From contig JARFXR010000002.1 in NCBI GenBank assembly GCA_029194535.1, forward strand, positions 186,001 through 250,000: a stretch of 64,000 nt of DNA, in the 5' to 3' direction. This DNA comes from Nitrospira sp. (GTDB lineage: Bacteria; Nitrospirota; Nitrospiria; Nitrospirales; Nitrospiraceae). The notes below the pieces were generated by a model, which saw nothing but the letters and a program-made list of their open reading frames with translations, was not told the origin of the DNA and made no database searches. A program made the translations under genes and the position numbers. Below, one piece after another: positions 1 through 64,000 of this stretch (within the stretch, counting starts at the first letter, position 1; the number at the start of each line of letters is the position of its first letter).

Positions 1-1026
1 AGCTTTGGTTTCCGACGATCCGCTCTGTCCCGAACTCATGAGTTGCTTGTAATAGGGGCTAATCCGCATTCGCGGCAGTCCGTCGTCGTTCAGCAACACG
101 ACCCATTCCCCTTCGTTCTTCACCACAAACACATCCGGAACGATGACATAATTCTGGGTGTTGTCGAAGGGACGGCCTGGCTTCGGTTCAAGCGCTTCAA
201 TCACTTTGGTGGCCTGCAAGACCTCTTCCACCGTCACCTCCAGAGCCTTGGCCACCCGCGCATACTGTTTCTTCTCGAGATCCTTGAGATGGTGGAGTAT
301 GATCGCCTCGACGATCGACCCCTTCAGTGCCCCGGGACGAGCTCCCAACGATCCAATGGGACCCCGCCCAAGGTGCCCCAATTGTAGGAGAAGACATTCG
401 GAAAGGTCACGAGCTCCCACCCCTGTCGGATCAAACGTCTGTATGTCCTTCAGAACCGACTCAACCTCTGCCTCGGTAAACTCAGTCCCGCTGGCAACTT
501 CCGACAGCGGCATGCGCAGATAGCCGTCATCGTCCAGATTGCCGATGAGCAATCGGCCCATCTCCTTCTGTCGTTCGGACAACCCGGACAAGGACAACTG
601 CCAAAGCAGATGATCCTCCAGGGAGGTTGCCTTCCGCATATTTTGTTCAGAGGAAGGAAAGTCATCGGACGATGAGGACTGCCGCTCACCGCTTCCCGTC
701 CTCCGGTCTGTCTGGAAGTATTCCTCCCAGCCTGCCGCGGACACCTCATCAGGCGTGTCACGCTCTTCGGGGGTCGCTTCCTCGGACTCGGTCGTGTCGG
801 AGCTGCTCGATGTGGCGGGGGAGTCCTCTACCTGCTCATCGGCAGAGCTTCCTTCACTCTCCTCGGCCTCAGCCGGCAACTCGTCCAGCAGCGGATTGTC
901 CATCAAATGCTGAGCGAGACTCTGTTGCAGCTCCAGTCGTGACAATTGCAGCAGCTTGATTGCCTGCTGCAATTGCGGCGTCATGATGAGCTTTTGGCTG
1001 AGCTTCAGGTCAAGTCGTAGTTTCAT
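1..1026 (-). CDS. rpoN: RNA polymerase sigma-54 factor RpoN (5' part; truncated at left window edge)
   Basis: Sigma-54 directs RNA polymerase to -24/-12 promoters, which are opened by AAA+ activators. The ATG at 1026 opens with KLRLDLKLSQ and then a Gln/Leu-rich region I (MTPQLQQAIKLLQLSR), the hallmark of the family. An acidic, Ser/Glu-rich region II follows at about residues 50-110, then the core-binding region. About 342 codons are visible and the frame is open at base 1, so the DNA-binding RpoN box lies outside the window. The gene starts 18 bp after the lptB stop, the common lptB-rpoN linkage. An NtrC-type activator that would need this factor lies at 56247-57668. Confidence 0.96.
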   Translation of the reverse strand, partial: MKLRLDLKLSQKLIMTPQLQQAIKLLQLSRLELQQSLAQHLMDNPLLDELPAEAEESEGSSADEQVEDSPATSSSSDTTESEEATPEERDTPDEVSAAGWEEYFQTDRRTGSGERQSSSSDDFPSSEQNMRKATSLEDHLLWQLSLSGLSERQKEMGRLLIGNLDDDGYLRMPLSEVASGTEFTEAEVESVLKDIQTFDPTGVGARDLSECLLLQLGHLGRGPIGSLGARPGALKGSIVEAIILHHLKDLEKKQYARVAKALEVTVEEVLQATKVIEALEPKPGRPFDNTQNYVIVPDVFVVKNEGEWVVLLNDDGLPRMRISPYYKQLMSSGQSGSSETKA

Positions 1027-1044
1027 CGACACCGTATTCGTTCC

Positions 1045-1827
1045 TCATAACCTGAATCGATCGCCGAGATAGACAGCTCGAGCCGTTTCGCTTTTCACGA
1101 TGGCCTCGGGCGAACCCGCCTCCAGAATCAAACCTTCGTTGATGATGTAGGCACGATCCGTAATGGAAAGCGTCTCTTGAACGTTGTGATCGGTGATAAG
1201 AATCCCGATACCTTTTTCCTTTAGTCGGGTGATGATCTGCTGAATGTCCGCCACGGCAATGGGATCGATCCCGGCAAACGGCTCGTCCAACAACATGAAC
1301 GATGGATTGGTCGCCAATGCCCTGGTGATCTCCAGTCTTCGACGTTCGCCGCCGGACAACGCGTACGCCATGCTTGTCCGAATATGTCCGAGATCCAGCT
1401 CTTTTAGCAAGAACTCCGCGCGCTCAGCTCGCTCTGATCGAGAGTAATCCAGCATTTCGAGGATTGCCACAATATTGTCCTCGACGGACAGGCGCCGAAA
1501 AATCGACGACTCCTGAGGAAGATATCCGATCCCTTTGCGTGCGCGTTTATACATGGGCAACGTCGTCAACGGCTGGCCGTCCAGTGTGATCGTACCTTCG
1601 TCGGGCTGGGTGAGACCGACCATCATGTCGAAAATCGTCGTCTTTCCCGCCCCGTTCGGCCCGAGCAAACCGACGACTTCTCCGGCATGCACTTCCACAG
1701 ACACACCCTTGACGACTTTCCGTGAACGAAAGCTCTTGACCAATCCCGTCGCCCGAAGAGCGGTTTTCCCGGGTCCGGACGCGGCAGGGGTGGAGGGTAT
1801 TGCAGAGGCTTGCGCCACTTCGGTCAC
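1045..1827 (-). CDS. lptB: LPS export ABC transporter ATPase LptB
   Basis: ATPase that powers LptFG in extracting lipopolysaccharide from the inner membrane. 260 aa. Walker A GPNGAGKT at residues 56-63, Q-loop Gln105, signature LSGGE at 157-161, Walker B FMLLDE at 177-182 and H-loop His214 are all present, so it should be active. The first ~20 residues are an Ala/Pro/Ser-rich extension beyond the usual LptB start; an internal start cannot be excluded. The ATG overlaps the lptA stop by 4 bp (ATGA), which implies translational coupling. lptF and lptG are not in this window. Confidence 0.96.
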
Positions 1828-2411
1828 TTGGCTCCTCCCTCCGACTCGATTCGCACGTGAGATCCCCCCTCAACGACACTTCGATCCTCCGCCAGAAACA
1901 TGGTAATTTGTCTGCCGCTCACTCTGGTCCCCTTCTCCCAGGCCACAGGCGATCCGGTCAGGACGATCTTATCTTCCTCTCGGTAATACACCGCCTTTTC
2001 GCACGTTGCGTTTCCGCTGTCGCGCTCGATTTTCACCCGACCGATCGCTTCGATTTTGTTCACCGCCCGGTTCGAGACGGTATCCGGCCCCTTTCGCTGC
2101 ACCGTATCCTGCGCCTTTCTATCTTCGACTCCGTTGGATTGCGCCGAGCCGAACGAGACGATCATCCGATCCGAATAGACCACCAAGGTGCCGCGCGTCA
2201 GTACGACCGCACCCTCGAAAATCGCCTGGCTGTCATGATTCTTCACCGTCATCTTCCTTGAGGTGATGGTCGTACTGACGGACTGATCGGCACCGGCAGT
2301 CACCGGGGCAGCCAGCGACGGATGGGCGGTGAGAGACACGCCAGCGAGCACCACGCTAAGAGACAGGAGACACTTCAACATGCACGTCCTCGAGCACTTC
2401 GAATTCTTCAC
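1824..2411 (-). CDS. lptA: LPS transport periplasmic protein LptA (OstA-like)
   Basis: Periplasmic bridge protein that carries LPS from LptC to the outer-membrane LptD. 195 aa with an N-terminal signal peptide (basic n-region, then a Leu/Val-rich core ending near SLAAP at about residue 35), followed by a beta-rich OstA domain with a VYSDRMIV-type strand near the middle and a GSPVAWEKG segment. The start is uncertain: ATG 2411 overlaps lptC by 56 bp, while the internal ATG at 2381 would still keep the signal peptide and overlap by 26 bp. It sits between lptC and lptB in one transcription unit. Confidence 0.88.
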
Positions 2412-2925
2412 GGTCCATATGACCCAACAGCCCGACGCCAGTCACTTCCAATCCGTGTCCAACGATACGGACAGGGTCGCTTGTTCGAATTTCTCTAGTT
2501 TCATCGGTCCAGGTCAAGTGATTCGTGTAGATGGTATAGCCGCTCTGTGTCCGGATGACGAGCGGGTCAATCCGGTTCGCCAGAGCAAAGTTCTTCGTGT
2601 CCGTATTGAGCGTGCCTTCATCTCCTTCCACAGTCAGCTCCTTGCCCGCCTGCCCGAAAAGTGTGACGGCGACCGTATCGAGGTGGGCCTGTTTTTTCTG
2701 TTCAAATAGTCTGGCTTGCTTGGCGTCGACCTGCCACTGCACCCTGTCCCCTTTGGTTTGGGTAAAGGTGAAGCGGGAAATGGTGGCGTCCGCCTGATCC
2801 ATCGCACTGGTCTGTCTCGTGGGAGGGGGTGCGGACGTCGAATTCGTCATGAGCAGGTACACAAGATAACCGGCCAGCACAACGCTCAACCCAAGAAGGC
2901 CTCGCTGTGCCAGCGTTCTCCACAC
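2356..2925 (-). CDS. lptC: LPS export system protein LptC
   Basis: Bitopic inner-membrane protein that receives LPS from LptB2FG and passes it to LptA. 189 aa. A single N-terminal membrane segment (about residues 9-26, GLLGLSVVLAGYLVYLL) is followed by a Ser/Thr/Pro linker and an LptC/OstA-like beta domain containing EGDEGTLNTDTKNFALANR, typical of the family. It is the first gene of the lptC-lptA-lptB-rpoN unit, and a plausible promoter lies 42-70 bp upstream. Confidence 0.9.
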   Translation of the reverse strand: MWRTLAQRGLLGLSVVLAGYLVYLLMTNSTSAPPPTRQTSAMDQADATISRFTFTQTKGDRVQWQVDAKQARLFEQKKQAHLDTVAVTLFGQAGKELTVEGDEGTLNTDTKNFALANRIDPLVIRTQSGYTIYTNHLTWTDETREIRTSDPVRIVGHGLEVTGVGLLGHMDREEFEVLEDVHVEVSPVS

Positions 2926-2966
2926 TTTATAGGTCTTGCTCCAAACCAGCAGTAACTAGTGGCACG

Positions 2967-2995
2967 ATAGTAGCATGCGCGTCCGAGCAAGTAAA
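2967..2995 (-). promoter_or_regulatory. Probable sigma-70 promoter of lptC-lptA-lptB-rpoN
   Basis: On the minus strand TTTACT (2995-2990) and TACTAT (2972-2967) are separated by exactly 17 bp, each matching consensus at 4 of 6 positions. It lies between the rplQ hairpin and the lptC start, where a new promoter is expected. Inferred from sequence only. Confidence 0.45.
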
Positions 2996-3068
2996 CTTCT
3001 TACCTTGACGGATGCCATAATTCCTCGGGAAAACACCGCAGGCAGGAATGTGTCTGAATGAAGGGAGC

Positions 3069-3102
3069 GGGCCGGCAGGACTCACCAGAGTCCCATCGGC
3101 CC
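3069..3102 (-). terminator. Hairpin after rplQ, probable end of the alpha operon
   Basis: A 15-bp imperfect stem with a four-base loop: GGGCCG pairs with CGGCCC outside and GGACTC with GAGTCC inside, with one mismatch and two wobble pairs between. It begins 9 bp after the rplQ stop. The following minus-strand bases are only weakly T-rich (CTCCCTTCATTC), so termination may be partial or Rho-assisted. Confidence 0.55.
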
Positions 3103-3111
3103 ATCAATGAA

Positions 3112-3522
3112 CTAGGATTTCGCGGTTTCGCCGGGTGGAGTTGACTGTTTCGTGGCCGTCGCATCAGGGCGGGAGACCAGTTCGATCGCAACCAATTCGG
3201 CAGCATCACCGATTCGCCGTCTGGTCTTTATGATTCTGGTATATCCGCCCGGCCGATCCTTGAATCGCGCCGCCACGTCACCGAAGAGCTTAGTCACGAC
3301 CGGCTTACTCCGAAGAAAACTGAGCGCTCGCCGGCGGGCCGGCAATGAACCGTCCTTGCCAAGCGTGATCATGCGATCAGTAAAGCCTCTGATTTCCTTG
3401 GCCTTGGCTTCTGTTGTCTCGATCCGTTCGTGTTCGAGCAGCGAAGTCACAAGGCTTCTGAACAACGCCCAGCGATGCTTGGTCTGTCGGCCGAGTTGTC
3501 TGCCTTTTTTTCTGTGACGCAC
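3112..3522 (-). CDS. rplQ: 50S ribosomal protein L17
   Basis: L17 sits near the polypeptide exit tunnel of the large subunit. The GTG at 3522 was chosen because it gives the canonical N-terminus VRHRKKGRQLGR and has AAGAGGG a few bases upstream; a TTG at 3546 would add eight non-family residues and overlap rpoA. 136 aa, with a basic N-terminal half and a C-terminal tail somewhat longer than the shortest homologues. It is the last gene of the alpha operon, 16 bp after rpoA. Confidence 0.97.
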   Translation of the reverse strand: MRHRKKGRQLGRQTKHRWALFRSLVTSLLEHERIETTEAKAKEIRGFTDRMITLGKDGSLPARRRALSFLRSKPVVTKLFGDVAARFKDRPGGYTRIIKTRRRIGDAAELVAIELVSRPDATATKQSTPPGETAKS

Positions 3523-3538
3523 GGTTCCCTCTTGTTCG

Positions 3539-4540
3539 TTATTCAATCGGCTTGGGATTGCCGTTTGAGGGCAACGCGTCCAACTTGACCCCCAAGCCCA
3601 GTCCCATTTCGGTCAATATTTCTTTGATTTCATTGAGAGACTTCTTACCGAAATTCTTTGTCTTCAGCATCTCGGCTTCAGTCTTCTGCACCAAATCGGC
3701 AATCGTCTTGATGTTGGCATTCTTCAGGCAGTTGGCTGCCCTGACGGACAGTTCCAGTTCGTTGACGCTGCGGAACAGGTTCTTGTTGATCTCGCGTTGA
3801 GCGTCTTCACCGGCCAGCTCCCCACGACCTTCCACTCGTGCTTCTGGATTGATGAAAATATCCACATGATCCCGCAAAATGCCTGCGGCGATCGAGAGCG
3901 CATCTCGGGGCGAGATCGTTCCGTCGGTCCAAATCTCCAAGGTGAGCTTGTCATAATCGGTCATGCGGCCCACACGGGCATTTTCAACCTGAAAGTTGAC
4001 CCGCTTGATGGGCGAAAAAATCGAATCAATCGCAATCACTCCGATGGGCAGGCCTTCCTCCTTGTTCCGCTCAGCAGGCACATAGCCACGGCCGTGTTTC
4101 ACGGTCATCTCAATATCCAACGTCGCATCCTTATCCAATGTGGCGATATGGAGATTTGGGGTCAGAATCGTCATGTCGGCATCATGAACGATATCCGAAC
4201 CTTTCGCTTCACCGGGCCCTTTCTTCTTGAGACGGATGGTCTTGGGCTTGTCGGTATGAAGCGCCAACCGAAGTCCCTTCACATTCAAGATGATCGACGT
4301 GACATCTTCGGTCACTCCGGGAATCGTCGAAAACTCGTGCAACACCCCTTCGATCTTCACCGTTGTCACTGCGGCACCCGTCAACGAGGAGAGCAGCACC
4401 CGGCGCAACGCATTGCCCACAGTCGTCCCAAATCCCCGTTCAAAGGCCTCGGTCGAAAACCGCCCGAATGTCGGAGAGAGGGTTTCTTTATCGACCTCGA
4501 CCCGCAGCGGGATCTGGAAATCCTTCATCGCTTTAATCAT
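3539..4540 (-). CDS. rpoA: DNA-directed RNA polymerase subunit alpha
   Basis: The alpha dimer nucleates polymerase assembly, and its C-terminal domain contacts UP elements and activators. 333 aa, the usual length. The N-terminal domain has the family signature FERGFGTTVGNALRRVLLSSL at about residues 34-54. The C-terminal domain begins near 245 and contains ELELSVRAANCLKNANI and the TKNFGKKSLNEIKEIL helix-hairpin-helix. It lies between rpsD and rplQ in the standard alpha-operon order. Confidence 0.98.
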   Translation of the reverse strand: MIKAMKDFQIPLRVEVDKETLSPTFGRFSTEAFERGFGTTVGNALRRVLLSSLTGAAVTTVKIEGVLHEFSTIPGVTEDVTSIILNVKGLRLALHTDKPKTIRLKKKGPGEAKGSDIVHDADMTILTPNLHIATLDKDATLDIEMTVKHGRGYVPAERNKEEGLPIGVIAIDSIFSPIKRVNFQVENARVGRMTDYDKLTLEIWTDGTISPRDALSIAAGILRDHVDIFINPEARVEGRGELAGEDAQREINKNLFRSVNELELSVRAANCLKNANIKTIADLVQKTEAEMLKTKNFGKKSLNEIKEILTEMGLGLGVKLDALPSNGNPKPIE

Positions 4541-4620
4541 GAGTCCCCCTTCATCGTGTCAGCACCTGCACAACCTCGGCGAGGCATTCTGCAGAGGAGC
4601 GGCGCTGTATGAAGTCACCG

Positions 4621-5247
4621 TTACCTTGAATAGAGTTCGACGACCATCTGCTCATTGACTGGCAGCGTAATCTGGTCTTTCGTCGGAAGGGCGCGGACCG
4701 TACCCTTGAATCCGGCCTTGTCTAACTCCAACCACTCCGGCACACCCCGCCCTTCGACCGATTCCAGAGCCGTTTGAATGGTGACCAAGTTCCGACTTCG
4801 CTCGCGAACGGCCACGACATCTCCGGCCCGTACCACGGCGCCGGGAACATTCATTTTCCGGCCATTGACCGTCACATGACCGTGACTCACCAGCTGGCGG
4901 GCCTCGCGCCTCGACGCGCCGAACCCGAGTCGGTAAGCCACGTTATCGAGTCGCGATTCGAGCAGGCGCAACAACGCTTCGCCCGTGACGCCGGTCTGGC
5001 GCTCAGCCCGTTCAAAGACGCCACGGAACTGCGATTCCTGCAATCCGTAGATCCGCCGTAATTTCTGCTTCTCTCGAAGCTGAAGGCTATAGTCCGACGT
5101 CCGCTGGCGCCCCTGCCCATGTTGGCCGGGCGGATAGCTGCGCCGCTCGATGGCACATTTCTCCGTCATGCAGCGGGAGCCCTTCAGAAACAGCTTCTCC
5201 CCCTCACGCCGGCACAACCGACAGACAGGACCTCGATACTTTGCCAC
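4621..5247 (-). CDS. rpsD: 30S ribosomal protein S4 (zinc-binding form)
   Basis: Primary 16S rRNA binder that nucleates 30S assembly; in many bacteria it also represses the alpha operon. 208 aa. The N-terminus carries four cysteines (C9, C12, C26, C31) in the C+ zinc-binding arrangement. The S4 RNA-binding motif lies in the middle ([29 protein letters not shown]). It is followed by an 80-bp gap before rpoA, long for this cluster. Confidence 0.98.
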
Positions 5248-5328
5248 TTCTCTACCTCCGGTTACCGGACACCGTCACCGGTCGGTGCCCTTACGTTCCA
5301 GTCTTATTACACAGTCGAGTGACCTCAG

Positions 5329-5712
5329 TTACACTCGCCGACGCTTCGGCGGCCGGCAGCCATTGTGCGGGATAGGCGTCACGTCCCGAATGAGATTGAT
5401 CCGAAGCCCTGCTCCTTGGAGCGAACGGATCGCCGATTCGCGGCCGGACCCCGGGCCGTTCACATAGACATCGACCTGGCGCATCCCGCTTTCCATCGCT
5501 TTTCGAGCAGCAGCTTCACCGGCCCGTTGTGCGGCAAACGGTGTGCTCTTGCGGGAACCCTTGAATCCTTGGTTGCCGGCACTCGCCCAGACAATCGTAT
5601 TGCCGCTCATATCCGTAATCGTCACAATGGTGTTGTTGAACGAGGCCTGCACGTGGGCGACCCCACTCTGGACGATCCGTCGCTCCTTCTTCTTCCCCTT
5701 TTTAACGCTCAT
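5329..5712 (-). CDS. rpsK: 30S ribosomal protein S11
   Basis: S11 forms part of the mRNA exit channel on the 30S platform. 127 aa. The family segments [26 protein letters not shown] and [14 protein letters not shown] are present, and the basic C-terminus ([11 protein letters not shown]) is intact. It lies 24 bp after rpsM; an 81-bp spacer separates it from rpsD. Confidence 0.98.
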
Positions 5713-5736
5713 GAGAGTCCCTTTGCCGCGAATGGG

Positions 5737-6132
5737 TTAGGTGGTAGATGCCGGGCGGGCCGCCGGTCTCGGCTTGCTTCCGACTCCCGCGCGACGCCCC
5801 TTGCGGGTCCTCGCGTTGGTCTTCGACCGCTGGCCGCGAACGGGCAATCCCTTGCGATGCCGCAATCCGCGATAAGCACCGGTGTCGATCAGACGCTTGA
5901 TGTTCATCGAGAAGGTCTTTCGGAGATCCCCCTCGACCTGATAGCCCTGATCGATGATCTCACGGATCTTCACGATTTGGTCTTCGCTGAGATCCTTTAC
6001 ACGGATCGCTCCGTCGATTCCGGCCTTGGCGAGGATAGTTCGTGCAGCGGCTCGGCCGATGCCGAACACATAGGTCAGACCGATATCCGACCGCTTTTCT
6101 CTGGGCAGATCCACTCCGGCAATACGTGCCAT
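5737..6132 (-). CDS. rpsM: 30S ribosomal protein S13
   Basis: S13 lies in the head of the 30S subunit, contacts 23S rRNA and L5 across the subunit interface, and touches P-site tRNA. 131 aa. [13 protein letters not shown] opens the protein, and the [21 protein letters not shown] segment is near the C-terminus. The basic Ala/Arg/Pro-rich tail is slightly longer than usual. A 112-bp spacer precedes it. Confidence 0.98.
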
Positions 6133-6244
6133 GTTTCCTCCAGTGCTGAGTACTATCTTCTCGGTGCTGAGATGCCTTCGGTGCCAGGTTGTGCTGCTTC
6201 GACTGCCAGCTCAGGGCTCAGCATTCATCGCTCAGTACGTTACT
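6133..6244 (-). repeat. rpmJ-rpsM spacer with repeated TGCTGAG/CTCAGCA words
   Basis: This 112-bp spacer contains GTGCTGAG at 6143-6150 and 6164-6171 and CTCAGCA near 6217. The same words form a small inverted repeat in the rplC-rpsJ spacer (18374-18408). No open reading frame or clear promoter was seen. Confidence 0.4.
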
Positions 6245-6358
6245 TCATCCCTGCCGTTGTTTATGCCGCGGATTCTCGCACAGGATCCGCACGACCCCTC
6301 GGCGTCTTACGACCTTACATTTGGCACAGATCGGCTTGACGGACGATTTCACCTTCAT
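6245..6358 (-). CDS. rpmJ: 50S ribosomal protein L36 (zinc-binding form)
   Basis: The smallest ribosomal protein, a zinc ribbon placed late in 50S assembly. 37 aa read directly from the sequence: it begins [15 protein letters not shown] and ends NPRHKQRQG. The C+ zinc ligands C11, C14, C27 and H32 are all present. The start is ATG at 6358, 16 bp after the infA stop. Confidence 0.97.
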
Positions 6359-6374
6359 GTGTCTTCCAATGCTC

Positions 6375-6593
6375 CTACTTGAACCGATACGTGATCCGAC
6401 CCCGCGTCAAATCGTACGGAGACATTTCAACCGTCACCTTGTCGCCGGGAAGGATCCGAATAAAGTGCATGCGCATTTTTCCGGAAATATGCGCCAAGAT
6501 CTTGTGACCGTTCTCGAGTTGCACGCGAAACATGGCGTTCGGTAGGGTTTCGGCCACGGTGCCTTGAATCTCGATGATGTCTTCCTTGGGCAC
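6375..6593 (-). CDS. infA: Translation initiation factor IF-1
   Basis: IF-1 binds the 30S A site and assists IF-2 and IF-3 during initiation. 72 aa, a single S1-type OB fold, with [23 protein letters not shown] and [19 protein letters not shown] typical of the family. The start is a GTG with AAGGG close upstream. It sits between map and rpmJ as in many bacteria. Confidence 0.98.
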
Positions 6594-6622
6594 GAACCCT
6601 TATCCTTTCTTCTGACGACTCT

Positions 6623-7372
6623 TCACAATCGACTGAGGATTCTCGCCGGTCCTTCCGGCTGAACGGCGATCGTATGCTCGAAATGCGCCGAGAAACTTCC
6701 GTCCACCGTCACCGCGGTCCACCGATCGTCGAGGACTCTGACCGCCGCGCCTCCCATATTGACCATGGGCTCGATGGCGAGGACCATGCCCTGTTGTAAC
6801 CGTGGTCCCTGTCCAGGTCTCCCGTAATTCGGAACCTGCGGTTCTTCATGCAGCTGCCGGCCGATACCGTGACCCACAAATTCCGTAACGACTGAATATC
6901 CCGCAGCTTCGACATGACGCTGAACCGCGTGGGAGATGTCAGACAAGCGGCGTCCCACTACCGCCTGCTCAATACCGAGCGCGAGAGCTTCTTCCGTCAC
7001 GCGAACCAGCCTCGCCGTCTTGTCATCCACCTGTCCGACACCGACGGTGACCGCCGAGTCTCCGTAGAACCCCTCGACGATCGCGCCCAAATCCAGGCCG
7101 ATGATGTCTCCCTCTTTCAGCACGCGCTTGGAAGGAATGCCGTGCACAACCTGTTCGTTGACCGAGGCACACAGCGTCTTGGGATAATTTCTATACCCTT
7201 TGAACGCCGGCTGGGCGCCTCGAGCACGAATTTCCGATTCAGCCAGCCGGTCCAGCTCGTCCGTCGTAACTCCGGGCTTGACCGCTTGCTTCAGGACCTC
7301 CAACGCTTCCGCCACCACTCTCGACGCCTTTGCCATCCGGGCAACTTCTGCTGGCGTCTTCAGAATGATCAT
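6623..7372 (-). CDS. map: Methionine aminopeptidase, type I
   Basis: Removes the initiator methionine from nascent proteins. 249 aa. The dinuclear metal ligands of the family are visible: D94, D105, H168 (GHGIG), E201 (AIEPM) and E232 (FEHT), with substrate His79 in VVHGIP. The ATG overlaps the adk stop by 4 bp, so the two are probably translationally coupled. There is no SecC-type zinc extension. Confidence 0.97.
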   Translation of the reverse strand: MIILKTPAEVARMAKASRVVAEALEVLKQAVKPGVTTDELDRLAESEIRARGAQPAFKGYRNYPKTLCASVNEQVVHGIPSKRVLKEGDIIGLDLGAIVEGFYGDSAVTVGVGQVDDKTARLVRVTEEALALGIEQAVVGRRLSDISHAVQRHVEAAGYSVVTEFVGHGIGRQLHEEPQVPNYGRPGQGPRLQQGMVLAIEPMVNMGGAAVRVLDDRWTAVTVDGSFSAHFEHTIAVQPEGPARILSRL

Positions 7373-8025
7373 GTCGGCCTGTAGGGGGCCAGCACTCGGG
7401 ATAGCGCCGTAAATACCGCCTCCACCGTGCCGGATCCGTCGAGTTCCGACAGAAGTTGTCGATCGCGATAATATCGAATCAGCGGAGCCGTTTGTTCCTC
7501 ATACACCTTGAGCCGCGTCTCGATCGCTTCCGGTCGGTCATCGCTGCGCTGTACTAGCGGTTCACCGCATCGGTCGCAGGCGGCGCCCTTTTTCGACGGA
7601 GCCAAGTCCACATGGAACGACGCTTGACACCTGGGACAACTTCGCCGCCCGCTCAAGCGCCGAACCACATCATCTCGAGAGACCTGAAAGTTGACGACGC
7701 GATTCAGCGGCGTGTTCGCGGACGCCAGCACACGATCCAACTCCTCGGCCTGCACCACCGTCCGCGGGAACCCGTCGAGGATGAACCCGTTCCCCTCGCT
7801 GAGACCGACGAGCCTTTCCCGGACTAACCCGATCACGACGCTATCGGGGACCAGCCTGCCCTGGTCCATATAGCTTTTGGCTTCGCGGCCCAGCGTCGTT
7901 TGATTTCTCACCGCCTCGCGAAGCAGGTCGCCGGTGGAGATCTTCACGTCCTTGAACGCTGCGGCAACTCGATCCGCTTGAGTTCCTTTGCCGACACCCG
8001 GCGCTCCGAGAAATACCACGCGCAT
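7369..8025 (-). CDS. adk: Adenylate kinase (zinc LID form)
   Basis: Interconverts AMP + ATP and 2 ADP in the cytoplasm. 218 aa. P-loop GAPGVGKGT at residues 7-15, AMP-binding STGDLLREAV from 30, and DGFPRT near 84-89. The long LID carries C130, C133, C150 and C153, the Cys4 zinc site. It lies 4 bp after secY and overlaps map by 4 bp, so it belongs to the spc operon. Confidence 0.98.
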   Translation of the reverse strand: MRVVFLGAPGVGKGTQADRVAAAFKDVKISTGDLLREAVRNQTTLGREAKSYMDQGRLVPDSVVIGLVRERLVGLSEGNGFILDGFPRTVVQAEELDRVLASANTPLNRVVNFQVSRDDVVRRLSGRRSCPRCQASFHVDLAPSKKGAACDRCGEPLVQRSDDRPEAIETRLKVYEEQTAPLIRYYRDRQLLSELDGSGTVEAVFTALSRVLAPYRPT

Positions 8026-8029
8026 GAGG

Positions 8030-9349
8030 TCAGCCGCTCCGGCCGCGTAGCGGTCCCATGCCCTTTCCCAGGAACCCTTCGTAGTTGCGCATCAGCATAT
8101 GCGATTCGATTTGCTGCGCGGTATCCAGTCCGACGCCGATCACGATCAGCAACGACGTGCCGCCGAAATAAAAGGGCACGTTCAGCTTGTAGATCAGGAA
8201 CTCCGGAATCACGCAAACGATCGCGAGGTAGATTGCCCCTGCGAAGGTGATATGCGTCAAAACCTTATAGATATAATCCGAGGTCCGCTGGCCCGGTCGA
8301 ATCCCGGGGATGAAGCCGCCGTACTTTTTCATGTTGTCGGCCATATCCACCGGATTGAGCACCACCGCGGTGTAGAAAAAGCAGAAAAACAAAATCAAAC
8401 CGACATACATGAGCGTATACAATAGGGACCCCGGCGCCAGCTGCGCCCCGATGGCCTTCACCCATGGCGTCTCGAAAAAGCCGGCAATGGTGGCAGGGAA
8501 CGCAATGATCGATGAGGCGAAAATGGGCGGAATCACCCCGGCCGTATTGATCTTCAGCGGAATATGCGTACTCTGCCCTCCATAGACCCGTCGACCCACC
8601 ACCCGCTTCGCATATTGCACGGGCACCTTGCGGCGGCCGCTTTCCAGAAACACGATGGCGGCCACGACCGCGACCATCAACACGGCGAGCGCGGCCAACA
8701 ACAGGAAGCTCAACTGGCCAACCTTGTACAGATCAAAGGTCTGCGCCACCGCCGCGGGAAGCCGCGCCACGATGCCGGCGAAAATGATCAGCGAAATCCC
8801 GTTGCCGATCCCTCGCTCAGTGATCTGCTCCCCGAGCCACATCAGAAACGCCGTGCCGGCGGTGAGGGTGATAACCGTCATCAGGCGGAATCCCCAACCT
8901 TTGTCCAGGACGAACGCTCCGCTGTTCATCTGCTCCAGGCCGACGGCGATGCCGAACCCTTGAATCAGGGCGATGCCGATCGTCCCGAATCGCGTGTACT
9001 GAATAATCTTCTTCCGACCGCGCTCCCCTTCCTTGGCCAGCTTGGTAAGATGGGGAATAACCACCGTCAGGAGCTGAAGAATAATCGATGCGCTAATGTA
9101 CGGCATGATGCCGAGCGCAAAGATCGTCAGCCTCGACAGAGAACCGCCGGAAAAAATATCCAGAAACCCGAGCAGTGCCCCGCCCTGCTTTTGCAGAAAG
9201 TCTTGGAGCGCCTCCCCATTGATCCCCGGTGTGGGAATGTGCGCACCGACTCGATAGACGACGAGCATGCCCAGCGTGAACAGGATCCTGGTCCGCAGCT
9301 CGGGAATCTTGAAAATGTTCTGAAAACTCGTCAGGAGCCGCTCAAACAC
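8030..9349 (-). CDS. secY: Protein translocase subunit SecY
   Basis: Ten-helix channel of the Sec translocon, partner of the SecE encoded at 34475. The GTG at 9349 was chosen because it gives VFERLLTSFQNIFKIPELR, the family N-terminus; the frame is open further upstream but that sequence is non-family. 439 aa. PTPGING in the first periplasmic region and the successive hydrophobic helices are clear. The start overlaps the rplO stop by 8 bp (GTGTTTGA), with GAGG 11 bases upstream. Confidence 0.97.
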   Translation of the reverse strand: MFERLLTSFQNIFKIPELRTRILFTLGMLVVYRVGAHIPTPGINGEALQDFLQKQGGALLGFLDIFSGGSLSRLTIFALGIMPYISASIILQLLTVVIPHLTKLAKEGERGRKKIIQYTRFGTIGIALIQGFGIAVGLEQMNSGAFVLDKGWGFRLMTVITLTAGTAFLMWLGEQITERGIGNGISLIIFAGIVARLPAAVAQTFDLYKVGQLSFLLLAALAVLMVAVVAAIVFLESGRRKVPVQYAKRVVGRRVYGGQSTHIPLKINTAGVIPPIFASSIIAFPATIAGFFETPWVKAIGAQLAPGSLLYTLMYVGLILFFCFFYTAVVLNPVDMADNMKKYGGFIPGIRPGQRTSDYIYKVLTHITFAGAIYLAIVCVIPEFLIYKLNVPFYFGGTSLLIVIGVGLDTAQQIESHMLMRNYEGFLGKGMGPLRGRSG

Positions 9350-9791
9350 CGGGAATGACCTCGACTTTGCCTCCTGCTGCTTGGATCTTGGCCTCGGCCG
9401 ACTTGCTGAACTTGTGCGCCTGCACCACCAGCGGCTTGTTGATCTCCCCGTTTCCAAGGATCTTGATCGGCAACGTCACGCGCCTGACGAGTCCGGCATC
9501 GACCAATGTCTGAGGAGTGATCGTTCCCTGCTCGGCCAATTCGGCCAGACTCTTGAGGTTGACGATGGCAAATTCCTTCCTGAACGGATTAGTAAATCCA
9601 TACTTGGGAACGCGCCGAATAAGCGGCATCTGACCACCCTCGAAGCCAGCTCCCTTGCCGCCACCGGACCGGGCCAACAAGCCTTTATGCCCTTTCGTGG
9701 CGGTCTTGCCATGCCCGGACCCCGGACCTCGACCGATCCTCTTGCGCTTTTTCTTTGCTCCTTTCGCAGGAGCCAGTTCGTGTAGATTCAT
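9342..9791 (-). CDS. rplO: 50S ribosomal protein L15
   Basis: 23S rRNA-binding protein involved in late large-subunit assembly. 149 aa. The Gly/Lys-rich N-terminus (KKRKRIGRGPGSGHGKTATKGHKG) and the GFEGGQMPL motif identify it. The ATG overlaps the rpmD stop by 4 bp and the stop overlaps the secY start by 8 bp, so three spc-operon genes are interlocked. Confidence 0.98.
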   Translation of the reverse strand: MNLHELAPAKGAKKKRKRIGRGPGSGHGKTATKGHKGLLARSGGGKGAGFEGGQMPLIRRVPKYGFTNPFRKEFAIVNLKSLAELAEQGTITPQTLVDAGLVRRVTLPIKILGNGEINKPLVVQAHKFSKSAEAKIQAAGGKVEVIPGV

Positions 9792-9979
9792 TGTGATTGC
9801 ACTTCCAGCAAATAGCCGACCTGATGAATAAGACCGCGGACTTGAGGCGTATCCGGACGCACAACCGCCTGACGAATTTTTCGCAGTCCGAGTCCACGCA
9901 AGACGAGCCGGTGACGCTCCGGCGTTCCGATGGGGCTCCGCTTCAGGGTAATGCGTACGCTCGCTGTGGATGTTTTCAT
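9788..9979 (-). CDS. rpmD: 50S ribosomal protein L30
   Basis: Small 50S protein of the bacterial/archaeal L30/L7e group. The ATG at 9979 gives 63 aa beginning MKTSTASVRITLKRSPIG; an ATG at 9991 would add MMGT and overlap the rpsE stop, so the start is slightly uncertain. HRLVLRGLGLRKI is the conserved core. Confidence 0.95.
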   Translation of the reverse strand: MKTSTASVRITLKRSPIGTPERHRLVLRGLGLRKIRQAVVRPDTPQVRGLIHQVGYLLEVQSQ

Positions 9980-9987
9980 CGTTCCCA

Positions 9988-10497
9988 TCATGCCCCCACG
10001 CCGGCCGAACGAACCTCGGTGACGCCGCGTCGCAATTGCATCACTTCTTCCGGATTTCGTAGCTGCGTCAGGCCGTCGAGCGTCGCCCGCACAGTGTTGA
10101 AAGGGTTGCCTCTCCCGAGGGTCTTGGAGATGACGTTATGGGCGCCGACCAACTCCACGACGGCCCGCACCGCACCTCCGGCGATGATTCCAGTACCTTC
10201 CGCGGCAGGCTTCAAGAGCACATGCTCACCCCCGAAGAGCCCGTGGACCTCGTGCGGAATCGTTCCGGACTTGAGCGGAACGTGAACCAAGTTCTTCTTG
10301 GCCTGCTGCACGGCCTTGGAAATGGCCACCGGAACTTCGGCCGCCTTCCCTTTGCCGATACCGACCCAACCCTGCCCGTCTCCGACCACCACGAGCGCGC
10401 AAAAGTTGAATCGCTTGCCGCCCTTGACCACTTTGGCTACACGGTTGATGAAGACCACTTTGTCCTTCAAACTGAGTTCATCGGGATTAACTCGCAC
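9988..10497 (-). CDS. rpsE: 30S ribosomal protein S5
   Basis: Contributes to decoding accuracy and mRNA helicase activity at the entry channel. 169 aa. The N-terminal double-stranded RNA-binding domain contains [16 protein letters not shown]; the C-terminal domain contains [16 protein letters not shown]. The GTG start has GGGGGAG about 7 bases upstream. It is encoded 44 bp after rplR. Confidence 0.98.
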
Positions 10498-10541
10498 GCG
10501 CTACTCCCCCTCTCCTGTGTGAAGATTCGACGGCCGCTGCC

Positions 10542-10907
10542 CTAGAACTGCAACCCTCCCTCACGGGAGGCATCCGCCAACGCTTTGATTCGACCGTGGT
10601 AGAGACGGCCGCCGCGATCAAACACGACCGCGTGAACCTTGGCGGCTTTAGCCCGCTCCGCCAGCAGCTTCCCGACCGCTTTGGCCGCCACAATGCTGCT
10701 CGTGGACTTGAGCGAGGTGCGCAGCGATTTATCAAGGGACGACGCCGACACCAACGTCAGTCCCTTCAGATCATCGATGATCTGCGCATAAATGTGGCTG
10801 CTGCTGCGAAACACGTTGAGCCGCGGTCGCTCGTCGGTTCCAAAAATCCGCTGGCGAACACGCCGCTGCCGCCGCGCGAGTTGGTGGCTCTTCTCCATAC
10901 TGTTCAT
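10542..10907 (-). CDS. rplR: 50S ribosomal protein L18
   Basis: Binds 5S rRNA together with L5 and L25 in the central protuberance. 121 aa. The basic N-terminus [34 protein letters not shown] and the C-terminal [16 protein letters not shown] are characteristic. ATG 10907 was chosen with AGGA about 6 bases upstream; ATG 10898 is an alternative. It starts 6 bp after rplF. Confidence 0.97.
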
Positions 10908-10913
10908 GGCATC

Positions 10914-11450
10914 CTACTTCCCTGTTTTGCCTTCCTTCTTACGCAAGACTTCACCGACGTACCGCACACCCTTCTGCTTGTAGACGTCGGGCGGCTTGAT
11001 GGCCCGGAGGTTGGCCGCCACTTGCCCCACAAGCCGCTTATCAACGCCCTTCACGTTGATCATGGTCTGCTTGTCGATTTTCACCTCGATCCCGGCGGGT
11101 ATCGGATACACGACCGGATTTATGTAGCCCACATTGAAACTCATCGTGCGCCCCTGCACCGCGGCCTTGTAACCGACACCGGTGATTTCCAGATTCCGCT
11201 CATACCCCTTGGTGACGCCGTGGACCATGTTACTCAATTCCGCACGGACCAAACCGTGTAAGGCCCGAACGTTGCGCGCATCGCTTGATCGAGTGACGAG
11301 GACTTGGCCGTTATCCACGGTGACACCGATACCCGGCGCAAGCGCCCAATCCAGTTTACCCAGCGGACCCTTCACGGACACGACCGACCCCGCCACTTTT
11401 ACGTCGACCCCGTCCGGGACCGGAACCGGTTTTTTTCCTATGCGTGACAT
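10914..11450 (-). CDS. rplF: 50S ribosomal protein L6
   Basis: L6 lies near the sarcin-ricin loop and supports factor binding. 178 aa with the two tandem L6 folds. MSRIGKKPVPVPDGV opens the protein, and PDVYKQKGVRYVGEVLRKKEGKTGK closes it as the family does. It is followed after 6 bp by rplR. Confidence 0.98.
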   Translation of the reverse strand: MSRIGKKPVPVPDGVDVKVAGSVVSVKGPLGKLDWALAPGIGVTVDNGQVLVTRSSDARNVRALHGLVRAELSNMVHGVTKGYERNLEITGVGYKAAVQGRTMSFNVGYINPVVYPIPAGIEVKIDKQTMINVKGVDKRLVGQVAANLRAIKPPDVYKQKGVRYVGEVLRKKEGKTGK

Positions 11451-11489
11451 CGCTACGCCATCCTTCTTGCCGATGCAGCCAACAGGCCG

Positions 11490-11885
11490 CTACCAGATCG
11501 AACAGAGCACTTCACCGCCGAGGCCCGCCTTGCGGGACGCTTGATCGGTCATGATCCCTTTTGAAGTCGACAGGATCGCCATGCCGATGCCGTTGCGCAC
11601 CCGTGGAATGTTCTTGTTCCCGACATAGACTCGCCGACCCGGCTTGCTCACACGCTCCATCCCTGTAATCATCGGTTGTCCCTCACCCACATACCGAAGA
11701 CGAACATTGAGAACCGGATGGCCTTCCTCCACAGCCGCCTCGACGTCGTGGATGAAGCCTTCCGCCTGTAGAACGCGCAACACTTCGCGCTTCAGCTTGG
11801 ACGCCGGAATGGTGACGACTTCATGTTGTCGCCGAAATCCGTTTCGCAATCTCACCAGCAAGTCACTGATCGGATCCGTAACCAT
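11490..11885 (-). CDS. rpsH: 30S ribosomal protein S8
   Basis: Binds helix 21 of 16S rRNA and in some bacteria represses the spc operon. 131 aa. The N-terminus MVTDPISDLLVRLRNGF and the C-terminal STSKGIMTDQASRKAGLGGEVLCSIW are diagnostic. Upstream, the Shine-Dalgarno-like element AAGGGAGTCT occurs twice in tandem immediately before the ATG. Confidence 0.98.
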   Translation of the reverse strand: MVTDPISDLLVRLRNGFRRQHEVVTIPASKLKREVLRVLQAEGFIHDVEAAVEEGHPVLNVRLRYVGEGQPMITGMERVSKPGRRVYVGNKNIPRVRNGIGMAILSTSKGIMTDQASRKAGLGGEVLCSIW

Positions 11886-11968
11886 AGACTCCCTTAGACT
11901 CCCTTCACACCCGTCGTTGGATTGTTCGCACCATACGGCCAGTCAGACCTGACTCCACGTCCGCCGCC

Positions 11969-12154
11969 TTACCAACTGGATTTCCTGACTCCCGGAATTT
12001 CCCCTTTCAGGCTCAGCAAGCGGAAGCAAATTCTGCACATCTTGAATCGGCGCAAAAATCCATGCACCCGCCCGCAGATCCCGCAACGATGATACCCGCG
12101 AGTGGAAAACTTGGGCTGCTTCGCACACTTGTTGCGCAGGGCTAATCTTGACAC
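11969..12154 (-). CDS. rpsN: 30S ribosomal protein S14, type Z (zinc-binding)
   Basis: S14 helps assemble the 30S head. 61 aa, the short zinc form. The CxxC pairs in HRCGICGR and FKMCRICF (C24, C27, C40, C43) form the ribbon. An 83-bp spacer follows before rpsH and 21 bp precede it from rplE. Confidence 0.98.
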
Positions 12155-12175
12155 AATCGGCTCCTTCGTTACACG

Positions 12176-12835
12176 TTAGGTCCGGAAGGGCATCCCTAAC
12201 TGCCGTAGCAGGGCCTTGCCTTCGTCATTGGTGCGGGCCGTCGTCACGATGGTGATGTCCATGCCGTGGATCGAGGCCACCTCGTCATACTGGATCTCCG
12301 GAAAAATCAACTGTTCTTTGAGACCCAACGTATAGTTGCCGCGCCCGTCGAACGCCTTGGGCGATACGCCACGAAAGTCTCGGATCCGGGGCAGCGCCAA
12401 GGTCACCAGTCGATCGAAAAACTCGTACATCCGGCGGTTGCGCAGAGTGACTTTGGTCCCGATTGGCATCCCCTGCCGCAGCTTGAATCCGGCAATCGCC
12501 TTCTTAGCTTTAGTGATGATGGGCTTCTGTCCCGTAATCATCCCCAGTTCGGTGGCTGCGCTTTCGAGCAGCTTGACATTCTGGGTGGCCTCGCTCATTC
12601 CGACGTTCAGCACGATCCGCTCGAGTTTCGGCACCTGCATCAGGTTCTTATATCCGAACTCTTTCATGAGGACCGGAACGACCTGCTCTCGATACATCTC
12701 GCGAAGGCGCGGGCTGAACTTCGACTCTTCGCTCCCGTCATCCAGCGCCTGAGGAGCCGTTGCGCCATCCTTCTTCGATGGGCGCCCCGTCGGTCTCGCA
12801 CCTTTCGTCTTTTTCGGGTCTTTCGCGTCCGCCAT
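12176..12835 (-). CDS. rplE: 50S ribosomal protein L5 with an N-terminal extension
   Basis: L5 binds 5S rRNA and forms bridge B1b with S13. 219 aa, about 40 longer than the usual ~180. The conserved body begins near residue 41 ([20 protein letters not shown]) and includes [18 protein letters not shown]. Residues 1-40 are Lys/Pro/Ala/Asp-rich and likely disordered. The upstream ATG is supported by AAGGGAAGG 3-4 bases before it, whereas the internal ATG at 12697 has no Shine-Dalgarno, so the extension appears real. Confidence 0.96.
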
Positions 12836-12852
12836 GTGCCTTCCCTTTGCCG

Positions 12853-13182
12853 TTATTCCACTACGTCCTGAGACTTCTTGCTGAAACGGACGCGCGTGCC
12901 GTCAGCCTGCACCCGTACGCCAAGTCGCGTGGGCTTCTGGGTGACCGGGCACAGAAACATCACGTTAGAAATCGCAAGCGGTGCTTCGCGCTCGAGGATA
13001 CCACCCTGCTTCACCTTCTGATTCGGCTTGGTGTGCCGCTTGATCATGTTCAATTTCTCCACCACCACGCGGCCGGCAGTGCGGTCAACCGACAGGACCT
13101 TTCCTGACTTCCCTCGGTCGCGACCGACGATGACCACGACGGTATCACCTTTGCGGATTCGAACTTTCTGCAACGCTTCCAC
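12853..13182 (-). CDS. rplX: 50S ribosomal protein L24
   Basis: Assembly initiator protein near the exit tunnel. 109 aa with an N-terminal KOW motif ([23 protein letters not shown]) and the conserved [20 protein letters not shown]. The start is GTG with GGAG upstream. It lies 17 bp before rplE and 25 bp after rplN. Confidence 0.98.
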
Positions 13183-13207
13183 GTCTACTCCTCTATCGCC
13201 GTCCGGC

Positions 13208-13576
13208 CTACAGGACTTCCGGAGCCAGAGAAATGATTTTCATGAACTTTTTCCACCGAAGCTCGCGGGCGACCGGTCCAAAAATACGAGTGCCAACCGG
13301 CTCCCCTTCCTTGTTGATCAACACACAGGCGTTCCGGTCGAACTTGATGTAGGACCCATCTTCCCGCCGAACTTCTTTCGTTGTCCGCACGATCACCGCA
13401 CGACTGACATCGCCCTTCTTGACGGTCGCCTGAGGAATCGCCTCCTTGACGGCCACGACAACGATATCTCCCAGGGAGGCGTATCGGCGTTTCGAGCCGC
13501 CGAGAACATGGAAGCACATGGCCTGCTTCGCCCCTGAGTTGTCGGCCACATCCATGTAGGTATAGTTCTGAATCAT
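13208..13576 (-). CDS. rplN: 50S ribosomal protein L14
   Basis: L14 contacts 16S rRNA helix 14 at the subunit interface. 122 aa, the standard length. [17 protein letters not shown] opens the protein; [22 protein letters not shown] and [13 protein letters not shown] are core signatures. It begins the L14-L24-L5-S14 run of the spc operon. Confidence 0.98.
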
Positions 13577-13611
13577 GTCTGACTCGTTCCTTGTCGTCGT
13601 GGACGAGCGAG

Positions 13612-13878
13612 TTATTCGCCGCGCCCTTTTTCCAAGACTTCAACCACTCGCCAGTGCTTCTCTTTGCTGATGGGTCGGGTTTCGATCATCCGCACCCGGT
13701 CACCAACCCCGCACGCATTCTGCTCATCGTGGGCCTTCAACTTGGTGATCCGCCGTAAGACTTTTCGATAGATGGGGTGGACGACGGACCGTTCCACTGC
13801 CACCACGACAGTCTTGTTCATCTTATTGCTGACAACCCGCCCGATCCACTCACGCCGCTTGACACCCGTCTCTGCCAT
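13612..13878 (-). CDS. rpsQ: 30S ribosomal protein S17
   Basis: OB-fold primary binder of the 16S rRNA 5' domain. 88 aa. [17 protein letters not shown] and [19 protein letters not shown] are the conserved parts. It lies 21 bp after rpmC and 35 bp before rplN. Confidence 0.98.
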
Positions 13879-13899
13879 AGTGCGTACCTATTCCCCCTT

Positions 13900-14109
13900 T
13901 TACGAGCCCGCCTTTCGGCTCGTTCGCTCCGTTTCACGCAAGAGGGTCTTCACCCGCGCGATCGTTCGCTTTGTTTTCCGGACCTGCATCGGGTTTTCCA
14001 GGCGTCCAGTCCCCAGCTGAAAGCGGAGGTTGAACAGCTCCTGCGTCAACTCCTTGGCTTTCTCCGACAATTCAGGTGCAGTCAATTGCTTCAGTTCTTT
14101 GAGCTCCAT
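13900..14109 (-). CDS. rpmC: 50S ribosomal protein L29
   Basis: Two-helix protein near the exit tunnel. The ATG at 14109 gives 69 aa beginning [24 protein letters not shown] at 14136 would add nine Gly/Ser-rich residues that read like the ribosome-binding region rather than protein. GGGAG lies about 8 bases before the chosen ATG. Confidence 0.95.
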
Positions 14110-14142
14110 CACGCTCCCGCCTTCTCCTGAACTCAACGTTCG

Positions 14143-14556
14143 CTAAAACTCTCCGCGTGCTACACACTTGGTTGCGATCGGCAGTTTGTGCGAGGCCAGA
14201 CGAAATGCCTCGTTGGCAATCTCCGACGTCACCCCGCCCATCTCATAGAGAATCCGGCCTGGCTTGACGACTGCCACCCAATATTCCGGATTGCCCTTTC
14301 CCTTGCCCATCCGTGTTTCAGCCGGCTTCTTCGTAATGGGTTTGTCGGGAAAAATCCGCGTCCATACCTGTCCACCCCGCTTCACATACCGTGTGATGGC
14401 AATTCGAGCCGCTTCGATCTGCCGGCTGGTCACCCAGCCCGGTTCCAGCGCCTTGAGCCCGAACTCGCCCAACGTGACATTGCCGCCTCGGTAGGCCTTG
14501 CCTCGCATACGGCCTTTCATCATCTTTCGGAACTTGACTTTTTTCGGTGCCAGCAC
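14143..14556 (-). CDS. rplP: 50S ribosomal protein L16
   Basis: L16 positions A-site tRNA and 5S rRNA. 137 aa. [21 protein letters not shown] and [20 protein letters not shown] are characteristic; the C-terminus ALKLP-type region reads [19 protein letters not shown]. It starts 14 bp after rpsC. Confidence 0.98.
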
Positions 14557-14570
14557 GATCGCCTCTTAAC

Positions 14571-15242
14571 TCATGCCAATCGACGCTCAAAGGCCGATTC
14601 CGGCTTGAGCGGTTGCGCGGGAAGAATTTCCCCTTTGTAGATCCACGTTTTCACGCCGATCTGTCCCATCGTCGTGTGAGCTTCCGCAAATCCATAATCG
14701 ACTTCAGCCCGAAGGGTATGCAGAGGCACGCGCCCCTCGCGGTACCACTCGGTCCGCGCAATTTCGGCACCGCCCAAGCGGCCGGCGATCATGATCTTGA
14801 TTCCTTGCGCACCGAGGCGCAACGCCGACTGCACACTTCGCTTCATCGCACGGCGAAACGCGACGCGTTTCTCCAACTGCGTAGCCACGTTCTCACTGAC
14901 CAATTGCGCATCCAGCTCAGGCTTCTTGATCTCTTTGACGGTGATATACACTTGCCCGCCGTACTGTTTCTCCAATTCAGCCTTCAACTTATCGACCTCG
15001 GCGCCCTTGCGACCGATAATGATCCCGGGACGGGCCGTGTGGATAATGACCCGCGTCTGATCGCCCGACCGCTCGATCTCCACCTTGGCCACGCCGGCGT
15101 GGAAGAGCTTCTGCTTCACGATCCTGCGGATCTTGATGTCCTGGTGCAGCAGTTTCGCGTAGTCTTTCTCGGCATACCACCGCGAACTCCACGTGTAGTT
15201 GTATCCGAGACGGTAACCGATTGGATGCGTTTTTTGACCCAT
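14571..15242 (-). CDS. rpsC: 30S ribosomal protein S3
   Basis: Forms the mRNA entry pore with S4 and S5. 223 aa. [13 protein letters not shown], the KH domain [18 protein letters not shown] and the C-terminal domain with [16 protein letters not shown] are all visible. 47 bp separate it from rplV. Confidence 0.98.
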
Positions 15243-15289
15243 ACGATCTGTTCCTCAGTTCTGCCGCGGCCGACCGGCCGCAATGCGGG

Positions 15290-15640
15290 TTACTTCCCCG
15301 TGAGACCCGACGCCTCCACGACGACCGTGATATGACTCGTTCGCTTTTGAATGGCATTTGCCCGTCCCATCGACCGGGCACGGAACCGTTTGTAGGTCGG
15401 CCCGCAATTCACGAATGCCTTGGAGACACGCATGGAGTCGCTGTCCCCCAGCTCCTTTTGCTCGGCATTCGCGACGGCAGATCGCAGCACCTTCTCGATG
15501 ACACGCGCCGCATGACGAGGTAAATGCTTGAGCATCGCCAAGGCCATGGGCACTTGCTGTCCGCGAATCATGTCGACGACGGGACGCGCCTTCCGTGGAG
15601 CCACGCGAACGAATCTCAATACCGCTCGTGCTTCTGCCAT
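15290..15640 (-). CDS. rplV: 50S ribosomal protein L22
   Basis: Its beta-hairpin lines the exit tunnel. 116 aa. [18 protein letters not shown] near the start and the C-terminal hairpin with [23 protein letters not shown] are conserved. 24 bp after rpsS. Confidence 0.98.
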
Positions 15641-15664
15641 ATCAAATCCTTACCTAATCATGCC

Positions 15665-15952
15665 CTATTTTAAGGCGACCGCTTTTTCCGACCTAGCCTG
15701 TCCGTGCCCTTTGAAGAAACGGGTGGGGGAGAACTCACCGAGCTTGTGGCCCACCATATTTTCAGTGACAAAGACCGGAATGAACTTCTTGCCGTTATGC
15801 ACCGCAAACGTATGCCCGATCATGTCCGGAACGACGGTGGAGCGACGCGACCACGTCTTGATGATTTTCCGGTCCTTGGTCTGATTCATCTGCTCCACTT
15901 TCTTGAGCAGATGCTCGTCGACAAATGGCCCCTTGCTAACCGATCTAGGCAT
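15665..15952 (-). CDS. rpsS: 30S ribosomal protein S19
   Basis: Head protein of the 30S subunit that partners S13. The ATG at 15952 gives 95 aa with the canonical [18 protein letters not shown] start; the frame is open further upstream but that sequence lies inside rplB and is not family-like. It overlaps the rplB stop by 8 bp (ATGCCTAG). [17 protein letters not shown] is near the C-terminus. Confidence 0.98.
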
Positions 15953-16787
15953 TGCGCACTCCTGACTTGCGTCGGGCAATGATGTACTTGTCCGTCGCCT
16001 TGTTGTTCCGGGTCTTGTATCCCTTCGTCGGCAGGCCCCACGGCGAGACTGGATGGGGATTCCCTTGGCCGGACTTGCCTTCACCACCGCCGTGCGGATG
16101 GTCAACTGGATTCATGACCACGCCGCGCACGTGCGGGCGCCGTCCCATCCAGCGTGAGCGCCCGGCTTTTCCCACATTGATGTTCTCGTGATCCAGATTT
16201 CCCACCTGCCCGACGGTAGCCATGCAAGACGCAAGAATTCTGCGCATCTCGCCCGACTTCAGCCGCACCTGCACGTAGTCGCCGTCCCGGCCCATCACCT
16301 GCGCGAATCCGCCGGCGCTGCGGATCAGTTGACCGCCCTTGCCCGGCTTGAGCTCGATGTTGTGGATGGTCGTCCCCAACGGCATGTTGGCCAAAGGAAG
16401 GGCATTCCCCGTGCGCACCTCTGCGCCTGCACCGGATTGCAATACATCGCCTACTTGAAGTCCGACCGGTGCGAGAATGTAGCGCTTTTCCCCGTCGCGA
16501 TAAGTGAGCAGGGCGATACGGGCTGACCGGTTGGGATCGTACTCCAACGCTGCAACCTTGGCAGAGATACCGACTTTGTCCCGGCGAAAATCGATCTTTC
16601 GATACAGCCGCCGATGTCCAGCGCCGCGAAAGCGGACGGTTGTTCGCCCGTCGTTGTTGCGCCCACCGCTCCGGTGGTGAAACGACGTCAGCGATTTTTC
16701 AGGTCTCTTGCCGGCTAATTCTTCGGTGGTCACCACGGACATCCCGCGGCGCCCTGATGTTGTCGGTTTATAGGCTTTCAACCCCAT
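15945..16787 (-). CDS. rplB: 50S ribosomal protein L2
   Basis: Core protein near the peptidyl-transferase centre, required for subunit joining. 280 aa. The conserved histidine segment [17 protein letters not shown] is present near residue 225, and [27 protein letters not shown] in the middle domain. 18 bp after rplW; its stop overlaps rpsS. Confidence 0.98.
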
Positions 16788-16805
16788 GGACGTCTCTTTC
16801 CTCTT

Positions 16806-17099
16806 CTATGCACTCTCGTACAGCTCGAGTTTTTCACCTTGCTTCAGCTTGACGAAAGCCTTCTTCCAGTCCGAACGCTTTCCGGAGAACCGTCCCAGGC
16901 GCTTGAGCTTGCCTTGCACGTTGAGGACATTCACCCGTTCAACTTTGACCTTGAGCAGAGTTTCAACGGCTTGCTTGATTTGCACCCGATTGGCTCCCGG
17001 ATGGACGAGGAAGCTGACCGTGTTGTTCGATTCGCGCATCGCCGTCACCTTTTCTGTCAGGAGCGGCTGAATCAGCACGTGATGAAGATCCAATCTCAT
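16806..17099 (-). CDS. rplW: 50S ribosomal protein L23
   Basis: Docking site at the exit tunnel for trigger factor and SRP. 97 aa. LHHVLIQPLLTEKVTAMRE and ANRVQIKQAVETLLKVKVERVN are typical. The start codon overlaps the rplD stop by 4 bp. Confidence 0.97.
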   Translation of the reverse strand: MRLDLHHVLIQPLLTEKVTAMRESNNTVSFLVHPGANRVQIKQAVETLLKVKVERVNVLNVQGKLKRLGRFSGKRSDWKKAFVKLKQGEKLELYESA

Positions 17100-17719
17100 G
17101 CCCAGACCTCCTTCACACGGGCCAGCTCCCGTTCGGGGATGACGATGGTCTCCGCTCGTACCACGTCATAGACGTTCAACTGATCAGGCGCCACGACTGC
17201 CACGGTCGGAAGGTTTCTAGCCGCCTGAACGAGCCCTGTGTGACCTTCCCCTGCGACGATGAGGATATGGACGCCGTTCCCGAACTGACCCAAGGTTTTC
17301 GCCAGCAATTTCGTCTTGGGCTGCGCCAGCGACAGATCTGACAGAACCACCACCTGCCCGCCTACCACCTTCGCCGACAGCGCACTCTGCAGCGCCGCAC
17401 GGTATTTTTTCTTCGGCATGCTGAACGCATAACTCCTCGGCTTGGGACCGAACACTGACCCCCCGTGCCTCCAGACTGGAGACCGTAAAGAACCGGCGCG
17501 AGCCCTGCCCGTATGCTTCTGCTTCCACGGTTTCTTGCCCGATCCGCTGACCTCTCCGCGCCGGAGCGTAGAGGCCGTGCCTTGCCGCTCACAGGCACGC
17601 TGCATCACGACCGCCTCATGCACCAGCGCTACGTGAGGCTGACAGCCGAACACCTCGGCGGGAAGCTCAGCGGAGCCTACTTTGCGCCTGTTCAGATCAA
17701 TGACGTCGACCGTCGGCAT
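17096..17719 (-). CDS. rplD: 50S ribosomal protein L4
   Basis: Assembly protein with a loop in the exit tunnel; in some bacteria it also autoregulates the S10 operon. 207 aa. The loop segment TLRRGEVSGSGKKPWKQKHTGRARAGS and PRSYAFSMPKKKYRAALQSALS are present. It lies 3 bp after rplC and overlaps rplW. Confidence 0.98.
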   Translation of the reverse strand: MPTVDVIDLNRRKVGSAELPAEVFGCQPHVALVHEAVVMQRACERQGTASTLRRGEVSGSGKKPWKQKHTGRARAGSLRSPVWRHGGSVFGPKPRSYAFSMPKKKYRAALQSALSAKVVGGQVVVLSDLSLAQPKTKLLAKTLGQFGNGVHILIVAGEGHTGLVQAARNLPTVAVVAPDQLNVYDVVRAETIVIPERELARVKEVWA

Positions 17720-17722
17720 GTC

Positions 17723-18343
17723 CTATCCCTTCTTTGACTTTCTGACCACGAGCAACCCGTTCGCCGCGCCGGGAACGGCCCCGCGGACAAAGATCAGATT
17801 CTCTTCCGGCCGTGCTTCGACGACCTTCAGTCGCTGGGAGGTCACCCGCTCCGCGCCCATGTGTCCAGGCAACGTCTTTCCCTTCCACACGCGGGAAGGA
17901 AATGAACTGGCGCCGATCGATCCAGGGGCACGATGGAACATGGATCCATGCGATTCAGGTCCGCCGGAATAGTGGTGACGCCGCACAACTCCCTGGAAGC
18001 CCTTCCCCTTCGACACGCCGATGACGTCGACCCAGTCACCCTTCTTGAAAATATCCACCTTGATCGTCTGCCCCACCGTCACGTGGCCGGTCATCTTGAA
18101 TTCCTTGAGCGTCCGGCTGGCGGGTGCCTCATGCTTCTTGAGGTGACCCAACTGCGCCTTAGACAGCCCGCGCTCTTTCGCCTCACCGTAGGACAGCTGC
18201 ACCGCCTCGTATCCGTCGCGCTCTTTCGTTTTCACCGTCACGACCCGACAAGGCCCGGCGGAAATAACTGTCACCGGAACCAGCTGACTCTCATCGAACA
18301 CCTGCGTCATTCCCAGTTTTTTTCCAAGCAATCCGTTCGTCAT
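17723..18343 (-). CDS. rplC: 50S ribosomal protein L3
   Basis: One of the proteins that start 50S assembly and contact the peptidyl-transferase centre. 206 aa. GLLGKKLGMTQVF opens it; the KGKGFQGVVRRHHYSGGPESHGS stretch holds the family signature and the modifiable glutamine region. A 78-bp spacer with an inverted repeat separates it from rpsJ. Confidence 0.98.
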   Translation of the reverse strand: MTNGLLGKKLGMTQVFDESQLVPVTVISAGPCRVVTVKTKERDGYEAVQLSYGEAKERGLSKAQLGHLKKHEAPASRTLKEFKMTGHVTVGQTIKVDIFKKGDWVDVIGVSKGKGFQGVVRRHHYSGGPESHGSMFHRAPGSIGASSFPSRVWKGKTLPGHMGAERVTSQRLKVVEARPEENLIFVRGAVPGAANGLLVVRKSKKG

Positions 18344-18373
18344 ATCAATTCCAGTCCCAAGCGGTGAGTCCTG

Positions 18374-18408
18374 AGTGCTGAGACATCCGACATCCGAAAC
18401 TCAGCACT
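18374..18408. repeat. Inverted repeat in the rpsJ-rplC spacer
   Basis: AGTGCTGAG (18374-18382) and CTCAGCACT (18400-18408) form a perfect 9-bp stem around a 17-base loop. The flanks extend the symmetry with one mismatch. No T-tract follows on the minus strand, so it is not a standard terminator. The same words occur in the rpmJ-rpsM spacer. Confidence 0.6.
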
Positions 18409-18421
18409 GAGCATCCAGAAC

Positions 18422-18736
18422 TCATAACTTGATTTCTACGTCCACACCGGCAGCCAAATTCAGCTTCATCAAAGAGTCCATGGTTTCCGGCGTGGGCTCC
18501 ATGATATCCATGAGACGCTTGTGCGTGCGGATTTCAAATTGCTCGCGCGCCTTCTTGTCCGCATGGGTGGCCCGCTGCACCGTGAACTTCTCGATCCGAG
18601 TCGGCAACGGGATCGGGCCCACGATTTTGGCACCGCTGCGACGGACGGTTTCAACGATCTCCGCCACGGATTGATCCAGCACGCGATAGTCAAATCCGCG
18701 CAACCTGATTCTGATTCTCTGATCGACCTTCACCAT
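18422..18736 (-). CDS. rpsJ: 30S ribosomal protein S10
   Basis: 30S head protein that also acts with NusB in antitermination. 104 aa. [29 protein letters not shown] and [32 protein letters not shown] are diagnostic. It follows tuf by 24 bp with no recognisable promoter, so the S10 cluster is probably continuous with the str operon. Confidence 0.98.
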
Positions 18737-18760
18737 GCCAACCCCTATCCTTCTCGATCG

Positions 18761-19966
<1,206 letters not shown>

Positions 19967-20001
19967 GCCGAACCCTCCCTACAACTTCTGTGACCCCCGA
20001 A

Positions 20002-22083
20002 TTACTCGCCTCGGTATTTCGCGATGATTGCTTCCGCAATCTGCCGCGGCACCTGATCGTATCTATCGAATTCCATGCTGTACGTCGCCCTTCCCTGCGT
20101 GCGAGACCGGAGATCCGTGGCATAACCGAACATCTCCATGAGCGGCACCGAAGCTTCGATGGCCTGGGCGCCGGCGCGAACCTTCATCCCTTGTACCTTG
20201 CCGCGACGGCCGTTCAGGTTGCCGATGACGTCGCCCATGAACTCTTGCGGCACAAGTACTTCCACTTTCATGATCGGCTCAAGGAGCACGGCATCAGCCT
20301 TCTTGCAGGCATCGGAAAAGCCCATGGAACCGGCGATCTTGAACGCCATTTCGTTGGAATCCACCTCGTGATACGACCCATCGATCACGGTCACTTTGAT
20401 ATCCCGCAACGGATAGCCGGCGATCACACCGTTCTCCATCCGTTCTTTCACGCCCTTTTCGATCGCAGGGATATATTCCTTCGGGATCGCACCGCCGACG
20501 ATCTTGTTGACAAACTCCAGTCCTTTACCCGGTTCAGATGGCTCGACCGTGAGCACCACATGGCCATACTGACCTCGACCGCCCGTCTGCTTGATATACT
20601 TGGATTCCGACTCGGCCTTGCGCCTGATCGTTTCCCTGAAGGCCACTTCCGGCTTGCCGACATTCGCTTCAACCTTGAACTCCCGTAACAAGCGATCGAC
20701 GATGATTTCCAGGTGCAACTCGCCCATGCCGGCGATGATGGTCTGGGCCGTCTCTTCGTCGGTACGAACACGGAACGATGGATCTTCTTGCGCCAACTTC
20801 TGAAGCGCGAAGCCCATCTTTTCCTGGTCTTGCTTCGTCTTCGGCTCGATCGCCATCGCAATAACCGGTTCAGGAAACTTCATGACTTCCAGCAATACCG
20901 GCTGCTTCTCGTCGGCCAAGGTGTCGCCGGTCGTCGCGCCCTTGAGTCCCACCGCCGCCACGATGTCCCCCGCATACACGGCGTCGATCTCCTCACGTTT
21001 GTTCGCGTGCATTTTCAGCAGACGCCCGATGCGGTCCTTTGTCCCCTTGGTCACATTGAGCACGGGCGTACCGGTCTTGAGCGTGCCGGAATACACGCGG
21101 AAGTAGGTCAACTGACCGGCGAAGGGATCGGACATGATCTTGAAGGCCAACGCGGCGAACGGCTCGGAATCGGCGGCCTTGCGCTCGACTTCCTTATTCG
21201 TATTCGGATCGATGCCCTTCACGGACGGAATATCGAGCGGCGAGGGTAGAAAATCGACCACGCCGTCGAGCAGCTGCTGCACCCCTTTGTTCTTGAACGC
21301 CGACCCGCAGAGCACCGGAGTGACCTTCATCGCAATGGCACTGGCGCGGACCGCACGGCGAATCTCCTCCTCGGTCAAGGTCTGTCCATTGAGATATTTT
21401 TCTATCACCTGATCGTCGAACTCTGCCACCGCTTCGAGCATCTTCTCCCGATACTCCTTGGCCTTGTCCAACAAGTCGGCAGGGATCTCTTCCACCTTGT
21501 ACTTGGCGCCCAGCGTTTCATCATCATACACATAGGCCTTCATCGTGATCAGATCGATCGAGCCGCGGTACTCCGATTCCTTCCCGATAGGAATCTGGAT
21601 TGGGATGGGATTCGCGCCCAGCCGGTCGATGATGGTCTGCACGCTGAAATAGAAGTCGGCGCCGATCCGATCCATCTTGTTCATGAATGCGATGCGCGGC
21701 ACCTGATACTTGTCGGCTTGCCGCCATACGGTTTCTGACTGCGGCTCGACGCCCTGCACCGAATCGAAGACCGCAACCGCCCCATCCAAGACCCGCAAGG
21801 ACCGTTCGACCTCGATCGTAAAGTCCACGTGTCCGGGTGTATCGATGATATTGATGCGGTGATCCTTCCAGAAACAGGTTGTGGCCGCAGCGGTGATCGT
21901 GATCCCACGCTCACGCTCCTGCTCCATCCAATCCATCGTCGCAGCACCCTCATGCACCTCACCCATCTTGTGGGTCATGCCGGTGTAATAGAGAATCCGC
22001 TCGGTGGTCGTGGTTTTCCCCGCGTCGATATGCGCCATGATCCCGATGTTACGCGTGCGTTCTAATGGTGCTTGCCTAGCCAC
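20002..22083 (-). CDS. fusA: Elongation factor G
   Basis: GTPase that drives ribosomal translocation. 693 aa. G1 AHIDAGKT at residues 17-24, G2 RGITI at 59-63, G3 DTPGH at 81-85 and G4 NKMD at 135-138. Domains II-V follow with the usual length, including [19 protein letters not shown] in domain IV. Unlike the EF-Tu next door, switch I is canonical. The 111-bp spacer before it holds no gene. Confidence 0.98.
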
Positions 22084-22194
22084 GTTTAACCCCTAAAAAT
22101 ACACGTGCTGCAGATTGAGCCGGTGAAAGCTGCGATTCAGGGGCACCCCGCGTCTGCGGATCGCAGCACGGCCCAACTGCAGCACAGAATGACG

Positions 22195-22665
22195 TTACCA
22201 GCGATAGTGCGCGAAGGCCTTGTTGGCCTCCGCCATGCGATGCACGTCTTCCCGCTTTTTTACCGCGGCCCCTGTATTGTTGGATGCGTCCAGCAGTTCG
22301 GCCGCGAGCTTCTCCCGCATGCTCTTGCCGCCGCGCGTCCGCGCATACTCCGACAACCAACGTAGCGCCAACGACATCCGGCGAGCAGGGCGGATTTCGA
22401 CCGGCACCTGATACGAGGCGCCACCGACCCGTCGAGACTTCACTTCGACGATCGGCTTCACGTTATCGATCGCCGCCTTGAACACCTTGAGGGGATCTCC
22501 GGCCGTCTTTTCCTGGATCACATCGAACGCGCCGTAACAAATCCGTTCCGCCGTGCTCTTCTTGCCGTTCTCCATCAGAATATTGAGAAATTTCCCGACG
22601 ATCTTGTCGCGATATCGAACGTCCGGGAGCGGCTCTCGCTGTCCCAAAAATCTGCTTCGTGGCAT
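22195..22665 (-). CDS. rpsG: 30S ribosomal protein S7
   Basis: Nucleates assembly of the 30S head and lines the E site. 156 aa, the standard length. [18 protein letters not shown] and [22 protein letters not shown] are characteristic. 37 bp after rpsL. In some bacteria S7 represses the str operon; no S7-binding structure was identified here. Confidence 0.98.
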
Positions 22666-22702
22666 ACGTTCCGTTCTCTCTGCTCAGATTCGGTGGATCA
22701 AA

Positions 22703-23074
22703 TTACTTCGGACGCTTGGCTCCATACTTGGAACGGCCTTGCTTTCGGTCGGCGACGCCGACGGCGTCGAGCGCACCGCGCACGATGTGATAGCGCACGC
22801 CCGGCAAATCCTTCACGCGGCCGCCTCGCACGAGCACGATCGAATGCTCTTGAAGGTTGTGGCCGACTCCGGGAATGTACGTCGTCACTTCCATCCCGTT
22901 CGTCAGTCGAACGCGGGCGACTTTCCGAAGCGCGGAGTTCGGCTTCTTCGGGGTCGACGTGTAGACGCGCAGACACACGCCGCGTTTCTGCGGACAGGCC
23001 TTGAGCGCGGGACTCTTAGTCTTGGCATGGGCCAGCTGCCGGCCCTTTCTCACAAGTTGATTGATCGTCGGCAT
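22703..23074 (-). CDS. rpsL: 30S ribosomal protein S12
   Basis: Decoding-centre protein. 123 aa. [12 protein letters not shown] opens it; [22 protein letters not shown] and [24 protein letters not shown] are the two conserved decoding loops. It is the first gene of the str operon behind a consensus promoter at 23143-23171. A purine-rich GAGAGAGAGCA leads to the ATG. Confidence 0.98.
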
Positions 23075-23142
23075 TGCTCTCTCTCTTGATCTGAAACTCT
23101 GGTTTTCCGCTCGACCCCAATCTTCAAGGGCAAAGCCGGAGG

Positions 23143-23171
23143 ATTATAATGATCAACCCTTATGCTGTCAA
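23143..23171 (-). promoter_or_regulatory. Consensus sigma-70 promoter of the rpsL (str) operon
   Basis: On the minus strand TTGACA (23171-23166) and TATAAT (23148-23143) are separated by exactly 17 bp, a perfect match to consensus. It lies 26 bp after the rpoC stop and about 69 bp before the rpsL ATG, giving a leader of roughly 60 nt. It should allow the str-S10-spc-alpha genes to be transcribed independently of rpoBC. Confidence 0.85.
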
Positions 23172-23197
23172 GCCATGGTCGAACCGCACGTCCGGCG

Positions 23198-26100
23198 TCA
23201 CGACCCGGTCGACTCCCCGGAGGCGGCTACCACCCCCTCGCGCGGCAGCGCCGGCGCTTCTCCCGTACCGACGGCCACCGGTTCAGGCTTGGGACTGATC
23301 ACGAATGTATCGCGATACTCCTCAAACCCGCTCCCGGCCGGAATCAATCGTCCGACGATGACGTTTTCCTTCAAGCCCAGTAGATTGTCCTCGCGCCCGT
23401 TGATGGCCGCTTCGGTCAGAACTCTGGTCGTCTCCTGGAAGGACGCGGCGGAAATGAAGCTGTCGGTCGTCAGCGCCGCCTTGGTAATACCCAAAAGTAC
23501 GGGCTTGCCAAGCGCGGGTTTGCCGTCTTTCTTCAGCACCCGATCGTTTTCTTCTTCGAAGACCAGTTTGCTGACCTGGCTTCCGGGAAGGAATTCCGTG
23601 TCCCCCGGATCTTCAATCCTGACCTTGCGCAGCATTTGCCGCACGATGATCTCGATATGTTTGTCATTGATCGACACACCTTGCAGGCGATACACGTCCT
23701 GTACCTCGTCGACCAGATACTTCTGCAATTCATTAGGACCCAACACATCGAGAATGTCGTGCGGATTCGCCGACCCGTCCATCAACGGCTCTCCGGCGCG
23801 CACCCAATCTCCTTCGTGCACATTGACGTGCTTGCCTTTCGGGATGAAGTACTCCTTGGTATCGCCCATCTTGTTGTCGACCAACACCTTGCGCTGGCCC
23901 TTGACGAACCCGCCGTAAGAAATCTCTCCGTCGATCTCGCTGATGACGGCTTGTTCTTTCGGCTTCCGAGCTTCGAAGAGTTCCGCCACGCGGGGAAGAC
24001 CGCCGGTGATGTCCTTCGTTTTCGTGGTCTCGCGCGGAATCTTCGCGAGCACATCGCCCGGATGCACCATGGCGCCCTTCTCCACGAAGATATGTGCGCC
24101 GACGGGCAGCAGATACCGGGCAACCATATTGGCCCCGCCCGACACCTTTGCGGTTTTTCCGCCTTCGTCTTTGATCGACACGCGGGGACGAAGCGTCGCG
24201 CCCGTGTGCTCGATGATGACCTTTCTCGACAGACCGGTCACCTCGTCGAATTCTTCCTTCATCGTCACGCCTTCGACGATGTCGCCGTACGCAACCTTCC
24301 CGCCGACCTCGGTCAGAATCGTCAGCGAGTACGGATCCCATTCCACCAGCTTTTGGGCCAGGGCGATGCGATCGCCGTCCTTGATTTTGATCTTGGCGCC
24401 GTAGACGACCGGGTATTTCTCGCGTTCCCGACCGTTCTCATCGACGATCGCGATCTTCGCATTCCGGTTCATCACGACCCATTCGCCATCCTTGTTGCGG
24501 ACGGCGATGCCGGCGTTGTGCACATCGGCGTTCTTCTTGGCGTCAAAACTCATGAACTTCATGTAGCCGGCATGCTTCGCTTCGAGCACCGTTTGCTCCA
24601 CCACCTTGCTGGCGGTACCGCCGATATGGAACGTACGCATCGTCAGCTGGGTCCCCGGCTCTCCGATGGACTGCGCCGCGATCACGCCGACCGGTTCGCC
24701 CTTTTCGACTAAACGGCCACGCGCCAGATCTCGCCCATAACAGGCGCGGCAGACGCCGCGACGTGACTGGCAGGTCAGGACGGACCGGATCTTCACCCGG
24801 TCGACGGCCGCTTCCACGACGTCCTTCGTTCGATCTTCGGTGATCTCTTCGTTGAACGACACGATGATCTCGCCGGTCACGGGATCGCGGATATCCTCGG
24901 CCGCCAGGCGTCCCAAGATACGTTCTTCGATCGGCTGGATGATTTCGCCGCCTTCGACCAGCGCGCTCACGAAGATCCCGTCGGTTGTGCCGCAATCGAT
25001 TTCACTGATGATGACGTCCTGCGCGATATCGACGAGACGTCGAGTGAGATACCCGGAGTTTGCGGTCTTCAACGCCGTATCCGCCAAGCCCTTACGCGCG
25101 CCGTGCGTCGAGATGAAGTACTGCAGCACCGTCAGGCCTTCGCGGAAATTCGCCGTGATCGGCGTCTCAATGATTTCTCCGGACGGCTTCGCCATCAATC
25201 CGCGCATACCGCCCAACTGACGGATCTGCTGCGAACTGCCTCGGGCTCCCGAGTCGGCCATCATGAAGATCGGGTTGAAGGCCTCCTGTTTGGCCGCGTC
25301 GCCACCGGCACCCAGCTCCTTCATCATTTCACCCGCCACCTGCTCGGTGACATGGGCCCAAATGTCGATAACCTTGTTGTAGCGTTCACCGTTCGTGATC
25401 AAGCCTTCGGCATACTGCCGCTCGATCTCGTTGACTTCGCGCTGCGCTTTTCCGATCAACTCTTCCTTCTTGCTGGGAATATGCATGTTGTCGATGCAGA
25501 TCGACACGCCGGCCCGGGTGGCATACTGGAACCCTGTGTCCTTGATTTTGTCCAGAAACGTCACGGTCTCGCGGTGCCCGGACTGTCGGTAGACGGAATC
25601 GATCAGCTTGGTCACCTCTTTCTTCGTCATCAGCTTGTTGGCATAGGAGAAGGGCATGCTGGCAGGCAACACCTCGGACAGGATCACGCGGCCGACCGTT
25701 GTTTGCACCAGGTTGCCTTCGATGCGCACCTTGACCCGCGCATGCTCTTCCACTTCACGCGCATCGAAGGCGATGCGCACTTCCTCTGGCGAGCCGAAGA
25801 CTTTTCCCTCACCTTTCGCACCGACCCGCTCCTTCGTCAGCCAATAGCACCCCAGCACCATGTCCTGCGACGGTACGGCGATCGGCTTGCCGTTGGCGGG
25901 CGAGAGAATGTTGTTGATGGACATCATCAGCACGCGCGCTTCCACTTGGGCTTCGACGGACAACGGCACATGGACGGCCATCTGGTCGCCGTCGAAGTCC
26001 GCATTGAACGCGGCGCAGACGAGCGGATGCAGCCGGATCGCTTTCCCTTCGACCAGGACCGGATCGAAGGCTTGGATGCCCAGTCGATGGAGCGTCGGCG

Positions 26101-27379
26101 CTCGATTCAAGAGCACCGGATGCTCTCTGATGACCTCATCGAGCACGTCCCACACTTCAGGCCGCTCCTTTTCGACCAGACGCTTGGCACTCTTGATGGT
26201 CGTGGCAGCGCCCCGCTCTTCCAGCTTGTGAAAGATAAACGGCTTGAAGAGCTCTAGAGCCATTTTCTTCGGGAGACCGCACTGATGCAGCCGCAGTTCC
26301 GGACCGACAACGATGACCGTCCGGCCTGAATAGTCCACACGCTTACCGAGCAGATTCTGCCGGAAACGTCCTTGCTTGCCCTTCAGCATGTCGCTCAGCG
26401 ACTTGAGCGGGCGCTTATTGGGCCCGCGGATCGCACGGCCTCGACGGCCGTTATCGAACAAGGCATCCACCGCCTCCTGCAGCATACGCATTTCGTTGCG
26501 GATGATGACCCCGGGCGCCTTCAACTCCATCAATCGCTTCAGCCGATTGTTCCGGTTGATCACGCGGCGATAGAGATCGTTCAGATCCGACGTAGCAAAA
26601 CGTCCGCCGTCCAGCGGCACCAGCGGGCGCAACTCGGGGGGCAGCACGGGGATCACGTCCATGATCATCCACTCGGGCTTATTCCCTGACTTGCGGAACG
26701 CCTCGATAACCTTGAGCTGTTTCGCGTGCTTCTTTTTCAGCGCCGCCGACGTGGATGTTTTGGACTTCGCCTTGATTTCATCCCACTTGGCATTGATGTC
26801 GATCTTCCGCAACAAGTCGCGAATCGCCTCGGCGCCGATGCCGACCTTATAGGAATTGGACGCGAATTCCGACTGCAACTGTCGGAGCTTCTCTTCCGTC
26901 ACGAGCTCTTTCTCCGCCAAGTCCGTCTGGCCAGGATCGACACAGACGTAACTTTCGAAGTAGAGAATCTTTTCCAGTTGCTTGAGGCTCATGTCCAGCA
27001 GCGTGCCGATGCGGCTGGGCACGCCTTTCAAGAACCAAATGTGCGCCACCGGTGCCGCCAGCTCGATGTGGCCCATGCGTTCCCGACGCACCTTGCTCTG
27101 AATCACTTCGACTCCGCACTTGTCGCAGACGATGCCCCGGTGCTTCATGCGTTTGTACTTGCCGCAATTGCACTCCCAATCCTTGATCGGGCCGAAAATC
27201 TTCGCGCAGAACAAGCCGTCTTTCTCCGGTTTGAACGACCGGTAATTGATCGTCTCGGGCTTCTTCACTTCGCCGTACGACCAGGACCGGATCTTTTCGG
27301 GCGAGGCGATGCGGATCCGCATCGAGTCGAACGACACCGCGTCCCTCGGCTTCTCAAATAATGTGTATACGCCTTCCAA
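23198..27379 (-). CDS. rpoC: DNA-directed RNA polymerase subunit beta'
   Basis: Catalytic subunit holding the active-site magnesium. The TTG at 27379 was chosen: GGAGG lies 8 bases upstream and translation then begins [21 protein letters not shown], the family N-terminus; the open frame upstream overlaps rpoB and is non-family. 1393 aa. Zinc site 1 is C70, C72, C85 and C88; the catalytic NADFDGDQ is at 459-466; zinc site 2 includes C870, C877 and C880. No large lineage-specific insertion was noticed. Confidence 0.97.
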
Positions 27380-27425
27380 GGTAGTGACCTCCTCTGATGC
27401 CGGGACGTGCCCGGCACACAAGTGG

Positions 27426-30400
27426 TTAGTCTTGAGTCTTGACCAACTCGACGTCCAGCCCGAGGCTTTGCAGCTCCTTGACCAGCACGTTGAACGACTC
27501 GGGCAAGCCCGGCTCCAGGAACGGCTCCCCTTTGACGACTGCTTCATACATCCGAGACCTGCCCGGTACGTCATCGGACTTGACGGTCAGGAACTCCTGC
27601 AGCGTGGAGGCCGCTCCATAGGCCTGCAGCGCCCACACCTCCATCTCGCCCAGCCGCTGTCCGCCGAACTGAGCCTTGCCGCCCAACGGCTGCTGTGTCA
27701 CGAGCGAGTAGGGTCCGATCGACCGTGCGTGAATCTTGTCGTCGACCAGATGGTGCAGCTTCAATACATACATGTAGCCCACCGTGACCGGACTGCCGAA
27801 GGGCTCGCCGCTCCGACCGTCCATGAGGACAGTCTGTCCGCTCGACGGCAGCTTGGCCTTCTTCAGTAGGTCTTTGATTTCCTTCTCCGACGCACCGTCG
27901 AATACGGGGCTCGCCACCTTGATGCCCAAAGCCTTCGCGGCCCAGCCCAGGTGAGTCTCCAAGATCTGGCCCACATTCATACGAGAAGGCACACCGAGCG
28001 GATTCAAGACGATTTCCACCGGCGTCCCGTCCGGCAAATAGGGCATGTCCTCTTCGGGCAACACACGTGACACGACGCCTTTGTTGCCGTGCCGGCCGGC
28101 CATCTTGTCGCCGACTTGTATCTTGCGCTTCATCGAAATGTAGACCTTGACGAGCTTGATGACGCCCGGCGGCAACTCGTCGCCCCGTTTGAGGCGCCCG
28201 ACCTTCTCGTCGTACAGCGTCTGCAGAATCTCGATCTGCTCTTTGGCTCGGCGCTCAACGTCCTCGAGTTCTTTTTGCTCATCCGGGTCGCTCAGGATGA
28301 TGTACCGAACCGTGTCGTCGGGCAGCCGCTTGAGGATCTCCGCGGTCAGCTTGCCTTTTTTCTTCAAGATGACGTCGCCGCTCTCGGGATCCATCAGATC
28401 GCGGCCGACCACTTTACCCAACAGCAGCTTCCTGACTTTCTTGGTCTTTTCCTCGTCGATGATGCGCAGCTCCTCGTGATGATCACGCTGGAGCTTCATC
28501 GCATCTTCGCTCTCGATGCTCTTGGAACGCTCGTCTTTGTCGAGCCCTTTGCGTGAAAAAATCTTCACGTCGACGATGATGCCTTCTACACCCGGGGGCA
28601 CGGTCAACGACGTGTCCTTCACATCTCCGGCCTTCTCGCCAAAGATGGCGCGGAGGAGCTTCTCTTCCGGAGTCAGCTGCGTCTCGCCTTTCGGCGTTAC
28701 CTTGCCGACCAGAATGTCGCCGGGCTTCACTTCCGCGCCGATTCGGATGATGCCGCTCTCGTCGAGATTGCGCAGCGCCTCTTCGCCGACGTTCGGGATG
28801 TCGCGCGTGATATCTTCCTTCCCCAGCTTGGTGTCGCGAGCCTCTACTTCGAACTCCTCGATGTGAATGGAGGTGAACGCATCCTCACGCACCAGCTTCT
28901 CACTCAGTAGAATGGCGTCCTCGAAGTTGTAACCGCCCCAGGGCATGAATGCGACCAGCACGTTCTTGCCGAGCGCCAACTCCCCCTGGTCGATGGCTGG
29001 ACCGTCGGCCAACACTTGGCCCTTGTTCACAGGCTGCCCGATCCGCACCACCGGTGTCTGGGTGATGCAGGTATTTTGATTCGACCGCTGGAACTTGATC
29101 ATATCGTAGACGTCAAGCCCTGAATCGTTTCGCTTCCGGCCCTCTTTGGCATCGGCGCGCACAACGACTCGGGTGGCATCGACGCTTTCGACGACACCGG
29201 ACCGTCTGGATTGCACCACGTAGCCTGAATCCCGCGCCACCACCGCTTCCATGCCGGTCCCCACCAACGGGGCTTCCGCCTTCAACAACGGCACCGCTTG
29301 GCGCTGCATATTGGAACCCATCAACGCGCGATTCGCGTCATCATGCTCCAGGAACGGCACGAGCGCGGTCGCCACGCTGACCACCTGCTTGGGCGAGACG
29401 TCCATATATTCGACCTTGTCTGGAGTCGCCGTCACAAAATCGCCGGCGGACCGGGCGGATACCGTTTCGGAAACCAACCGCCCCCCCCCGTCCACCTTCG
29501 AATTGGCCTGCGCAATGACGTATTTGTCGCCCTCGATGGCGGACAGAAACTCGATCTGATCGGTGACGCGCCCCTTTTCGACTCTCCGATACGGAGCTTC
29601 GATAAACCCGAACTTATTGATCCGGGCATAGGTAGCCAACGACGTGATCAAGCCGATGTTCGGCCCTTCCGGCGTTTCGATCGGACAAATACGGCTGTAG
29701 TGCGACGGGTGCACGTCACGGACTTCGAAGCCCGCCCGCTCCCTCGTCAAGCCGCCGGGACCCAGCGCCGATAAACGCCGCTTGTGGGTGATCTCCGCCA
29801 ACGGATTCGTCTGGTCCATAAACTGCGACAGCTGGCTGCTGCTGAAAAATTCCTTGACCGCAGCCACAACCGGCTTGGCGTTGATCAAGTCATGAGGCAG
29901 CACGGTCTCCATGTCCAGGAGGTTCATGCGCTCCTTGATGCTGCGCTCCATGCGGACCAATCCGAGCCTGAACTGATTTTCCAGCAATTCGCCGACCGAC
30001 CGAACCCGCCGATTGCCCAAATGGTCGATATCGTCGATCTCGCCCTTGCCCATCTTGAGATTGACCAGATAGCGGATGACCTCCACGATGTCTTGCGCCG
30101 TCAGCGTGCGCTGCTCCAGCGGCAGATCGAGCCCCAGCTTCTTGTTGAGCTTCAATCGGCCGACCGGCGAGAGGTCGTACCGTTTCGAGTTGAGGAACAA
30201 ATTGTCGAATAGGGCGCGGGCTGTCTCGACGGACGGAGTCTCTCCGGGACGGAGCCGGCGATAGATTTCGACCATCGCCTCCTCCTTGGAACCTGTGCGC
30301 TCCATTTCCAACGTATCGAGAATGACGGGAGTCGTGGTGGCCGTGTCGAAATAGATGACCTTGAACTCCTCGATCTCGGTCTCCAGGATCCGCTCGACGA

Positions 30401-31382
30401 CTTCGGCGGTCAGCCGTTGATTCTTCTCCGCAAGCTTGTTCCTTTTGCTGTCCACCAGCTCCGTAAGCACCGCGCGGCCCACCAGTTCAGAAGGCGAGAG
30501 CGGGATTTCTTTCACACCGGCGGCCTTGAGCTTGGCAATCACCCCCTTGGTCAACTTCGTGCCTTCCCGGACCAGCGGTTCCTTTCCGCTCTTGTCGGAC
30601 AACTCCACTGAACAGCGAAGCCCCTGATGGATCTCGGGATCCAGCTTCCGCATCAGCTTGCCCTTCACCACCCGGATCTCTTCCACGGGATAGTACATTT
30701 TCAGCAGATCGTCGCCGGAGTAGCCGAACGCCTTCAGAAGAATGGTGGCCGGCATCTTGCGGCGACGATCGATACGCACGTAGAGGATGTCGCGCGCGTC
30801 AAACTCGAAGTCGAGCCATGAACCCCGATAGGGAATGATCCGCGCCGAGTAGAGCACCTTCCCGCTGGCGTGAGTCCGGCCCTTGTCGTGGGTAAACGAG
30901 GCGCCCGGCGACCTGTGCAACTGGCTGACGACGACCCGCTCGGTCCCGTTGACGATGAACGTGCCCCGCTCCGTCATGAGCGGAAGCTCGCCCACGTAGA
31001 CCTCCTGCTCGCGCACATCCAGCACCTTCTTCTTGGGTCCCTTGTCTTCCTTGTCGAAGACCACGAGTCGCACGCGCAGCTTCAGCGGCACGGCGAAGGT
31101 CATACCCTGCTCCAGGCACTCCCGTTCGTCATACTTGGGTATTCCGAGCGTGTAACTGGTGAACTCCAGGACGGCCGTGTTGTTGTAATCCGGGATCGGA
31201 AACACGCTGGCCAGGGCGGCCTGGAGCCCATGATCTTTTCGCCGTTCAGCCTCCGCTTCGAATTGCAGAAACTCCTCGTAGGATCGCTTCTGAATCTCGA
31301 TGAGATCCGGAATGTCGATGCTCGTACGGATGCGGGAAAAGTCTTTCCGCTCGACGAACTCTTGTAGAGTCGTTTCGGACAT
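27426..31382 (-). CDS. rpoB: DNA-directed RNA polymerase subunit beta
   Basis: Forms the catalytic cleft with beta'. The ATG at 31382 gives [19 protein letters not shown] and has GGAGG 8 bases upstream; an open frame to 31439 reads through the palindrome and is rejected. 1318 aa. The [25 protein letters not shown] fork/rifampicin-pocket region, [11 protein letters not shown] and the C-terminal [24 protein letters not shown] are all conserved. rpoC follows after 46 bp. Confidence 0.97.
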
Positions 31383-31412
31383 TCGCCAGTCCTCCACTAC
31401 AATGGTTGGGCT

Positions 31413-31438
31413 TGGGTACCCGCACATGCGGGTACCCA
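31413..31438. repeat. Perfect 11-bp palindrome between rplL and rpoB
   Basis: TGGGTACCCGC and GCGGGTACCCA form a perfect stem around a four-base loop. It begins 23 bp after the rplL stop and ends 31 bp before the rpoB ATG. No T-tract follows, so it is not a classic terminator. It could be an RNase-processing site or attenuator of the kind known between rplL and rpoB in E. coli, or a small mobile palindrome. Confidence 0.75.
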
Positions 31439-31460
31439 CAGATGCTGATCGAACGACAGG

Positions 31461-31862
31461 CTACTTGATCTCGACCTTCGCGCCGCCCTCTTCCAGTTTC
31501 TTCTTCATCGTGTCGGCTTCCTCCTTCGCCACGCCGTTCTTGACCGGCTTGGGAGCCCCTTCCACGAGATCCTTGGCTTCCTTGAGTCCCAGGCTGGTGA
31601 GCTCGCGCACGACCTTGATGATCTGAATCTTCTTATCCGCCGGCGCGGAGACCAAAATGACGTCGAACGCCGTCTTTTCTTCCGCGGGAGCGGCAACCGC
31701 GCCGCCAGCGGCTGGGGCCGCTGCCGCGGCGACCGGAGCCGCGGCGGTAACGCCGAAGCGGTTCTCGAGCCCTTTCACCAATTCAGCCAGATCGAGCACG
31801 CTCATACTCTCGATGGCCTTGATCAACTCCTCCTGCGACAACTTTCCCTCTGTAGCTGGCAT
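31461..31862 (-). CDS. rplL: 50S ribosomal protein L7/L12 (internal start within the fused L10-L12 frame)
   Basis: Stalk protein that recruits translation factors; several copies bind each L10. 133 aa from ATG 31862. The N-terminal dimerisation domain ([27 protein letters not shown]) is followed by an Ala/Pro hinge and the C-terminal domain with [27 protein letters not shown] and [32 protein letters not shown] lies just before the ATG, a strong ribosome-binding site, so free L12 is presumably made in excess even though the frame is open through rplJ upstream. Confidence 0.95.
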
Positions 31863-32396
31863 GTCTCCCTCTCCTTTCCGTTTATCCTGAATGGCGGCAA
31901 TGACTCTCACAAACTTGGACAGCACTGCGTTGAGCGTATAGACGACGCCACGGATCGGCCCCTGCATGGCCGACAGCAGCATCGCGATCAATACTTCCTT
32001 TTTCGGAAGCTTTGCAACGGCCGCCAATTCGGCAGCCTGAACGACTTTCCCATCGAGTACGCCGAGCGTGATACGGATTTTCTCTTCACGCTTCTCGGCC
32101 GCGATGAAATCCCGGAGGATCTTGGTTGGGAGCACCGGATCGTCGTAGCCGATCACCATGCCCGTCGGCCCTTTCAAATGGGTCTTCAACTCCGACAGGG
32201 AAGTCCCTTCGGAAGCCCGCGCCGCCAACGTGTTCTTAACGATCTTGTATTCCGCCTTGGCGCCGCGCAGCTGTTTCCGAAGCTCGGTCACCTGGTTGAC
32301 TGGGAGCCCGCTGCACTCGGTCAGAATGGCCAACCGCGCCCGGCCGAACTTTTCCGTCAACTCCGCCACTGCTGTGGCCTTCTCTTCCTTCTTCAT
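31461..32396 (-). CDS. rplJ: 50S ribosomal protein L10 reading in frame into L7/L12 (no rplJ stop codon)
   Basis: L10 anchors the L12 stalk on 23S rRNA. ATG 32396 has GGGGGAG about 5 bases upstream and starts [18 protein letters not shown]. The L10 body (about 178 residues) contains [27 protein letters not shown] and ends with the L12-binding helix [16 protein letters not shown]. There is no stop codon: the next codon is the rplL ATG, and the frame continues to the L12 stop, giving a possible 311-aa fusion. A TAA in another frame overlaps the AAACGG codons just before the junction, so a one-base indel, natural or from assembly, could explain it. TTG 32423 would add nine residues and is unlikely. 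Confidence 0.88.
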
Positions 32397-32544
32397 CTCA
32401 CTCCCCCTCTTCCTTCGCGACAACCGCGGACCATCGTCGATGACGTCCGTCGCTCACCCTCAGCAACTCCAGGAACAAGCTCCTAGCCGGAGCAGGACTC
32501 CCCGAGCGGTCGAATCCAGCCCGCAGGTCCTTGCAGCCCCGCCT
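32397..32544 (-). promoter_or_regulatory. Possible L10 leader (ribosomal protein autoregulatory mRNA structure)
   Basis: This 148-bp spacer precedes rplJ, where the L10(L12) autoregulatory leader occurs in many bacteria. The minus strand reads AGGACCTGCGGGCTGG ... CTCGGGGAGTCCTGCTCC, so GGAC and GTCC arms and a CTCCGGCTAGGAG hairpin can form. I did not model the full L10-leader consensus, so the assignment rests mainly on position. Confidence 0.4.
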
Positions 32545-33237
32545 TCAGCTCCACTGCTTAGCAATCGCCGCGGCATCGAGCTTGACTCCCGGACCCATCG
32601 TGCTCGAGATGGTCACGCTCTTCAGGTACCGGCCTTTGCACGAAGCCGGTCGCGCCTTCACCACCGCCTCCAGCACGGCTGCGGCATTGTCATACAACTG
32701 ATCGGCATTAAAAGAGACTTTGCCGACGGGGACTTGCACGATACCGGCCTTCTCAACTTTGTACTCGACCCGCCCCTTTCGGATTTCTCCGACTGCCTTG
32801 CCGACCTCGAAGGTCACCGTCCCGGTCTTGGGGTTGGGCATCAGTCCGCGAGGTCCGAGGACTTTGCCCAGTTTTCCCACAGCGGCCATGAGGTCCGGCG
32901 TCGCAATGGCGGAATCGAACTCCATCCACCCGCCCTTGATCTTCTCCATCAGATCATCGGACCCGACATAGTCCGCGCCGGCCTGGCGCGCCTCCTGCTC
33001 CTTCTCCCCCTTGGCAAATACCAGAACACGCATTTTCTTTCCGGTTCCGTGCGGCAGCGAGGTGGTACCCCGGACCATCTGGTCGGAACGCTTCGGGTCA
33101 ACGCCAAGACGGATCGCCAAGTCGACCGACTCGTCGAACTTGGCATACGCGGCGCTCTTGACGACATCGACGGCCTCGCGCAGGGGATACTGGCGCGGCT
33201 CGACCTTGTCGAACGCGGCTTTCATTTTCTTTCCCAT
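32545..33237 (-). CDS. rplA: 50S ribosomal protein L1
   Basis: Forms the mobile L1 stalk near the E site and represses the rplK-rplA mRNA in other bacteria. ATG 33237 gives 230 aa beginning [19 protein letters not shown]; the frame is open upstream but out of family. [22 protein letters not shown] is the L1 signature. It is 25 bp after rplK. Confidence 0.97.
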
Positions 33238-33262
33238 ACCAGGCACTCCTTCTGTCTTGTCG

Positions 33263-33688
<426 letters not shown>

Positions 33689-33715
33689 TGTCCTTCCCCT
33701 TCGAATGTCGAATGG

Positions 33716-33782
33716 GGAATGTTACGTGTTGAACCGCCCGGGACAAGTCTGCCCCGGCTCGGCATTCAACGTCGAACATTCC
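33716..33782. repeat. Long imperfect inverted repeat in the nusG-rplK spacer
   Basis: GGAATGTTACGTGTTGAA (33716-33733) and TTCAACGTCGAACATTCC (33765-33782) pair over 14 of 18 positions. The inner part, with CCGGGACA and TGCCCCGG, can extend the stem. Nearby GAATGTCGAATG is a related direct copy. It looks like a small intergenic repeat rather than a terminator, as no T-tract follows. Confidence 0.6.
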
Positions 33783-33794
33783 ACATTGCACATT

Positions 33795-34331
33795 TCAGAT
33801 TCGTTCTACCTGCAAGAATCCCAGTTCCACCGGCGTCGATCGCCCAAAAATACTCACCATCACCTTGAGTCGGTTGTGATCCTGATCGACCTCGTCGACC
33901 ATGCCGTTGAACCCCATGAAGGGACCATCGACGATCCGGACGTTGTCGCTCTTGATAAACTTCACCTGCTCGCGCGGGCCAGCGCTTCCCGCATCCACCT
34001 GCTTGAGCAATTCCGCCACCTCTTCGCTGGTCAAAGGCGTCGGCTGCGCGCCCCCCCCGACGAAACCGGTGACCTTCGGCGTCTCCTTGATCATCTGAAG
34101 CGTCTCATCCGTCAACGGGGTTTCGATCTCGACGAGCACGTAGCCGGGAAAAAACTTTCGTCGAGAGGTCCGGCGCTTCCCATCCTTAATTTCAATCACA
34201 TCCTCGGTGGGCACCAACACCTGCCCCAGCTGCTCGGCCAGGCTCATTTGGTTAGCCCGCTCATGCAAGCTGGTCTTAACCCGCTGCTCAAAGCCCGCGT
34301 AGGTGTGGATGACATACCAGTTTTTTCCCAT
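33795..34331 (-). CDS. nusG: Transcription termination/antitermination protein NusG
   Basis: Binds RNA polymerase and links it to Rho or to the ribosome through S10. 178 aa. NGN domain at about residues 1-120 (KNWYVIHTYAGFEQRVKTSL; FPGYVLVEIE) and C-terminal KOW at about 125-178 (GPFMGFNGMVDEVDQDHNRLKVMVSIFGR). It lies between secE and rplK in the standard order. Confidence 0.98.
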   Translation of the reverse strand: MGKNWYVIHTYAGFEQRVKTSLHERANQMSLAEQLGQVLVPTEDVIEIKDGKRRTSRRKFFPGYVLVEIETPLTDETLQMIKETPKVTGFVGGGAQPTPLTSEEVAELLKQVDAGSAGPREQVKFIKSDNVRIVDGPFMGFNGMVDEVDQDHNRLKVMVSIFGRSTPVELGFLQVERI

Positions 34332-34474
34332 GCCCTATCCTCGAATCGCTGGTTCAAGCCACAATGGCGCAGATGTCATGACCGTTCCGACACTTCTCGT
34401 CCCCCGCCCCGCGGAATAACGGCTATCCGAGGTCTCCCGCGATAAGGAGACCATCGTGAGTCGCCAAACTCCCA

Positions 34475-34669
34475 CTAGAGAATTTTTCCGACTAACCACA
34501 CCAGGAACGAATCGATGACCGAGAGATACAGAGACATCAATACACAAAATACAATCACCACGGTAGTCGACCCGATCGTTTCCGCACGGGTGGGAAAAGA
34601 CACCTTTTTGAGTTCAGTGCGCACATCGGTCAAAAATGTCTTGACCGAATCGATCATCCGTTTAAACAT
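34475..34669 (-). CDS. secE: Preprotein translocase subunit SecE
   Basis: Clamps SecY in the translocon. 64 aa, the single-helix form. An amphipathic N-terminal part (FLTDVRTELKKVSFPTRAE) precedes one membrane helix (about residues 34-60). A 143-bp spacer separates it from nusG. Confidence 0.96.
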   Translation of the reverse strand: MFKRMIDSVKTFLTDVRTELKKVSFPTRAETIGSTTVVIVFCVLMSLYLSVIDSFLVWLVGKIL

Positions 34670-34823
34670 CGCACTCCTACATCTTCGCGGCTACCGACCC
34701 ACTCAACAAGAGTCACCGTTCAGCTTCACGGTCGAGTAACACTCCCAGTCTCCAAAACCCCTCACTTGCGGTGTTTGTCCGTCGGCCATGATCGCAAGGC
34801 CGGCGGTACGAGCACGCTCGGGG

Positions 34824-34898
34824 TGGCAGGGGCACTAGGATTTGAACCCAGACTTTCGGTTTTGGAGACCGACGTGCTGCCATTAACACTATGCCCCT
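34824..34898 (-). tRNA. tRNA-Trp (CCA anticodon)
   Basis: 75 nt with CCA encoded. Acceptor AGGGGCA pairs with TGCCCCT, the anticodon loop reads CTCCAAA and the T-arm contains GGTTCAAAT. It lies between rpmG and secE, the usual trpT position. Confidence 0.95.
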
Positions 34899-34919
34899 TC
34901 GCTCGGCGGTGCTGAGCGC

Positions 34920-35069
34920 CTATTTCACTTCCTTGTGGGGCGTATGCTTCCGGCAGAACTTGCAGAACTTATTTCTCTCCAACCGGTCCGGGTCGTTCTT
35001 TTTGTTCTTGTTGGTCGAATAGTTCCGCTGTTTGCAGGCGGTACAAGCCAAGTCGATAATCTCTCGCAT
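34920..35069 (-). CDS. rpmG: 50S ribosomal protein L33 (zinc-binding form)
   Basis: 49 aa read directly: [20 protein letters not shown] at the start and [10 protein letters not shown] at the end. Cysteines C9, C12, C36 and C39 form the C+ zinc ribbon. ATG 35069 is 41 bp after the tuf copy B stop and the stop is 21 bp before tRNA-Trp. Confidence 0.97.
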
Positions 35070-35110
35070 CGCAATTCTCCCATGCGGTCAGAGGACCACA
35101 GTCCCTTGCC

Positions 35111-36316
<1,206 letters not shown>

Positions 36317-36474
36317 AAGTCACTCCTTTTCTCGGAACGCTGAGAGTGTTAGCCCGATGCGGTCGGCCTCATCATGCTTCGGGTTGAGCCGGATCATCAA
36401 GAAAACCCTCAACACTTGCGGTGTATATCCCGTCGCGCATTATGAAAGGCGCTCCGGATCGAGCAAGCTCTGTT

Positions 36475-36550
36475 TGGAGCCCACGACGCGGATCGAACGC
36501 GTGACCTCGTCCTTACCAAGGACGTGCTCTACCAACTGAGCTACGTGGGC
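36475..36550 (-). tRNA. tRNA-Thr (GGU anticodon)
   Basis: 76 nt with CCA encoded. Acceptor GCCCACG, D-arm AGCTCAGTTGGTAGAGC, anticodon loop TTGGTAA and T-loop GTTCGATCC. It precedes tuf copy B by 158 bp. Confidence 0.96.
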
Positions 36551-36658
36551 GTTCCTCGTCAATCGTGAACTGACGTGTATCAATCGGGCAATCCTTCAGG
36601 ACGATTCCGCTCGCCCCCCTCGCTTCATGTTCGATCAGAAACCTCTCCCGTCCCTATT

Positions 36659-36733
36659 TGGAGCGGGCGGTGGGAGTTGAACCCACGACAGCCAGCTTGG
36701 AAGGCTGGGACTCTACCGCTGAGCTACGCCCGC
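36659..36733 (-). tRNA. tRNA-Gly (UCC anticodon)
   Basis: 75 nt with CCA encoded. Acceptor GCGGGCG, D-arm AGCTCAGCGGTAGAG, anticodon loop CTTCCAA and T-arm GTGGGTTCAACTCCCAC. Second tRNA of the Tyr-Gly-Thr run. Confidence 0.96.
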
Positions 36734-36848
36734 CCTACTCAGTGACACTCAAAGTGCTCATCCGCTCGCACGTCTCCAAAACAAGAACACTGAAGGTGTC
36801 TATCCGGCTCGTTTCATCTTAAGCTCGCCGGCCCACGCAAGCGTGGTT

Positions 36849-36933
36849 TGGTGGGCAGGCAAGGATTCGAACCTTGGAAGCCGATGGCAACAGATTTACA
36901 GTCTGCCCCCTTTGGCCACTTGGGTACCTGCCC
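36849..36933 (-). tRNA. tRNA-Tyr (GUA anticodon)
   Basis: 85 nt with CCA encoded, a class II tRNA with a long variable arm. Acceptor GGGCAGG pairs with CCTGCCC, and the anticodon loop reads CTGTAAA. It is the first gene after the promoter at 37091-37119. Confidence 0.96.
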
Positions 36934-37322
36934 GAACAGGCAACAACAAATGTTCAGTAGAAAACCCCTGCCCTCTCTCACCATCGCGGACGAAAAAAGC
37001 AGAGCAGGCTCGTCCATGTACAGCACCTATTCCTTTTAAAAAAGGATAAAGTACTGATCTGGGGACAGAGCCTTGTTCAAGAAACGCCCGATTCTATTGA
37101 TGAAGTCTTTTGAAGTCAAGGGGGAGAAGGCCTGCGGCACAAATTTTTCTTTTCGGCGGTCTCTCCGCGGTCTTAGACATTACCCTGAACCGCCCAAAAT
37201 CCGTGATTCATGTCAAAGATGAGAGCCGATTCATTCAGAGGCCCGTCGGCCGGCTCATGGCTTGTCCGGAATCACCATACCATAAGCGTGCAATTTTAAT
37301 GAAATCCCCGGACGAGACACGG
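36934..37322. other. 389-bp gap: promoter and leader of the tRNA-tuf block
   Basis: No convincing gene lies here. It contains the promoter above, a leader with an A/T-rich TTTTTTTAAAAGG segment, and the downstream region of the HExxH protein gene. No rho-independent terminator was recognised for that gene. Confidence 0.6.
37091..37119 (-). promoter_or_regulatory. Strong sigma-70 promoter of the tRNA-tuf-secE-rpoBC block
   Basis: On the minus strand TTGACT (37119-37114) and TAGAAT (37096-37091) are separated by 17 bp; each matches 5 of 6 consensus positions. The predicted start is about 150 bp upstream of tRNA-Tyr. An A-rich tract near 37140-37156 could act as a distal UP element. Confidence 0.7.
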
Positions 37323-38183
37323 CTAACACGAGTGGGAATGACGAGGGGGTTTGCCGGAACTGAGCACCTGATCTGCCTGCTTGATCAGATCGTCAGGAAA
37401 TCCGAGCGCCTCCTTCAGAAGATGGCGGACTTCCTCCGGTGAGATCCTGGAAGCCGGAGCTAGAAACCGCTTCCGCGCCCCGGCCCGTTCCTCGGGATTC
37501 TCGGGCTCATAGTAGCCGCGAAGTTTTCCCTCGCGGTCTGCGTCCTCCAGGCGGCGAAGCCAAGCCGCCCTCGGTTTTCCCGACTTCTGAAGCGACAGGG
37601 CAGTCCGACCGGCTGATTCCAACTGGCTCCACACTGCCCACCCGATGAAAACCGCCCAGGCCTCGTTCAACGCTTCCCACGATTCGACTTCGCTCAGATA
37701 TCGCTCCTCCGTCTCGGTCCTGCGCTGCACAACCGGATTGATCAAGACCGAACCGTACCGGCACTGTTGCTGCCTGCGCGCGAATGCCAGAGCGTCCCCC
37801 CGGCCGTCAGTCGCCAGGTAGTCCATGTATGCGTGAAAGAGCTCATGGTACAGCGTTTCCATTTCGCTGTTGGTCAGGCGGCTCAGCGGCCGAAGGGTGC
37901 CTCCAGCAGCGTTAAACGAAAGCGAACGATTCAAGACCATCCGATGCTCGCCGAGATGATACTCCGCTGCAAACGCCTGGAGATCGTCGAATTCAAACTT
38001 GACGAAGTCGGGTGGCACGGCCTTGAGAAACTTCACAGGCAATCCAAGCCGTTCCGCCTCGACCACAATCTGCCTCCACGTGTGGCCGGACGTCCTCTCC
38101 GCTCCGACCGGTGAAATCAGGACAAGGCACCAGCAGCAGAGCAAGCACAGAACCGGGCTCCGGTCACGGAACGGCCGCATCAT
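37323..38183 (-). CDS. Secreted protein with an HExxH metallopeptidase-like motif, function unknown
   Basis: 286 aa from ATG 38183; a GTG at 38204 would add seven residues. A signal peptide is likely: basic start MMRPFRDR, hydrophobic core LCLLCCWCLVLI, cleavage near SPVGA. HELFH lies at about residues 113-117, followed at about 165-174 by an ESWEALNE segment whose glutamates could supply a third zinc ligand. This is consistent with a gluzincin-like periplasmic peptidase, but I recognise no named family. The gene starts 24 bp after the helicase gene and is probably co-transcribed. Confidence 0.75.
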   Translation of the reverse strand: MMRPFRDRSPVLCLLCCWCLVLISPVGAERTSGHTWRQIVVEAERLGLPVKFLKAVPPDFVKFEFDDLQAFAAEYHLGEHRMVLNRSLSFNAAGGTLRPLSRLTNSEMETLYHELFHAYMDYLATDGRGDALAFARRQQQCRYGSVLINPVVQRRTETEERYLSEVESWEALNEAWAVFIGWAVWSQLESAGRTALSLQKSGKPRAAWLRRLEDADREGKLRGYYEPENPEERAGARKRFLAPASRISPEEVRHLLKEALGFPDDLIKQADQVLSSGKPPRHSHSC

Positions 38184-38207
38184 GTGGATAAGCGATTCCG
38201 GCACGGA

Positions 38208-40238
38208 TCAGTACGAATCGTCCCGATCGCGGCGCCAGTCGGCATGTTCTCCCTCTTCCTCAATGAGGGCCAACTGCTCGAACAGGGCCGGGGAGACATG
38301 ATCGAGAAATCGCGTAGGTTTCGACAGCAGCATGCCGCTGCTCCTATCGAACACGTTGATCGGATAGGTGAGATAGAGATGACGCTTCGCACGGGTGACC
38401 GCGACATAGAACAGGCGGCGTTCTTCTTCCAATTCCTCATCCGCGACGAACGAATAGAGCGACGGGAATTTTCCGTCGACGATCCAGATTACGAATACGC
38501 ATTGCCACTCCAATCCCTTGGCCGAATGGATCGTGGACAGGACCATCCGTTCATCGTCGCCGTCTGGCGCTTCCACCTCCATCGCGCTCCCGTCCGGAGG
38601 TTCCAGCGCAAGATCGGCGAGAAATTGGCCGACATCGGGATACCCCTCCGCGATGGTATGCAGGTGATCCAAATCCCTGGTTCGCTTGGGATAGTCGTCG
38701 TATTGCTCCTTGAGAATCGGAAGGTAATAGTCATAGATGTGATTCACTTGCTCAGCCGTCCCTCGATCGGCCGAGGCGGCCAGACTCTCGAGGGTGTGGG
38801 CGAGATTTTTCAACCCTTGGCTCGATCGTCCGCCCACGTCCCGCAAGACCCGATACGGCGCATCCGATTTGACCAACGACGCCAGCAGCTCCTGCGCCTT
38901 CTTCGGACCGACGCCTTCGACCAACATCAACACCCTGTGCCAACTGACCGCATCGAGCGGATTGGCAACCACGCGCAGGTGCGCCAACAGATCCTTCACA
39001 TGTGCGGTTTCGATGAATTTGACGCCGCCGCGCTTGACGAACGGCAGGCCGCGACGAGCGAGCTCGATCTCCAGATCGAACGAATGGAAGCTCGAGCGGA
39101 ACAGGACGGCCACCTCGCCCAGCGGCACGCCTTCCTCGCGGAGCTCGAGGATCTTTTGTGCGATAAAGCGAGATTGGGCATTCTCGCCTGGTGCCTCTGC
39201 CAACGTCGGCAGCGGCCCGTCCAGTTTGCGCGTGAACAGGTGCTTGCTGTATTTTTCTGCCGCCTCTTCGATGATGCAATTGGCGAGATTCAAGATCGGC
39301 TGGGTGCTGCGATAGTTTTCTTCCAGCTTGTAGATCGTGGCGCCGGGGAAGAGCGTCGGGAACTCCATGATATTCTTGAACGTTGCGCCGCGAAACGCAT
39401 AGATCGATTGGCTGTCGTCCCCCACCACCATCACGTTCTGACGTCTCGACGCGAGCTTGCGGATCACGTCGGCTTGCAAACGATTGGTATCCTGATACTC
39501 ATCGACCAGGATGTACCGATACAGCTGGGAAATCGCCTCCCGAGCGTGCGGGTCTTCCGTCAGCAGTCGCCGGAGCAGGACCAGCAGGTCGTCGTAATCC
39601 GCCAGCTGCCGTTGCCGTTTAGCGGCTTGATAGCCCTTCTGCAGTTGCCCCAGCACATCCAGATGATCGGCAAAATGGCTGAATTCCTCCAGGACGATGT
39701 CGTCCAGGCTTCGCAGCGTGTTTTCAGCTTTGCTGAAAATCTCGGCGATCGTCCCCTTCCGGGGAAATCGCTTGTCCTTGTCGCTGAGCCCCGACTGAGA
39801 TCGCACAAGTGCGATGAGATCCTCCGCATCCCCGCGATCCAAGATCGTGAACCCCGGTTCCACCCCGATAGCTCGCCCGTAGCGGCGCAACAACATGTTC
39901 GCGACCGAGTGGAACGTGCCGCCGCACACGCGGCCGCTGCGCGAGCCGATCAGCTCGCCGGCTCGCTCGAGCATTTCTTGCGCCGATTTCCTCGTAAATG
40001 TGAGTAGCAAGATGTTGGAAGGATCGATACCCGAATCGATGAGATATGCAACCCGATAGACCAGCGTGCGGGTTTTCCCGCTCCCCGCCCCTGCAATTAC
40101 GAGCGACGGACCGTCGCCGGCTGTCACCGCGGCCAATTGCTGCGGATTCAACTCCGCCGCATAGTCGATCGACAGCTTGCGCGGCACGGCTTCGTCCCCC
40201 GTCCGCTTCAGAATGTACGGTGTGATGTTTCGATTCAT
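38208..40238 (-). CDS. UvrD/Rep/PcrA-family superfamily 1 DNA helicase
   Basis: ATP-driven 3'-5' helicase of repair or replication restart. 676 aa. Q motif NPQQLAAV near 31, Walker A AGAGSGKT at 49-56, motif Ia LTFTRKSAQEM, Walker B VDEYQD at 245-250, motif III GDDSQSIYAFRGA, motif IV ENYRS, motif V STIHSAKGLEW and motif VI YVAVTRAK are all present. It is closer in length to Rep (about 670) than to UvrD or PcrA (about 720), but the paralogue cannot be assigned by eye. The C-terminus is acidic. Confidence 0.95.
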   Translation of the reverse strand: MNRNITPYILKRTGDEAVPRKLSIDYAAELNPQQLAAVTAGDGPSLVIAGAGSGKTRTLVYRVAYLIDSGIDPSNILLLTFTRKSAQEMLERAGELIGSRSGRVCGGTFHSVANMLLRRYGRAIGVEPGFTILDRGDAEDLIALVRSQSGLSDKDKRFPRKGTIAEIFSKAENTLRSLDDIVLEEFSHFADHLDVLGQLQKGYQAAKRQRQLADYDDLLVLLRRLLTEDPHAREAISQLYRYILVDEYQDTNRLQADVIRKLASRRQNVMVVGDDSQSIYAFRGATFKNIMEFPTLFPGATIYKLEENYRSTQPILNLANCIIEEAAEKYSKHLFTRKLDGPLPTLAEAPGENAQSRFIAQKILELREEGVPLGEVAVLFRSSFHSFDLEIELARRGLPFVKRGGVKFIETAHVKDLLAHLRVVANPLDAVSWHRVLMLVEGVGPKKAQELLASLVKSDAPYRVLRDVGGRSSQGLKNLAHTLESLAASADRGTAEQVNHIYDYYLPILKEQYDDYPKRTRDLDHLHTIAEGYPDVGQFLADLALEPPDGSAMEVEAPDGDDERMVLSTIHSAKGLEWQCVFVIWIVDGKFPSLYSFVADEELEEERRLFYVAVTRAKRHLYLTYPINVFDRSSGMLLSKPTRFLDHVSPALFEQLALIEEEGEHADWRRDRDDSY

Positions 40239-40263
40239 GCAAGAGAGTACGGAGTATCTGCGG

Positions 40264-40293
40264 TGTATAACATTATGATCGAGACCGTTTCAA
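40264..40293 (-). promoter_or_regulatory. Possible promoter of the helicase gene
   Basis: On the minus strand TTGAAA (40293-40288) and TATACA (40269-40264) are 18 bp apart, 5/6 and 4/6 matches. It lies 26-55 bp upstream of the ATG in a divergent intergenic region. Confidence 0.4.
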
Positions 40294-40362
40294 CGCGGGT
40301 GGCGGCCCTCAGGAACGGCCCTCAGCGGGAGCCCCCACTGGAGTCCGAAGGGATCTCTCGGC

Positions 40363-40368
40363 TATAAT
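40363..40368 (+). promoter_or_regulatory. Perfect -10 box upstream of the 281-aa protein gene
   Basis: TATAAT lies 52 bp before the ATG at 40420. No good -35 exists at the usual distance (TGGAGT at 18 bp), so activity may depend on an activator. Position supports it as the promoter. Confidence 0.4.
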
Positions 40369-40419
40369 GCCTTTTTCGACGACATCTGAACTTCACCGCC
40401 CGACGATATTATTTTCTAT

Positions 40420-41265
40420 ATGGGGAAGACGCCATACGGAATTCAGCAACGGTCGCTCGCCGAGTTGATGCTTGCCGTCGCCGGCGAATCAGTGACCGTC
40501 ATGAAAAAGAACGCGCCCGAGCAGGCGCTGAAACTCAAGCGTCAGGACGAGTGGGGTCTCTATCTCGAGTTCCTCAAAGTCATGTTCAATCTGACGGACA
40601 GGATTTCGGCGTTCCATATTCCGATCAAGGATCAGCCGGAATTCATGAACGGGTTGGAGGACGCGGTGACCACCCAGCTCAAGACGGTCTTGGAACCGGC
40701 GTTCGGCTCCACCGTGGATCAGTCCGAGATCATGATGACGATCGGAGGCACCGTGGCGGAGAGCCGTCAACTCTATGAGCGATATCGCTTTTCCATCACG
40801 GAGGACAGCAAGGCCAAGAATGAAATGTTCGATGTCTTCGGCGGGCGAGTAGCGGAGGCGCTCGGCGTAAGCGGTCATCCGCAGATTACGTCGGCCGCCA
40901 CGCTCTGTGCCAGTGCGGCTGTCCCAGCGATCACCGCTATCCTGCAAGGAGATGCTCCTCTTCCGACGGCCGGCGTCGCTTCGCAATCGGCATCAGCCCC
41001 GACGATCCAACCGGACGCCGCATCTGCACCGAGGAATCCCACCGGGAACGAAATCAAGCTCATCAGCGTCATGTCCACCGTCACCGGCGATGAAGTGGAA
41101 ACCCGTTGGGGACTGCATCCACGCTTCCGCCAGGACCTGACCCAGGAAGAAGTGCAGCAGTTGACCAAGCTGATGAATCGAGTTGCAAAAATTCTTGGCG
41201 AACGCTACGCATCCGTGGCATTCTCGGACGAGTGGACCTCCTGGCACAAGGCCGGCCACGCCTGA
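40420..41265 (+). CDS. Conserved-looking protein of unknown function
   Basis: 281 aa, no signal peptide and no membrane segment. It has two apparently folded parts: residues 1-160 (rich in helix-forming sequence, e.g. EWGLYLEFLKVMFNLTDRISAFHIPIKD) and residues 205-281 (EIKLISVMSTVTGDEVETRWGLHPRFRQDLTQEEV), joined by an Ala/Pro/Ser linker. I do not recognise the family. It is followed 73 bp later by the glucan phosphorylase gene in the same direction, but a functional link is not evident. Confidence 0.8.
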   Translation: MGKTPYGIQQRSLAELMLAVAGESVTVMKKNAPEQALKLKRQDEWGLYLEFLKVMFNLTDRISAFHIPIKDQPEFMNGLEDAVTTQLKTVLEPAFGSTVDQSEIMMTIGGTVAESRQLYERYRFSITEDSKAKNEMFDVFGGRVAEALGVSGHPQITSAATLCASAAVPAITAILQGDAPLPTAGVASQSASAPTIQPDAASAPRNPTGNEIKLISVMSTVTGDEVETRWGLHPRFRQDLTQEEVQQLTKLMNRVAKILGERYASVAFSDEWTSWHKAGHA

Positions 41266-41338
41266 CCCCACTCGGCGCGGGGTGCTCCGCTATCCCCCTC
41301 ACGACCGCCTTGGCCTCACATTCTCATAAGGAGTCGCA

Positions 41339-43495
41339 GTGGAGACTACGAACATCTCTCAGAATGCACGTGTCGGCCTACCCCTCAGCTTGGCCCGCCT
41401 CGAGGAGCTCTCCCAGAATTTGTGGTGGAGTTGGACGTTGGAGGCGCGACAGCTGTTCGAAACGATTGATCCCACGCTGTGGTTTCTGACGCAACACAAT
41501 CCTGTCAAGCTGCTTGCGGATGTGAAACCGGAACGGCTGGCGCGCCTGGCGGAGGATCCGTCCTATCTTCGGCAGTACTCCGCGGTGATTAAATTGTTCG
41601 ATCAGTACCGGGCCAACGGCCATAGCTGGTTCAGCACACAGCATGCCGCTTCGGTCAAGGAAACCATCGCCTATTTCTCCGCGGAGTTCGGCCTCCACAC
41701 CTCCATCCCCATTTACAGCGGCGGCTTGGGCATTCTGGCCGGCGACCACTGCAAGGAGGCGAGCGATCTCGGTGTGCCGCTGGTCGGCATCGGCTTCATG
41801 TATCCACAGGGATACTTCCGCCAACGCATCACGACGGAAGGCTGGCAGGAAGCAGCCTACGCGGCGTTCAATCGCGAGGAGTCTCCCATCCACTCGGCGC
41901 TGACCCCATCAGGGGAACCTTGTCGGATTGCGGTGGAGATAGGCGGCCGGACCGTCGCCGCCGTCGTCTGGAAAGTGCAGGTTGGTCGGGTCCCGCTGTA
42001 CCTGATCGACACGGACGTGCACGAGAACACGCCTGAGAACCGCGCCCTGTCCGCTCGATTGTACGGAGGTGACCAGGAGATGCGGTTATGCCAGGAAATC
42101 CTACTCGGCATCGGAGGCGTTCGCGTTCTGCGCAACCTGGGCATTGCTCCCTCCGTCTGGCATGCCAACGAAGGGCATTCCGCCTTTCTGACCTTGGAGC
42201 GCCTTCGGGAGTTGGTACAAGCAGGCACATCTCACGCCGAGGCGAGCGAGATCGTCCGGCAGAGCACCGTGTTCACGACCCACACGCCTGTACCCGCCGG
42301 TCATGACGTGTTTCCACATCACCTGATGGAGAAGTACTTTGCAGGTTTTTGGGATCAGATCGGTCTCTCGCGTGAGGAATTCCTCGGCCTGGGAGAAACC
42401 CCGGAATCTCGGGGACGTGGGTTCAACATGACCGCGCTTGTGATGCGGTTGTCGGCGCATCTCAACGGAGTCAGCCGGGAGCACGGACGGGTGAGTCGCC
42501 AGATGTGGCAGCATTTTTGGCCCGGGCTCCCCGTTGAACAGGTGCCGATCCGGAGCATCACCAACGGCATCCACGCGCCAACCTGGATTTCTCCTGACCT
42601 TCACAGGCTGTACAGCAAATCGCTCAGCCCGATGTGGGCCGAGAGCTGCGACGATCCGGCCATGTGGCAGCGGGTCCTCGATATTCCCGATCATGAACTC
42701 TGGGCCGTTCGCCAGACGATGAAGCGCAAACTCATGGGCTTTATCCGTGGGCGGGTCCGCACCGGCTGGATGCAGGGACAGCTCCACCCCTCGCAGGTGC
42801 TGGCCCGAGGCACGTTGCTTGACCCCGAGGCGCTCACGATCGGGTTTGCGCGACGGTTCGCCACGTACAAACGGGCCACCTTGCTGTTTGCCGACCTTGA
42901 ACGTTTAAAGCGCCTTCTCCACGACCAATGGCGCCCCGTCCAGCTGATCTTCGCCGGCAAAGCTCATCCGGCCGACGAACCAGGACGCTATTTCATTCAC
43001 GAGGTCATGAGCTATTGCCAGGACCACAAGTTGGGAGGTCAGGTGGCCTTTCTGGAAGACTATGAGATGCACATGGCCAAGTACCTCGTACAGGGCGTGG
43101 ACATCTGGCTGAACACTCCGCGCTTTCCCATGGAAGCCAGCGGCACGAGCGGTATGAAGGCGGCCCTCAACGGTGCGTTGCACTTCAGTGTGCTCGACGG
43201 GTGGTGGCAAGAAGGGTATAACGGGGCGAACGGCTGGGGCATTCAGCCGCTGGGCGACGTCGACGTCGAGGCGCAGGACCGTCACGACGCCGAACAGCTC
43301 TATCGGCTACTGGAGCAGGAAGTCGTTCCACTCTATTATCAGCGCGACATCGACGGCATCCCGCGCGGATGGCTCCAATTGGTCAAGGAAAGTATCAGGA
43401 CCGTCGCGCCGGTCTTCTGCACCAAGCGGATGGTAAAAGACTATGTGGAGATGCTGTACACGCCGGCGATGGCCAAAACCCCGACGGTATGGTAA
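41339..43495 (+). CDS. glgP: Alpha-glucan phosphorylase (GT35)
   Basis: Releases glucose 1-phosphate from glycogen or maltodextrins. 718 aa, the shorter phosphorylase type. An N-terminal DUF3417-like segment (LSQNLWWSWTLEARQLF ... LWFLTQHNPVKLL) precedes the catalytic part. Substrate loop residues YSGGLGILAGDH are near 125, NEGHSAF near 275, and the PLP-lysine motif EASGTSGMK is at 599-607 with Lys607. The start is GTG with AAGGAG 5 bases upstream. MalQ at 58964 supplies a plausible partner in glycogen or maltodextrin use. Confidence 0.94.
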   Translation: METTNISQNARVGLPLSLARLEELSQNLWWSWTLEARQLFETIDPTLWFLTQHNPVKLLADVKPERLARLAEDPSYLRQYSAVIKLFDQYRANGHSWFSTQHAASVKETIAYFSAEFGLHTSIPIYSGGLGILAGDHCKEASDLGVPLVGIGFMYPQGYFRQRITTEGWQEAAYAAFNREESPIHSALTPSGEPCRIAVEIGGRTVAAVVWKVQVGRVPLYLIDTDVHENTPENRALSARLYGGDQEMRLCQEILLGIGGVRVLRNLGIAPSVWHANEGHSAFLTLERLRELVQAGTSHAEASEIVRQSTVFTTHTPVPAGHDVFPHHLMEKYFAGFWDQIGLSREEFLGLGETPESRGRGFNMTALVMRLSAHLNGVSREHGRVSRQMWQHFWPGLPVEQVPIRSITNGIHAPTWISPDLHRLYSKSLSPMWAESCDDPAMWQRVLDIPDHELWAVRQTMKRKLMGFIRGRVRTGWMQGQLHPSQVLARGTLLDPEALTIGFARRFATYKRATLLFADLERLKRLLHDQWRPVQLIFAGKAHPADEPGRYFIHEVMSYCQDHKLGGQVAFLEDYEMHMAKYLVQGVDIWLNTPRFPMEASGTSGMKAALNGALHFSVLDGWWQEGYNGANGWGIQPLGDVDVEAQDRHDAEQLYRLLEQEVVPLYYQRDIDGIPRGWLQLVKESIRTVAPVFCTKRMVKDYVEMLYTPAMAKTPTVW

Positions 43496-43541
43496 GACCG
43501 CTCCCTCTGCCGCCGTCCCGAGGAACCCAGTTGTACATCGC

Positions 43542-44921
43542 ATGGTGACCGGTCCCTCTTTCCGTGCCCATGCGATTCTATTCACGGCGCTCCTGCTGAC
43601 AACCTCCCTCGCCTTCGGCGCGACTGCGGCCACGGCGGGTGTCGGCCTGGAACAGGAAGCGACCCAGGCCTATCGCGACGCGGAATACGACAAAGTTCTG
43701 AATCTATGGAGTTCCCGGGCTTCGGATCTCCCCCCGTCGAAGGCCTTCCTTCGCGTGACGATTCAAAGCCACCTGAAACTGGGCCACACCGAGGAGGCCG
43801 TGGCGCTTTACGACCGATTGGTTCCCGCCAACCAACCGGACGAGTTCCCACTTTTGCGTTCGCTGGCCCTGAGCACGTTGATCACTCACGTCCGCGACTC
43901 CAAAGAATACGTCAGGATCGCCGCCTACACGGCTCTGGCGGAGTTGGGGCTTGTCGAGACCAGATCCATTTTAGAGGATGGGTTGCTGGACCCTTCTCCG
44001 TTGGTGCGGGCCCGCGCCGTCGAGGGTCTCGGTCATGCCGGGCTGGCTTCGAAGTCGGATGCGCTACGACGCGCCCTGCGGGACGACATGCCGCCGGTAC
44101 GCATCGCCGCCATGAACGTGTTGAGCGAAGGAGGAGTCGGCGACATTGTGCCCCGTCTGGTCGAGGTGGCGCGAACTGAAGACGGACCCGAAGGGGTATT
44201 CGCCTACGCCGCGCTCTATCGGCTGGGCAAACAGGACATGTTGCGCGATATCACGGGAGCCGCCACACTTCCGGATCCGGAAACCCGCATGGCCGCATTG
44301 GGTGCGCTCGGAAAATTGAAACGGCCGTCGAGCCTCGCGGTACTCAGCCAAGCTGTCTACGATCCTGAGCCGTCGGTTCGTGCGTTTGCCGCCGGTGCCC
44401 TGGGCGAGTTCGGGCAGCCCGGAGCGGTTGCGCCGCTCACGCATGCGATCGGTGACGAGCACGCACGAGTCAGGGGTGTGGCTGCCGTCAGTTTGGGCCG
44501 TCTCGGCATCCGTGACACACGTCCGCTGTTGCTCCAATTGACGCACGATGCCTCCATGCAGGTGCGCGCCAGCGCCGTTGAAGGGCTTCTTCGATTGGGC
44601 GATGCATCAGCCGTCCTGATTGCTACGGATCTGGCTCGTCACCCCGACCCATCGGTTCGCGCTGCCACGGCACAGGCGCTTGGGATGGCCGTCGACAAGC
44701 AAGGCACAACCATCCTTCAGGCGCTGCTGCAGGATCAGCAACCTCAGCCCAGGTTATTTGCTGCGAAAGCGCTAGGCAAGACGAACCCGCCCGCGTTTGC
44801 TCTCCTAAAAAAGGGCTTGCACGATTCGGACTTGGCTGTCCGTATCACCGCAGCCGGGAGTCTGTTGCAACAAATCGACCGACACAACAGGTCCACGGCA
44901 TCCAAGGGACGGAAAGGATAG
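43542..44921 (+). CDS. Secreted HEAT-repeat protein
   Basis: 459 aa from ATG 43542. A signal peptide is predicted (AHAILFTALLLTTSLAFGATAATA). After an N-terminal TPR-like helical part (residues ~30-100), repeated 31-residue helical units with RxxAxxALGxLG signatures run to the C-terminus, for example near VRAFAAGALGEFGQPGAVAPL and VRASAVEGLLRLGD. HEAT repeats are scaffolds for protein binding; the partner is unknown. The next gene starts 2 bp later, so they form an operon. Confidence 0.85.
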   Translation: MVTGPSFRAHAILFTALLLTTSLAFGATAATAGVGLEQEATQAYRDAEYDKVLNLWSSRASDLPPSKAFLRVTIQSHLKLGHTEEAVALYDRLVPANQPDEFPLLRSLALSTLITHVRDSKEYVRIAAYTALAELGLVETRSILEDGLLDPSPLVRARAVEGLGHAGLASKSDALRRALRDDMPPVRIAAMNVLSEGGVGDIVPRLVEVARTEDGPEGVFAYAALYRLGKQDMLRDITGAATLPDPETRMAALGALGKLKRPSSLAVLSQAVYDPEPSVRAFAAGALGEFGQPGAVAPLTHAIGDEHARVRGVAAVSLGRLGIRDTRPLLLQLTHDASMQVRASAVEGLLRLGDASAVLIATDLARHPDPSVRAATAQALGMAVDKQGTTILQALLQDQQPQPRLFAAKALGKTNPPAFALLKKGLHDSDLAVRITAAGSLLQQIDRHNRSTASKGRKG

Positions 44922-44923
44922 GC

Positions 44924-45379
44924 ATGTGGAAATTTATCGGAGTGCTCCTCTTGATTGTGGCATCGTTCGCGCTGGGATTCTATTTCGGCCAACGGCCGGT
45001 CGGAACTTTGGAGGAAACAGTGGCAGGGTTGCCGAAGTCAATAAAGGAAGTCTCTCGGAACGTCATGGACACTACCATGGGAATCGAACAGGATCTCCGC
45101 AGGCGCCAGGCCCTGCTCGAGACGAAGTCAAAAATCGTGCAAACCCGTTCCGATGTGCTGGATAAGAATTTCGGGGAAGCGGCAAAGCAGCTGGCGGACG
45201 GCGTGGCCGGTCTGGAAACCGCCATCAAGGGGGCGCGACAAGACGCTTCGACTCAGGCCGTGCGGGCAGTCATCGGCACGTTGCAGGAATTGCGACTGGA
45301 ATTGTCGATGGGAAAGCCAGTTCCGATGAAGAAACTCAACGACGTTCAGAAGGAAATCGACCGGCAGCTCGACAAATAG
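44924..45379 (+). CDS. Membrane-anchored helical protein of unknown function
   Basis: 151 aa. One N-terminal membrane helix (FIGVLLLIVASFALGFYFG) is followed by a charged, mostly helical region with likely coiled coil (IEQDLRRRQALLETKSKIVQTRSDVLDKNF). The topology suggests a periplasmic or cytoplasmic helical rod. It is tightly linked to the secreted HEAT-repeat gene. Confidence 0.8.
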   Translation: MWKFIGVLLLIVASFALGFYFGQRPVGTLEETVAGLPKSIKEVSRNVMDTTMGIEQDLRRRQALLETKSKIVQTRSDVLDKNFGEAAKQLADGVAGLETAIKGARQDASTQAVRAVIGTLQELRLELSMGKPVPMKKLNDVQKEIDRQLDK

Positions 45380-45422
45380 ACGGCCGCGTCGGGCGCACGA
45401 TTTCGAGCGGGCTGGAGACCGC

Positions 45423-46241
45423 TCAGGCGTTGGCCGGCTGCTTCTTCCACTTCGCCAGAATTCGCTCGACCCGCATCCGCACCACCATGTCCGAATCTTT
45501 CGTCAACGGCTTGATGGCATCGCGTCCGCGATCGTCTCCGATTGCCTCCAAGGCGGCAGCTGCGGTCAGGCGGGTGAACCAATCCTTGTCGGCCAACATT
45601 TCGATCAGTGGATCGATGGCGTCAGTATGCTTGATGCGACCGAGGGCCAGCACCGCTTGCTTTCGAACCAGCTCGTCCCTGTCCTTCAGCGCGACGACCA
45701 GCCGACTCAGGGCCGGAGCGCCCAGCTCGACCAGGGCATTGGTCGCATCGTCCTTGAATTCGTCGTTCCGCAGCTGAAGCATGAGCGGATCGAGCACTCG
45801 CTCATCGCGGATCTTGCCCAGTGCGGCAATCGCGTACTTTCGAACGTCCCAATCACGAAGCAGCTTGAGCAGCATTTCCACGGCAGGAGAACCGATCTGA
45901 CCGAGCCCATCGACGGCGACTTCCCGAACCTGCCAGTCTCCGTCCCGCAGCGCCTGGCACAACGGTTCCACGCATCGTTCATCCGCCATTTCCCCGAGGG
46001 TGATGGCTGCTTCGCGCCGTACGACCCAGTCAGAATCCTTGAGCAGGTCGATTTGGATATCGATCTCGTCCTTCGGTTTCTCTTCTTCGAGCAGCGCAGC
46101 CTCAGGCTGCACGTCGGTGGCTTCGGCCGCCGGAGCCTCTCCAGTCAGCTCCGCCGCCACCTGATCGGTAAGTTCGTCGGACGCGGCTTCGGGATCGGTT
46201 TCTTTGTGATGGTCTTGCTCGTGTGCTTCCGATGGTTTCAT
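45423..46241 (-). CDS. Cytoplasmic HEAT-repeat (PBS lyase-like) protein
   Basis: 272 aa without a signal peptide. An acidic, Glu/Ala-rich N-terminal ~85 residues is followed by five or six HEAT units ([64 protein letters not shown]). It is convergent with the preceding operon and probably a binding scaffold; a role as a true phycobilin lyase is not implied. Confidence 0.85.
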
Positions 46242-46273
46242 GAATCGCTTCCTCAGTGACAGCTGAAAGCCGG

Positions 46274-46489
46274 CTATCCTGCCGCCGGAGCCCCCTCGGT
46301 AGCCGGCTTATTCGCTCCCGAATGTTTTTTTCTTAGAGCCACCGCACGCCGTTTCCGCTGCTCACGCTTCAGCCGCTTCCGAAGCGCACGGACCGCTGCA
46401 TCACCCTCAGGATTGTTGTGGCCACTCAACTTTGCGGCCACCTTCTTCTTGAGCCGCGCCTCGTCCGACTCGGACCCCTTTTTCGCCAT
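46274..46489 (-). CDS. Small highly basic protein, unknown
   Basis: 71 aa from ATG 46489, preceded by GGAGG at 6 bases. Nearly a third Lys/Arg, with [21 protein letters not shown] in the middle, so probably a nucleic-acid-binding or ribosome-associated protein. A TTG at 46495 is the alternative start. It is 32 bp upstream of the HEAT gene in the same direction. Confidence 0.7.
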
Positions 46490-46644
46490 TGCCAACCTCC
46501 GCCTTCCGTCAAATCCTCAATTCTTTCTGTGAAATCGTGCACGGGCACCCACACCTCCCAGGGTCCCGTACCGACCCGCATGGTCCGCAGTCTAGTGGAC
46601 CGCTTTATGTGCTGTCAACGGGAGCGCAGGAGCCAGGGAAAAGG

Positions 46645-47280
46645 TTAGTCGAGAACGAGCGCGGCAAGTTCGACATGCGCCGTATGGTCTGCCGCCAGTG
46701 TCGCCGGGACCCGCAGGTCTCTTCGCCTGGTCCACAGATCGCCGGGGCGTGGACGGTGGGGAGCCCCCAGCGCGACACCCTCCGGCTTCGTCGTCGAGTC
46801 GGTGCCCAGAATCCTGGCAAGCGACCGCGCCTTGGCGGCGTCAGAAGACAGGAGCGAGTCCGGTCGACGCTCTCCGACGATTTCAACTTGAACCAGCGAT
46901 AATCCCCCCTTTTCCATACCTAGGCGTATCGCCGCGGCGTGAGAAAGGTCGAGGATGCGACCGTTTACATAAGGACCGCGATCCGTGATCCGAACATAAA
47001 TGTACTTGCCGTTGACCAGGTTGACCACACGGACCATGCTCCCCAGCGGCATCGTGCGGTGAGCGGCAGTCAACCCTTCCATATCATAGATCGTCCCATC
47101 GGCAGCTTGTTTCCCATGGAACGGTTCGCCATACCAGGAGGCTGTGCCGCGATCCTTAATGCCGACATCGAATTGGGAATCACCCTTCGGAATCCAGGAA
47201 CAACCGCCCATGAAGCACCAGGTGCCGAGGACGACGCCGAGAACGGCGGTATACGGTGATGTCATTGCACGAACGGTCAT
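46645..47280 (-). CDS. rlpA: RlpA-like double-psi beta-barrel lipoprotein
   Basis: 211 aa from ATG 47280, with GAGGTG 5 bases upstream. N-terminal lipoprotein signal with GGC lipobox (TWCFMGGCSW). The DPBB domain includes GTASWYGEPFHGKQAADG, GLTAAHRTMPLGSMVRV, ITDRGPYVNGRILDLSHAAA, as in RlpA lytic transglycosylases; the catalytic aspartate and histidine region looks intact. No SPOR domain, so septal targeting would have to occur otherwise. Confidence 0.9.
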   Translation of the reverse strand: MTVRAMTSPYTAVLGVVLGTWCFMGGCSWIPKGDSQFDVGIKDRGTASWYGEPFHGKQAADGTIYDMEGLTAAHRTMPLGSMVRVVNLVNGKYIYVRITDRGPYVNGRILDLSHAAAIRLGMEKGGLSLVQVEIVGERRPDSLLSSDAAKARSLARILGTDSTTKPEGVALGAPHRPRPGDLWTRRRDLRVPATLAADHTAHVELAALVLD

Positions 47281-47339
47281 GTCGTCACCTCTATCCTGTT
47301 GAACCGACCGCTTGACTCTCACCGGTCCAACTTAAAACC

Positions 47340-47375
47340 GGGGCTGTCGTTCAACAATACCGACAGCGTAGCCCC
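47340..47375 (-). terminator. Probable terminator after the 118-aa protein gene
   Basis: On the minus strand CTGTCG pairs with CGACAG and, outside a six-base bulge, GGGG pairs with CCCC, followed by GGTTTTAAG. A stem followed by a short T-run fits a weak rho-independent terminator. It lies between the 118-aa gene stop and the rlpA start. Confidence 0.45.
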
Positions 47376-47498
47376 CGCCCCTACCTTCGGCTGGAGCACA
47401 GGATCAGTCACATATCATCACATGCACAGGGATGTGGCCAAGACTCCCCGTCATCGAAATGCGACCCGATCGCCTTACTGGTCCGGTTCAGAAAGACA

Positions 47499-47855
47499 TC
47501 AGCCTTTGGCTTGAATCATTCGGGCGAGCAGGCCCTCAGGGCTCTTGACATATGTGAGCCAAACGCTCTCGCCCACCCGTATATTATGGAGAGGGACCTT
47601 TTTCTGCCCCCGTAGAATCTTAGTCTGAGCGGTGACGGTGGCTCCGACAGTCATAAAATTCTTGGGTGTGATCGGGGTATTGACCACAATCAGTTGGGGC
47701 GACTGATTCGAGGTCACTCCGATCACAATCCCTTGTACCTTGTAGGTCCGTCCTTGAGCGGCCTCACTGGCAGGAACGGAGAGCAACCCGATCGCGATCG
47801 CCACCACCGCTGTCCAAAACCAACGCCGACTCGGCGTGACGATTCTGTCTCTCAT
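47499..47855 (-). CDS. Small secreted protein of unknown function
   Basis: 118 aa. Signal peptide: RRWFWTAVVAIAIGLLSVPASEA. The mature ~80 residues are beta-rich (YKVQGIVIGVTSNQSPQLIVVN; VGATVTAQTKILRGQK; IRVGESVWLTYV), an OB-like or DUF5666-like pattern. It starts 255 bp from the divergent ABC operon. Confidence 0.75.
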   Translation of the reverse strand: MRDRIVTPSRRWFWTAVVAIAIGLLSVPASEAAQGRTYKVQGIVIGVTSNQSPQLIVVNTPITPKNFMTVGATVTAQTKILRGQKKVPLHNIRVGESVWLTYVKSPEGLLARMIQAKG

Positions 47856-48065
47856 TGCCAGGAGCCGTTCGAAGTGTGCTGGACTCTAACAGGATGCTCG
47901 GCGCCTGTAAAGTTGCCGATTCCACGATCAGCTTCCTGCGCCGATCTTTTAGTCTCCCGCGCCATCGATATTGACTGCCCTCCACGGGGTGAGTAAGATG
48001 CCTTGTCTTCAATGGACCGGACATCGATGAGCAGCCCGCCTGTATAGTCCTCGACGGCATCCGTT

Positions 48066-48101
48066 CAGCCGCAGGCACACCATCAGCCACAGGCACACCA
48101 G
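48066..48101 (+). repeat. Two-copy 18-bp tandem repeat before the ABC ATPase gene
   Basis: CAGCCGCAGGCACACCAT is followed immediately by CAGCCACAGGCACACCAG, 16 of 18 identical. It ends 10 bp before the ATG at 48111, where a Shine-Dalgarno would be expected but is not evident. Confidence 0.7.
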
Positions 48102-48110
48102 TGACGACAG

Positions 48111-49100
48111 ATGATTGACGTTCAGCAAGTTACCAAGCGATACGGACAGCACACCGCCATCGATCGCGTAACTTTCTCCGTCGCCAAGGGAGAGGTGCTG
48201 GCCTTTCTTGGCCCGAACGGGGCGGGCAAGACGACGACCATGCGGATTCTCACCTGCTTCCTTCCAGCCACGGAAGGATCGGCGCGGGTCGCAGGATACG
48301 ACTGCCTTGACCAACCGTTGGACGTGAAGCGACGAATTGGTTATCTGCCGGAGACGCCGCCCGTTTATCAAGAATTGACGACCCACGAGTACCTTCGATT
48401 CGTCGGGCAGCTTCGCGGCCTGAAGCGCGACACGCTGACCGCGGCCATCACTCGTGAAGTTGAACGGTTGGGACTGGGGCCGGTCCAGCACCGATTGATC
48501 GGCAATCTTTCTCGTGGCTATCGCCAGCGTGTGGGACTGGCTCAGGCCCTGCTTCATGATCCTCCCGTCTTGATACTCGACGAGCCGACCGTCGGGCTCG
48601 ACCCAAAACAGATCATCGAAATTCGCGAATTGATCAGAAGTCTGGCAGGGTCACACTCGGTGATTCTCAGCACACATATCCTTCCAGAAGCCACCGCCGT
48701 CTGCCAGCGGGTTGTGATTATCAGTGGCGGACGTATCGTTGCAGAAGACACTCCCGATCAACTCTCCGCCCGCTTGCGCAACTCGGAAAAACTTTCCGTA
48801 ATCCTCAAGCGTCCGCCGGCAGATGTCGAAGCCCGGTTCAAGCAGATTTCCGGTGTGCAGCACGTGTTCGCCGACGGCGCAGCCGGCAGCTTCCTGCTGG
48901 AGTCCGAATTGGGTCAGGACATTCGCGAAGACGTCGGCCGTTTGGCAGTCACCAACGGCTGGGGTCTGGTCGAACTCAAACCGATCTCCATGACGCTGGA
49001 AGACGTCTTTCTCCGTCTCACTCGGCACGAGGAAGGGATGGGCCAGCCGGAACAGGAATCCGAACTCGAACCCATGGGAAGCACGGAGACCTCAGCATGA
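48111..49100 (+). CDS. ABC transporter ATP-binding protein, gliding-motility (GldA) type
   Basis: 329 aa. Walker A GPNGAGKT at 34-41, signature LSRGYRQRVG, Walker B VLILDEPTVGLD and the H-loop STHIL are present, followed by a C-terminal extension of ~100 residues as in GldA-like/NosF-like ATPases. First gene of a four-gene operon with an ABC-2 permease, a GldG-like protein and a DUF4340 protein. Substrate unknown. Confidence 0.92.
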   Translation: MIDVQQVTKRYGQHTAIDRVTFSVAKGEVLAFLGPNGAGKTTTMRILTCFLPATEGSARVAGYDCLDQPLDVKRRIGYLPETPPVYQELTTHEYLRFVGQLRGLKRDTLTAAITREVERLGLGPVQHRLIGNLSRGYRQRVGLAQALLHDPPVLILDEPTVGLDPKQIIEIRELIRSLAGSHSVILSTHILPEATAVCQRVVIISGGRIVAEDTPDQLSARLRNSEKLSVILKRPPADVEARFKQISGVQHVFADGAAGSFLLESELGQDIREDVGRLAVTNGWGLVELKPISMTLEDVFLRLTRHEEGMGQPEQESELEPMGSTETSA

Positions 49101-49867
49101 CACCGGTCGGCGCCATCGTCTCCAAAGAACTGCGCTCCTATTTCGTTTCCCCGGTCGTCTACGTCGTCGGGGCGGTGTTCCTGCTCATCGTTGGACTGCT
49201 GGCCTATCTGTACATCGTGTTCGCGGGCGCCCAGGCGATCCAGCTGATGCAGATCCAAGGCAGCCAGGCCCAGATCAACCTCAACGACCTCGTCTTCCGC
49301 AACCTCTTTGCAAGCGTCCGATTCGTCCTCCTCATCATTCTGCCGATCCTCACCATGCGGCTCTTCGCGGAGGAGCGAAAGCTTCGAACCTTTGAGTTCC
49401 TGATGACCTCGCCTGTCGGATTGAACGAGATCGTCGCCGGCAAGTTCACGAGCGTGTTCCTCGTTTTTGGGGGATTGCTTGCATGGACGGGCCTCATCCC
49501 GCTGACCCTGTCGCTGTTCAGCGATTTCGATTGGCACCCCGTGCTGACCGGCTATCTCGGCCTGGCGTTGCTCGGCGCGTTGTTTCTCGGCGTGGGACTT
49601 CTGGCGTCCGCATTGACCGAGAATCAAGTTGTCGCGGCATTCCTGAGTTTCGGCCTGTTGCTGTTTCTATGGCTCCTTGCGGGTCTCGGCTCTCTTCTGG
49701 GCGATACCGCGGCGGGACAGGTCATCTCCTACGTTTCCTTCATGGAGCACTATGACCACCTGGTGCGCGGCCTCGTGGACACGAAGGATCTGGTGTATTT
49801 TGCCACCGCGATCATCCTGGTGTTGTTTCTTGCGCACCGCGTCGTCGATTCCGCCAGATGGAGATGA
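49097..49867 (+). CDS. ABC-2 type permease, GldF-like
   Basis: 256 aa with about six membrane helices, e.g. VVYVVGAVFLLIVGLLAYLYIV, FVLLIILPILTMRLF and VFLVFGGLLAWTGLIPLTL. EERKLRTFEFLMTSPV is the characteristic coupling segment of this permease type. It overlaps the ATPase gene by 4 bp and the next gene by 10 bp. Confidence 0.92.
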   Translation: MTPVGAIVSKELRSYFVSPVVYVVGAVFLLIVGLLAYLYIVFAGAQAIQLMQIQGSQAQINLNDLVFRNLFASVRFVLLIILPILTMRLFAEERKLRTFEFLMTSPVGLNEIVAGKFTSVFLVFGGLLAWTGLIPLTLSLFSDFDWHPVLTGYLGLALLGALFLGVGLLASALTENQVVAAFLSFGLLLFLWLLAGLGSLLGDTAAGQVISYVSFMEHYDHLVRGLVDTKDLVYFATAIILVLFLAHRVVDSARWR

Positions 49868-51387
49868 ACGTCAGAACCCTGCCGCTCGGTGTATTGGGAA
49901 CGGCGCTGGCAATCGCCGGTACAGTCGCCTATAGCCTCGCGCCCGACAAACTCTGGCTCGTGACGGCTGTAGAAGGACTGGCGCTGGTCTGCCTCATCGC
50001 GTTCTTTATCGTTCACTTCCAATCGCTGAAGACCTTTTCATCTCGTCGTTCGACCCGTCTCGGGGCCAATAGTTTGCTTTTGAGCCTGTTGATGATCGGC
50101 ATTCTGGCGATCGTGAACTTTCTGTCCGCCCGTCACTCGGTCCGCTGGGACTTCTCCGAAAATCAAAACTTCTCGCTCGCGCCTCAAACTCATCGGGTTC
50201 TACGCAGCCTGCCCCGCGACGTGAAGATCACCGTCTTCACCCGAGAAAAAGACCCAGGTTATCAGTCCTACAAGGAACGACTCGACAGTTATCGGCAGGC
50301 GAGTTCGAAGCTGACGGTCGAATTCGTCGATCCGGAACGACAACCGAAGGCGGCGCAATCCTACGGGATCACCAGAACCGACACGGCCATTTTCGAGAGC
50401 GGGACGCAGACGATCCGCGTGACCAATCCATCCGAAGCAGAATTGACCGGCGCATTGATGCGCGTCGCACGCGACGAGAAAAAGCGCATTCTATTCGTGG
50501 ACGGACACGGGGAACACAGCCTCGATGACCAGGAACGGACAGGTTTCTCCTCCGCCAAGGAGTTGCTGGCCCGACAGGGATACCAAGTCGACTCGATCAG
50601 CCTGCTGTCCCAATCTTTCGTTCCGGACGGCACGGCCATTCTCGTGCTGGCAGGGCCCCGCAAGCCGATCACCTCAGATGAACTGGACCGCATCCGGACA
50701 TACATGGAGGCCGGAGGCCGACTTCTGCTCATGGTGGACCCGGGTACGCAGACCGATCTTTCTCCCCTCCTGTCCCGCTGGGGTCTCGGACTCGGTCCTG
50801 GAGTGCTTGTCGATCTGCAAGACCGGTTGGCACAAGGTGATCTTACCGCATTGCTCGTCCGCACCTTCACCGAACATGAGATTACGCAGGACCTCACCGC
50901 GGCCGTGCTGCTCCCACTCGCCAGGCATATCACTTTCGATGAGCAGAAGGGGAAGGACTGGGACTACGTGCCGCTCGCACGCACCTCTCCCAATAGCTGG
51001 GCCGAGACGGATTTAAAGGGTCGGGTCGTGAGCCTCAATGAGAAGGAAGACATCAAAGGCCCGCTCCCGATGGCGGCGGCCTTGGCACCCAAGAAACCGC
51101 CCGTCGAAGGTAAGCCGAGAGCAGGGATCGTGATCATCGGCAACAGTACGTTCGCGACCAACGGCTTCGTCAATTTTCCAGGCAACAGTGATTTCCTACT
51201 GCATACCACCGGATGGCTGGCGGATGATCGCGAACTGCTTGCCATCGGTCCCAGAGACCAGGCGCTGAAGCCGTTCATTCCCAATCCGGTTCAGGAACGA
51301 ACGCTGCTCTACGTGCAGGTCATCCTCATTCCGGCTCTGCTGTGCGTCGCCGGACTGACGGTGTGGCGAAAGCGCCGCCGGCTCTAA
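49858..51387 (+). CDS. GldG-like ABC-type uncharacterised transport protein
   Basis: 509 aa. Three N-terminal membrane helices (about 10-26, 34-52, 72-90), a long extracytoplasmic domain with an ABC-type-uncharacterised-transport fold (VKITVFTREKDPGY; ILFVDGHGEHSL) and one C-terminal helix (VQVILIPALLCVAGLTVW). ATG 49858 overlaps the permease stop. In Bacteroidetes such proteins belong to gliding; here motility is not implied. Confidence 0.88.
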   Translation: MEMNVRTLPLGVLGTALAIAGTVAYSLAPDKLWLVTAVEGLALVCLIAFFIVHFQSLKTFSSRRSTRLGANSLLLSLLMIGILAIVNFLSARHSVRWDFSENQNFSLAPQTHRVLRSLPRDVKITVFTREKDPGYQSYKERLDSYRQASSKLTVEFVDPERQPKAAQSYGITRTDTAIFESGTQTIRVTNPSEAELTGALMRVARDEKKRILFVDGHGEHSLDDQERTGFSSAKELLARQGYQVDSISLLSQSFVPDGTAILVLAGPRKPITSDELDRIRTYMEAGGRLLLMVDPGTQTDLSPLLSRWGLGLGPGVLVDLQDRLAQGDLTALLVRTFTEHEITQDLTAAVLLPLARHITFDEQKGKDWDYVPLARTSPNSWAETDLKGRVVSLNEKEDIKGPLPMAAALAPKKPPVEGKPRAGIVIIGNSTFATNGFVNFPGNSDFLLHTTGWLADDRELLAIGPRDQALKPFIPNPVQERTLLYVQVILIPALLCVAGLTVWRKRRRL

Positions 51388-51392
51388 CCCTC

Positions 51393-52769
51393 ATGAGATA
51401 CTGGCCTACGCTGCTCATGGCCCTCGTCCTCGGAGGTCTCGGCCTCTACCTGTATCTCGTCGAGTTTCCCGCCAAGGAAACCGAAGAACGCCGCGCGGTT
51501 GAAAGGAAAAAGGTGCTGCTGCTGGATCAGCAGGCGTTGACGGGCCTGACCTTCAAGACCAAGCAAGGAGAATTGGTGTTCGAGCGGACTGCCGAGAAAG
51601 GCTGGGTGATGACCGCTCCTCTGCAGACCGACGCGGACCAGCGCGAGGTCCAAAGCCTGATCCGTGCGCTCGTGACAGGATCGGTGCATCGCGTAGTCGA
51701 AGAGAATCCGACCGCCTTGTCGCCGTTCGGACTTGACTCTCCGGTGACCACGGTTACGATCACGGCCGGCGCCACGAAGGAAGCACTCTCCATCGGCGAC
51801 ACCGGGCCTCTATCTTCAACCCTCTACGTCCTGCGGGAATCCGACCGTGCCCTGCTGCTCACGGACATGGCGCCGAAGGATTTCGTCAACAAGAGCCTGA
51901 TGACCTTCCGGCGCAAAGACATTTTGCGTGTGGTCAAGGGTGACGTCGACCGCATACGCCTGACGTACCCGACGACCGAAATCGTGCTGTACAACGTGAA
52001 CGAAAAGCCGAAACCGAAGTGGAAGATCCGCTATCCGATCGAGGCCGAAGCCGACTTGAACGAAGTCCGCATGCTGCTGTTCCGCCTTGAAGACCTGAAA
52101 GCGCTCGGCGTGGTTGATCCCGGGCCGGAGCGCGACACGTTGGCCAAAACCCTTCACGCTCCGAAAGTGAAGGTCACCATTCATGCTGCGGACGGCGACC
52201 AGACGGTCAAGCTCTATCAACCGGACCCGTCAAGCGGGGAAGCCATCGCCGAAACGACAGCAGATGCTCCGCTCTATCGCATCAATCCCACGGCCATCAG
52301 GGATCTCACGAAGGAACTCTTCAACCTGCAGGACAAACGGCTGCTCGGCGTAGACGCGCCGGACATCGCCATGCTCTCGGTCAAGACAGCTGGGGAACAC
52401 TATGTACTGATCAACCAGAACGGCGAGTGGGTGTTGGAAGATCATCCGACCGATAAGGTGAATCAGCAGACCGCCGATCTGTTTGTGAGCCGGGTGGTGA
52501 ATGCGCCGGCTGAAGAACGGGTGATGAAGCAGTCCGGCCCTCTGGCTCCGTATGGTCTTGTATCCCCTGCCGCGGAATTCGTCGCCACTGGACAGGACGG
52601 CAAGCCCGCCGGCAAACTCTCCCTCGGCAGCCAATCCAACGGACTCGTCTATGCGATGGGGCACCGTCTGCAGGGCATCTATCAAGTTCGTGCCGACCTG
52701 CTCAAGCAGATCCCGTCGAAAAAGGAGCTCCTCGGCTCCGCAGGCGAAGGCGATCGGTCGACCCATTGA
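51393..52769 (+). CDS. DUF4340 domain protein of the Gld-like ABC operon
   Basis: 458 aa from ATG 51393. One N-terminal helix (YWPTLLMALVLGGLGLYLYLV) is followed by repeated alpha/beta segments with GLTFKTKQGELVFER and FGLDSPVTTVTITAGATKEALSIGDTG, as in DUF4340. It is the last gene of the ABC operon, 5 bp after the GldG-like gene. Probably anchored in the inner membrane and facing the periplasm. Confidence 0.88.
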   Translation: MRYWPTLLMALVLGGLGLYLYLVEFPAKETEERRAVERKKVLLLDQQALTGLTFKTKQGELVFERTAEKGWVMTAPLQTDADQREVQSLIRALVTGSVHRVVEENPTALSPFGLDSPVTTVTITAGATKEALSIGDTGPLSSTLYVLRESDRALLLTDMAPKDFVNKSLMTFRRKDILRVVKGDVDRIRLTYPTTEIVLYNVNEKPKPKWKIRYPIEAEADLNEVRMLLFRLEDLKALGVVDPGPERDTLAKTLHAPKVKVTIHAADGDQTVKLYQPDPSSGEAIAETTADAPLYRINPTAIRDLTKELFNLQDKRLLGVDAPDIAMLSVKTAGEHYVLINQNGEWVLEDHPTDKVNQQTADLFVSRVVNAPAEERVMKQSGPLAPYGLVSPAAEFVATGQDGKPAGKLSLGSQSNGLVYAMGHRLQGIYQVRADLLKQIPSKKELLGSAGEGDRSTH

Positions 52770-52843
52770 TTGATGGAGCGGACCGGTCCTCACGGGTTCC
52801 TTGCCTGGACTTTCTCGATCGCCTTCAGTATCGTACTCCTCAC

Positions 52844-52920
52844 GCCCCCGTAGCTCAGTTGGATAGAGCAGCGGTTTCCTAAACCGCGGGTCGCACGTTC
52901 AATTCGTGTCGGGGGCACCA
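52844..52920 (+). tRNA. tRNA-Arg (CCU anticodon)
   Basis: 77 nt with CCA encoded. Acceptor GCCCCCG pairs with CGGGGGC; D-arm AGCTCAGTTGGATAGAGC; anticodon loop TTCCTAA; T-arm CACGTTCAATTCGTG. 74 bp after the DUF4340 gene. Confidence 0.96.
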
Positions 52921-53499
52921 AACCAGCATTCGGGTGACCTGCGGGGCTGCTGTTCGAACTATCGTCCTGCGCCCCGCAGACAAGCACCTCCAGTACCCGA
53001 TATCCTCTTAGTAGCGTGTGGGCCGACGCCTCATCGTCGCATTCGTGTATTTGTCGCATCCGACCGCGCGGGAGAGACAACTGCAATGATGTGTCTCCGT
53101 TCGTCGTACGCGCCGACGGTTCAGGTCGCTTTGTTCGTGAGGCCGGCGGATGAATCTCCGGATGGCTTTTCGATTTCTGCCTATCACTCGCGCCAGTACC
53201 AGGTCGACACACGCTCTCCCTTCGACTCCGGATCAACCGCCTCGGTAGATGCTCTTTGTCGCCCGGACTACCGGACAACCTCTCATACAGTGTTGAGTTC
53301 GCTTACTCGTCTAGCACGCTTCTGCAGGTCATCTCCTACTGCCCTCAGATAGATTTTTCTGTTGATTCATCGAGTTAGCTCGTTCAAGATCTCGACCGTC
53401 CCTACTTCCGAGGTACTCCTTTCCGGTCTAACCCAACTCCAAGAAGTCGGATATTTTTTCATCATTGGATCACGGTAACCTCGTCGAAGGGAGCGCCAC
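52921..53499. other. 579-bp gap after tRNA-Arg with no convincing gene
   Basis: Reading frames here overlap the tRNA or show no protein-like composition. A 7-bp stem, GCGGGGC (52941-52947) with GCCCCGC (52971-52977), may act in tRNA 3'-processing or termination but lacks a T-tract. The rest looks like decayed, lower-GC sequence. No repeat of the tRNA 3' end was found in the window. An AAGGGAG ribosome-binding site precedes the gene at 53500. Confidence 0.5.
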
Positions 53500-53742
53500 A
53501 TGAATTGTCATCGTTGCCAAGGTTGCATGGTTCGCGACCATTTCGTGGATCTGTTGGAGAGTGGCGGCGAATGGTGGACTACGACATGGCGGTGCATCAA
53601 TTGCGGCTATGTGCTTGATGCGGTCCTAGAACAGAATCGTCGGAAACAACATGATGAGCGTATGGTCACCGCAGCGTCGATCGTCGTGTCTCAGGACTCA
53701 TGCCTTGACGAGGAATTGGCCGAGCTCGACTCGGCAGCCTAG
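53500..53742 (+). CDS. Small CxxC zinc-ribbon-like protein, unknown
   Basis: 80 aa. Two CxxC pairs (C3, C6 and C32, C35) suggest one zinc ribbon in the first 45 residues. The C-terminal half is charged and probably helical. AAGGGAG lies 6-12 bases before the ATG. I recall close relatives only from Nitrospira-like genomes; function unknown. Confidence 0.75.
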   Translation: MNCHRCQGCMVRDHFVDLLESGGEWWTTTWRCINCGYVLDAVLEQNRRKQHDERMVTAASIVVSQDSCLDEELAELDSAA

Positions 53743-53806
53743 GAACTGCTCGCTCGAAATTCGTCGTGCAGACGATGCACATGACTGTCAGTTTTATGGT
53801 GTTTTC

Positions 53807-53835
53807 TTGTCAGAAACTACGGCCTTCGCTACACT
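53807..53835 (+). promoter_or_regulatory. Promoter close to the start of the degenerate nuclease-domain gene
   Basis: TTGTCA (53807-53812) and TACACT (53830-53835) are 17 bp apart, 5/6 and 4/6 matches. The expected transcription start is only about 7 bases before the ATG at 53849, so the mRNA would be almost leaderless. No Shine-Dalgarno sequence is visible. Confidence 0.45.
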
Positions 53836-53848
53836 TTTTCCACGCATC

Positions 53849-55336
53849 ATGGCACGAGTAAAAGCAGATCGCGCGCGGTCGAAGACCGCAATGCTGGAAG
53901 ACATTGCTCAGGGAATCGAACGTCTTCAGAGCTTCATTCCCCAGATCGAGGATCTGGGACGCGACGGATTTCCTTATCTGGAAGGTGCCCGAGCTCGAAC
54001 CGAACTGCAACTCAAGGAATGCATCAAGAAGACGTTTGGAGACAAGTCGCCGGAATTTCAAACCTACCGACAACATCGCCTCTCCGTGGAGACACCGGCG
54101 GACACGAAGCAGACGGTTGCGCTCCTCAAAAGTCTCATCTGCGCCCTTGAGGACAGGAGATCGGAACTCCAAGGGCTGAAACCTCCGCTCCCAATCGCTG
54201 AGGGGTCAGCCCCAGTCCCAGTACCCCCGACTGCCTCGCCACGACCCTCGTTGGCGCTGGTGCCTCCGTCGACTCCGACAGCCCAGGTGACTATCACCCC
54301 TGCAACTCCTGTTGTACCTCCGCCCATTACGATGTCCGTGGCCCTGACCACGAATCTGGACATGACTCAGCCATCGGCTGTACCACCGGCACCGCTAACC
54401 GGCACTCAGCAGGCAGCACCTGAGCCACCGAACCCAACGCTGAACGCACCGATATCGGCTCCTCTTCCATCTAGTCTCATTGAGACCCCTCAGGCTGCGA
54501 CGAACCCCCAGACGGTCGACGCCTCCAGTGCAATCCCTCGATCACCAGCTCCGGCGCCCTCGACGTCTGAGTCAATTCACCTCTCGACTTCGAACCCGCT
54601 TCCACCTCGTCCCACGGTTCCCGCTGCACCTGTACAATCTTCATTGCAGGAATCCCAAACTATGGCACCCACAGCTGCATCGCTTTCCCTACCGGTATCG
54701 ATGCCGGTGTCGCCACCTATCCCAATATCAGCGTCTCCCGCTGTTGTCGAATCGAAGCTTGCCCCCCCGGATCTCGAACAGTCCGAGGCTGTACCCGTTT
54801 CTTCGATTCCAAAGACCCTGTCCACGGAGTCGTCGCCTTCATCGAAACCACAGTCCTCACCTGGAACCGCCCCAGGACCCGATCCTGCGGAGACGGTCAA
54901 ATCCCTTTGCACGCGGTTCCACACGATCGCCAGACAGCTTCGCCTTCGCGGCGAGTACCGCCCCACGCTGAATGTCGAGGACGAACTCGATGCCCAGGAT
55001 CTGTTACATGCCGTACTTCGAGTTTCCTTCGACGACATCGAGACGAGCGAGTGGGCGCCAGGCTATGCCAACGGCACGCCACGCGCCATGTTCCTTCTCA
55101 ACGACGGTCGCCTTGCCGTCATCGTCAAGAAGACCAAGTCCGGATTGAACAGCAGAGACCTCACGGAGCAGTTGCGGGCCGACATCGAGCATTGCAGAAC
55201 GCTGAAGCGATGCTCGACGCTCCTGTATTTTGTGTACGACCCCGAAGGACGCATCGGCAATCCTCGTGGGCTTGAGAGCGATCTCATCAGTATCAGCGAC
55301 CAATTGACCGTCGACGTCTACGTCGCACCGAAATGA
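53849..55336 (+). CDS. Protein with a degenerate PD-(D/E)XK nuclease-like C-terminal domain
   Basis: 495 aa from ATG 53849. Residues 1-110 are helical (IAQGIERLQSFIPQIEDL; FGDKSPEFQTYRQHRL). Residues ~115-345 are a Pro/Ser/Ala/Thr-rich linker. The C-terminal ~140 residues resemble the DpnII/MboI-type PD-(D/E)XK domain found on other proteins, with LRGEYRPTLNVEDELDAQDLLHAVL and LYFVYDPEGRIGNPRGLE. The catalytic residues look lost: the usual RxDF position is RAMF (Met414), and the usual EVK reads IVK (Ile425, Lys427). It is therefore probably a binding or regulatory domain. An upstream open frame to 53651 overlaps the CxxC gene and was not used. Confidence 0.75.
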   Translation: MARVKADRARSKTAMLEDIAQGIERLQSFIPQIEDLGRDGFPYLEGARARTELQLKECIKKTFGDKSPEFQTYRQHRLSVETPADTKQTVALLKSLICALEDRRSELQGLKPPLPIAEGSAPVPVPPTASPRPSLALVPPSTPTAQVTITPATPVVPPPITMSVALTTNLDMTQPSAVPPAPLTGTQQAAPEPPNPTLNAPISAPLPSSLIETPQAATNPQTVDASSAIPRSPAPAPSTSESIHLSTSNPLPPRPTVPAAPVQSSLQESQTMAPTAASLSLPVSMPVSPPIPISASPAVVESKLAPPDLEQSEAVPVSSIPKTLSTESSPSSKPQSSPGTAPGPDPAETVKSLCTRFHTIARQLRLRGEYRPTLNVEDELDAQDLLHAVLRVSFDDIETSEWAPGYANGTPRAMFLLNDGRLAVIVKKTKSGLNSRDLTEQLRADIEHCRTLKRCSTLLYFVYDPEGRIGNPRGLESDLISISDQLTVDVYVAPK

Positions 55337-55500
55337 GGCCATCGATGAAGAAAGCGAAGTCCGACCCCGCCCTTCCACCCCCAGCGAAATCCACCACCGG
55401 CACGTTGACAGGCGCACGGGGCATCCGCTACGTTGATGGGGAACCTGCCATTCCGGCGGTGCCTTGCACGATCCACGCGCCGGTTGACGGCGGGGTAGTT

Positions 55501-55755
55501 ATGGCGGACCGGGCCTATGTATTGATTCACGTACTTCCAGGGCAGACCAGCAGCGTCGTCCGGGCGCTACGCGACATTAAACAGATCAAGACCGTAGATC
55601 CCTGCTGGGGCAAACCCGATATCATTGTCGTCGTGGAAGTCGCGGATCAAGACGCCTTGACGCAGTTAGTGCTCAGCCGAATTCATGCCATCGAAGGAGT
55701 GACTCAGACCGACACGCATTTGGTGTATCGATTGAAGGACACCAAGGTCAAGTGA
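55501..55755 (+). CDS. Stand-alone RAM (Lrp/AsnC effector-binding) domain protein
   Basis: 84 aa from ATG 55501, an alpha/beta RAM domain (AYVLIHVLPGQTSSVVRAL; DIIVVVEVADQDALTQLVL; TDTHLVYRL) without a DNA-binding domain. Such proteins bind amino acids or partner Lrp-type regulators. The frame is also open from an ATG at 55333 that overlaps the preceding stop; the extra 56 residues are low-complexity and are less likely coding. GGCGGGG precedes the chosen ATG. GTGA overlaps with the next gene. Confidence 0.75.
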   Translation: MADRAYVLIHVLPGQTSSVVRALRDIKQIKTVDPCWGKPDIIVVVEVADQDALTQLVLSRIHAIEGVTQTDTHLVYRLKDTKVK

Positions 55756-56198
55756 TCACCATCCTTCTTCAAATCGTCCTCTGCCTGTCTCTCCTGGGAA
55801 CCCTCGCGTGTGCTGGGCCCAGAATCCCTCATGAACCAGACATCATTGACGTCATGTTACCGGCTCCGGCCGACAAAGTGAGCACCGCGGTCATTGACGT
55901 ACTGACCGACGGGGGCTACGACATCGATCACAAGGACGATGAACGCCTAGCAACCGACTACCGGCAGGAGATACGGGGCCCCTGGGACTGGATGTTGCGT
56001 TGGCGATTCGGAACGGGAAGGAGTCGGGTGGAAACTCGGGTGACTCCCGCATCGGAGGGAAGCACCAGGCTGCGGCTCCACGTGCTGTATGAGGGAAAAG
56101 ACGGGCTGTTCACCAGGTGGGAGGATTCTCCGACGGCCTTGCCTCAATGCGCTGAAAACCAACTCCGGCTGATCAAGAACGCCCTCCATCTCCTCTGA
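55752..56198 (+). CDS. Putative small lipoprotein, unknown
   Basis: 148 aa from GTG 55752 (the ATG/GTG overlaps the preceding stop as GTGA). N-terminal ILLQIVLCLSLLGTLACAG is a lipoprotein-like signal with a relaxed lipobox and Cys20. The mature part is alpha/beta with VSTAVIDVLTDGGYDIDHKDDERLATDYR. Possibly outer-membrane-attached; function unknown. Likely co-transcribed with the RAM protein. Confidence 0.7.
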   Translation: MITILLQIVLCLSLLGTLACAGPRIPHEPDIIDVMLPAPADKVSTAVIDVLTDGGYDIDHKDDERLATDYRQEIRGPWDWMLRWRFGTGRSRVETRVTPASEGSTRLRLHVLYEGKDGLFTRWEDSPTALPQCAENQLRLIKNALHLL

Positions 56199-56246
56199 GG
56201 ATCGGCCTAGAGATCCCATCCGGCTGCGCAACAGAAACCACTCGAT

Positions 56247-57668
56247 TCAGTTCGAGGCGGATGTGGTATCGCCTCCATCTCCGTCGTCACCAAGATCCAC
56301 TCCGAAACGGTTCGCCATCCGGTACAGCGTTCGCCGGTCAATGCCGAGCACCTTCGCCGCCTTGACCTTGTTACCCTTCATTTCTTTCAACACGCGTATC
56401 AGGTGGCGTTTCTCCACTTCTTCTAACGTGAGATAGGCCTCGCCAGGTGATTCCGCCGGCTCCACCCGTTGGCTTGGTTCCGCTCCCACCTGCCGAATGG
56501 CAGCCGGAAGATCGTCCGGCGTGAGGAGCGGGCCCCGGCTCAACGACATGGCCCGTTCGATGGCGTTTTCCAGTTCACGTACATTGCCCGGCCACCGATA
56601 TTGTTGCAACAGCGCCAGCGTATCTGGATGAAACCCTCTCACAGCTCGCGTTGCGCCGACGCCCCACTTCTGCAGAAAGTGGTGGGCCAGCATGGGAATA
56701 TCTTCCTGGCGTTCCTTCAGCGAGGGCAACGTGATACGGACGACATTCAGGCGATAGAACAGGTCGTCACGAAACTTCCCCTCCTTGACGAGCTGTTCCA
56801 AGTCCCGATTCGTCGCCGCGATAATCCGCACATCGACCTTGATCGAGGCCGTCCCACCGACCCGCCTCACCTCCTGCTCCTGCATGACGCGCAGGAGCTT
56901 CACTTGTAGCGCCTGCCCCAGCTCTCCGATCTCATCGAGAAACAGGGTGCCTCCACTGGCCGACTCGAAGAGGCCCGTTTTGGTGCCCACCGCTCCCGTA
57001 AAAGCGCCCTTCTCATGCCCGAACATCTCCGATTCGAGCAGTGCGTCGGGGAGTGCACCGCAATTCACCGGCACGAACGTATTCTCCCGCCTGGGACCAT
57101 TGGCGTGGATGGCGCGAGCGATCAATTCCTTACCGGTTCCGCTCTCGCCCTGCAACAACACCGTGCTCTTTCCTTCCGACACCCGGGCGACCAGCTTATA
57201 GACTTCGAGCATCGCGGGACTGCTGCCCACCAACGGCGACCAGTCCTCTTTGCCCTTGAGCTCTTCTCGAAACCGGGCGTTTTCCCGCACCAGGCGGCAG
57301 TGATCCAAGCTCCGTTCGACGACGAGCTTGATCTCCTCCTTTTTGAACGGCTTGGCCAAGTAGTCGTACGCGCCCTGCTTGATGGCCTCGATCGCCCCTT
57401 CCAACGAACCGAACGCCGTCAGGACCACGACGGCGGTGTCCGGACTTGTCCGTTTGAACTCGCGCAGCACCGTGAGGCCGTCCACGGCCCCCATGCGGAT
57501 ATCCGTGAGCACCAGATCCACCGAGCCTTCTCGTCCTCGCGCAATGGCTTCTTCGCCGCTCCCGAAGGCCTCGACGTTGTAGCCTTCCTTTTTCAACGCT
57601 TCCGCCAGCAGCTCCCGAGCCACCGCGTCGTCATCGACCACCAAAATTGTTGCGACATTCATGAGCAT
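56247..57668 (-). CDS. NtrC-family sigma-54-dependent response regulator
   Basis: 473 aa. Receiver domain with phospho-acceptor Asp56, acidic pocket D12/D13 and Lys106; AAA+ domain with Walker A GESGTGKE at 174-181, sigma-54 loop GAFTGA at 221-226 and Walker B GGTLFLDEIGE; C-terminal Fis-type helix-turn-helix (KVKAAKVLGIDRRTLYRMANRFG). It should activate RpoN-dependent promoters. The start is ATG 57668; ATG 57662 (MNVATILVVDDD) is equally plausible. The partner kinase gene ends 2 bp upstream. Confidence 0.95.
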   Translation of the reverse strand: MLMNVATILVVDDDAVARELLAEALKKEGYNVEAFGSGEEAIARGREGSVDLVLTDIRMGAVDGLTVLREFKRTSPDTAVVVLTAFGSLEGAIEAIKQGAYDYLAKPFKKEEIKLVVERSLDHCRLVRENARFREELKGKEDWSPLVGSSPAMLEVYKLVARVSEGKSTVLLQGESGTGKELIARAIHANGPRRENTFVPVNCGALPDALLESEMFGHEKGAFTGAVGTKTGLFESASGGTLFLDEIGELGQALQVKLLRVMQEQEVRRVGGTASIKVDVRIIAATNRDLEQLVKEGKFRDDLFYRLNVVRITLPSLKERQEDIPMLAHHFLQKWGVGATRAVRGFHPDTLALLQQYRWPGNVRELENAIERAMSLSRGPLLTPDDLPAAIRQVGAEPSQRVEPAESPGEAYLTLEEVEKRHLIRVLKEMKGNKVKAAKVLGIDRRTLYRMANRFGVDLGDDGDGGDTTSASN

Positions 57669-57670
57669 TT

Positions 57671-58825
57671 CTATACCGTTGTGTCCGGCTCCGGCATCTT
57701 CCCGGGCAATGTCACCGTAACCACGGTCCCACGGCCGGCTTCGCTTTGGAGAGACAGGCTCCCCCCGTGCGCTGCCACCGTTTCACGGCTCAAGAATAGT
57801 CCCAATCCGGTCCCTTTGCCAACTTCCTTAGTCGTGAAAAATGGATGGAAGGCCCTCTGCACGTCCGCCGCTGGCATCCCAACCCCCGTGTCACGCACGG
57901 CGATAGTCACCATCATCGACGTCATGTCAGGAGCCATGCGGCGCGCCACATCCACCTCCTCGACTGTGGCGGCGCGACCGCTCGCCTGCACGACCACCGA
58001 ACCATGTTGGGGCGTGGCCGCCAAGGCATTCGTGAGCAAGTTGACCAACACCTGATGCACCTTCTCCGCATCGGCCCACACGTAGGGAATCCCGATCGCC
58101 AACTCCACGCTCAAGGACACGCCTTTTGCGTGGAACGCCGGCTCCATCAGTGCCGTGGCCGGATTGATGACCCGCTCCGCCGACATCCACACCGGTTCGG
58201 GTTTGCGCTGTCTCGTCGAGGACAGCAGGTCTTGGATGATCCGGACCACACGGTTGAGCTGCTCGTCGATGACCGTGATGCGCTTCTTCATTTCCGTCGT
58301 GACGCCCGGTTCCTCGGCCAGGGCTTGAACGTGCCAGGCGATCGAATGCAGCGGCGTTCCGACCTCGTGGGCGACCGAAGCCACGAGCTGCCCGACGGCG
58401 GCTAGGCGTTCCGAGCGGTTCAGTTGATCCTTCGCATCGACCAACAGCGTATTCGCGCGCAGCAAACTTTCGGTCTGTTGCGCCAGCGCCGCCTTTGCCG
58501 CTGCCTCCCTGGCTTTCCGCTCTTCCCACGTCACACCGACGTAGGCCACGACCATCAGCACGCCCGCCACGACGGAGCGGTTGATCACCGCGGCCTGAAA
58601 TCGTCCGGGCTTCGTCGGCTGCATCAAGCCCAGATAGGTCGCCGCCAAGCAGCAGACGACGGTCAGCACCATGAGCGCCCGATTACGCAGCCGCGCGACC
58701 AGCAAAATGGGAAACACCAGCCCGTACGCGGCGACGATGTTCGCCGGCGCAGCGGTTTCCAGAATCACAATGACAAGAAAAACGACTCCGGCGACGGCCA
58801 GAAGAATGCGGTTCTGCTTGTTCAT
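57671..58825 (-). CDS. Membrane histidine kinase, partner of the NtrC-type regulator
   Basis: 384 aa from ATG 58825 (the TTG at 58831 is an alternative). Four N-terminal membrane helices at about 6-24, 29-45, 49-68 and 83-98 with almost no periplasmic domain, a short coiled linker, then HisKA with His153 in ASVAHEVGTPLHS, and an ATPase domain with DTGVGMP and GKGTGLGLFLS. The lack of an external domain suggests sensing within or from the membrane. Immediately upstream of the response-regulator gene. Confidence 0.95.
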   Translation of the reverse strand: MNKQNRILLAVAGVVFLVIVILETAAPANIVAAYGLVFPILLVARLRNRALMVLTVVCCLAATYLGLMQPTKPGRFQAAVINRSVVAGVLMVVAYVGVTWEERKAREAAAKAALAQQTESLLRANTLLVDAKDQLNRSERLAAVGQLVASVAHEVGTPLHSIAWHVQALAEEPGVTTEMKKRITVIDEQLNRVVRIIQDLLSSTRQRKPEPVWMSAERVINPATALMEPAFHAKGVSLSVELAIGIPYVWADAEKVHQVLVNLLTNALAATPQHGSVVVQASGRAATVEEVDVARRMAPDMTSMMVTIAVRDTGVGMPAADVQRAFHPFFTTKEVGKGTGLGLFLSRETVAAHGGSLSLQSEAGRGTVVTVTLPGKMPEPDTTV

Positions 58826-58963
58826 CGTCAACGTCCATGGCCGAGGCTACAGGGATCCACGCCTAAGCGGCAAGCCGGCATGGGTGGAGCAAGTCCGCCG
58901 TTGAGAGCGCCGCTCTCCACCCGGAAGGGAGGCCGACGCAGACCGCATCTCCGAAGGAAGGTC

Positions 58964-61213
58964 TTAGCCTAGCGGGCGTATGGAACGCAAGACCGCAGCC
59001 AGGTCTCGCAACCGGGAGTCGATAGGCAGGGTTTCGACCGGAACAGCATACTTTCTATTCCAATTGGGATGGGCATCGATGGTACCCGGCAGGTTGGTCT
59101 GCGACAGTTCCTCCAAGCCGTCCTCCAGATTGGCCAGCACGACGGCGGACATGCTGCCCGCCAGATAGATATGGATGGCCCGGCAGAGGGTCGGCGTCAT
59201 CGAGGATACGGAGTCCGGGTCGGTAGACAAGCCTTCCGGCAACAAGCCCTCGCGGGCGAGTGCCTCCAGCATATGCCCCTTGTCGCGACGACGGTCCTCC
59301 CACGCTCGGCGCTTTGCCTCATCGTCTCCCAGCATCCCCAATCCGGCCCTGACTTGCAGATCCTCACCAGACCAGAAGCCGGTCAACGTCGGCAGGTCAT
59401 GGGTCCCGACGACGGCGAGCGACTGTTCGGGATATTCATTCGGCGCCTTGCAGGTTCCGTCACCGTGGCGTTCGAAGTAGAAGACGCGATAGGACAGGAC
59501 CCTGGCTTTGGCCAGCTCCTCGCGTACCCAGTCGGGGACGGTCCCGAGATCTTCACCGATCACCAGAGTCCTGGCTCGCACGCTTTCCAGCGCGACGATC
59601 GCGAGCAACTCCTCGAATGGATAGTGCACATAGGTACCCTCCGCGGCCGGTTTTCCGCGCGGAATCCAGAAGAGCCGACAAAGCGCCATCACATGGTCCA
59701 ACCTGATCGCGCCGCCGAATCGGAGGTTGTTGCGCAACAGACGGATGATCAGTTCATAACCACCGGCGCGAAGCGCCAACGGATTGGCCGGCGGCAACCC
59801 CCAATTCTGTCCCTGCGGTCCCAGTGAATCAGGCGGAGCCCCGCAGTCGGCATCGAGCGCCAGCACGGATTGATACATCCAAGACTCGGCTCCGAACCGC
59901 TCCGCTCCGAGCGCCAGATCATTGTATAGCCCGATCGCCATACCCGTCTGTTCGGATTTCCTGCGGTTTTCACCCAACTGCTCCGACGCGACCCACTGGA
60001 TATACTGGAAAAACCGCAAACGCTTCCGATGCCGCTTCCCATACTCGCGGACAGCCGGTCCAGGGGACTGAAACTGAGCAGGCCAATCGCGCCACGACGA
60101 CGCCTTGGGTTGAATCAGTCGGCGTTCCTCCTCCAGCGTCTGGAACGTAGCATACAGCTCCAGCGGCTCCCCTTCGGCCCGAATAAACCGCTCGAGGAGC
60201 TTGGCGCGGGCAGTCTTCGGTTCCAAATCAGGCTCGTTTCCGACATAGTGCTCTTTCAAAAACTGCCGATAGGCCAGATCCAGCAAACCGCGCTTCGCTG
60301 CGGCAATGACGTCATAGTCCACTCGGCGGTTTTCGCGCAGAGCCTTGAGCTTGGATTGAAACTCCGGGGCCTGAAACTGACGCTGCGCCTCCGGCGACGC
60401 CCAGAATTCCGGCAGCCGCTCGAGATCGACATAAAGCTCGTTGAGAAACAGACGGGTGACCGGTGCATAGGGACTGGTATGGTGTGGCGCGCTGTTGCGC
60501 AAAGCGTGCAGCGGATTGAGCCCGATCAATCCGGCACCGAGTGAGGCGCCGGCCCACTCGACTACCGCGCCCAGATCCGTAAAGTCCCCGCAGCCCCAAT
60601 TCCGATTCGACGACAAGGCATAGAGTTGCAGCGCTATGCCCCAGATACGCCGGTGATCCGCAAGCGCGGGCGGCAGATAGCATTGCTGAGGCGCCACGAT
60701 CAGACGGATCGTCCCGGACGAGCCGCCTACCAGCCCGGAAGCCTGAACCGTCACTGTGTAGTAACCGATCGACAAATCACCCGGTAATCGGCAGCTCAGC
60801 CGAACGTGACGTTGCCCACCCACGAAACGGACTTCGGCCGCTGACAATCCCGGCCCCGCCTCGCCGGTCTGTACTGGTTGGCCACTTTCATCGCTGATCG
60901 TCCACTGCACCACGACGGACCGTTCCTTGCCGTCTTCAAGCATCAGACAGCAGAAGATGACCGCTTCACCTGTGCCTTCGCGCACCACCAGCACCGGCTC
61001 ACAGGGACGGCACCAAGAAGCCTCATCCCAATCTCGCAAGGCTTTGGAGAGGTCTTCGGTCGAATGGACATTGAATCCCATTGCCGAGAGGATCGCCCGC
61101 TTCGTGTCATCGGAGGCGACGTGCAGCGCCCCGCCGATGTCGTAATATTCCGAGGCGATGCCGACCCGTTCTGCCAGTGTCGCGAGGAGAGAAGAATCGT
61201 AGGAAGCGGACAT
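58964..61213 (-). CDS. malQ: 4-alpha-glucanotransferase (amylomaltase, GH77)
   Basis: Transfers alpha-1,4-glucan segments between maltodextrins. 749 aa, the long MalQ type with an N-terminal ~170-residue beta-rich module. GH77 catalytic residues: nucleophile Asp506 (GGAIRLDHVM), acid/base Glu554 (VIGEDLGTVP) and Asp606 (VGTHDLPTLTGFW). It lies upstream of the two-component genes, facing the same way but 138 bp away; no functional link was shown. It complements GlgP at 41339. Confidence 0.94.
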   Translation of the reverse strand: MSASYDSSLLATLAERVGIASEYYDIGGALHVASDDTKRAILSAMGFNVHSTEDLSKALRDWDEASWCRPCEPVLVVREGTGEAVIFCCLMLEDGKERSVVVQWTISDESGQPVQTGEAGPGLSAAEVRFVGGQRHVRLSCRLPGDLSIGYYTVTVQASGLVGGSSGTIRLIVAPQQCYLPPALADHRRIWGIALQLYALSSNRNWGCGDFTDLGAVVEWAGASLGAGLIGLNPLHALRNSAPHHTSPYAPVTRLFLNELYVDLERLPEFWASPEAQRQFQAPEFQSKLKALRENRRVDYDVIAAAKRGLLDLAYRQFLKEHYVGNEPDLEPKTARAKLLERFIRAEGEPLELYATFQTLEEERRLIQPKASSWRDWPAQFQSPGPAVREYGKRHRKRLRFFQYIQWVASEQLGENRRKSEQTGMAIGLYNDLALGAERFGAESWMYQSVLALDADCGAPPDSLGPQGQNWGLPPANPLALRAGGYELIIRLLRNNLRFGGAIRLDHVMALCRLFWIPRGKPAAEGTYVHYPFEELLAIVALESVRARTLVIGEDLGTVPDWVREELAKARVLSYRVFYFERHGDGTCKAPNEYPEQSLAVVGTHDLPTLTGFWSGEDLQVRAGLGMLGDDEAKRRAWEDRRRDKGHMLEALAREGLLPEGLSTDPDSVSSMTPTLCRAIHIYLAGSMSAVVLANLEDGLEELSQTNLPGTIDAHPNWNRKYAVPVETLPIDSRLRDLAAVLRSIRPLG

Positions 61214-61295
61214 AAGGGACGAGTCTGAGTGAAGTTGCCAATCAAGTCAAGCTATCCTATTGTTCTTGAACACGATTTCAGCAGAATGCGTGCCT

Positions 61296-61715
61296 ATGAC
61301 CACCTCCCGTGATTTGGTGCGATTCGGGACCAGTTCTTGGGCCTACGAACGGGCAGGCACTGCTCTACCATCGGCCTGATCCTAAGGGCCGTTTCAACCA
61401 AGACACGCTCGCGGAGTATGCCGCGCCCCGGTTCAGTGAGGAAGAGCCCCCGCTGTTTCGCGAATCGGTGCTGAATCCGGCGACAACAGACCTTGGCGAC
61501 AGGCTCGGCCCGTTCATCTTCGAATATCAGCGCTGGGGCGTCAAACTGCCGGTCATTCTGGATCGACTCGATCACCTCTTGGAACAGCTCCCATCCGGCC
61601 CGCTCTATGGCGTCAAAGTCCGGAATCCAACATTGCTCGGCCGTCATTACGGCGAGATCCTCCGGGCGCACAATGTCATCCACATACACAACCGCTTAAC
61701 CTCTAACAAGGTACA
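61296..61715 (+). pseudogene. Decayed DUF72-family gene (frameshift plus internal deletion)
   Basis: Starts as a normal DUF72 protein (MTTSRDLVRFGTSSWAYE) from ATG 61296, then stops after 27 codons in that frame. The family sequence continues one frame over: YHRPDPKGRFNQDTLAEYAA, then EEEPPLFR. About 90 residues usually between PLFR and GPFIFEFQR are missing, and GPFIFEYQRWG, GPLYGVKVRNPTLLGRHYGEIL follow directly. The C-terminal ~100 residues are absent. Its frame runs into the next gene, so an automatic caller may fuse them. Confidence 0.75.
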
Positions 61716-61917
61716 CATCAAGCTGTCGGCTGCGACCGGCCGCACTGCCATACCCGGCAAACCCGAGTCTCGCACCAAATACGACCCATCGGTCGCGCAT
61801 CTACCGGTGAAGCCCACCCCGGCTGCTTTTATGTCGCACGATGCCCATGGTACGATGTCCACGTCATTCCGCAGTCGGGCTGATGCTCGATCGTCCCGAC
61901 GGCAGAGGAGGCGGCCC
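61716..61917. other. 202-bp spacer between the DUF72 pseudogene and the secreted protein
   Basis: The frame stays open but has no recognisable protein content. It ends in AGGAGG six bases before the ATG at 61918, the ribosome-binding site of the next gene. Confidence 0.55.
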
Positions 61918-62646
61918 ATGGCGATGTTATACAGACGTACGACGTCACGAGTCCTTGGTCTCTTGCTTCTTGCTCCGTTGATCGCCATAGCTGCGGAGGC
62001 CGCCCCGGAGAAGACCGAAGTGACCGGCGAGTACCGGTACACATTTCATGAGCCAGAGACACCGTCCGATGCCCTCACGCTGGCCTGCCGCGAAGCCTGG
62101 AGACTGGCAGTGATCGAATCGCCGTTATATCGCGACCAGACCGCCAACGTCGTCGATTCGGTGCTGCTCCGTGAGGTGGCCAACAATCTCGTGACCAAGT
62201 ACGTCAAGGATCAGCAGATTCTCGAGCAATTCCAGCGCGGCAAGACCGTCACGTGTCGAGTCCGGGGGACGCTGGTCGTGGACGAGAGCGTGAAAGCGAT
62301 TCGAACTCAACTCGCTGGCGGTAGTGGCACTGAGGATAGCCTCGATCAGAACCGCTCGCTCAAGCTCCTCGCAGTCCGCGAAGAAGCCAACGGCACCATC
62401 TCGGTCGAATACCAAGCGTTGCGGCGTCTCGATTGGCTGAACACGAGCTACCAGGGCGGATTGCGAGAAACAGCGGACATTATGGTGGACTTCTACGACG
62501 ATCAAAAGTTTCTGATCCGCACCGAGCGTTACCCCGCCAGGCGCAACGCGTCCGGGGACGATGTCATGAACCCCGGCGCCACCGGCGTCCTGAGAGTTCC
62601 CAAGCCGCTCGCCGCCAAGACCTACCGCGTCTGGCTCGTGAAATAG
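61918..62646 (+). CDS. Secreted protein of unknown function
   Basis: 242 aa from ATG 61918, supported by AGGAGG at 6 bases. Signal peptide RVLGLLLLAPLIAIAAEAA. The mature part has ALTLACREAWRLAVIESPLYRDQ and REVANNLVTKYVKDQQILEQFQRGKTVTCRVRGTLVVD, reminiscent of the FlgT N-terminal/LPP20-like fold, but the match is by eye only. A flagellar role is not supported by neighbours. The 5' extension upstream belongs to a pseudogene. Confidence 0.7.
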   Translation: MAMLYRRTTSRVLGLLLLAPLIAIAAEAAPEKTEVTGEYRYTFHEPETPSDALTLACREAWRLAVIESPLYRDQTANVVDSVLLREVANNLVTKYVKDQQILEQFQRGKTVTCRVRGTLVVDESVKAIRTQLAGGSGTEDSLDQNRSLKLLAVREEANGTISVEYQALRRLDWLNTSYQGGLRETADIMVDFYDDQKFLIRTERYPARRNASGDDVMNPGATGVLRVPKPLAAKTYRVWLVK

Positions 62647-62757
62647 CGCATCGTTCCTTTGCATTGACCCGGCTGGAAGCTGCGACAGGTCCAGGCGCGA
62701 GGCGCTGTCGGTCACACTTGAACCTTATCCCGCCCCGTGTATTGATCCTTGTAAAGT

Positions 62758-64000
62758 CTAGCGTTCGCGCAGGCTCTCCTGGAGCGATTTCAGCAGTGGA
62801 CTCAGGAGATATTCGATGATCCGTCGTTTCCCGGTCCTGATTTCGACGGAGACGGCCATGCCGGGCGAGAGGTTCACCGTTTTCCCATTGACGAGGATGG
62901 TGGACCGTTCCAATCTCACCCGGGTGGCGTAGACCAGTTGCCCGGCTGCCTGTGACGGACGCGGTTCTACTGCGCTCGGCTTCTCCCGGTCGAGCGGGAC
63001 CGCGTCATCCGACACCGTGATCACCTGACCGGGGATCGTGCCGTAGAGCGTAAAGGGAAAAGTTTCCACCTTGATCTCGACAGACTGACCTTCCTGGACG
63101 AACCCCACATCTTTGTTTTCGACCTGCGCCGCCACTTCCACAGGATGATCTTCCGGCACCACGACCAACAGCTGTTGAGCCGGGGAGACGACTCCCCCCA
63201 CCGTGTGCACAGCCAGTTGCTGGACGACTCCATCGATCGGCGTCGTGAGCCGCTGAAGCGCCGCCTTTTGTCCGGCCTTCGTCACCTCTTGGGCGAGAGA
63301 GGCGGCTTTGGTTGCAAGAGCCGCCAGCTCCGCCTGCTTGGTTTGCTGAAATTCCGAGACGAACACCCGATAGTTCTTTTCGCTTTCCGCCAGGGCCGCA
63401 CGGTCTTGAATCAGCTTCATGCGCTGTCCGGCCAATTCCTGTGTCTTGTCGATTCGCTGCTCCTCGGCCTGGAGATACTCCATCTTCGTCGCGGCCTGAA
63501 ATTCCAGGAGCGACCTAAACGTTTCGGCCTTCTCAGTTTCCATGGGTACGGTCGCTTCCAGCCGACGGATGTCCTCTTTGGTTTGCTCGATGGCGGCCTT
63601 CCGTTGATCGATCACATACAGCGCCGCCTGCAGGCGCGCTTGATACTCGGACAGCTCATCGCGGAGGAGTTGTTGCTGCAAACCGACATAGGTTACATCT
63701 CCATCAGCGGGGGGCTCGAAGGTCGATTGACCGGCGATCAATGCCCGCAAGCGAGCCGCTTCGATTCTGGCGGCCCAGTATTCGTTTGATGCCCGGTCTC
63801 GATCAGCTCGGTTCAACGTCGGGTCAAGATCAATCAGCACATCGCCCCGTTTGACGACGTGACCATCCATAACATGAATGGCGACGATGACACCGGCTTC
63901 ATAGGGTTGAATCACTTTGGAATACCCGCTGGGGATGATCCTGCCTTGGGCGATGGCCACGATATCGATCCAGCCGAAGGTGGCCCACAGCACGCCGGAC
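62758..64000 (-). CDS. HlyD-family membrane-fusion protein (truncated at right window edge)
   Basis: At least 411 residues, open to base 64000, so the N-terminal transmembrane start is probably outside. LWATFGWIDIVAIAQGRIIPSGYSKVIQP is the HlyD/type I secretion adaptor signature, followed by a long helical hairpin (about residues 60-230) and a lipoyl-like barrel with GMAVSVEIRTGKRRIIEYLLSPLLKSLQES at the end. It would link an inner-membrane ABC exporter to an outer-membrane channel. The GTG at 63993 is an internal position, not a reliable start. Confidence 0.88.
   Translation of the reverse strand, partial: SGVLWATFGWIDIVAIAQGRIIPSGYSKVIQPYEAGVIVAIHVMDGHVVKRGDVLIDLDPTLNRADRDRASNEYWAARIEAARLRALIAGQSTFEPPADGDVTYVGLQQQLLRDELSEYQARLQAALYVIDQRKAAIEQTKEDIRRLEATVPMETEKAETFRSLLEFQAATKMEYLQAEEQRIDKTQELAGQRMKLIQDRAALAESEKNYRVFVSEFQQTKQAELAALATKAASLAQEVTKAGQKAALQRLTTPIDGVVQQLAVHTVGGVVSPAQQLLVVVPEDHPVEVAAQVENKDVGFVQEGQSVEIKVETFPFTLYGTIPGQVITVSDDAVPLDREKPSAVEPRPSQAAGQLVYATRVRLERSTILVNGKTVNLSPGMAVSVEIRTGKRRIIEYLLSPLLKSLQESLRER

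Follow-up and report, generated by a model that had tools for sequence, protein, structure and literature searches.

The window, by which we mean the whole 64,000-nucleotide stretch of Nitrospira sp. DNA analysed here, encodes a protein that has retained the fold of a PD-(D/E)XK nuclease and has lost both of its catalytic acids. The protein very probably no longer works as a nuclease and is under selection for another function. Almost the entire bacterial family keeps this disarmed domain under strong selection, so the domain probably binds rather than cuts. We lean towards the view that the protein is a domesticated pseudonuclease, that is, that it descends from a mobile defence nuclease, no longer cuts and now acts as a tethered binding or adaptor protein. 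Its features and those of its neighbours are collected in Table 1.

Table 1 Features of the disarmed-nuclease locus (positions are those of the window)
Feature	Position	Strand	Basis
Predicted own promoter, TTGTCA-N17-TACACT, -10 ending 13 nt before the ATG	53807..53835	+	Pattern conserved among orthologues
CDS, disarmed-nuclease protein, 495 aa, ATG start	53849..55336	+	ORF; orthologues across the family with the same three-part architecture
N-terminal helical domain, ~residues 1–110	53849..54178	+	AF2, dN/dS, PDC-S35 matches of orthologues
Pro/Ala/Ser/Thr-rich linker, ~residues 111–347	54179..54889	+	Composition; 233 aa at one boundary choice
PF18742 PD-(D/E)XK-fold domain without catalytic D/E, ~residues 348–495	54890..55333	+	Pfam, AF2, VIA-align
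Met414, where the catalytic Asp (EcbAgaN D298) sits	55088..55090	+	Alignment to EcbAgaN, column analysis
Ile425, where the catalytic Glu (EcbAgaN E309) sits	55121..55123	+	Alignment to EcbAgaN, column analysis
Lys427, kept Lys of the ExK motif (EcbAgaN K311)	55127..55129	+	Lys in 73/80 dead-clade rows
Stand-alone Lrp/AsnC ligand-binding (RAM) domain protein	55501..55755	+	PF01037, E 1.2e-12
Small conserved protein (lipo148), N-terminus resembling a lipoprotein signal	55752..56198	+	Synteny
NtrC-type response regulator (RR)	56247..57668	-	Synteny; identified from sequence
Histidine kinase (HK)	57671..58831	-	Pfam, synteny
4-alpha-glucanotransferase MalQ	58964..61213	-	Pfam E 4.2e-108, synteny

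The three parts of the protein

Residues 349–495 match the Pfam family PF18742 (DpnII-MboI) with 163.9 bits (E values of 1.1e-49 to 2.4e-48; the curated cut-off is 27 bits), and both landmark motifs of the C-terminal domain are present in the 495-residue protein. The AlphaFold2 (AF2) model of this domain (pLDDT 89.4) has the order alpha-beta-beta-beta-alpha-beta, which is the canonical PD-(D/E)XK core. The structures listed by VIA-align 2 for the model are mostly PD-(D/E)XK enzymes, with BstYI, BglII, McrC, BamHI and EcoT38I at the top and Can2 also present; the best match, BstYI, aligns over 124 residues with an rmsd of 4.2 and a Z of 7.2, the Z values being in the middling range. Foldseek alone gave no match of the C-terminal model to the PDB at E ≤0.001, and we base the fold assignment on the sequence profile, the model topology and VIA-align 2 together. 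In PADLOC, the profile nearest to the domain is Aga_Helical-REase (E 1.3e-19); this match is restricted to residues 348–493 and does not cover the whole protein. The one named relative compared, from Nitrospira sp. CR1.3, shows 82% identity within the domain.

Of the proteins with a solved structure, only EcbAgaN (PDB 23wq; E=1.1e-4) is a sequence relative at E <0.01. In the hmmsearch alignment to 23wq, Met414, Ile425 and Lys427 lie opposite EcbAgaN residues D298, E309 and K311, with an identical 11-residue spacing from D to E. The EcbAgaN mutants D298A and E309A-K311A are inactive in DNA cleavage (PMC10620215). Of the three residues that mark an active nuclease, the Asp on strand 2 is absent (Met414), the Glu of ExK on strand 3 is absent (Ile425) and the Lys of ExK is present (Lys427). 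The first-pass annotation had described a PD-(D/E)XK-like domain in which Met414 and Ile425 replace the catalytic Asp and Glu and Lys427 is the sole remnant; the equivalent positions and spacing in EcbAgaN indicate that it placed the lost residues correctly, and its view of the domain is borne out by the PF18742 match and the fold model as well. From the sequence we strongly infer that the protein would not cleave phosphodiester bonds by the canonical mechanism.

The linker that carries this domain is ~230–235 residues long in the window protein, depending on the boundary chosen. Over all orthologues, linkers have a median length of 205 residues and are composed of 25% P, 14% A, 11% S and 11% T. 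The median is 88 residues in half-disarmed proteins, which keep one of the two acids, versus 209 in fully dead ones (Mann-Whitney p 1.8e-6, uncorrected for shared ancestry). The linker also contains the motif PPPITMSVALTTNLDM (window positions 54317–54364), which recurs as PPxTMSVAxTTNL in the window's genus and in scattered other members; it is present in only part of the family and is a possible linear binding motif.

The AF2 model of the N-terminal domain shows a four-helix arrangement with a mean pLDDT of 73.9, and a fold search with this model returned generic helical bundles only. Among 36 orthologous N-termini, 11 match PADLOC PDC-S35 (best E 3.3e-4), the window protein itself giving no match. 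A profile-profile comparison with the N-terminal domain of active relatives gave a weak match (E 0.005, probability 7%).

Spread, loss of catalysis and selection

PF18742 is near-core in the window's GTDB family, where 146 of 175 genomes carry it. Elsewhere in the class it occurs in 4 of 94 genomes, all four as distant relatives. These counts come from later whole-genome searches; a scan of genome contigs with the domain had returned one relative only, and no match was found in the phage records searched. The 139 distinct domains of the family comprise two from intact linker-less paralogues, 12 from linker-type proteins with one of D and E, and 125 with neither. None of the 137 distinct linker-type proteins has both, which extends to the orthologues what the first-pass annotation had noted in a single protein. 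Two of the half-disarmed proteins have lost D and kept E (L038 and L047) and ten have lost E and kept D. A maximum-likelihood tree from which the two catalytic columns were left out places the linker-type proteins in a single group (support 100/99), separate from the intact ones. Because D-only and E-only members coexist and represent different first steps from an intact ancestor, at least two losses of catalysis are probable, assuming no reversion; AU tests that compared a single loss of E or D within the clade with repeated losses did not separate the alternatives (p 0.10–0.27). Reduced genomes have lost the nuclease-like gene cleanly, indicating that it is dispensable in some lifestyles.

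In all 16 intact-type homologues examined, D, E and K are retained, as E-x-K and as RxDF or something close to it. This set consists of plasmid, ICE-like and viral-contig homologues, together with the two linker-less Nitrospiraceae paralogues; several copies from E. coli plasmids are near-identical to one another. Many intact relatives adjoin abortive-infection (Abi), integrase or helicase genes, as mobile defence nucleases do. Within the family, an intact PF18742 protein was seen in only three genomes (G017, G041 and G084) and a dead one in ~145. G017 holds the dead L053 and the intact linker-less paralogue L054, and G084 holds a distant intact Aga-type nuclease (RVDL, VEVK) and a contig-edge match to the dead-type domain (L065 4986–5426; L190). 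Three intact PF18742 nucleases lie on enterobacterial plasmids (L133 184–978, L135 169–960 and L137 163–951; the two E. coli ones are IncX1). Several public plasmid records label such intact nucleases 'malate dehydrogenase', a clear misannotation.

The column analysis covered 80 rows of the dead clade. Position 425 is V, I or L in 72 of them and position 414 is T, S, A or M in 66, a pattern that would fit a metal site that has closed. The sole column newly conserved at ≥90% in these rows is a Gly, and no acidic position has been gained. Eleven residues (H358, R367, R371, D378, D381, D384, T429, F461, Y463, D464 and P465) are identical in all 80 rows and are conserved among active relatives too, and near the old active site R412 (72 rows) and R430 (69 rows) are kept along with Lys427. 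Two basic positions that are fixed in active relatives are mostly lost, R398 being kept in 4 rows and K418 in 5, and the H452-P453-D454 loop is likewise mostly lost. Taken with the near-neutral mean pI of the C-terminal domain (~6.4), these losses suggest that nucleic-acid binding may be gone too. The median dN/dS is 0.073 for the C-terminal domain (24 close-orthologue pairs, including the intact L054/L055) and 0.074 for the N-terminal domain (23 pairs). These low values and the fixed columns thus indicate that the protein is maintained and is not decaying. The earlier description of a nuclease fold that persists as a non-catalytic module, carried on a linker rich in Pro (here 230–235 residues), is supported.

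Genomic setting and possible functions

A sigma-70-like pattern, defined by a TTG(T/C)CA-type -35, a spacer of 16–18 nt and a TAGACT-type -10, lies directly before the start in 48 of 71 orthologue upstream regions, compared to 0.07 expected from shuffles; in 42 of those 48 orthologues the -10 ends 11–14 nt before the ATG. As this conserved promoter abuts the start codon, the gene appears to be transcribed as a separate unit, giving a near-leaderless mRNA. The near-leaderless layout (window positions 53807–53848) may be common in Nitrospira. Further upstream, a tRNA gene (52844–52917, + strand) separates an ABC-transporter/auxiliary-protein cluster from the nuclease-like locus, and an 80-residue small ORF (53500–53742, + strand) contains paired CxxC motifs and is zinc-ribbon-like; it precedes the nuclease-like gene only in this genus and a small number of other genera.

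The order of the neighbours, RAM, lipo148, RR, HK and MalQ, is constant in ~70 loci. The RAM protein has matches in 170 of 175 family genomes, including loci without the nuclease-like gene; most family genomes have a second, weaker RAM-protein match elsewhere. Eight loci (genera g17, g19, g20 and g22) keep the RAM-lipo148-RR block with no trace of the nuclease-like gene, and HK and MalQ are also kept there where the contig reaches. Because they persist without this gene, the neighbours are not obligate partners, and they were rejected as an explanation of its function. They are a stable address and give no evidence of a shared job.

In the scheme we propose, a mobile-element defence nuclease with an N-terminal helical domain and a PF18742 domain would have been fixed at one chromosomal locus in the Nitrospiraceae ancestor. 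There it would have lost the metal-binding Asp and Glu and acquired both an extended, flexible linker rich in Pro and a near-leaderless promoter of its own, to be inherited vertically, as it seems to be now, under strong purifying selection. The C-terminal domain may bind a ligand (DNA, RNA or protein once contacted by the nuclease) without cutting it, and the linker would tether this domain to the N-terminal bundle, which may dimerise or hold a partner. The protein would then be a two-headed adaptor or nucleic-acid tether. That it is specifically a nucleic-acid-binding adaptor is quite possible, though we stop short of calling it likely. More tentatively, a Nitrospiraceae ancestor may have captured the nuclease once. 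Changes at different single residues would then have disarmed it in parallel in several lineages, leaving a widely kept cellular protein, specific to the lineage, in which cutting was selected against and the scaffold was kept; its role might be, for example, that of a nucleoid, replication or mRNA tether.

Could the protein still be a nuclease, with catalytic acids that have migrated to an altered site? Migrated carboxylates occur in other PD-(D/E)XK enzymes, among them some restriction enzymes, and here Lys427 is largely kept and the helix-1 acids D378, D381 and D384 are invariant. However, these acids are just as fixed in active relatives and are therefore not replacements, no new acidic column has arisen, and in most rows positions 414 and 425 have become T/S/A/M and V/I/L, respectively, as a closed metal site would lead one to expect. 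Migrated acids were rejected on this column analysis, and we regard an altered active site as highly improbable; a shift of Asp and Glu, which the first-pass annotation had named as a finding that would overturn its view, is likewise at odds with the same-spacing alignment to EcbAgaN. Rpb5 is an inactive nuclease-like fold, and Rpb5 chains appear in the VIA-align 2 list. This, together with the loss of basic residues 398 and 418 and the near-neutral charge, would fit a purely protein–protein adaptor in which nucleic-acid binding has been lost and the fold serves as a protein-docking surface, as in Rpb5-like or assembly domains. That R412, K427 and R430 are largely retained around the former active site argues against such a restriction, which we consider rather unlikely.

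Strict synteny in ~70 loci is what a subunit or regulator of the conserved neighbours (the RAM-domain protein, the two-component system or MalQ) would display, yet the eight loci that keep the block without the gene, and the gene's own promoter, make such a partnership improbable. A regulatory role, raised in the first-pass annotation, is conceivable; the conserved neighbours are independent of the nuclease-like gene. The same annotation had raised a decoy role. A decoy or immunity subunit, in which the dead protein would bind an active paralogue of the nuclease and hold it in check, would be consistent with the presence of L053 and L054 in one genome and with the dimeric state of EcbAgaN (PMC10620215), and incoming mobile-element nucleases could remain its targets. 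Action against active paralogues is unlikely, however, because so few family genomes hold an intact one, and we judge the decoy role to be decidedly improbable. A domesticated pseudonuclease that probably binds without cutting is the reading we carry forward.

Comparison with known systems

Among nitrifiers, Nitrospira hold a major place, yet what many of their conserved genes do is not known. Among such genes, the one for the disarmed nuclease offers a clear ancestry and testable binding predictions. A near-core disarmed domain with living half-disarmed intermediates provides a natural series from a cutting enzyme to a binding protein. Inactivated PD-(D/E)XK domains are already known from RecC (PMC1185551) and COG1395 (PMC1189080); in the literature searched we found no description of this Nitrospira protein, nor of a family-wide, vertically inherited case with half-disarmed intermediates.

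Among the closest counterparts are the linker-less PF18742 nucleases of plasmids and ICEs, including L054 and L055, whose C-terminal domain is 40–50% identical to that of the window protein and whose PDC-S35-like N-terminal domain is possibly related to its N-terminal domain. They differ in that RxDF and ExK are kept, the linkers are short (17 residues in L054) and the genes occur sporadically on mobile elements. EcbAgaN (PADLOC Aga_Helical-REase; PDB 23wq; PMC10620215) likewise has two domains joined by an unstructured link, with a C-terminal PD-(D/E)XK domain, but it retains an intact D-EVK and is a DNA-cutting enzyme that an Argonaute partner activates, whereas in the window protein D and E are gone and the linker is far longer; no Argonaute is present among the conserved neighbours (RAM, lipo148, RR, HK and MalQ). 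The C-terminal nuclease-like domain of RecC (PMC1185551) also has a PD-(D/E)XK fold that has lost catalysis and been redeployed for DNA handling, although it belongs to another family, is part of the RecBCD complex and has a DNA contact established by structure. Finally, the inactivated second nuclease domain of COG1395 (PAB2104; PMC1189080) is a degenerate PD-(D/E)XK domain in a multidomain protein and is presumed to bind nucleic acid; it differs from the Nitrospira protein in being archaeal and in sharing its chain with an HTH and an active domain.

Follow-up and report, generated by a model that had tools for sequence, protein, structure and literature searches.

Organization of the malQ-DUF72-SEC locus

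The window analyzed here is a stretch of 64,000 nucleotides (G000:C2:186001-250000) from a Nitrospira sp. genome of 3.98 Mb in 5 contigs. It contains malQ on the reverse strand, followed by the remnant of a DUF72 gene and then, on the forward strand, by a gene for a probably secreted protein, which we call SEC. The nearest relative compared, G001, is represented by a single contig of 4,084,817 bp. In G001, in Nitrospira sp. CR1.3 (G003) and in other genomes, an intact DUF72 orthologue occupies the same site between malQ and SEC. The features of the locus, in positions of the window, are the following.

58967-61213, reverse strand: malQ, 4-alpha-glucanotransferase (Pfam Glyco_hydro_77, E 4e-108), the conserved upstream neighbour, divergently oriented
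61296-61349, forward strand: DUF72 remnant, piece 1, with the original start and codons 1-18 (tblastn with G001 residues 1-18, 78% identity; DNA alignment)
61309-62646, forward strand: spurious 445-aa open frame with a GTG start, composed of remnant, filler and SEC; absent in relatives
61350-61379, forward strand: 2-bp loss (2-bp gap after GAA relative to G001 and CR1.3) and the resulting stop of the original frame, TGA 61377-61379
61354-61461, forward strand: DUF72 remnant, piece 2, G001 codons 21-56, in the frame of the 445-aa ORF (tblastn, 69% identity)
61453-61461, forward strand: junction of a 201-bp in-frame deletion, with a single copy of the 9-bp CTGTTTCGC, where both flanks overlap in the alignment
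61462-61703, forward strand: DUF72 remnant, piece 3, approximately codons 124-204 (tblastn 61% identity, E 7e-31; blastn 73%)
61704-61821, forward strand: 118-bp filler in place of the C-terminal coding part of DUF72 and the beginning of the spacer (no alignment with G001)
61822-61917, forward strand: conserved SEC leader, which contains CATGGTACGATG and, at 61904-61911, the ribosome-binding stretch AGAGGAGG (blastn against G001, 73%, E 6e-12)
61918-62646, forward strand: SEC, intact, 242 aa, probably secreted, stop included (88% identity to G001, residues 7-242; dN/dS 0.12)

Anatomy of the DUF72 remnant

The leader upstream of the DUF72 start at 61296 is well conserved in the alignment with G001 and CR1.3. 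The ATG at 61296 begins MTTSRDLVRFGTSSWAYE, and the frame is closed by the TGA at 61377-61379 after exactly 27 codons because 2 bp are missing after codon 18. An earlier sequence-only reading of this DNA had described the N-terminus cut short after 27 codons. It had also located the remainder of the gene in another frame, and tblastn indeed placed pieces 2 and 3 in the frame of ORF 61309-62646. With the intact G001 protein as query, residues 1-18 and 21-56 were matched (E 1.6e-13), and the third matching stretch corresponded to residues 121-204 (E 7e-31). Matches at such E values put the kinship with DUF72 far beyond chance. The homology stops near 61703, slightly before position 61715, up to which the alignment of frames had been proposed. 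The C-terminus is missing, as had been supposed: about the last 93 codons are gone and 118 bp stand in their place. In total, about 160 of the 297 codons are missing from this copy, whose frame is disrupted. Among the columns that are invariant in 29 full-length homologues (n=82), 24 are preserved in the remnant, 8 are altered and 50 are absent. The 2-bp loss and the absence of 67 plus about 93 codons disrupt frame and domain so that the fold cannot form, and the remnant presumably yields no product.

Intact relatives at the locus score above the Pfam cut-off for DUF72 (PF01904, YecE-like TIM-barrel; 113.8 bits for G001), whereas the family is undetected in the 445-aa frame, for which Pfam and NCBIfam searches gave no match at E up to 1. 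The kinship of the remnant is visible only against a close relative. The solved DUF72 structures are TIM barrels, and the family has no assigned function; a relationship of the fold to DNA-damage endonucleases and an action on damaged DNA have been proposed (PMC11791011, PMC3828134). A phmmer search of solved structures with the G001 DUF72 protein found nothing at E 0.001. Among the papers listed on DUF72 and on Nitrospira pseudogenes, titles and abstract openings pointed to none on this locus.

An internal deletion of about 90 residues had been proposed. The deletion exists, and its size is exactly 201 bp, or 67 codons. In intact relatives, a 9-bp stretch recurs in similar form at a distance of exactly 201 bp, and the corresponding codons are separated by 201 bp in each of the 28 homologues compared. 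At least 7 of the 9 bases are alike between the two sites in 8 of 27 full-length homologues (the broken G076 being excluded); among 6394 control pairs with equal spacing, 0.4% are this similar. In 19 of the 27, fewer than 7 bases are alike, and in G001 itself 6 of 9, so that a loss mediated by short direct repeats is plausible and not proven. The filler, for its part, had no other match at E 0.1 in 7 genomes of the genus. Its source was not found in the window's own genome, where the 15 other hits were short and the best of them covered 26 bp at E 0.49.

Repeated loss of DUF72 across the family

The sample comprised 59 malQ-SEC loci of the window's family, from which G032 and G106 were dropped (SEC broken), leaving 57. 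Between malQ and SEC, a full-length DUF72 gene is present at 29 of these loci. A remnant is present at 10, four of which (G191, G081, G023 and G026) were identified from short matches only (E 2e-4 to 8e-4). No trace is seen at 18, including five deep ones (G009, G024, G028, G197 and G198) that may never have had DUF72 here. The gene is therefore lost or broken at 28 of the 57 loci. The distance from malQ to SEC is 916-2182 bp where DUF72 is intact (median 1176, n=29) and 231-1311 bp at the traceless loci (median 301, n=18); in the window it is 704 bp. Lesions elsewhere differ from those described above: G126 has a single stop, G073 a stop plus an internal loss, and G176 and G036 retain only an N-terminal piece. 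The DUF72 gene of G076 is broken by a frame change, and its blastp homology extends only to residue 190 of 291.

On a MalQ tree, the division into intact and not intact loci needs 13 changes, 11 of which are forced by well supported branches. If all of these changes are losses, the gene was lost about a dozen times, a count that long branches (G026, G017) and interspecies gene transfer could shift, this being a quick single-gene tree. The repeated loss or breakage of DUF72 between malQ and SEC is what is new here.

The loss might have been tolerated in the window's genome if a second DUF72 gene, 55% identical (G000:C1:868386-869249), had taken over the work. This paralogue is intact there, and the G001 copy of the same type is a fragment with stops (G001:C1:1806787-1807314, L098). 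Over the 57 loci, however, the paralogue is present for 8 of the 28 lost and 5 of the 29 intact DUF72 loci (Fisher P 0.36), and independent pairs, in which G076 was counted as intact, show no paralogue trend. We therefore consider such a takeover improbable, and these counts give no support to the paralogue as an explanation of the DUF72 losses. Some genomes of the neighbouring genus g5 (G153, G152, G108 and G150) have 7 to 13 DUF72 matches, several of them broken or interrupted by stops, which points to repeated duplication and decay of DUF72 genes of the paralogue type.

The 445-aa run-on frame

The frame of pieces 2 and 3 remains open into the downstream gene, as the sequence-only reading had stated, with 445 codons from the GTG, and it is open for 206 codons ahead of the SEC start. 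It reaches SEC because the internal deletion is divisible by three and because, by chance, no stop codon falls in this frame within the filler. That the spacer (61704-61917) is open in this frame is unremarkable, as 14% of base shuffles also remain open. All 59 loci were searched for DUF72 homology within the open frame of SEC itself, with an overlap of at least 60 bases and with G076 excluded as query. Only the window and G186 were flagged, and a looser version added G007, G138 and G073. G186 was rejected as a DUF72-SEC fusion, since SEC itself is in pieces there and the start assigned to it was an extrapolation that fell inside DUF72. In G007, a frame of 278 codons precedes SEC, but the intact DUF72 gene lies in a different frame. 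After inspection, DUF72 and SEC shared a single open frame at none of the 58 other loci, which bears out the earlier suspicion that a 445-aa protein would be a false fusion.

A true and recent fusion, in which a shortened DUF72 piece was placed ahead of SEC, would account for a frame that really is open so far upstream and for an internal loss that preserved it. Nevertheless, it is most improbable. The fused protein would start from a GTG that is out of frame with the former N-terminus, would be without 50 of the 82 invariant columns and would bury the hydrophobic N-terminus of SEC internally. Moreover, SEC retains its own ATG and ribosome-binding stretch, 14% of shuffled spacers are open as well, and no other locus has this architecture. 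The 445-aa ORF is a genuine open frame but a false gene. A gene caller may report it as a protein that hides the export signal of SEC in its interior, and the annotation would then miss DUF72 at this locus in the inventory of the species. In G002:C75, the frame of the intact DUF72 gene has no stop over 1483 codons and would have to continue across malQ on the opposite strand; such long frames antisense to a gene may also mislead gene callers.

The SEC gene and its leader

The start of SEC at 61918, proposed before from the letters of this DNA, is supported by the alignment of homologues. The ATG is preceded by the conserved purine-rich AGAGGAGG, and both the stretch and the start are identical in G001 and similar in CR1.3. 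Met occupies the start column in 8 of the 28 relatives aligned, one of these 8 being the window, and many of the others were fetched from a later residue. A CATGGTA[GC]GATG block is found without mismatch in G000, G001 and G003, and a CATGGTA-GATG block with at most two mismatches in at least 17 further loci, among those listed; as a promoter element of SEC, this shared block is only suggestive. A simple sigma-70 promoter scan found no site in the SEC leader and one promoter-like site, upstream of DUF72. SEC probably has its own promoter, and it most likely survives unharmed with its own leader and ribosome-binding stretch.

SEC was found in 25 of 198 sampled genomes of the phylum, all 25 of them in the window's family, and the named relatives retrieved are Nitrospira assemblies, including Candidatus Nitrospira defluvii. 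A Pfam search with the window's SEC gave nothing at E up to 1, whereas 19 of 28 SEC relatives match the N-terminal domain of FlgT (FlgT_N) weakly, with a best E of 2.3e-4. The structural model has a mean pLDDT of 78.5 and a pTM of 0.48, and a profile search of solved structures gave nothing convincing. The N-terminal half of the model resembles Helicobacter pylori Lpp20 and Tip-alpha (Foldseek probability 1.00, E about 0.003-0.02), but with low TM-scores (query 0.26-0.31), and the protein carries an additional beta-rich C-terminal half. This likeness, seen in the predicted model, is purely structural and gives no information on function. SEC is probably an exported envelope protein, to judge by an N-terminal hydrophobic stretch seen by eye.

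SEC is fragmentary, split or interrupted by stops in G032, G106, G176, G186, G187 and G189, and therefore erosion at the locus extends beyond DUF72. Next to SEC on the other strand, positions 62758-63999 of the window encode an HlyD-type protein (Pfam) and an apparent ABC exporter, and L169, a very long protein with glycine- and aspartate-rich repeats (by eye), lies nearby. These genes are a probable type I secretion set.

Selection on the remnant and its neighbours

Relative-rate tests compared the window with G001, using G003 as outgroup, and for the remnant the three pieces supplied 129 codons. In the remnant, 21 residue changes are specific to the window and 9 to G001 (P 0.028). At second codon positions the difference is 16 changes to 4 (P 0.007), while third positions are even, with 17 in the window and 19 in G001. 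The neighbours are also even in their residues (window against G001: SEC 9 and 8, MalQ 29 and 31), and the excess of replacements on the window's branch is confined to the remnant. Between the window and G001, SEC has a pairwise dN/dS of 0.12, MalQ of 0.07 and the remnant of 0.23; the same remnant codons give 0.15 between G001 and G003. Since the value for the remnant is still 0.23, either the gene was lost recently or constraint continued in part. Selection on the remnant is relaxed, partially or recently, and the relaxed time is short relative to the split, whereas malQ and SEC have been kept under constraint. The downstream gene had been called a real secreted protein: its reality is borne out by an intact frame under constraint, and its secretion is probable.

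The stretch is known from a single assembly, but it is hardly credible that the DUF72 gene is really intact and was misassembled or misread, as such an error would have to produce the 2-bp loss, the 201-bp loss, the replaced 3' end and the excess of second-position replacements, while malQ and SEC on either side show no errors.

Decay of the gene and its meaning

The stretch is almost certainly the pseudogene of an ancestral DUF72 gene between malQ and SEC, and its 445-aa frame an accident of decay. In the course that we propose, the ancestor would have had an intact DUF72 gene between these neighbours, and after the split from G001 a small loss would have broken the frame. The 201-bp piece may have been removed by slippage or recombination between the two short direct repeats, probably the route of this loss, and the 3' end together with part of the spacer would have been lost, with unrelated DNA taking their place. 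Ordinary bacterial pseudogenes are alike in their small indels, larger deletions, lost ends, relaxed constraint and intact neighbours. The DUF72 pseudogene is a case of ordinary gene decay, one among repeated losses, and its only oddity is the leftover frame that runs into the next gene.

The malQ-adjacent DUF72 gene is perhaps a conditionally useful one, which Nitrospira repeatedly shed while keeping malQ and mostly SEC; we offer this interpretation tentatively. If it is true, close species pairs with and without the gene would form a natural knock-out series for a family to which no function is assigned. The repeated, independent loss of DUF72 between stable neighbours could help to ask what the gene is for.
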